IMG/VR virus record: IMGVR_UViG_3300046010_009300
Coordinates: 1 to 22,577 of that record
From: a virus
Length of the DNA stretch: 22,577 nt
Strand: one strand, 5' to 3'
Shown: piece by piece, positions 1-22,577 of the stretch
Position numbering within the stretch: the stretch's first letter is position 1
How the letters are laid out: each line of letters starts with the position of its first letter
Notes under the pieces: generated by a model
The model's database searches: none
Told to the model about the DNA's origin: nothing
What the model saw: only the letters and a program-made list of their open reading frames with translations
Program-made: the position numbers and the translations under genes

Positions 1-891
1 AAAGTGAACGCCCAGTTTTTTTGCTATAGCAACCTGACTCGGCGAAAGCCGGACAGTACGGCGCGCACTATTTATTCCCGAACTACGGGCGGCAGGGGCA
101 ACAGCAGGCGCGGAACGCTGTTGTCTGGATTGGTCTTTAAACTTGTCTGGAAAAGTATTCCTAACACGTTTGTCAAGTTCAGTATAGTACTCATCTGAAC
201 TGGGGTCAACACCTTCTTGTTCAACAAGTGTTTGATGTATGCCCCAAGCAGCATAGGTCATCACGCGGTCTTGTCCAAACCACGAGTTTTGCTCTGCCCA
301 TTCCTCTGCACGAGGGCTAGGAGTGGGACGTTGAGGTTGTTGTGGCACTTGAGCCTGCTGCACCGGTGCATTGCGATGCTGCTCAACAGCTTCTTGCTGT
401 GTCTGCAACCAACCTGCTACCTGACGCTGCTCACCCACCAGTGCTGACAAGCGCTCTTGCGCTTCCAACTCCGTATTGATGTCGTTCTCTTCACGCGCTT
501 TGGCGATGATTTGACGCAACTGGGTCTGTTGGGTATCCAAACGAGTTTTTGCTTCGTTCAGTCGGCTGTAATCCGTCTGTACAAGCTTTTGCTGGAGAGA
601 CTGGGTTTGGTTCTGCAGTCCTTTGGCGTACTCAAGGGCTGCCTGCTCACGGCGCTCGGCCTCGCGCATGCGCGCAGTGAGTTTTGAGATGCGTTTTTGC
701 ACGCCTTCGCTGATCTCATCCAACTCATTCTTAGGAGCGGCCTCCTGTTCAGGTTTTTGGAAGATCTTAGCTTCTGGCTCAGGTGCCGCAGGACTTTCGT
801 CGCCCTCAGGTCTATCAAAGCTCACATCTGTGGCTTTTTCATCGTCCCCAAGGTCAAACTCTAGTTGAGAATCATTCAGTACTTGTGTCAT
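1..891 (-). CDS. Head scaffolding protein, truncated at the window edge
   Basis: The frame is open for 297 codons from ATG at 891 and runs off the left edge without a stop. An AAGGAAG Shine-Dalgarno sequence lies just upstream. The N-terminus is acidic (LEFDLGDD) and proline rich. It is followed by a long charged/glutamine coiled coil (about residues 65-165: ISKLTARMREAERREQAALE and on), a proline-rich linker and a Tyr/Trp-containing segment. Composition, length and position downstream of portal and a co-chaperonin fit the internal scaffold of a phage procapsid; the major capsid gene would be expected just beyond the left edge. The visible end carries LSPSQVAIAKKLGV, a motif also found in a 57-aa protein at 18894. 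The scaffold role is inferred from context and composition, as no catalytic motif exists. Confidence 0.72.
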   Translation of the reverse strand, partial: MTQVLNDSQLEFDLGDDEKATDVSFDRPEGDESPAAPEPEAKIFQKPEQEAAPKNELDEISEGVQKRISKLTARMREAERREQAALEYAKGLQNQTQSLQQKLVQTDYSRLNEAKTRLDTQQTQLRQIIAKAREENDINTELEAQERLSALVGEQRQVAGWLQTQQEAVEQHRNAPVQQAQVPQQPQRPTPSPRAEEWAEQNSWFGQDRVMTYAAWGIHQTLVEQEGVDPSSDEYYTELDKRVRNTFPDKFKDQSRQQRSAPAVAPAARSSGINSARRTVRLSPSQVAIAKKLGVHF

Positions 892-899
892 ATGCTTCC

Positions 900-1358
900 T
901 TACATGTGCAGAATGTCATCTGGATCGCTGATGCGAGCCAAGATTTCGTCGTCATTGAGAATACGGATTTCTCCACCACTGATGCCCATTCTTGCGCCCG
1001 CGTAACGGCCAAAAATGATCCAATCGCCTTCTTTACACCAAGGACCGTCCGGAAACTTGTCGGTGTCTTTGTAAGCGAGTGGGCCAACGGCCAAAACATA
1101 TGCGCAAGTGGTAGTGAGTTGCTGTCGTTCCAAGGTTTCTTCGGCAAGTTCAATACCGCCCTTGGTTTTCTTAGCGCCTCTGTAGGGCAACACCACAACC
1201 CGCCAGCCAGTAGGCTGTGGTAGGTGATCCTTGATGTTTTCGATGCGCTGCTCTTCTTCTGCCGCTTCAATCTTGGCAGCCTCAGCAGCAGAAGCTTCAG
1301 CGGCGGCTTTTTCAACCGCTTCCTCCGCCCATCGTTTCTCTAATGCAGTCATTTCCAT
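900..1358 (-). CDS. GroES-like co-chaperonin with N-terminal helical extension
   Basis: A 152-aa protein whose residues about 47-150 match Cpn10/GroES. GWRVVVLPYRGAKKTKGGIE is the first barrel strand and mobile loop, CAYVLAVGP the next strand, and GDWIIFGRYAG plus ILNDDEILA the C-terminal strands. Residues 1-45 form an Ala/Glu-rich predicted helix that bacterial GroES (about 97 aa) lacks. Phage co-chaperonins such as T4 gp31 replace host GroES on GroEL to fold the capsid protein, and the location between portal and scaffold fits that job. No GroEL-like gene is seen in the window. ATG at 1358 has an AGGA ribosome site 8 nt upstream, directly after the previous stop; an internal ATG at 1352 is the alternative start. 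Confidence 0.9.
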   Translation of the reverse strand: MEMTALEKRWAEEAVEKAAAEASAAEAAKIEAAEEEQRIENIKDHLPQPTGWRVVVLPYRGAKKTKGGIELAEETLERQQLTTTCAYVLAVGPLAYKDTDKFPDGPWCKEGDWIIFGRYAGARMGISGGEIRILNDDEILARISDPDDILHM

Positions 1359-1370
1359 CTGGTTGGTCCT

Positions 1371-1556
1371 TTATTGATCAGAGTTCTTGTTCAAGGCATC
1401 CTGTATGGCTTCCTGAACAAACGCATAACCCTCTAACCGGCCCATCAAATGTTTGTACTGCTCCATCGACTTGACATTGCCGCTGCTAACGAAGTCTTTA
1501 GTTTCGTTTTCAAGCCTGCGAATGGCAAATATGACTTTCTCTGCAAATTCAAGCAT
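1371..1556 (-). CDS. Small head-module protein of unknown function (61 aa)
   Basis: A predicted all-helical, charged 61-aa protein (LEFAEKVIFAIRRLENETKD ... YKHLMGRLEGYAFVQEAI). ATG at 1556 is preferred over a TTG at 1568, because GGAG at 1563-1566 is placed 6 nt before the ATG and would lie inside the longer version. It sits in the head operon between portal and the co-chaperonin, and its stop directly abuts the co-chaperonin ribosome site. Small helical proteins of the type Y-x-x-L-x-G-R-x-E-G are common beside portal genes in similar phages; their role is not known to me. It could be a minor head or connector component. Confidence 0.75.
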   Translation of the reverse strand: MLEFAEKVIFAIRRLENETKDFVSSGNVKSMEQYKHLMGRLEGYAFVQEAIQDALNKNSDQ

Positions 1557-1622
1557 GGATAACTCCAATGAAGCAGACAGATAGACCCCTGTCCGAAGGT
1601 TACGTGGCTATTATGCACACTT

Positions 1623-1766
1623 TTACGCTATTTTTACCTTCTTAAATGCATCTTTTCGGTAAACATACGTTACACGGGGATCATTTTGTGGTGTTTTTAC
1701 ACGTTTTGGCGCTCCGGACATCTCCTTGGGCGCTTTTTTAGGACTTTTTGCTGCTTTGGTTTGCAT
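1623..1766 (-). CDS. Lysine-rich small protein overlapping the portal gene (47 aa)
   Basis: A 47-aa, very basic protein beginning MQTKAAKSPKKAPKEMSGAP and ending YVYRKDAFKKVKIA. The start at 1766 is supported by AAGGAG six nt upstream, which lies inside the portal reading frame. The gene overlaps the portal 3' end by 29 nt, so translation is probably coupled. Longer in-frame starts up to 1895 lie within portal and lack a ribosome site. The composition suggests a nucleic-acid-binding or disordered virion peptide, but this is only inference. About 65 nt without a gene follow before the next start at 1556. Confidence 0.65.
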   Translation of the reverse strand: MQTKAAKSPKKAPKEMSGAPKRVKTPQNDPRVTYVYRKDAFKKVKIA

Positions 1767-4122
1767 TTTTTGCTCCTTGTTGGGCATTTCGTATGGCATC
1801 TTGTGAATTCTTCTGTGCAGCAGCCTGTTGTTGCAGTGCCAAACGCGCAGTATCAAATTGAACATCGGCCTGTTCCTTCTGTTGATCCAATCCAAGGCGC
1901 TGTTGATCTATCTGCAGCTTGGCTTGATCGCGCTGAGCGCTCTGTCCAAGCTCTTGTTTCTTCAATTCCACCAGCGGATCGGTCTGTGGACCCATCAATT
2001 GGTTCTGCAAGGCCTTGACTTCTTGGAAACCCTGCGCAACCTTGATCGCAATCATCGCTTCACGCTGCAAAGAAGAGATAAGCTGGTCAGGATCCGTGCC
2101 GTACTGTTGGAACAACTCGGCTTCCACCTCTTCTTCCGCCTTCAAACGGATGTGATCAAAGATGTGCTTCTGCAGAGTAACCGCCACGTTAGGCATACCC
2201 TGCATCATGGGGCTCATACCAAACAAGATATGGGTCAAGATGTGTGCATCGTGCTGCTGACCAGCAAAAGCCTTCAGTGGTGAGCCGTCCAGCGCCTGTG
2301 CGTTCTCGCTTGCAGGATCCTTTGGCTTATCCACTTGCTGTGTGTTCAAAATGGTGTCGATATCACGCACACCAATGGCTTCATACATGCGGCGATAGGC
2401 CTCATACATGTTGTGCATTTGCGGCGCGCTCTGAGCCAGTTGCAACTGGGTCTGCGCCATCGTGATACGCTGTGCAACAGAGAAGATGTTGGGGTCAGAG
2501 ACAGGCAAGACATCGATGCGGTCATCAAAGTCTTTTGCTTTGATCCTGCGGCTCTCACCGGGCACATCGTATGGGTACTCAGCAGGCAAATAGTCTGCAA
2601 AACCTTTGGCCAACAACTGAAATTCCATGCGCTGGCTGTAGTGCAAACGCTTGTGGATTGCCGACATCACCGCACTGCCCTTTTCAAGCAACGCAATCGT
2701 CGTTCCCACAGCAGCATTCTGGTTGCTATCCCCCACTTGCATGTCGGTAATGCTTGCCAAACGGCGGCCAGCATCTACGCAGAAACCAAGCAATGCAAAC
2801 AGCGTCTGGCTGGGCTCTTTGTACGGCAATGGGAGCAACGATGCAGACAACTCTGCACCACCAGCGTCCATATCTCTGAACTCACCGGGTGACAAAGGTG
2901 TATCGTCGTTTGCGATGCGCGCACCCTTGGCTTTAAAGCCTGCTGGCAAGTTAGCCAGCGTTCCAGCGTCCACCAATTGCTGCAATGCAGATGTAGCTGT
3001 CTTCGTCAGGCCACCAACCAAGTGCAAGAAGCCCAAGCCATACGCACCGGGACCCTGCACAAGCAGATAATGCACGTAGTACTGCTTGCGTGCAAACAGA
3101 GGGTCTCCCTCTTTCCAGTTACGGCGCACACCCACCACAGATTGAGAGATCTCGTCAATCGTTACGATGTAAGGCAGCTTGATACCTGTCTCTTCGCCGT
3201 CTTCATCCTTGTGCTCAAAGCCCCTGATGTCCAAATCAACCAAGAACTCCAGCAAACAGATCTCTTCTTCCACACCAGTAGGATCTACGCCCGTAGTGCG
3301 GTCTGTTTCCTTCTTGATAATGCTCTGGCCAGTCTCTGCCGCAGTCGTCATCTGCGCTGTATCCAAGTACTGACCACGGATTACGGCTTTGCGGTAATCG
3401 TTGGTGGACATTGGAACGCGGTGCGTGATCCGCTGGCATTCGCTCATCACCGATGAGCCTGTGTACGGGATATAAAGGTTATCAGGCAGCACCAAAGCGC
3501 TTACCATGCGGCCTTTGGTCTCGTCGTAATAAACTTTCTTGAATGCCGAGCCACCAAAACCTACATAGAACAGCAACTGATCAAAGTCAGGTGTGTACTC
3601 TTCCATCACTGTGGTGATTTGGTAGTTCATGAAGTCACGCACGCGGTCCGCTTGCATCAACTTCTCACGTGTTTCCTTGCCCAGCACCTGCGTGCGCACA
3701 GGACCGCCTGCAGGCATCAATTCCTTGAGCGCTTGGGCTTGGAATTGAACAATACTCTCTGTCAAAAGTGGGTGCTGCACGCCGCATGCGCCCTTGAATG
3801 GCTTGGTGCGCTCTTCAAACGTGAAGCCCAGCATCTTCATGCCCTTGCTGTACTGCTCTTCCCACTCTTTGCGTGAAGATTTGTCAGCATCAAATAAAGA
3901 CATCAAGTCAGACGAGATAAGCTGCAAGACATCAGGCTCAATGACCTCGGCTAGGTTGCTGTCATAGGCAACATCATCGTCTTCTGCACCAATATTTACG
4001 ACCACCGCACCGGTTTCTGCGTCAAACTCAATGTCAATATCTGACGGCAGTTCGTCTTCCATCTCAATGGCGACATCGCCACCGGGCAAGTCGTCGATTG
4101 TCATGTTCTTTTCAATTGGCAT
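1738..4122 (-). CDS. Portal protein
   Basis: A 794-aa protein. The first 60 residues are acidic (DELPSDIDIEFDAETGAVVV). A portal core follows (about 65-560), with KPFKGACGVQHPLLTESIVQ and FQAQALKELMPAGGPVRTQV, the segment YVGFGGSAFKKVYYDETKGR, and an aromatic-rich wing and stem region. The last about 150 residues are a glutamine-rich coiled coil (QLQIDQQRLGLDQQKEQADV type). Portal forms the dodecameric DNA channel at one capsid vertex. The size is at the large end, like P22-type and podovirus-type portals. ATG at 4122 follows AAGGA by 6 nt, and the upstream stop lies 10 nt away, so the gene belongs to the terL-virion protein-portal operon. Assignment is by sequence character and context. Confidence 0.87.
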   Translation of the reverse strand: MPIEKNMTIDDLPGGDVAIEMEDELPSDIDIEFDAETGAVVVNIGAEDDDVAYDSNLAEVIEPDVLQLISSDLMSLFDADKSSRKEWEEQYSKGMKMLGFTFEERTKPFKGACGVQHPLLTESIVQFQAQALKELMPAGGPVRTQVLGKETREKLMQADRVRDFMNYQITTVMEEYTPDFDQLLFYVGFGGSAFKKVYYDETKGRMVSALVLPDNLYIPYTGSSVMSECQRITHRVPMSTNDYRKAVIRGQYLDTAQMTTAAETGQSIIKKETDRTTGVDPTGVEEEICLLEFLVDLDIRGFEHKDEDGEETGIKLPYIVTIDEISQSVVGVRRNWKEGDPLFARKQYYVHYLLVQGPGAYGLGFLHLVGGLTKTATSALQQLVDAGTLANLPAGFKAKGARIANDDTPLSPGEFRDMDAGGAELSASLLPLPYKEPSQTLFALLGFCVDAGRRLASITDMQVGDSNQNAAVGTTIALLEKGSAVMSAIHKRLHYSQRMEFQLLAKGFADYLPAEYPYDVPGESRRIKAKDFDDRIDVLPVSDPNIFSVAQRITMAQTQLQLAQSAPQMHNMYEAYRRMYEAIGVRDIDTILNTQQVDKPKDPASENAQALDGSPLKAFAGQQHDAHILTHILFGMSPMMQGMPNVAVTLQKHIFDHIRLKAEEEVEAELFQQYGTDPDQLISSLQREAMIAIKVAQGFQEVKALQNQLMGPQTDPLVELKKQELGQSAQRDQAKLQIDQQRLGLDQQKEQADVQFDTARLALQQQAAAQKNSQDAIRNAQQGAKNANQSSKKS

Positions 4123-4131
4123 GTTGTGTCC

Positions 4132-7100
4132 TTACAGATATCTGCGGTTATCAGTGGGCTGGCGCTCAACCATTCCACCCTTATTGAATGGTACGCCTTT
4201 TTGCATAATCTTAGCTGCCGTTTCAGGGGACCAAACCACGCCCCAAACTGTTGGCGAGTCTCCACTGGGATTTGGCAGTGTAATAGGTTTAATGTCAAAT
4301 CCAGCTTTCTCGCCACCTAAATCTTTAACGGCTTGCTTTAGGTTTGGCAAAACTTTTTCGTACAGTTTGGCCTGTGATGACTCTTTTCCGGGGAACGTAA
4401 CAAAGTCTTGGCCTGAACGCATTGTGGATTGAATTGCATTTTTGATCAACAGTTGCATTTCCACAGCAGGGCTTGTTTCAAAACCAGCAAACGGCTGCTC
4501 TAACTGATATTTGCCCGGAGAAGTCAATGAAATTCGTTTCTCCACCGTTGAAATTCGTTTATTCAGCTTTGCTTTTTCTATTTGTTGGGTAGGATCAAGT
4601 TCATCAACTTCTGCAAGCTTACTCTTCAGCGTTGCTAATTCTGCTTGATCTTTTTCTAACGATCCGCTCTTAGAACCTAGTTGACGGACATCTTGAGCAA
4701 GGTCAGATTGCAGTTCATGCACGTGACGACCATTCAATTGTTTGCCGTTCATGTCCACCGTGTGCTCTGTGTAACGTGCAAATCCAACAGGATGCACTTC
4801 TCCTGCTACGCCAGCATGTTGACCACGATAACCGATAAGCGGATTGACATCTTCTATTGCACGATCATATCTATCGCGCATTTTGTCTTGGACTTTTCCT
4901 TGCGCTGCTTTAACCGAATCCCTTACAGCTTGTATTTTGCTTGATACTTGTTCATTAAATTGAATATCAGAGTTCAGTCCTCTATTTGCTGCATAGATGT
5001 CTTCACTTGGTTTTACTGGCAATTTATTAATAATTGCAGTGACATCAATTGGGTCCACCCCCAATTGCACTAATTTATCTGATCCCTTTTGCATTATTTC
5101 AGTAAACAACTTAGCTTCTTCTTCTAGCCGTAATTGTTTTGTTACTGCATACATTGAATTTTCAACTACAAATTTTTCCATTCGTTGCTGTGGGGTCAGT
5201 TGTTGATTAGGAACATCAACATGAGGAATGGGTGGTATTCTGCCCGCACTTATTCCCTCTTGTATTGCAGTTTTTACCCTTTCGTTAACCACGTCATTTA
5301 AAGGTTTTCCAAAAACTTTTTCCCCTGAAATAACTGGGTAGGTAAGCATGTGCTTTGCATCGTTTGCTTCTTGCTGAATCTTGTTAAATTTTTCATACAA
5401 GGGACGATACGCCGACAATTGTTGCTTTAGTTCCCCTATGTTTTTTAACTGTCCCGTAATAGGGCTGTTAGTTAAAATATTGTCAATGGTGTCAAACATT
5501 GATGAATCGCCCCGTCCCTGAAATACGTTGTTTAATGCCAACTTTAATTCCGCTGCATCTTTGGCAAGTGCTTCAGCTTCAGGTGTCTGCTTTATGTACA
5601 AATTCATTGATCCAGAAATTGGTTTATCTGGGGCAAATACATTGTCCATATTGGAATACATGGGCTTACCTTGGCTTGCAAGCTCATCAATAGAGCGCAA
5701 ACGGCTAGGTGAATACGTATTAGCCAATGCTTCCTGCAGCATGGCAGGCGTTACCTTGTCCTTAGGTCCCAATCCAGCCAATGCTTCTTCAAGGCGTGCA
5801 ACATCCTGCTCACGGAACTTGCCCTTGACTTGATTAATCAACTGTTCCTTCTGTGCAGGACCTTGCATGCTTGCAGCAAATTCATCCAAACGTCCAACAA
5901 ATGGAAACTCTGCACTGATTTGCATTGGTGCGGGAGCAGCAACAGGGGTTACCACAGGCAACTGCGCCATGGTTCGCGCTTCGGCTGCCACGGGAGCCGC
6001 CGCTTCCAATGCAGGGGCAACTTCCGTCCCTGTATCAACAATGTTCCAACCCGGTGGGTTGTTTAAAGGTTGCTCAACAGGACGAGGTATTGCGTTTTCT
6101 TCAAACAAACGTAGCTGTTGCTGTGCATCTTGTGGCAACCGAGTAACTGCTTCATCACGCTGAGCAAGATTCTGTGCTCTCAACTGTGCTTGCGACATTG
6201 AACGCCAGTTTTCAAATTCCTGCAGTTGTTGCGGTGTCAACTCAGGCGTTTCAAAACGTTGACCGGTCATTAAATCCGTTACCGAAGGCTTCTCGGCCCT
6301 ACCTGCCTTGAAACCAGCCAACGCATCCGCTGCTGCGACCTTCAAAGCCTGTGCACCTTCAATGATCTTGCCGGGAGCCAACAAACCAGCACCCAATTCA
6401 CCAAAGGTATGAAAGCCTTTTAGCGTTGGATCTGTAGGTGTGGGCTTGCGAATGCCGGCTTCCGTTGCTTTTTCCTTCAAATACTCGCTACCCAGCATTG
6501 GCTTCTGGTTGCTGTAGCCAAAAGGACGCATCGCCATGGTTGTCAAGTCAACAGGCAAACCAGCAAGGTCGTAGGGCACATCATTGATGCCCGCCACAAT
6601 CGCTGGATAGGCTGTGCCCGTGTTCAAAGCCTTGGAAATATTGCCTTCCTTGCGACCAATACCCGACTTCTGCGCAATAAACGCTGCATTACTTGCCGCT
6701 TCCCTGTCTGCTGACTCTCGGGCCGCGATTCTTTCTATCTGCTGCGGGGTCAGGCGCTCACCCTCTTCAGGACTTCCGTCTGCACGATTGACAGGAATGC
6801 GAATATTAACGTCTGGGCCTTTACTTCCTACATACGCCCTGCCCAATTCCCCAGCCAAATCCCGTGGGCTAAAACCCTTGGTCACAAATTCTGTCAAAGC
6901 ATTCTTTGCAGACTTTAAAACCTTTTCGCCCGTACCCATCTTCTCGTATTCCGCGACCCGCGGGCCGTGGAAATCGTACCTGTCTGAAATTACAGTGGAA
7001 CCATCAGGGTTTTGCTTGTATTGAAAACCACCCAAGGTGTTTCTAATGTCCACGTAGTCAGGACCAATCTGCTCACCCGTCGGATAATCTTCATACCCCA

Positions 7101-8523
7101 CGCGGCCCTTGCCGCCCCTAGCTTGAGAACGCCTGACAGCATCCATCATCGCCATCTGTTCCTTGGCCGTAAAGTCTTTTTCAGTAATTGGTGTGCGCCG
7201 GCCCGTCAAAACGTCTACATAAGTTCTCGACGCTGCATCAAAAAATGGCTCATCCTTGCGCTCTGTTGGTCCTTGAGCCGCGATTCGTTCTATCTGTTGC
7301 GGCGTCAAACGTTCTTGCTCTACTTCACCGCCGTCCGCAAACCGCTTGTTAAACTGCAAATTCAACTGGGGAGAACCCATTGTTCCACGTGGAACATTCA
7401 AGTTTGCATTGAATTGACCACCCTCAACAGGGCGCTCATATCCCAACGAATACGCCTGATTACCATGCATGCCGGCAGATACACGGCCCTCACCTAATGG
7501 CATGGATCCAATAAGATTAGCCATGGCCGGAGCGCCTTGGGGCTTGACAACATTTGCAGTAAACCCCAAACCTTCCGGATCTTGCTGCGTATACGCCAAC
7601 ATCAAAGCACGCGCCGTCTGCATCTTCTCGTCTTTGCTCATGTTGGCCATGTTCAAACCAGCAATGACAGAACCCTCACCAGCCTTGGTCCGCGCGCCGA
7701 GCATCACGGAATCTGTCGTAACTCCGCGGTCCTTCATCCGATTCACATTGCTAAAGTAATTGATGTCGTCAGGACTCTTATCAGAATCCACTTCCCCACC
7801 CTCAGCCATGGTAATGGGCGTGACGCTTAAATCAAGAGATGCCAAATGATTGACAGGCTTGTACTCCCGCATCAACTTCTCTGACTCAGTCTCTTTGTTC
7901 TCGTCGTATGCCTTCTCGTCCTCATCGTCCTTGGCATCAGCCAAAGCCGCTAAAGCAAAAGCTGCCTGATAACTGGCCGGCATGGACTTGATGTCCGGCA
8001 AAGATTTGCCGCTTGCCATGACGGTTGCCGCTGGGGCCTTGGTTGGAGATGCTTCAGCCATTGGAGGCAGGGACGCGGGCAACGGCTCACGTTCCTTTTT
8101 TGCCATTGTTTCACGTGAAACATCCTTGCCAAGAAGTCCCTTGACGCGCTGGACATAGGTTCTTGTCTCTTGGGGCAGGGCTTCTGGTTTTGCGCCAGAA
8201 GCTAACCATTTATCTGTAGCGCCGGGGCCCCAGTTATACGCAACCAAAGCTTTCTCTGTATCGCCGTACTTGCTAAGCATGGCCTGCAAGTAATCCCGCC
8301 CAACCCTTGCAATTTCGTCAGGAGATGATGATTTTGCAGGGATAACGCCAAAGCCGGGATCTGTAATGGTCTTGGGCATGACCTGCATCTCACCAAGGGC
8401 ACCCTTAGGACTTGTGGTCAGAGTTTTGCCGTCATCCTTGTAACGCTTGCCGCGGCTCTCCGCTTGCTTAACAGCAGCAACTATCTCTTCAAAAGTCTGT
8501 TGGGCATTGCTTTGAGCGGCCAT
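4132..8523 (-). CDS. Giant virion protein: lytic transglycosylase plus polyvalent-type C-terminal domain
   Basis: A 1463-aa protein. Residues about 10-130 are an SLT-type transglycosylase: catalytic Glu22 in QAESRG, SPKGALGEMQVMP (38-50), AYNWGPG (95-101) and TYVQRV (122-127). The long middle is low complexity with MAEGGEV and FADGGEV segments. ERLTPQQIERIAA occurs twice (about 402 and 587), with two further LTPQQ sites (about 762 and 1108). The C-terminal about 230 residues contain RHVHELQSDLAQDV, then a helical block and KGGMVERQPTDNRRYL, resembling a domain of phage large polyvalent proteins. It is probably packaged in the virion and ejected to locally cut peptidoglycan during DNA entry. 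ATG at 8523 has AAGGA 9 nt upstream. DNA for about residues 980-1280 looks more AT-rich than its flanks. Confidence 0.85.
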   Translation of the reverse strand: MAAQSNAQQTFEEIVAAVKQAESRGKRYKDDGKTLTTSPKGALGEMQVMPKTITDPGFGVIPAKSSSPDEIARVGRDYLQAMLSKYGDTEKALVAYNWGPGATDKWLASGAKPEALPQETRTYVQRVKGLLGKDVSRETMAKKEREPLPASLPPMAEASPTKAPAATVMASGKSLPDIKSMPASYQAAFALAALADAKDDEDEKAYDENKETESEKLMREYKPVNHLASLDLSVTPITMAEGGEVDSDKSPDDINYFSNVNRMKDRGVTTDSVMLGARTKAGEGSVIAGLNMANMSKDEKMQTARALMLAYTQQDPEGLGFTANVVKPQGAPAMANLIGSMPLGEGRVSAGMHGNQAYSLGYERPVEGGQFNANLNVPRGTMGSPQLNLQFNKRFADGGEVEQERLTPQQIERIAAQGPTERKDEPFFDAASRTYVDVLTGRRTPITEKDFTAKEQMAMMDAVRRSQARGGKGRVGYEDYPTGEQIGPDYVDIRNTLGGFQYKQNPDGSTVISDRYDFHGPRVAEYEKMGTGEKVLKSAKNALTEFVTKGFSPRDLAGELGRAYVGSKGPDVNIRIPVNRADGSPEEGERLTPQQIERIAARESADREAASNAAFIAQKSGIGRKEGNISKALNTGTAYPAIVAGINDVPYDLAGLPVDLTTMAMRPFGYSNQKPMLGSEYLKEKATEAGIRKPTPTDPTLKGFHTFGELGAGLLAPGKIIEGAQALKVAAADALAGFKAGRAEKPSVTDLMTGQRFETPELTPQQLQEFENWRSMSQAQLRAQNLAQRDEAVTRLPQDAQQQLRLFEENAIPRPVEQPLNNPPGWNIVDTGTEVAPALEAAAPVAAEARTMAQLPVVTPVAAPAPMQISAEFPFVGRLDEFAASMQGPAQKEQLINQVKGKFREQDVARLEEALAGLGPKDKVTPAMLQEALANTYSPSRLRSIDELASQGKPMYSNMDNVFAPDKPISGSMNLYIKQTPEAEALAKDAAELKLALNNVFQGRGDSSMFDTIDNILTNSPITGQLKNIGELKQQLSAYRPLYEKFNKIQQEANDAKHMLTYPVISGEKVFGKPLNDVVNERVKTAIQEGISAGRIPPIPHVDVPNQQLTPQQRMEKFVVENSMYAVTKQLRLEEEAKLFTEIMQKGSDKLVQLGVDPIDVTAIINKLPVKPSEDIYAANRGLNSDIQFNEQVSSKIQAVRDSVKAAQGKVQDKMRDRYDRAIEDVNPLIGYRGQHAGVAGEVHPVGFARYTEHTVDMNGKQLNGRHVHELQSDLAQDVRQLGSKSGSLEKDQAELATLKSKLAEVDELDPTQQIEKAKLNKRISTVEKRISLTSPGKYQLEQPFAGFETSPAVEMQLLIKNAIQSTMRSGQDFVTFPGKESSQAKLYEKVLPNLKQAVKDLGGEKAGFDIKPITLPNPSGDSPTVWGVVWSPETAAKIMQKGVPFNKGGMVERQPTDNRRYL

Positions 8524-8569
8524 GGTCCGAGGTCCTTGATCAAATATTCAAGACATTTTATGCGGCATT

Positions 8570-10039
8570 TCAATAATACTCAACAGGGCTTGTGTCTGGC
8601 TCGGTCTCTTCGTTATCGTCAGACTCCAACGCAATAAAGTTGCCAGCACGAAATCTTGTCCAAGCCATCACCGCGGTATCCACTTGGTCGTCATTGTTCC
8701 CATTAGGAAAAGCCGCGCATTCCTCTACAAGGTCCTCGGCCCACTCCTTACCTTCAGGGTACCAGATCATGCCGGACTCCAGCAATGGAGCAACAGCATT
8801 GGCACGGCTGACCTTATCTTGTCCTGACTTACGACCACCGGGCGAGAACATCGTGACAGGAATGCCCATCTTACGAAGTTCCTGCTGCAAGGGCGTGCCG
8901 GTAGCCTTTGCTTCAATCAAAACATTATCAGGCTGCCAATACATGTATTCATCCTTGGCCATCCGTTTGAGTTCAGGAAAGTCCCACCGGCCTTTGCGCA
9001 CGTTCAAGAGCATCAGGTTTGCACCCGAGTCAGCATCAGGATAGAACACGCCCCACGTACTGATAACAGAGAAGTCAGCAGTCTCTTTCTTTGAGTATGC
9101 CGTGTCATACACCTGAATCAGATACTCACACTGCGGGGGATCATCAAACTTCCACTTGCGCCACCAGTTACGCTTCAGAATCGCACCCTCATCATTTGTT
9201 GGCTGCTGCTGCCACTGGGCGTTCCACTTCTTCAAGCCAATGGATACCTTGACCTTCTCTAACTCATCAAGGCTCCAGTAGTCAGGCCACAAGGGTTTTC
9301 CGGACGGCAGAATGGCAGGGAACTCCAAGACCTCCCACTGGTCAGACTTTAAATAGCCCTGCTGCTTGAGCAGGCGGCCAGACAGATCGTCTGTCTTCCA
9401 ACGTGTATTGATCACAATGATCGCGCCGCCCGGCTGTAATCGCTGACGCGGACCAGAGGTGTACCACTCCCACGTGTTCTCCATCGCAGTTTCAGATACA
9501 GCATCCTGCTCGTCCAAGATATCGTCCAGCACGACAACATTACCACCACGGCCCGTCATCGCACCGCCCTTGCCAATGAAGAACGCTTCACCGCCTTGGG
9601 CCGTGTTCCACCGACCGGCAGCCTTGCTGTCAACTGACAGGGCCATCTTAGGGAAAAGTTCCTTGTACTTCTCGTCATCGACAAGGTTACGGATCATCCG
9701 GCCAAAACGCTGCGCTAACTCAGCAGTGTGTGAGCCGACAATGAGTTTAGTGTCCGGGTTACGGCCCATCAGATATGCTGGGAACAGATAGCTGCCAAGC
9801 TGGGACTTACCATGACGGGGAGGCATCGCGATCATCAGGCGTTTGCACTCGCCAGAAATGACACGGTCAAGGGCTTTGGCGATTCGTTTGTGGTGTTCCC
9901 CGACAAGCATCTCGGGCCAGACGTACTGGCAAAAGGACAGGAAGTCAGTGGTTGCACGCTCCTGCGCTTCTAAAAGTTTAAGGCGCAGTTCTAAACGAAG
10001 CTGTTCTTCTTGGACGTCATCGGGTTTTATAGAGTGCAT
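8570..10039 (-). CDS. terL: Terminase large subunit
   Basis: A 489-aa packaging motor ATPase and nuclease. Walker A is MPPRHGKS (72-79), Walker B VVVLDDI (168-174) with the DEQD segment after it, and the coupling motif INTRW lies at 210-214. The RNase-H-like nuclease domain shows VYDTAYSKKETADFS (Asp312), IEAKATG (Glu376) and NNDDQVDTAVMAW (Asp451/Asp454). This fits Terminase_6-type large subunits. It cuts concatemeric DNA and pumps it through the portal. The ATG at 10039 has no clear Shine-Dalgarno sequence, unlike its neighbours. The small subunit lies 5.5 kb away, separated by the accessory island, instead of next to it. Confidence 0.97.
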   Translation of the reverse strand: MHSIKPDDVQEEQLRLELRLKLLEAQERATTDFLSFCQYVWPEMLVGEHHKRIAKALDRVISGECKRLMIAMPPRHGKSQLGSYLFPAYLMGRNPDTKLIVGSHTAELAQRFGRMIRNLVDDEKYKELFPKMALSVDSKAAGRWNTAQGGEAFFIGKGGAMTGRGGNVVVLDDILDEQDAVSETAMENTWEWYTSGPRQRLQPGGAIIVINTRWKTDDLSGRLLKQQGYLKSDQWEVLEFPAILPSGKPLWPDYWSLDELEKVKVSIGLKKWNAQWQQQPTNDEGAILKRNWWRKWKFDDPPQCEYLIQVYDTAYSKKETADFSVISTWGVFYPDADSGANLMLLNVRKGRWDFPELKRMAKDEYMYWQPDNVLIEAKATGTPLQQELRKMGIPVTMFSPGGRKSGQDKVSRANAVAPLLESGMIWYPEGKEWAEDLVEECAAFPNGNNDDQVDTAVMAWTRFRAGNFIALESDDNEETEPDTSPVEYY

Positions 10040-10239
10040 AGGCCACGTTTTGAAATTTGCATAAATATAACCCCTGATTGCATTTAAAACAACAAGGGGG
10101 GTCTTTTGGGGAGACCAAGTTTAAAAAGGTTTGAAATTTGGCAGAAACAGGGCGAAGGTTTAGCCTGAGTGAACTGGGCTGTTTATGGCCCTCCCCCTAG
10201 TTAAGAATGTAACCCCATACATAGACAACAGAGGAACAG

Positions 10240-10294
10240 GCGGGCCCACCCACCCCCGCCACCACCTATGAGGGAAAAAATAAGAAAAAAAGAG
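10240..10294. repeat. G-rich direct repeat, copy 1
   Basis: The 27 nt at 10240-10266 are identical to 12191-12217. In both copies similar purine-rich DNA follows, containing AGGGAAAAAAT and AAGAAAAAAA. Read on the minus strand the core has runs GG-GG-GG-GGGGG-GGG-GGG and could form a G-quadruplex, preceded by T-rich tracts. It lies in the non-coding stretch upstream of terL (10040-10468). The part of that stretch between terL and this repeat, 10040-10239, shows nothing else I can name. Confidence 0.85.
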
Positions 10295-10303
10295 TAAGGG
10301 TAA

Positions 10304-10327
10304 ACACCGATGGCATGCCATCGGTGT
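10304..10327. repeat. Perfect 24-bp palindrome
   Basis: Twelve-base arms ACACCGATGGCA and TGCCATCGGTGT are exactly complementary with no spacer. It is the first of a series of long inverted repeats packed into 10304-10461. On the minus strand it is followed, a few bases on, by T-rich DNA, so it may act as an additional weak terminator. Confidence 0.85.
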
Positions 10328-10338
10328 CTGTGCTATGC

Positions 10339-10361
10339 ATACTGGGCCACAGGCCCAGTAT
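10339..10361. repeat. Inverted repeat, 10-bp stem and 3-nt loop
   Basis: ATACTGGGCC, loop ACA, GGCCCAGTAT. The stem is GC rich in the middle and has no T-run on either side. It overlaps by a few bases with the next inverted repeat, so only one of the two hairpins can form fully at a time. Confidence 0.85.
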
Positions 10362-10384
10362 TACTATACAGAGTATAGTAATAC
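10358..10384. repeat. Inverted repeat, 12-bp AT-rich stem and 3-nt loop
   Basis: GTATTACTATAC, loop AGA, GTATAGTAATAC: a perfect 12-bp stem. It shares its left four bases with the preceding hairpin. The stem itself contains TATACT-like -10 hexamers, though no matching -35 is seen. Confidence 0.85.
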
Positions 10385-10394
10385 ACCGGCTGAC

Positions 10395-10420
10395 AAAAAA
10401 GGCAGCTGGTCGGCTGCCTT
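10395..10420 (-). terminator. Intrinsic terminator of the island transcripts
   Basis: On the minus strand AAGGCAGC, loop CGACCA, GCTGCCTT, followed by a run of Ts (the stem's last two plus four more). It lies 49 nt past the stop of the gene at 10469-10780 and before terL, so it would keep island transcripts from entering the head genes. Confidence 0.85.
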
Positions 10421-10433
10421 CGGGTTTGTGATT

Positions 10434-10461
10434 TCTAGGTTGTATGTACATACAACCTAGA
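10434..10461. repeat. Perfect 28-bp palindrome
   Basis: Fourteen-base arms TCTAGGTTGTATGT and ACATACAACCTAGA with no spacer. It lies 7 nt past the stop codon of the neighbouring gene, between that gene and its terminator. Candidate roles are a dimeric protein-binding site, an mRNA 3' end stabiliser or part of the terminator array. Confidence 0.88.
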
Positions 10462-10468
10462 CCAGCGC

Positions 10469-10780
10469 TTACTGGTTCACGTGTAGGCCGATCAGGTCAC
10501 CGGCCTTGGCTCTTTCTTCTTCGTCCTTCTTGGCCTGATAAACTTCGCGGGCCGTGTTCGCTCTGGTCTTTGCTTCTTCTTTGCTGACCAGTTCGAACTG
10601 GTCTATGCTGACTTTCGCGCCTTCGTTCGGAAAGTAAAGGCTATCGCCTTGGCCATACATCCACTCGTAATCCACTCTGGTCAGAGTGATCAGGAAACCG
10701 GCCAGAGCTTGAATGTCCTTGTTGGACATTTCAGTTGGTAACACGTAACGGTTGCTATCAATTGTGATGACTTTAGTCAT
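10469..10780 (-). CDS. Island protein of unknown function (103 aa)
   Basis: A soluble 103-aa protein. It has a beta-like N-terminus (MTKVITIDSNRYVLPTEMSN), a middle segment LAGFLITLTRVDYEWMYGQG, and a highly charged helical C-terminus (KEEAKTRANTAREVYQAKKD) ending DLIGLHVNQ. I do not recognise a family. It is a single-gene transcription unit: an extended -10 promoter and a 5' hairpin precede it and an intrinsic terminator follows. Its leader is a 21-nt exact copy of the one before the gene at 11344. Start ATG at 10780 follows the leader AGAAAGAAGAGAGAAC. Confidence 0.8.
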   Translation of the reverse strand: MTKVITIDSNRYVLPTEMSNKDIQALAGFLITLTRVDYEWMYGQGDSLYFPNEGAKVSIDQFELVSKEEAKTRANTAREVYQAKKDEEERAKAGDLIGLHVNQ

Positions 10781-10784
10781 GATG

Positions 10785-10848
10785 TTCTCTCTTCTTTCTA
10801 GGGTTTAAGTTGCACTGGATCGGGTGACCCAGTGCATGGATTATATCA
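10785..10848 (-). promoter_or_regulatory. Extended -10 promoter, 5' hairpin and leader for the 103-aa gene
   Basis: TGATATAAT (complement of 10840-10848) is an extended -10 site just past the stop of the upstream gene; no good -35 is seen. A hairpin follows immediately (TGCACTGG/CCAGTGCA, 10811-10836). Then comes the leader TAGAAAGAAGAGAGAA (10785-10800), which includes the ribosome site. The 21 nt at 10785-10805 recur exactly at 11349-11369. Confidence 0.72.
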
Positions 10849-10852
10849 CGGT

Positions 10853-11344
10853 TTAACTTAGCGTTACATTAAATGTCAGATTATTAATTGCTTCGCTAAT
10901 CTTTTCATCTAGGTTGTTATCGGCCCAAGATTCTATTGCATCGTCCACGTTGTAATCGGTGATATCAAAATTGTTTGACATCCAGTTGGAGATGTCGTCG
11001 TCAATATCTTCGTTGGCCAAGATGTCCATCATTTTGTCGCGCAGGTTGTTATCCATCCAGTCGTCAATCGACGCGTTGATTTCTACTTGGGTGTTGATTT
11101 GCAGAACTGCAATGCGTTTATCAATGATTTCAAACAATGCTTCTTCTAAGGGTGTTGGCCCTTTAGACTGGGTCACTGCACTTTCAATCGTATTGACTAG
11201 GACGCCGATTGCAGTCTTTGCGGCCGCATACTCAGTGCCTTGAAAAGTGCTGATCATGGTCTCCGCGTAATCCAGTGCGGACTGAATGTCCATGCCACGT
11301 GAACCAAACAGGTTATTGCGAAAGGGTGTTACTGGGTTGCTCAT
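10853..11344 (-). CDS. Acidic island protein with a threefold W-x-x-N-N repeat (163 aa)
   Basis: An unrecognised 163-aa protein. The first half is helical (SALDYAETMISTFQGTEYAA). The second half is strongly acidic and contains three related units: DDWMDNNL (94-101), SNWMSNNF (119-126) and ESWADNNL (138-145), each next to helix-forming acidic residues. The acidity and repeats could suit a DNA-mimic or protein-binding role, but that is only inference. It has its own promoter overlapping the upstream stop codon, an 18-bp palindrome at the mRNA start and the AGAAAGAAGAGAG leader. It could be an anti-host protein. Confidence 0.8.
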   Translation of the reverse strand: MSNPVTPFRNNLFGSRGMDIQSALDYAETMISTFQGTEYAAAKTAIGVLVNTIESAVTQSKGPTPLEEALFEIIDKRIAVLQINTQVEINASIDDWMDNNLRDKMMDILANEDIDDDISNWMSNNFDITDYNVDDAIESWADNNLDEKISEAINNLTFNVTLS

Positions 11345-11348
11345 TGCG

Positions 11349-11406
11349 TTCTCTCTTCTTTCTAGGGTTGTATCTAATCGGCCGATTAGACAGTTGAATT
11401 ATAGCA
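11349..11406 (-). promoter_or_regulatory. Extended -10 promoter, palindrome and leader for the 163-aa gene
   Basis: TGCTATAAT (complement of 11398-11406) contains the stop codon of the upstream gene. CGTGCAAAGTGG lies just upstream on the minus strand, matching the TTGCAAAGTG box of other island promoters. TCTAATCGG/CCGATTAGA (11373-11390) is a perfect 18-bp palindrome near the expected transcript start. The leader at 11349-11369 is shared exactly with the gene at 10780. Confidence 0.72.
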
Positions 11407-11626
11407 CTGTTTCCCACTTTGCACGAATCTTCTTAAATTCTTTTTTATAAAAATCTGCGCCAGTCTCATAAATGTTCAACCATTCAGTGGTTGCATTCCA
11501 GACGTTTTCCCCCTCATAAATAACCCACCCGTCAAAGTCACCATGGAGAACGTCCAAAGCATCATCCAGAGAAAGCGAATATCCAAGATCCGAGGCGCAC
11601 TGGATTACTTGATCGGTGTTAATCAT
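11399..11626 (-). CDS. Small island protein (75 aa)
   Basis: Starts MINTDQVIQCASDLGYSLSL and ends FKKIRAKWETVL; mixed helix with a tryptophan-rich middle (DGWVIYEGENVWNATTEWLN). I do not recognise it. ATG at 11626 overlaps the stop of the preceding gene by 8 nt, with GAGG upstream; a longer in-frame start at 11767 lies wholly inside that gene and is rejected. It is the last gene of a four-gene overlapping operon (12111 to 11399). Its stop codon is part of the -10 element of the next promoter, and codons for its residues RAKW form part of that promoter's upstream box. Confidence 0.75.
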   Translation of the reverse strand: MINTDQVIQCASDLGYSLSLDDALDVLHGDFDGWVIYEGENVWNATTEWLNIYETGADFYKKEFKKIRAKWETVL

Positions 11627-11825
11627 AATCAACATCCTCTTCAAGGCATTCAACATTGTCAATTGAGAATTCAAAATTGTCGTTTTCCCAATCAATATCG
11701 TCTTTGAATTCAGCATTTTCTTTGAGGCTAAGAAAGTGGCTTCGGGCCTCTTCTTCGCTTGTCGCAATGACCTTGCTTCTGTAAAGCACTTCTTCTCGCC
11801 AATAGATAACGTATTCGTTTTTCAT
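11619..11825 (-). CDS. Small acidic island protein (68 aa)
   Basis: MKNEYVIYWREEVLYRSKVI at the N-terminus, then a helical segment TSEEEARSHFLSLKE and a very acidic tail (DDIDWENDN ... ECLEEDVDYD). Function unknown; the beta-strand/helix start resembles small phage proteins of the YxVYWRE... type, but I cannot name a family. It starts by a 4-nt ATGA overlap with the gene before it and has GAGGAGAG upstream. It overlaps the following gene by 8 nt, so the four genes of this operon are probably translated in a coupled manner. Confidence 0.78.
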   Translation of the reverse strand: MKNEYVIYWREEVLYRSKVIATSEEEARSHFLSLKENAEFKDDIDWENDNFEFSIDNVECLEEDVDYD

Positions 11826-11944
11826 TCGTCGCTCTCCTCGTCGTCCACTTCAATGTTCAAGCGAACCGATCCCTCAAATTCAGCGATAAGTTCATAGTCA
11901 ATACCATGGGCATCAAGCAACGCATAAAGTTCATTAGCAGTCAT
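11822..11944 (-). CDS. Very small acidic island protein (40 aa)
   Basis: A 40-aa reading frame, MTANELYALLDAHGIDYELI followed by AEFEGSVRLNIEVDDEESDE. The start is ATG at 11944, supported by an AGAAAGGATAGAGAG leader ending right at the ATG, and it overlaps the upstream stop by ATGA. It shares ATGACT and the whole 5' leader (22 nt exact) with the gene at 12111. It may arise from duplication of the leader rather than of the protein, because the protein sequences differ after two residues. Function unknown. Confidence 0.72.
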   Translation of the reverse strand: MTANELYALLDAHGIDYELIAEFEGSVRLNIEVDDEESDE

Positions 11945-12111
11945 CTCTCTATCCTTTCTGTTGTGGAAACTTGTTTAATCACGGCCCTTGCCAATTTAAT
12001 GTCCTGCGTCAATTCATCGATCCATGTGCCATCGACAATGTAGGCGTCCGCAGATTGCATAAGGTTGTTCAAGGCCTCGCCAAGCAAATCAATTTTTTCC
12101 TGATCAGTCAT
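11941..12111 (-). CDS. Small island protein (56 aa)
   Basis: Starts MTDQEKIDLLGEALNNLMQS and ends VIKQVSTTERIER; predicted helical, with YIVDGTWIDELTQDIKLARA in the middle. Start at ATG 12111 is chosen because the leader AGAAAGGATAGAGAG directly precedes it; the frame is open further upstream but runs through the promoter. It is the first gene of a four-gene overlapping operon. Its last codons (TTERIER) are encoded by the leader and ribosome site of the next gene, so the regulatory element is inside coding sequence. Function unknown. Confidence 0.75.
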   Translation of the reverse strand: MTDQEKIDLLGEALNNLMQSADAYIVDGTWIDELTQDIKLARAVIKQVSTTERIER

Positions 12112-12167
12112 CTCTCTATCCTTTCTAAGTTGAGCACACAGTATATCACCGCGCCAGCACTTTGCAA
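12112..12167 (-). promoter_or_regulatory. Promoter with TTGCAAAGTG box and leader for the four-gene operon
   Basis: On the minus strand TTGCAA (12162-12167) is followed by AGTG, then TGATATACT (complement of 12140-12148); the spacer to TATACT is 16 nt. The leader AGAAAGGATAGAGAG ends at the start codon. No 5' hairpin is evident here. The 22 nt at 12105-12126 are repeated exactly at 11938-11959. Confidence 0.75.
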
Positions 12168-12190
12168 CAAATAAAACAAAAAAAAGATCA

Positions 12191-12247
12191 GCGGGCCCAC
12201 CCACCCCCGCCACCACCATTCAAGGGAAAAAATCAAAGAAAAAAACC
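12191..12247. repeat. G-rich direct repeat, copy 2
   Basis: Bases 12191-12217 are identical to 10240-10266, and both are followed by AGGGAAAAAAT and AAGAAAAAAA. The two copies bracket the palindrome cluster and the genes from 10469 to 12111, about 1.95 kb apart. On the minus strand this copy sits between the terminator of the DUF932 gene and the promoter of the four-gene operon. Confidence 0.85.
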
Positions 12248-12353
12248 GGCAGCAGAGGGGAAAACCCCGCGGGCCTAACGGCGCGCGGGCCAAGGGCCAC
12301 GATTAGGACGGCGAGCGCGAGGGGCCAAGGGCCTAGTTTATAGGGTTTTCATT
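12248..12353. other. GC-rich non-coding stretch with short repeats
   Basis: Part of the 316-nt gene-free interval 12112-12427. It contains GGGGAAAACCCC (12257-12268) and the direct repeat GGGCCAAGGGCC at 12287-12298 and 12322-12333. Many GCGC/GGCC words occur. No convincing reading frame is seen. It might be a structured RNA trailer or part of a replication origin, but nothing decides this. Confidence 0.5.
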
Positions 12354-12406
12354 AACCAACCGCTAGATGCAAAAAACCAACCGCGCGAGAGTGAAAAACC
12401 AACCGC
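12354..12406. repeat. Three AACCAACCGC repeats at 21-22 bp spacing
   Basis: AACCAACCGC occurs at 12354-12363, 12375-12384 and 12397-12406. The spacing is 21 and 22 bp, two helical turns, so all three face the same side of the DNA, like iterons or operator arrays. The copy at 12397 is also one arm of an intrinsic terminator, so repeated terminator fragments are the alternative reading. Confidence 0.75.
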
Positions 12407-12416
12407 GCGGTCGGCT
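12394..12416 (-). terminator. Intrinsic terminator after the DUF932 gene
   Basis: On the minus strand CCGACC, loop GCGC, GGTTGG (one G-T pair) is followed by TTTTT, 12 nt past the DUF932 stop codon. The stem is short but GC rich, and the placement is right for ending the DUF932 transcript. Confidence 0.6.
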
Positions 12417-12427
12417 AATTGCACTGG

Positions 12428-13384
12428 TTAAGCGGAAAGCAATTCCAAAGCCCTATTTTTAAGCGCTGCTCCCGTTCCAAACCATGCGGACTCCATGCGG
12501 GTATTGTCTGAGCGCCCGCGCTCATGATCAACTAATTCAGTGACAGCATTTAATGCGGCCCACCTTGTGCCGGCCACGCCCTGAATATCGGAACCGATAG
12601 CGCGCCCGTTGAATAATTCAATGATTCGCTTGAATGCTCGGCTATCTTTGATTTCAATTTTGCCGGTGTGGTAGGGCTTCAATAATTCAGTTACGAACGC
12701 GTCGCACTGTTCGCCTGTCATTGTCTCGCCGGCCAACTTGCGGGATTGCACTAAAAAGCGCTCCCACTGGTTCGCGACAATACCAAGCTGCAGCCGGACA
12801 TCGTCCGCATTGAATCGCTCAGAATGCAAAACCCTAATTTGTGATTCGCTATTGTTTACCGCTGCTGTGATTGTGTTATTGCACACCACGCGAACACTGG
12901 TGAATTTTGCAATGGTGGCCATGGTTCCATCGTACGATGTGCCAAGCAAAACATAAGGGCGCACTGTGTCACCCTCGACAATATCGGCCCCCTCGCTCAC
13001 TTTCGCTAAGGCCCACACCCTCCGGCCGTAACTAAGCGCTCCCGCGGTTTCCATGGTGAACCCGCCAAGATCCACCAACTTACTAAAAAACCCCATTACT
13101 TCGGAGGGTTGAACCACGTTATAACCTTGTGACACTACGGCCAAGGGCGCGCCCGTATCGCTTCTATGCAAAACCTTTCTATCTGGCCAAGCTTGGGGGG
13201 CACTGGTGGCCGGTGTGTTAAATAAAACGGGGCTTTCTAATACGTCATAAGCTAAACCGGCTTGCTGTGTCCATTCCTGAATTGTCGCGCCCGCTGTTAG
13301 CTGTTGGCCTAATTTGTGCCATGGTGCAAGGCCTGAATATGCAATAGCTGCATTTCCTGTTGTTGTGTCGATCATGTGTGCCAT
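12428..13384 (-). CDS. DUF932 family protein
   Basis: A 318-aa protein with the family hallmarks: an N-terminal AYSGLAPWHKLGQQL (15-29), then a segment with SDTGAPLAVVSQGYNVVQPS, the FFSKLVDLGGFTMETAGAL block, and the VVCNNTITAA motif about residue 170. DUF932 (phage/plasmid-like protein, TIGR03299) is common in phages and conjugative plasmids; its biochemical role is not established, although DNA-metabolism roles have been suggested. Length matches the family. It has its own promoter with a TTGCAAAGTG box, a small 5' hairpin and the AGAAAGGATAGAGA leader, and a terminator follows it, making it a single-gene unit inside the island. Confidence 0.93.
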   Translation of the reverse strand: MAHMIDTTTGNAAIAYSGLAPWHKLGQQLTAGATIQEWTQQAGLAYDVLESPVLFNTPATSAPQAWPDRKVLHRSDTGAPLAVVSQGYNVVQPSEVMGFFSKLVDLGGFTMETAGALSYGRRVWALAKVSEGADIVEGDTVRPYVLLGTSYDGTMATIAKFTSVRVVCNNTITAAVNNSESQIRVLHSERFNADDVRLQLGIVANQWERFLVQSRKLAGETMTGEQCDAFVTELLKPYHTGKIEIKDSRAFKRIIELFNGRAIGSDIQGVAGTRWAALNAVTELVDHERGRSDNTRMESAWFGTGAALKNRALELLSA

Positions 13385-13477
13385 TTTTCTCTATCCTTTC
13401 TGGGTTAATAAAAACCGGTTTTTTGTGCCGGTACGTGAATTGTACATCATTTTTACACTTTGCAACATTTATTTACT
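13385..13477 (-). promoter_or_regulatory. Promoter, TTGCAAAGTG box and leader for the DUF932 gene
   Basis: On the minus strand, AT-rich DNA (AAAGTAAATAAATG), then TTGCAAAGTG (TTGCAA at 13460-13465), then TACAAT (complement of 13439-13444) with a 15-nt spacer. A hairpin ACCGG/CCGGT lies downstream. The leader CCCAGAAAGGATAGAGA precedes the ATG. Twenty nt (13390-13409) are identical to 14497-14516. Confidence 0.65.
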
Positions 13478-13543
13478 TTATTTTTCAAATTGATCAATAA
13501 GCCACCAGAGGGCTATAAAAATTACGATTATTCCAATTATCAC
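13478..13543 (-). CDS. Possible 21-aa membrane peptide
   Basis: A short frame starting with GTG at 13543, which overlaps the stop of the upstream gene as GTGA, the same kind of junction seen elsewhere in this genome. GGGGG lies 4 nt before the start. The peptide begins (M)IIGIIVIFIALWWLIDQFEK: about 16 hydrophobic residues, then a charged end, a typical single membrane span. The same frame is open further upstream for 36 codons from a T-TTT-TTG slippery heptamer (13588-13594) in the larger gene and reads PPYRRRLWARIGG before the span, so a -1 frameshift fusion is an alternative origin. It could be holin-like, toxin-like or chance; not recognised. Confidence 0.4.
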   Translation of the reverse strand: MIIGIIVIFIALWWLIDQFEK

Positions 13544-14244
13544 GATGCCCCCAATTCTCGCCCACAATCGCCGGCGATATGGTGGCGCAAAAAAGATCCA
13601 TGCGGGAGAGTGCGCACAAATTCGCGAAGCGCTGCAGCATCATTAGCAGCGCCGTTTTTTCTCGTGTTGTGCCACTGTATCGCTGTCGGCCCGCTCGCAG
13701 CATAACAGCCGCCTTTTTCATCTTTTCCGACTTTCTTTTTTCCGGTGCCATGCGCAACAAAAACAACAACAAAATCACGCGCACCACGTGCGCACAATGG
13801 CCGGCCGCCGCCGCACTGCTGACAACTAAAATTGTCGGCCAATTCTGCAGGGCAGCGCGCGAACGTCACATTGTGAATTTTTTGTGGCCACTGGTCGGCC
13901 GATTCTAGGGGCGCAGCATACACAGCGGGCCGGCCTAATTCTACGGCGCGCACTGCTTCGGCCGTTGTGTCACAGCTCGCATTTATAACTGTTTTATTTG
14001 GCTGAGGAAGCGGGAGCGCCTCGGCCGCAAAATGCGAATATGTCCAAGCTTGGCCACCACGCGGGACACTATCAAAAACGGCCGCTAAATATTCACTATC
14101 AATTTGTGATGTGCCGGTTTCACTTTTGGGGTGCAGGCTGCAGCTAGTCGGGCACGTGCCATATGTCTCATGCTCTCCGCTGCGATAAGTAACAGCTATT
14201 GGGCCGGTTTTGCTGTTCGCGCTGATTTTGACTGTTTTTAACAT
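13540..14244 (-). CDS. Cysteine-rich phage protein, DUF7227-like with rearranged motif order
   Basis: A 234-aa protein starting MLKTVKISANSKTGPIAVTY at ATG 14244, directly after the AGAAAGGATAGAGA leader. Motifs in order: CPTSC (34-38), WTYSHFAAEAL, INASCDTTAEAV, FARCPAEL, CQQCGGGRPLCARGARDF, VAHGTGKKKV, GGCYAASGPTAIQWH, and LRHHIAGD near the end. These cysteine, histidine and Gly-Cys-Tyr-Ala elements resemble a phage family I remember as DUF7227. In that family, as I recall, the CYA..GP...HW and RH..AGD blocks come before the TYTH and C..CG.C blocks; here they come last. Cysteine clusters suggest metal binding, zinc or iron-sulfur. The biochemical role is unknown. Confidence 0.7.
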   Translation of the reverse strand: MLKTVKISANSKTGPIAVTYRSGEHETYGTCPTSCSLHPKSETGTSQIDSEYLAAVFDSVPRGGQAWTYSHFAAEALPLPQPNKTVINASCDTTAEAVRAVELGRPAVYAAPLESADQWPQKIHNVTFARCPAELADNFSCQQCGGGRPLCARGARDFVVVFVAHGTGKKKVGKDEKGGCYAASGPTAIQWHNTRKNGAANDAAALREFVRTLPHGSFLRHHIAGDCGRELGAS

Positions 14245-14282
14245 TTCTCTATCCTTTCTGTTGTGAGGGGCCCAGTATATCA
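14245..14282 (-). promoter_or_regulatory. Leader and possible extended -10 promoter for the cysteine-rich gene
   Basis: TGATATACT (complement of 14274-14282) lies inside the 3' end of the upstream gene. No good -35 or TTGCAAAGTG box is seen. AGAAAGGATAGAGA precedes the start, and the upstream gene's TAG stop is part of it. Twenty nt (14246-14265) match 11946-11965 exactly. The leader is secure; the promoter is less so. Confidence 0.5.
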
Positions 14283-14494
14283 ACTTTAACGGCCGTTTTT
14301 GTGTGATATTTTCTAGGGGTTTTCACGCGTCGCACAATTAAGGGCATGCTGTTTTCATCCCATGGCATAACCAAAAAAGGCAAGTCATCGGCCGACATAA
14401 AGCGCATAAAGTCACGCGCGCGAGTAAGGGAAGGGAAGGTGCGAATCACACTCTGGGAATTGGGAAAGCACACGTCATATTTATAAATTGGCAT
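14249..14494 (-). CDS. Island protein of unknown function (81 aa)
   Basis: An 81-aa basic protein: MPIYKYDVCFPNSQSVIRTF, SLTRARDFMRFMSADDLPFL, then VKTPRKYHTKTAVKVDILGP. The start at 14494 follows AGAAAGGATAGAAA, the shared island leader, and the upstream gene stops 17 nt before. Its stop codon lies in the leader of the following gene, so the two are tightly linked. No family recognised. The strand/helix pattern at the N-terminus might suit a small DNA- or protein-binding fold, but this cannot be shown here. Confidence 0.75.
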   Translation of the reverse strand: MPIYKYDVCFPNSQSVIRTFPSLTRARDFMRFMSADDLPFLVMPWDENSMPLIVRRVKTPRKYHTKTAVKVDILGPSQQKG

Positions 14495-14511
14495 TTTCTA
14501 TCCTTTCTGGG

Positions 14512-14892
14512 TTAATCGTCGCGGTCGGTATTCAACTCAAGGCGCGGGTATTCGTCTTCTATAAAGCTATCGTCAATATGCGCAACCCCCAAACGGGTGC
14601 CGGCATCCCAAATCAAAACGGGCAAATCTCGCGGCAAATTAGCGAGCGCAGCCGACAATTTGCCAACTGTCATACCCTTATTTGTTCGGGCATGCTTCAA
14701 AGCGCAAAACCAAACCTCATGCGCATCAGCAATCGACGAATACACATCGTCCATCGAATCGCAAAATTCGCGACTGCTGCGCTCGTCCGGATCAGCAGAT
14801 AAAAAGCGAACTACATCAGCACGCGAAGCAACAGCAACGGCATGCTGATAAACGTCAAGAAAAGCCACATCATCAAAAGACAAGTTTTTCAT
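14512..14892 (-). CDS. Island protein of unknown function (126 aa)
   Basis: A 126-aa acidic protein beginning MKNLSFDDVAFLDVYQHAVA. It has a helical first half and a second half TVGKLSAALANLPRDLPVLI followed by WDAGTRLGVAHIDDSF and an acidic end (EDEYPRLELNTDRDD). The segment 'LxxALxxLPxDLPVLIxD' is reminiscent of small phage proteins annotated only as hypothetical. ATG at 14892 overlaps the stop of the upstream 57-aa gene as ATGA and has GGGGG upstream; a TTG 12 nt earlier is the alternative. It is the second gene of the operon that starts at 15062. Confidence 0.78.
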   Translation of the reverse strand: MKNLSFDDVAFLDVYQHAVAVASRADVVRFLSADPDERSSREFCDSMDDVYSSIADAHEVWFCALKHARTNKGMTVGKLSAALANLPRDLPVLIWDAGTRLGVAHIDDSFIEDEYPRLELNTDRDD

Positions 14893-15062
14893 TTTTTCCC
14901 CCAAGGCGTATCGAAGGAATGGACAATGTCGCCCTTGGCGTCATAGACGATCACAACAAGATCACCACCGCTGAGATACACCTCAACGTAACCGCTGTTT
15001 TTGCCGATGTTTACAACGGCCGACTTGACATCGTTGTCAAGTAAATCAACTGATAATTTCAT
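14889..15062 (-). CDS. Small island protein (57 aa)
   Basis: A 57-aa frame: MKLSVDLLDNDVKSAVVNIG, then KNSGYVEVYLSGGDLVVIVY, and DAKGDIVHSFDTPWGKK. The pattern is mostly beta strands, like a small barrel or hairpin domain. I do not recognise a family. ATG at 15062 follows AGAAAGAAGAGAGCAGAT, the island leader, and its stop overlaps the next start (ATGA). It is the first gene of an operon 15062 to 13478 and is preceded by a promoter with the TTGCAAGGTG box. Confidence 0.75.
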   Translation of the reverse strand: MKLSVDLLDNDVKSAVVNIGKNSGYVEVYLSGGDLVVIVYDAKGDIVHSFDTPWGKK

Positions 15063-15149
15063 ATCTGCTCTCTTCTTTCTAAGGACACCGGATCAAGCAC
15101 CGGCATCGCCAGTATAGCAAGGTTTTGACACCTTGCAACACTTATTTAC
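15063..15149 (-). promoter_or_regulatory. Promoter with TTGCAAGGTG box, 5' hairpin and leader
   Basis: On the minus strand, AT-rich GTAAATAAGTG, then TTGCAAGGTG (TTGCAA at 15133-15138), then TGCTATACT (complement of 15111-15119); the spacer to TATACT is 16 nt. A hairpin built on CCGG/CCGG follows at the expected transcript start. The leader TAGAAAGAAGAGAG lies at 15068-15081. The upstream AT tract and box closely resemble those before the DUF932 gene. Confidence 0.78.
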
Positions 15150-15151
15150 AT

Positions 15152-15556
15152 TTATTTTACTAAACCTAGGGTTTCCTCTAATTCCACCCAAGGCATGCCA
15201 CGCGATGGCCAACATTTGAAGGGCTCAAGCTTTATGCCCTCTGCAGCCAATTTCATAGCATCTCCCCCTTGATACAAACGAATGGTCGAGGGGCGTAGTG
15301 TATTACCCATGTCAAGAACAAGAATGAAGCAAGGCCGTTCCTTGGCAGCATGCCGAGTCATGAAAGCAATTTGATGTGGCCGCAGCCCAACCTTTAAACC
15401 CTTGGCTACCACTTTCAATTCCATCAAAACAAAGTATTCCCCGACACCCACCAACATATCAGGAATGCCAAGGTTGACGCGATTCTCAATGCGCTCAATG
15501 CTGCAGTTGACAAGGCCGGCTTTCACCCTAGCCGAAAACCTAGCTTCAGGTGTCAT
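15152..15556 (-). CDS. PD-(D/E)XK nuclease, VRR-NUC/resolvase-like
   Basis: A 134-aa protein with the nuclease core: IERIENRVNLGIPDMLV (Glu at about 24, G-x-P-D with Asp33), FVLMELKV (Glu46-x-Lys48) and RPHQIAFM (Gln62). This spacing fits small phage PD-(D/E)XK enzymes of the VRR-NUC or Holliday-resolvase type, which cut branched or other DNA with metal ions. ATG at 15556 has GGGGGGA upstream and overlaps the terS end by 11 nt; a longer start at 15649 would lie inside terS. It could resolve replication or recombination intermediates before packaging. Substrate is unknown. Confidence 0.82.
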   Translation of the reverse strand: MTPEARFSARVKAGLVNCSIERIENRVNLGIPDMLVGVGEYFVLMELKVVAKGLKVGLRPHQIAFMTRHAAKERPCFILVLDMGNTLRPSTIRLYQGGDAMKLAAEGIKLEPFKCWPSRGMPWVELEETLGLVK

Positions 15557-16214
15557 CTGATCCCCCCAAATCTCGCTCAAAGATGTCAAGCGGAGGCTGC
15601 TCCACTCCGGCATCGAATTCAGGATCTTTTTCACGTGCTGCACTTTCAATCACCACTCCGGTGTCCGCATCGATCAAGGCGGTAGGTGGTGGGCCACCAT
15701 ACAGCTTTTTAAGCTCATCAAGCTTGCGCTGCACCTCTTCCTTGCTCATGCTGTCAATCGTGCCATGGCGGATCTCTTTGCGCTCCACATAGATCGTTCC
15801 CAAGGCTTGGCCTCTACGATACTCTGCTTGGACGGCTGCAGCAAATGCACCGGCATCCAAAGCTTTGTCGCGAATGACTTGCAAATCGCGCATATGGCGC
15901 TCATAAGACGTGTTGTACTTGGAAGCCAATTCAGCACGATAGGCCTGAATGGCCGCTACAACGTGCGGATTGATGTCGGGGTGGGTAAGCTTCCATGCCA
16001 TCACAGAAGCGCTGGTGGCCTTGTATCCGGCCCGTATGGCAGCCTCTTTCATTGTCACCCGTCCATCGCCACTCACAAGCTCGGTAACAAAGGTCCATTC
16101 CTTAGGCGTGAGCTTCCTGCGCTGCTGACGCAACGGGGCCACTTCTGTGGTCATGCGCTTGCGCGCTTTGTCCGGCATAACCGGTGGAACGTTGTAGACG
16201 TCTTTCTTGGCCAT
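15546..16214 (-). CDS. terS: Terminase small subunit
   Basis: A 222-aa protein from ATG 16214 (GGAGA 8 nt upstream; an earlier start at 16271 lies inside the neighbour). Residues 35-80 are an N-terminal helix-turn-helix with LTPKEWTFVTELVSGDG and MKEAAIRAGYKATSASVMAW, typical of small terminase DNA-binding domains. A long helical oligomerisation region follows (YERHMRDLQVIRDKALDAGA), then a segment IDSMSKEEVQRKLDELKK and an acidic tail. TerS recognises the packaging site and delivers DNA to TerL. Its gene overlaps the 71-aa gene upstream by one base (TAATG) and the nuclease downstream. Unusually, terL is not adjacent but 5.5 kb further on. Confidence 0.88.
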   Translation of the reverse strand: MAKKDVYNVPPVMPDKARKRMTTEVAPLRQQRRKLTPKEWTFVTELVSGDGRVTMKEAAIRAGYKATSASVMAWKLTHPDINPHVVAAIQAYRAELASKYNTSYERHMRDLQVIRDKALDAGAFAAAVQAEYRRGQALGTIYVERKEIRHGTIDSMSKEEVQRKLDELKKLYGGPPPTALIDADTGVVIESAAREKDPEFDAGVEQPPLDIFERDLGGSDDT

Positions 16215-16429
16215 TAGCTGATTCTCCACAAGCGCCAACCATTGTCCACCTTGCGCAGCGTGAACACCCATTTGGGCTGATGCACTCGTGTGAAACGAAG
16301 GGCAGCCACTCTGCAGCTTTCAGCTTGCTTGCGCACGCCAAACAGGATGCTGTCGCCCGCTTCCATTTCCCCAAAAGGATATTTGGATCGATTGGTTGGC
16401 AGGGCTATTCCCTGATCAATGTGTACCAT
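16214..16429 (-). CDS. DUF7303-like small protein (71 aa)
   Basis: A 71-aa protein: ALPTNRSKYPFGEMEAGDSI, then SCRVAALRFTRVHQPKWVFT and a GWRLWRIS end. The pattern 'KYPF-x-MEAGDSIxF ... AA-x-x-F ... F-T-x-R ... RxWRI' matches small phage proteins I remember as DUF7303, of unknown role and often near replication or packaging genes. ATG at 16429 is preferred over the adjacent ATG at 16432, because GGAG then sits 6 nt upstream. It is the first gene of the terS-nuclease transcript and follows a strong promoter. Confidence 0.75.
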   Translation of the reverse strand: MVHIDQGIALPTNRSKYPFGEMEAGDSILFGVRKQAESCRVAALRFTRVHQPKWVFTLRKVDNGWRLWRIS

Positions 16430-16457
16430 CATTAACTCCCGTAAAAGAACTACCACG

Positions 16458-16486
16458 AGTATAACGAGTGTCGCCCCAAGAGTCAA
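16458..16486 (-). promoter_or_regulatory. Sigma-70-like promoter for terS operon
   Basis: On the minus strand TTGACT (16481-16486), a 17-nt spacer, and TATACT (16458-16463): five of six matches in both hexamers. It lies 28 nt upstream of the 71-aa gene and is the best -35/-10 pair in the window. Confidence 0.82.
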
Positions 16487-16893
16487 CCAACAAAAGCAAT
16501 CAGGGCTCCCTATAGAACTTTTGGAGGGTGTAGTGTGTTTTTATTTTTTCAGAATTCATCTCGCGGAGCTCCCCTGAAAATATTACATTGAATCTCCAGA
16601 CGTAATTCGCCGAATGCTCGTAACGTATTGATTTCATTCAGTTCTTACACCATTACGTCTATTACGCCAAATCTCACAAAAATAAAAAAAAAAACATACC
16701 TTACCCCTAAAAGGTCTATAGCACCTAAACCTTAGTATTACTTTTTGGCCCATTTTCGCCCCTTTTTGCCCTCGGTCCTCGGTCCTCGCCCCCTCCCCCA
16801 AACCACACTGTATATCCACCCAGTACAATAAAACATCACACTACAAACCCAAAACCAAGGGAAAACCCCTACGATTTAGTACATTCCAAGTAA
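16487..16893. other. Divergent intergenic region
   Basis: About 400 nt between the leftward terS promoter and the rightward early promoter. It holds a hairpin CTCC/GGAG (about 16507-16526), an A-rich run near 16680 and, on the minus strand, a tandem CGAGGAC repeat (about 16771-16789). A 45-codon minus-strand frame (16637 to 16500, starting MKSIRYEHSANYVWRF) is open but lacks a convincing ribosome site. Likely roles are operators or an origin between the two transcription directions; nothing proves either. Confidence 0.5.
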
Positions 16894-16977
16894 TTGACCT
16901 AACTGGATAAAAGCATGATAATAACCCTGTCCACTTTGATAAAAGGACGGACAACTTCATTAACACAGAAAGGATAG
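16894..16977 (+). promoter_or_regulatory. Early promoter and leader for the plus-strand array
   Basis: TTGACC (16894-16899), a 17-nt spacer and GATAAT (16917-16922): five of six matches in each hexamer. CAGAAAGGATAG at 16966-16977, the same leader as in the minus-strand island genes, supplies the ribosome site. No other convincing promoter was seen within the following 5 kb. Confidence 0.78.
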
Positions 16978-16981
16978 TGAC

Positions 16982-17230
16982 ATGACTAAAAAGCCGGACG
17001 ATACGGATAAAGACATTGGACAAATCATGGACAATGCGCAGACTTTGCTTAACTTTTGCGCAACTACTTTTGCCAAACCCTCGGAGGCGTGGTTCGCGTG
17101 CCTTGTCTCCTCAGCCATTTTGACAGCAGAATTGAGTGTGCCTCTGGACAAGTTTTTGGAGGGTTTTGAGCACGCGTATAGCGATGCGATGAAGGCCAAG
17201 AAAGGTATGGGAGCTTCTTATGATCACTAA
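16982..17230 (+). CDS. First gene of the early array, unknown function (82 aa)
   Basis: An 82-aa helical protein: MTKKPDDTDKDIGQIMDNAQ, then SEAWFACLVSSAILTAELSV and FLEGFEHAYSDAMKAKKG. No family recognised. Start at 16982 is fixed by the AGAAAGGATAG leader four nt upstream. Being first behind a strong promoter, it is probably among the earliest and most abundant phage products. Its end overlaps the next gene by 11 nt. A role in host takeover is a guess from position only. Confidence 0.8.
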   Translation: MTKKPDDTDKDIGQIMDNAQTLLNFCATTFAKPSEAWFACLVSSAILTAELSVPLDKFLEGFEHAYSDAMKAKKGMGASYDH

Positions 17231-17465
17231 TGCTGACAACTACGTGCCTGTAAAGAGCACAGATGGGCGCGCAACGCCATACAACACTGGGAAGGTGCAG
17301 ATTGGTTTGTTGTATCAGCCCAAGCCTGCGGAGATGACTTCCTCTGAGGAGCTTGTTCAGGCGGCTTTGATGGGGTGGTCCTCGATCCATCGTCCTGTGC
17401 CCTTGTGGCCTGTGACGTTGGGGTCGTTGATTGTGGCTTTTTTAATAATTTTGACTGTGGGGTAA
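17220..17465 (+). CDS. Small membrane-anchored protein (81 aa)
   Basis: An 81-aa protein with a polar N-terminal two thirds (TNADNYVPVKSTDGRATPYN ... SSEELVQAALMGWSS) and a single C-terminal membrane span (PVTLGSLIVAFLIILTVG) that ends almost at the C-terminus. This tail-anchored layout implies insertion in the inner membrane with the N-terminal part in the cytoplasm or periplasm. ATG at 17220 has GGGAG 6 nt upstream and overlaps the preceding gene by 11 nt. Function unknown; not long enough for a typical multi-span holin. Confidence 0.8.
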   Translation: MITNADNYVPVKSTDGRATPYNTGKVQIGLLYQPKPAEMTSSEELVQAALMGWSSIHRPVPLWPVTLGSLIVAFLIILTVG

Positions 17466-17468
17466 CAA

Positions 17469-17738
17469 GTGAACAATCAATACGAATTCTTGTATGAATG
17501 TGATGAGTTGGGGTTAGCGCTCAAATGTTTTTTTGAGTATGAGCCGGCTGAGGTAGGTTCGGTGGAGCCCATGTCCGGTTTGAAACTGGAGCCGGACTAT
17601 CCGGAGGTGTGGACCTTGATTTCTGTGTTCTTGCCTAACAGCAATGTGGACTTGAGCGGGGTTTTGCATCCGGATGTGATTTTTCGGATTGAGCAGGATG
17701 CGCCTGTTTATTTTGAAGAGATGAGGAACGTTGTATGA
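17469..17738 (+). CDS. Early-array protein of unknown function (89 aa)
   Basis: An 89-aa acidic protein with GTG start at 17469 and GGGG 6 nt upstream: (M)NNQYEFLYECDELGLALKC, then VEPMSGLKLEPDYPEVWTLI and a strand-rich end (HPDVIFRIEQDAPVYFEEM). Several alternating hydrophobic segments suggest a small beta-sandwich or barrel. I do not recognise a family. It ends by ATGA overlap with the next gene, so its translation is coupled to the array. Confidence 0.78.
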   Translation: MNNQYEFLYECDELGLALKCFFEYEPAEVGSVEPMSGLKLEPDYPEVWTLISVFLPNSNVDLSGVLHPDVIFRIEQDAPVYFEEMRNVV

Positions 17739-17941
17739 CGGAATTTGCATTTCCAAACTCACACCTAAGCCATATCAAGGGCATGGCGCTGCGGGATTAC
17801 TTTGCTGCAGCCGCGTTGCCTATGGCAATTAAGGAAATGAACGATGCGGAGTCGTTCAACATAAATGATGCGGCTTGTATGGCTTATCAATATGCAGACG
17901 CGATGTTAAAGGCAAGACAAAAGGAGAATTTAAATGACTGA
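17735..17941 (+). CDS. Conserved small phage protein (68 aa)
   Basis: A 68-aa protein with HIKGMALRDYFAAAALPMAI followed by INDAACMAYQYADAMLKARQ. The elements G-M-x-L-R-D-Y-F-A-A and A-Y-x-Y-A-D-A-M-L are a familiar pair in small proteins of many phages and prophages; their role is unknown. It starts with an ATGA overlap (17735) and overlaps the next gene by 8 nt. Probably a helical regulatory or adaptor protein, but this is inference. Confidence 0.82.
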   Translation: MTEFAFPNSHLSHIKGMALRDYFAAAALPMAIKEMNDAESFNINDAACMAYQYADAMLKARQKENLND

Positions 17942-18107
17942 AGATCCAAAGATGTTTTTTGATGTGGGTTATCGATTGGGATTGGTGGAGAAGAAAGCCG
18001 CGGCCCTTGATCGGTTGTTGCTTGAAGTGCTGATGGGTGACAAAGATCCTATGCAGGCCATGATTGATCGGCAGAAGATAAAGGATGAATTTGATGAGCA
18101 ATCTTGA
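17934..18107 (+). CDS. Small early-array protein (57 aa)
   Basis: A 57-aa frame: MTEDPKMFFDVGYRLGLVEK, then KAAALDRLLLEVLMGDKDPM and ending KIKDEFDEQS. Predicted to be two helices, likely a coiled hairpin. ATG at 17934 has GGAG 7 nt upstream. It overlaps both neighbours (8 nt and 14 nt), which supports it as a real member of the array. No family recognised. Confidence 0.75.
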   Translation: MTEDPKMFFDVGYRLGLVEKKAAALDRLLLEVLMGDKDPMQAMIDRQKIKDEFDEQS

Positions 18108-18315
18108 AGACTACAAACCGCAGGTAGACCGCCCTAATTGCCACAAGTGCGTGAACCGCGATCCTTTGCCCATGACGCATCACATCCAATGCTTGGAGCC
18201 CAAGGCTTTGATCTCTGGCAATGCTCGGGCTGCGCAGAAGGGTTGGTTCCATTGGCCGTGGAACTTTGACCCTATTTGGTTGGAAGAGTGCAGCAGGTAT
18301 GAGGAGAAGGCATGA
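18094..18315 (+). CDS. Conserved CxxC phage protein (73 aa)
   Basis: A 73-aa protein with PNCHKCVNRDPLPMTHHIQC near the N-terminus and GWFHWPWNFDPIWLEECSRY at the C-terminus. Small proteins with an N-terminal C-x-x-C and a C-terminal 'GWFxxPxNFDPxWLxxC' block recur in phages. Four cysteines (with His nearby) suggest a bound zinc. ATG at 18094 (residue 4 of a longer frame) is preferred because AAGGA then lies 8 nt upstream. Overlaps the next gene by ATGA. Function unknown. Confidence 0.82.
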   Translation: MSNLEDYKPQVDRPNCHKCVNRDPLPMTHHIQCLEPKALISGNARAAQKGWFHWPWNFDPIWLEECSRYEEKA

Positions 18316-18584
18316 CACAAGATGAAATCCTAGATGCACTGTACAAGGTGGTGCAAGAGAACAAGCACTACACAACGTGGACTGTATCAACCCCGCACTT
18401 GGTTGCCTTGGTTAAGTTAGCCATTGAGCAAGAGCGTGAGGCGTGTGCAAAAGTTGCTGAAACGCCTATTGGAGAATATGAAGTGGTTGTGGCTTGCGGG
18501 ACTGAACCAACACCGCATCGCATCCCTCAATATGCAAATTGGCAAGATATTGCAAAAGCCATCCGAGCAAGGGGACAAGCATGA
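18312..18584 (+). CDS. Conserved small phage protein (90 aa)
   Basis: A 90-aa protein: MTQDEILDALYKVVQENKHY, then LVKLAIEQEREACAKVAETP and a C-terminal WQDIAKAIRARGQA. The elements 'ExEACAKxAE' and 'IAxAIRARG' form a pattern seen in many small phage and prophage proteins of unknown role. The start ATG overlaps the previous stop as ATGA, as does its end with the next gene. Helical, soluble; no catalytic residues visible. Confidence 0.82.
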   Translation: MTQDEILDALYKVVQENKHYTTWTVSTPHLVALVKLAIEQEREACAKVAETPIGEYEVVVACGTEPTPHRIPQYANWQDIAKAIRARGQA

Positions 18585-18742
18585 AAGACGACGACGATAT
18601 TCAAGACTACGTCCGCCCATGGGTTGAACTGACTATGGATGATTTTACCGACATACTTAAATTAGCAAGTGAAGGCCGCCCGTTAGAGATATGGGAGTTA
18701 TTCAAAGCAGTAGAAGCCAAGGTGAGGGAGAAGAACACATGA
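18581..18742 (+). CDS. Small early-array protein (53 aa)
   Basis: A 53-aa acidic protein: MKDDDDIQDYVRPWVELTMD, then DFTDILKLASEGRPLEIWEL and a helical end. ATG at 18581 forms an ATGA overlap with the previous stop; an upstream in-frame start at 18539 is rejected because it lies inside the neighbour. The very acidic N-terminus and helical body are all that can be seen. Function unknown. Confidence 0.75.
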   Translation: MKDDDDIQDYVRPWVELTMDDFTDILKLASEGRPLEIWELFKAVEAKVREKNT

Positions 18743-18894
18743 CCACATACAAAGAACTGGGTGAGTTGATGCGCAATCTGCCGACAGATGAAACATGGCT
18801 GCCGCTGTTTTTGGGGCGGCTTAAAGAGAAAGATCCTGAGATCTATCGACGCATGATGGAACTGGCAAACGACAAGCTGAAGGAGAAAGACTGA
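18739..18894 (+). CDS. Small early-array protein (51 aa)
   Basis: A 51-aa charged helical protein: MTTYKELGELMRNLPTDETW, then LFLGRLKEKDPEIYRRMMEL and a lysine-rich end (KLKEKD). Start ATG at 18739 makes an ATGA overlap with the previous stop, and GAGGGAGAAG lies upstream. Its stop shares one base with the next start. Function unknown. Confidence 0.75.
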   Translation: MTTYKELGELMRNLPTDETWLPLFLGRLKEKDPEIYRRMMELANDKLKEKD

Positions 18895-19067
18895 TGTACG
18901 TCCGAAAGGTAAGGAACGAAAACAGGGTAGGCAAGATCACCTTGACTCCCACTGAAGTAGCGCTTGCAAAGAAGATAGGCATATCGGTCGAGAAGTATGC
19001 CAAGAACTGCCTTGTTTTGATTGCCAAGAAGCGCAGATGGAAATGGTTTTTTAAGGAGAAATCATGA
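18894..19067 (+). CDS. Small basic protein sharing a motif with the scaffold (57 aa)
   Basis: A 57-aa basic protein (MYVRKVRNENRVGKITLTPT, then EVALAKKIGISVEKYAKN and a Lys/Arg/Trp-rich tail). The stretch LTPTEVALAKKIGI aligns with LSPSQVAIAKKLGV near the visible end of the scaffold at the left edge, with conservative changes elsewhere. The rest is unrelated, so this is a shared short module, perhaps a helical binding element. ATG at 18894 overlaps the previous stop by one base, with AAGGAGA upstream; its own end has ATGA coupling to the next gene. Confidence 0.78.
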   Translation: MYVRKVRNENRVGKITLTPTEVALAKKIGISVEKYAKNCLVLIAKKRRWKWFFKEKS

Positions 19068-19270
19068 AAGAACTAAGTATTTGGGAGAAGGCGATGGGAT
19101 GGCGTAAGCGCCAGATGGTTATTGAGCAGCTTAAGGAAGAGCCTTGGGTCTTGTCCTCACAGCGTAACTTGGTCCTTGAAGAGGTGGCCAAGGAGATTGA
19201 GAAGATGAAGGCTTTTGGGCCAGACACCATAGGGAGTTTTGCTGCCTACATTAGGAACATGAAAACGTGA
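19064..19270 (+). CDS. Conserved small phage protein (68 aa)
   Basis: A 68-aa protein: MKELSIWEKAMGWRKRQMVI, then VLEEVAKEIEKMKAFGPDTI and GSFAAYIRNMKT. The C-terminal 'VAxxIExMKxFGxDTxxSFAxxIRxM' block is a familiar conserved segment of small phage proteins with unknown role. AAGGAGAAATC precedes ATG 19064, which overlaps the previous stop (ATGA). It ends by a GTGA overlap with the glycosyltransferase gene. Confidence 0.82.
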   Translation: MKELSIWEKAMGWRKRQMVIEQLKEEPWVLSSQRNLVLEEVAKEIEKMKAFGPDTIGSFAAYIRNMKT

Positions 19271-20004
19271 GCCCGATTAAACGCAAAGTAGCCATTCTTT
19301 GCCCGTCTTATGACGGCAAGGTTGTTTGTGACTTTGCGGTCACGATGGCTGTGATCTTTCAGCGCGCAGCGGTGGAAAGGCCTGATCTGGAATTGAATCT
19401 TAATTTCTGGATGAATGAGGCGCTGCTGCAGAAGGCTAGAAGCAATCTGTTTGGGGAAGCTTATGACGCGGGGGTGGACGACATTGTTTTCATCGATTCG
19501 GACCAATCCTTTGATGCACAGGCTTTCTTTGATCTGATTGACCATCCGGTGGACGTGGTGGGTGTTCCTGTTCCGATGAAGGTGGACGAGGAGCGCTATA
19601 ACTTGCGCCCTGAGGACCCTTGGAAACACAGTTGGAACCCATATGTAAACCTGCTAGAGGTCGAGTGCATTGGCACTGGATTCTTGCGCCTTTCTCGTGC
19701 GGCCATGACGGCTGTTTGGGAGCAATCGACACCCTACTTTGAGGACAAGCCTCGGCGCTTGATCTGTGATCTGCAGATCATTGATGGCGGGCTGATTTCG
19801 GAGGATGTGCAGCTTTGCAAGAAGCTAACCGATGCGGGGTTCAAGATCTTTGTTGATGTGGCCTACACGTGCGATCACTTCGGGGTGAAGAAGTACCAAG
19901 GTGATTATGAGGAGTTTTTAAGAAAGAGGATGGAAGATGAGCTTCACAAAGCAACACTTGCAGTTGGGGAGCAAGCAACCGGTGCACAAATTACAGCTTT
20001 GTAA
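19267..20004 (+). CDS. GT-A type glycosyltransferase
   Basis: A 245-aa protein with a Rossmann-like start (KRKVAILCPSYDGKVVCDFA), a metal/nucleotide motif FIDSDQSFD (75-83, D-x-D at 77-79), GTGFLRLSRAAM (136-147) and a catalytic-domain block LISEDVQLCKKLTDAG (176-191) with His204 in CDHFG. This fits phage GT-A enzymes that transfer a sugar from a nucleotide donor. Possible acceptors are modified DNA bases, host surface glycans or phage proteins; no base-modifying gene is visible here, so the acceptor is open. Start is GTG at 19267 in a GTGA overlap. It is the largest enzyme gene in the first half of the array. Confidence 0.87.
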   Translation: MSPIKRKVAILCPSYDGKVVCDFAVTMAVIFQRAAVERPDLELNLNFWMNEALLQKARSNLFGEAYDAGVDDIVFIDSDQSFDAQAFFDLIDHPVDVVGVPVPMKVDEERYNLRPEDPWKHSWNPYVNLLEVECIGTGFLRLSRAAMTAVWEQSTPYFEDKPRRLICDLQIIDGGLISEDVQLCKKLTDAGFKIFVDVAYTCDHFGVKKYQGDYEEFLRKRMEDELHKATLAVGEQATGAQITAL

Positions 20005-20170
20005 TAAGTGCGAAGAAATGCGGCCTCCGGAAGGAGGAATTCAAATGAGTGCAGCAAGATGGATTTGCGCTTGCTGCTGGACCAAAAGAGTAACAACGAG
20101 GAATTTAGTAGAACATGCCAAGACCAAAACCACCCGAGCCCCTGATCGGAAGACAAGTGAGGATGTCTGA
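19982..20170 (+). CDS. Small zinc-finger protein (62 aa)
   Basis: From GTG at 19982 it reads (M)HKLQLCNKCEEMRPPEGG, then IQMSAARWICACCWTKRVTT and a basic tail. C-x-x-C ... C-x-C-C form a likely zinc ribbon, and 'C..C....P..GG..M...W.CA.CW' is a recurrent small phage fold. GGGGAG lies 10 nt before the GTG. An ATG at 19937 in the same frame would give 77 aa with a weaker ribosome site and deeper overlap with the glycosyltransferase; it remains possible. Basic C-terminus suggests nucleic-acid binding. Confidence 0.72.
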   Translation: MHKLQLCNKCEEMRPPEGGIQMSAARWICACCWTKRVTTRNLVEHAKTKTTRAPDRKTSEDV

Positions 20171-20363
20171 CCGGCAGTGGATGATTTTGAACCAACTAGG
20201 CGGAGCGGAATGGCTCCGGAATTTGTTAGATAAGAAGGCACCGATGCCTAAGAAATATTATGAAGTCTTTAAAACAACACAAGAAGCTGCAACCCCAAGA
20301 GCAGCCCCAAAAACCTTTGAGTCAAGAACAACTGATGGCGTGGTGGCCATTCACAAGACTTGA
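20115..20363 (+). CDS. Small basic protein, possible DNA-binding (82 aa)
   Basis: An 82-aa protein: MPRPKPPEPLIGRQVRMSDR, then QWMILNQLGGAEWLRNLLDK and a basic, disordered C-terminus. 'M(S/T)DxQWxxxxxLGGAEWLRxLL' resembles short phage repressor-like or ribbon-helix-helix-type proteins. The role is not known to me. ATG at 20115 overlaps the zinc-finger gene by 56 nt; the ribosome site (GAGGA) is rather far upstream (12 nt). Confidence 0.72.
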   Translation: MPRPKPPEPLIGRQVRMSDRQWMILNQLGGAEWLRNLLDKKAPMPKKYYEVFKTTQEAATPRAAPKTFESRTTDGVVAIHKT

Positions 20364-20427
20364 CCCAAAGATGTTCCCTAAACCAAACCAACGCGATTTA
20401 TCGCAATATGAGGAGAGTCTGATATGA
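20260..20427 (+). CDS. Small protein overlapping its neighbour (55 aa)
   Basis: A 55-aa frame: MKSLKQHKKLQPQEQPQKPL, then SQEQLMAWWPFTRLDPKMFP and a short polar end. It overlaps the preceding gene by 104 nt, and its stop overlaps the next start (ATGA), as at most junctions in this array. The N-terminal Gln/Lys-rich part may only be a by-product of the overlap; a shorter start at ATG 20335 gives 30 aa and leaves the WWPFTRLDPK core. Ribosome sites for both are weak. Function unknown. Confidence 0.5.
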   Translation: MKSLKQHKKLQPQEQPQKPLSQEQLMAWWPFTRLDPKMFPKPNQRDLSQYEESLI

Positions 20428-20951
20428 AAGCAAGAAAACGTAAAAACACAAGAACCGCAAAAGCACGCTCATTTATGCAGAGTAATCCTGCTGCAGCGCC
20501 AAATGAGGTAGCAAATCGCTTCGGTTTAACCAAGCAGTCCATCTATGTTCTGCGTAACACAATGAAGAAGAAAGGGTTTGTGTTCCCACCAAAGTCACAG
20601 CAGTTAGCCACGCTTGCTCCGGCACAGCAGAGCGCTGCCGGCAGCGCACCACTGCCAATTGAGATGTTTGACTTTCCTGATCCGGTAGACGAGACCCTTG
20701 ACGCTCGGGCCGTGGAGTACGGCAAGTTCATTGAAGGAGCGGAGGTCATGCAGATGTTAAAACGTGTTGTACAGGCAGCGTTGAACAATCGTGACAAGAC
20801 GTTGGCACATGATCAGGCCGAAGCCATGGACATGATCATCCACAAGATTGGCCGCATTGTGAACGGCAATCCTGACGTGGTTGACCACTGGTTGGATATT
20901 GCAGGCTACGCTAAGTTGGTGGCTGATCGCTTGGAAGGACGGGTGCGCTAA
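20424..20951 (+). CDS. HTH plus DUF6378 protein
   Basis: A 175-aa protein. Residues 12-55 form a helix-turn-helix (RSFMQSNPAAAPNEVANRFG, then LTKQSIYVLRNTMKKKG), followed by a Pro/Ala linker. The C-terminal domain has MDMIIHKIGRIVNGNPDVVD and HWLDIAGYAKLVADRLEG, the DUF6378 pattern (helical, with K-I-x-R-I and D-x-x-D-I-A-G-Y). DUF6378 is common in phages with no proven function; fused to an HTH it may be a transcription regulator. ATGA overlap at the start; GAGGAGAG ribosome site upstream. Confidence 0.82.
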   Translation: MKARKRKNTRTAKARSFMQSNPAAAPNEVANRFGLTKQSIYVLRNTMKKKGFVFPPKSQQLATLAPAQQSAAGSAPLPIEMFDFPDPVDETLDARAVEYGKFIEGAEVMQMLKRVVQAALNNRDKTLAHDQAEAMDMIIHKIGRIVNGNPDVVDHWLDIAGYAKLVADRLEGRVR

Positions 20952-21349
20952 TGCCTTTTTATGACACAAACCCTAATTTCCGTGCGCATCCTTATGAAGA
21001 GCCCGCACACGCTTACAAGGTGGAGCAGGAGATGAAGCATGCTGCCTATATGGCACAGCAGCAAGACCGGTTTCAACCTATCAAAACACCAGAAGTGTCT
21101 AAGCCTCTGGACCTTGCAAGTGAGCTACAGACGTATGAAAACTTGCTTGGTAGCTTGATGGAGCAGCTTGATGTCTTGGAGAACCGGCTAAGTCCAGTGC
21201 TTTTGGATTATCCAAATTATTTGAGGGAAAGAGACATCGTCCCCGATCCGATGGGCTCCCCAGTGACGACGCGGGTCTATCACCTTAACGCATCACTGCG
21301 TGTTACTACGGAAAGGGTGGCGAGGATCACACAATCGGTGAACCTGTAA
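20951..21349 (+). CDS. Coiled-coil protein of unknown function (132 aa)
   Basis: A 132-aa protein: disordered polar start (PFYDTNPNFRAHPYEEPAHA), then two helical segments (LQTYENLLGSLMEQLDVLEN and LNASLRVTTERVARITQSVNL) separated by a proline-rich loop. No motif recognised. ATG at 20951 shares one base with the previous stop (TAATG), and its own stop shares one with the next start. An oligomeric accessory protein is plausible but unproven. Confidence 0.75.
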   Translation: MPFYDTNPNFRAHPYEEPAHAYKVEQEMKHAAYMAQQQDRFQPIKTPEVSKPLDLASELQTYENLLGSLMEQLDVLENRLSPVLLDYPNYLRERDIVPDPMGSPVTTRVYHLNASLRVTTERVARITQSVNL

Positions 21350-22242
21350 TGAAGTGGAAAAACCTTGAGTATTGCTTCTTAAACAAGCAACTATGCAAAA
21401 AGGTTCAAAACGCCTTGGAACAAGCCAAGGCGCATCCGTTGGGCGTGGATGCCAAAGAAGGTATCCACGTCCGCGTTGTGTTTTGGATGGATAGGGCAAC
21501 GCAGCAGCCTAAGTTTCTGCAATTAACTGAGCCAGTTATCAGAGATGGTGACGGCAGTTCAAGGCTGATGGTTTGTGCTTTATCTAGTCCGCCTCTGACT
21601 GAAGATGAGGTAGTTGACATAAGTGGGGACATTGCCATGCGCATAGATATCCCGTTGTACTTGGCGTATGACAAGGAGCCCATTCACAAGTATGCGATTT
21701 ACCACATCCGGTTCAAGATCAGTGACAAGGACGAGAGGTTCACGGATGAGACAAGTGAGCCGCTACGCAGGGGCTACATTGGAATCACAAAGCGTGGGTT
21801 CATGACGCGGTTCGCGGAGCATGGTGACAAGGCCCGCAATAACACAGGCTTCCTGTTCCATTCGGTGTGGCATTTTTTGCTGCAGGAGAAGATCAAAATG
21901 CATCCGGTCATCCAACTTTGCGGCTCGGCAGAAACTTTGAAAGAGGTTTATGAGATGGAAGAAGATGCGGTGCAGCGGTTCACGCTGACGCCTCTTGGAT
22001 TAAATGCCATTGCTGGAGGGATGGCGGGTATCAGGATGATGCACAAGCTTCGGCTGCTCCACAGTCTTAAAGTAGGTGTCGGTGAGCGGGACGCGGCAAT
22101 TGAAGCGCTCCAACGTGGGGATTTTGCACACGGCTCGCCTTGCGCGCATTACCGCAAAGGCCACATGCGCAAGTTGGCAGAAAACAGGCTGACCTACGTC
22201 AAGCCCTGTTGGGTCAACCTCAAAGAGGTTGAAACCGCATAA
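21349..22242 (+). CDS. GIY-YIG-like nuclease with C-terminal CxHxxxGHxR module
   Basis: A 297-aa protein. The N-terminal about 110 residues are unassigned. The central part (115-225) is GIY-YIG-like: KYAIYHIRFKI for the first strand, GYIGITKRGFMTRFAEHGDK (142-161) with Arg154 and His158, EMEEDAVQRF with a probable catalytic Glu at about 204-206, and GLNAIAGG (217-224). The GIY triad is degenerate (YHI), so activity needs testing. The last 35 residues have SPCAHYRKGHMRKLAENRLT, a C-x-H-x-x-x-G-H-x-R module seen at the end of other phage proteins. It is the last gene of the array and converges with tRNA-His 6 nt away. Confidence 0.78.
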   Translation: MKWKNLEYCFLNKQLCKKVQNALEQAKAHPLGVDAKEGIHVRVVFWMDRATQQPKFLQLTEPVIRDGDGSSRLMVCALSSPPLTEDEVVDISGDIAMRIDIPLYLAYDKEPIHKYAIYHIRFKISDKDERFTDETSEPLRRGYIGITKRGFMTRFAEHGDKARNNTGFLFHSVWHFLLQEKIKMHPVIQLCGSAETLKEVYEMEEDAVQRFTLTPLGLNAIAGGMAGIRMMHKLRLLHSLKVGVGERDAAIEALQRGDFAHGSPCAHYRKGHMRKLAENRLTYVKPCWVNLKEVETA

Positions 22243-22248
22243 TTGTTT

Positions 22249-22322
22249 TGGGGTGGACGGGGGAATCGAACCCTCGCTGACAGATTCACAGACTGTCGTG
22301 CTGCCACTACACTACGAACACC
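22249..22322 (-). tRNA. tRNA-His (GTG), imperfect acceptor stem
   Basis: On the minus strand the anticodon loop CTGTGAA gives anticodon GTG, and the T-loop TTCGATT, D-loop GG and an encoded CCA fit a tRNA. The D arm (TA GTGT ... GCAC) and T arm pair well apart from single mismatches, and the anticodon stem has a T-T pair at its end. The acceptor stem GTGTTCG against CGTCCAC pairs at only five of seven positions, with two adjacent mismatches, and a G-1/C73 pair may exist. The 5' end can also form an alternative hairpin with upstream sequence. Supplied to help decode CAC/CAT. Confidence 0.75.
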
Positions 22323-22337
22323 GTAGTGGTCAATGAT

Positions 22338-22415
22338 TGGTCTGGGTGGCAGGATTTGAACCTGCGGCCTCCGCCTTCCAAGGGCGGCCGTCTACCGGGC
22401 TGACAATACACCCAG
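22338..22415 (-). tRNA. tRNA-Pro (TGG)
   Basis: On the minus strand CTGGGTG pairs with CACCCAG (seven bp). The anticodon stem CCGCC/GGCGG encloses loop CTTGGAA, giving anticodon TGG; the T arm GCAGG/CCTGC encloses TTCAAAT; CCA is encoded. Near-canonical proline tRNA, transcribed with tRNA-His from downstream of the DNA polymerase gene. Confidence 0.92.
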
Positions 22416-22456
22416 AGATAATCGGTCGAGGAAGAGCGGTTTTCATAATGATGCAG

Positions 22457-22465
22457 AGTATATCA
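22457..22465 (-). promoter_or_regulatory. Possible extended -10 promoter for the tRNAs
   Basis: TGATATACT on the minus strand, containing the polymerase stop codon TGA. GGCAAAG precedes it, but no -35 is clear. It repeats the extended -10 motif of the island promoters and lies 42 nt upstream of tRNA-Pro. Confidence 0.45.
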
Positions 22466-22577
22466 CTTTGCCTCTCCCCAGTTGGGTCCGATTTCCACAT
22501 CGCACCGACTGGGGACTTGTAGGTTCACGCACGTTGCCATGATCTCGGCAGCACGCTCAGCTTCCTCTCTTGTCTTG
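22463..22577 (-). CDS. Family A DNA polymerase, C-terminal end only
   Basis: The last 37 codons of a gene entering from the right edge: KTREEAERAAEIMATCVNLQ, then VPSRCDVEIGPNWGEAK and a TGA stop. The ending 'VPxxxDVxIGxNWGEAK' is the C-terminus of phage DNA polymerase I-type enzymes, the last strand after the palm. The rest, including the exonuclease and polymerase motifs, lies outside the window, so the identification rests on this tail alone. Confidence 0.72.
   Translation of the reverse strand, partial: KTREEAERAAEIMATCVNLQVPSRCDVEIGPNWGEAK

Follow-up and report, generated by a model that had tools for sequence, protein, structure and literature searches.

Perfect hairpins at the gene borders of a small-gene island upstream of terL in uncultured aquatic phages: putative mRNA end caps rewritten by template switching

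A stem-loop at the 5′ terminus of the phage T7 gene 10 leader stabilises the mRNA. Such 5′-terminal stem-loops also stabilise the ompA and papA mRNAs of Escherichia coli (Emory, Bouvet and Belasco 1992, as cited in PMC3997798), and pairing of the 5′ end impedes RppH and RNase E in this bacterium (PMC3997798). Template switching maintains hairpins in rRNA genes (PMC8794818) and in yeast genes (PMC8604942), and loop inversion is its signature. The phage locus described here resembles ompA, papA and T7 gene 10 in that a stem-loop lies at or beside the predicted transcript start and before the ribosome-binding site, but differs from them in that the layout recurs before two conserved and several accessory genes throughout a phage family, with perfect stems of free sequence. 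Its hairpins share with the rRNA and yeast cases the homogenisation of arms and the exact inversion of loops between close relatives; unlike those cases, they are concentrated in one 2.7-kb region and hundreds of them are distinct. Hairpin H2 follows gene B and is like a Rho-independent terminator in its GC stem and its U-tract on the coding strand, whereas about 86% of the island hairpins are not followed by a T-run on the terL strand. Both stem-loop mRNA ends and hairpins shaped by template switching are already known; new is their combination in a dense island, and our literature search found no paper describing such phage gene borders.

The window, that is, the whole stretch of DNA analysed (22,577 nucleotides of IMG/VR record IMGVR_UViG_3300046010_009300), is a 22.6-kb virus fragment in which the genes flanking the hairpin cluster lie on the minus strand. 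Their order is terL, a 430-bp gap with the cluster, gene B, gene A, more small ORFs and a DUF932 gene:

8570–10039, minus strand: terL, encoding the large terminase subunit and bounding the island on its inner side (PHROG 38, 1.6e-113)
10040–10290, minus strand: conserved non-coding leader of terL, from the alignment of relatives, with a G-rich block at 10245–10266 and a promoter-like TTGTTT-17-TATATT near terL
10469–10780, minus strand: gene B, conserved small gene before terL, 103 amino acids, homologues in 79 of 125 loci
10853–11344, minus strand: gene A, conserved small gene, 163 amino acids, homologues in 89 of 125 loci
12428–13384, minus strand: DUF932 gene, outer side of the small-gene island

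Gene B had no match in PHROG, Pfam or the phage collection, and gene A matched no protein family and no phage. The 125 non-redundant loci of relatives were gathered by terL searches of viral contigs; the closest annotated relatives by terL identity were DSL-LC04 (63%) and the Pelagibacter phages HTVC027P (55%) and HTVC023P (50%). DSL-LC04 is a lake metagenome phage of the proposed ‘Dishuiviridae’ with a predicted gammaproteobacterial host (PMC10611076), and the hairpin-bearing family comprises lake and sea bacterial viruses. The region upstream of terL in DSL-LC04 and HTVC027P holds no dense island of perfect hairpins, and that of HTVC023P has a few hairpins without the −10 layout described below. 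An Rfam covariance-model search of the whole window up to E = 1 returned nothing but two tRNAs; genes for tRNA-His and tRNA-Pro lie at 22250–22415.

The original prediction placed five long inverted repeats in positions 10304–10461, and all five are present there:

10434–10461, minus strand: H1, perfect palindrome of 28 bp, post-stop (3′) hairpin of gene B, beginning 7 nt past its stop
10395–10420, minus strand: H2, predicted intrinsic terminator of the gene B unit, stem 10399–10420, U-tract running from 10400 to 10395
10358–10384, minus strand: H3, 12-bp stem with a 3-nt loop (12+3+12), the loop exactly inverted (TCT/AGA) in close relatives
10363–10368, minus strand: TATAGT, −10-like, inside H3, ending 1 nt before H4, found only in the window's lineage
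10339–10361, minus strand: H4, 10-bp stem with a 3-nt loop (10+3+10), the loop inverted (TGT/ACA) in relatives
10304–10327, minus strand: H5, perfect palindrome of 24 bp in the sequence

Their number is far above chance by shuffling. Any arm of at least 8 nt appeared in just 12 of 500 dinucleotide shuffles of the cluster's 200 bp; arms of at least 10 nt in the whole window belong to H1, H3, H4 and H5 only, and whole-window shuffles gave 0 or 1. The intrinsic terminator that had been proposed within the cluster corresponds to H2, which shows a GC-rich stem and a U-tract on the transcribed minus (terL) strand after a gene, and which is kept in 19 relatives with 99.2% of cells paired; an automated terminator scan did not list the 10399–10420 stem, which was identified by reading the sequence. 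A U-tract directly after the stem is absent at H1, H3, H4 and H5 on either strand. Two stems were also said to overlap and to be mutually exclusive: H3 and H4 do overlap by 4 nt (10358–10361), but they exclude each other only at full length, since in the predicted fold one stays whole and the other is cut to 8 bp. Folding energy gave no basis for choosing a strand of the cluster, since the two are predicted to fold with similar stability (z −8.0 and −7.1).

The structure of the whole cluster beats all 500 shuffles and all slid versions, in counts that share ancestry and are not probabilities. Within the close group, H1 and the terminator H2 occur in all sequences, and the arms of H3 and H4 change together. 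In the alignment of relatives, 98.7% of the H1 cells are paired and 4 pairs have changed on both sides. H3 stands in two registers in two lineages and has therefore been re-formed, not merely adjusted; its low pairing over the whole alignment (71.5%) reflects the shifted register in the second lineage and not loss of the hairpin. The comparison with relatives that had been suggested as a check on the pairing accordingly found compensatory change that keeps it, so that the outcome named beforehand as refuting the prediction did not occur. The exact H5 palindrome was found in only two other stretches, and in other lineages the vicinity of H5 holds a hairpin and then a T-run, as in a terminator. 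In many lineages, the gap after gene B opens with a hairpin lacking a T-run, followed by a terminator with a T-run, in unrelated sequences; H1 and H2 are this arrangement as it appears in the window. At locus L147, an extra gene occupies the slot after gene B and brings a TATAAT and a hairpin of its own; by a tentative analogy, H3 and H4 may be the remnant of such a slot between gene B and terL.

The cluster is not peculiar to one spot, being the largest border in an island of small genes between the DUF932 gene and terL, where perfect hairpins are present at nearly all junctions of these genes. When perfect inverted repeats (arms of at least 10 nt, loops of at most 8 nt) were binned by distance from terL in the 125 loci, they crowded into about 2.75 kb upstream of this gene, with a peak of 6.6 per kb at −500 to −251, 0.5–2 per kb in the rest of the island and few beyond 2750 nt. 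None with arms of at least 10 nt lies inside terL, and over about 6.5 kb downstream there are 5 in all. The density is about 7 per kb in the gap between gene B and terL and 11.6 per kb in that between genes A and B, compared with 0.04 per kb in terL and downstream. Relatives of 61 kb show the same concentration genome-wide, with few hairpins elsewhere, mostly terminator-like. Perfect stems are enriched about seventyfold in the island over terL and downstream, and imperfect stems about four- to fivefold; the numbers of perfect to imperfect stems are 418:311 in the island, 11:126 in terL and downstream, 11:51 in 100 kb of E. coli and 0:12 in T7. A T-run follows the hairpin on the terL strand in 96 cases and on the opposite strand in 17, of 672. 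The analysis supports the view that the cluster does more than terminate transcription. The same hairpin or hairpin pair also occurs at two gene borders of one genome in L063, L122, L073 and L176, as though whole border segments were being copied or exchanged.

Upstream of genes B and A, hairpins lie between −10 boxes and start codons, which the original prediction had missed:

10811–10836, minus strand: 5′ hairpin of gene B, with a stem of 8 bp and further inner pairs, one of them G–U, 30 nt before the ATG
10840–10845, minus strand: TATAAT (−10) preceded by TGA, 3 nt before the gene B hairpin
11373–11390, minus strand: 5′ hairpin of gene A, perfect palindrome of 18 bp, 28 nt before the ATG
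11398–11403, minus strand: TATAAT (−10) preceded by TGC, 7 nt before the gene A hairpin

The leaders of genes A and B are near-constant among relatives, consisting of an extended −10 (TGnTATAAT), 2–7 nt, a perfect hairpin, about 20–28 nt that include a Shine-Dalgarno sequence, and the ATG, and the 3′ end of the hairpin mostly lies 16–33 nt before the start codon. A TATAAT-like hexamer ends 2–7 nt before 111 of 746 distinct hairpins, compared with 8.9 expected from random island positions; at genes A and B of many relatives, this spacing fits a predicted transcription start at the base of the hairpin. Perfect hairpins with stems of 8 bp or more are present in 66 of 68 distinct gene B leaders (0.5 in shuffles), with 45 arm sequences whose mean identity is 34%; pairing is therefore conserved and sequence is not. 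At the other end, a hairpin starts 0–20 nt after the stops of genes A and B in most genomes; for gene B, the distance from the stop to the first hairpin is 0–10 nt in 63 of 79 homologues. The loops of the 5′ hairpins are one-sided (AGCC 31, GGCT 0). G–T and A–C mismatches on the coding strand number 303:233 in the island and 113:130 outside, and a stringent one-mismatch count yielded too few cases to separate G–U from A–C. In several families of accessory genes, no hairpin precedes the start. In the gap between gene B and terL, 191 of 199 hairpins have no good −10 box before them, and a −10 box 2–7 nt upstream is absent at H1–H3 and H5.

How the hairpins change can be read from close relatives. 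Eight distinct exact loop inversions were found, in loops of 3–4 nt with arms and flanks kept, while control loops that were merely reversed or merely complemented numbered 0 and 0. Six of the eight fully different 3-nt loops are inversions, and between L048 and L049 the loop alone is inverted amid 48 identical flanking bases. On this evidence, template switching during replication rewrites the hairpins, and it also explains why island stems are perfect far more often than those of E. coli or T7; the excess of perfect over imperfect stems is the arm homogenisation seen in template-switch evolution. A recombination hot spot was among the additional roles originally considered for the cluster; the site is a hot spot of template-switch mutation. 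Compensatory stem changes commonly serve as proof that RNA structure is under selection. Given template switching, however, inference from covariation is weakened, because a change on both sides does not have to reflect two separate events kept for their pairing, and the near lack of imperfect stems could be explained by mutation bias alone. A tally of changes on one arm and on both arms was not decisive, since it mixed lost with changed hairpins, and the ratio of perfect to imperfect stems and the loop-inversion test were used instead; one-sided changes between relatives are also common. The argument for selection on the hairpins is instead their constant placement relative to −10 boxes and start codons, the one-sided AGCC loop and the modest G–T excess on the coding strand.

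Considering these results, we propose that the hairpins serve as mRNA end caps, together with one terminator, and are kept perfect by template switching, an explanation that we hold to be probable while granting it a substantial chance of being wrong. The island would consist of small, separately transcribed genes. Transcription would start right after the extended −10, so that the mRNA begins at or a few nucleotides from a perfect hairpin, which may block this end against decay of the RppH/RNase E type. The post-stop hairpin, plus the U-tract terminator after gene B, would close and shield the 3′ end, and the conserved island genes are typically framed by stem-loops in this way. The arms would drift freely yet stay perfect, as template switching uses one arm as the template for the other and at times inverts the loop. 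We infer promoter activity, RNA formation with its transcript ends, and the protection and stability of the mRNAs from the nucleotide sequence. By analogy with E. coli, where RppH and RNase E are impeded by pairing at the 5′ end, the hairpins most likely serve to protect short phage mRNAs. Palindromes with zero loop are not ideal RNA hairpins and count against the cap reading, as do the similar folding of both strands, the accessory families with no hairpin at the start, the possible role of mutation bias and the common one-sided changes. Its weakest part is H3–H5, which are unexplained as 5′ caps because good −10 boxes are lacking before nearly all hairpins of the gap between gene B and terL; the best in the cluster is the TATAGT 1 nt before H4, a weak candidate for the start signal of an RNA that would begin in H4. 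Most likely, H3–H5 are further stem-loops of the same kind or remains of the gene slot between gene B and terL. More tentatively, and with a greater risk of error, the stem-loop at both mRNA ends may be a generic format for the small-gene block, in which any pairing sequence serves and template switching provides the upkeep; if so, hairpins diversify quickly without ever losing pairing.

The same loop inversions and near-perfect arms would also be expected if the hairpins had no function and were template-switch by-products of an unusually replicating or recombining region, tolerated where coding constraint is absent. The copying of one hairpin into different gaps of the same genome and the shortness of gaps elsewhere in the genome agree with this, but the constant distances from −10 boxes and start codons and the one-sided loop orientation of the 5′ hairpins do not, and other gaps of the same genomes carry few hairpins, mostly terminator-like; we regard this alternative as unlikely, though one to be taken seriously. 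The position between co-directional small genes, just before the Shine-Dalgarno sequence, would suit RNase III-like intercistronic sites at which one long transcript of the island is cleaved into mRNAs of single genes, like the early RNA of phage T7. However, a TATAAT directly before many hairpins makes processing unnecessary there, and stems of 8–14 bp fall below the usual length of RNase III substrates, making such processing distinctly improbable.

Perfect dyads right after −10 boxes also recall operators for a dimeric repressor at the transcription start, such as lac O1, and 32 contig stretches contain the H1 core GTTGTATGTACATACAAC unchanged. A search for a shared half-site among 45 and 35 arm sequences nevertheless gave a mean identity of 34–35%, although a hairpin subfamily of the form TATCGG...CCGATA recurs: arms differ nearly at random between the genes of one genome and between relatives, half-site spacing varies, and other lineages carry unrelated sequence at the H1 place. 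An operator role is thus very unlikely. The least credit is given to a replication origin or a terminase packaging (cos/pac) site, both of which had been raised for the cluster; its position beside terL and the strongly conserved non-coding leader there speak for them. GC skew follows gene direction and gives an origin no support, with no matching turn at the cluster; against packaging, similar hairpins mark gene borders as far as 2.7 kb off, DSL-LC04 has no such perfect palindromes, and many contigs run through the site. A packaging site could lie within the conserved terL leader instead of the hairpins.

The proposed mRNA end caps, if correct, mark a compact natural expression format in uncultured aquatic phages, comprising promoter, 5′ hairpin, ribosome site, gene and 3′ hairpin. 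With hundreds of homologous hairpins, exact inversions and constant regulatory spacing, the shares of mutation bias and selection become directly measurable.

Several other features were observed in these genomes. About 250 bp of non-coding DNA upstream of terL (10040–10290) are strongly conserved. The G-rich block GGTGGTGGCGGGGGTGGGTGGGCCCGC, a possible G-quadruplex, follows a T-run on the minus strand twice in the window (10245–10266 and 12196–12217). It is present in one to three copies at 48 of the 125 loci, where it is confined to the island and to the coding strand. Two exact parS-like palindromes, TGTTCCACGTGGAACA and TGTTTCACGTGAAACA (ParB site consensus TGTTYCACGTGRAACA), lie at 7381–7396 and 8107–8122, both inside a 1463-amino acid ORF with a transglycosylase domain after terL, and may point to use or titration of the host ParABS system. 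The parS-like site recurs near terL in many relatives, adjoining the terL start in L021–L024 and lying in non-coding hairpins in G003 and L192.
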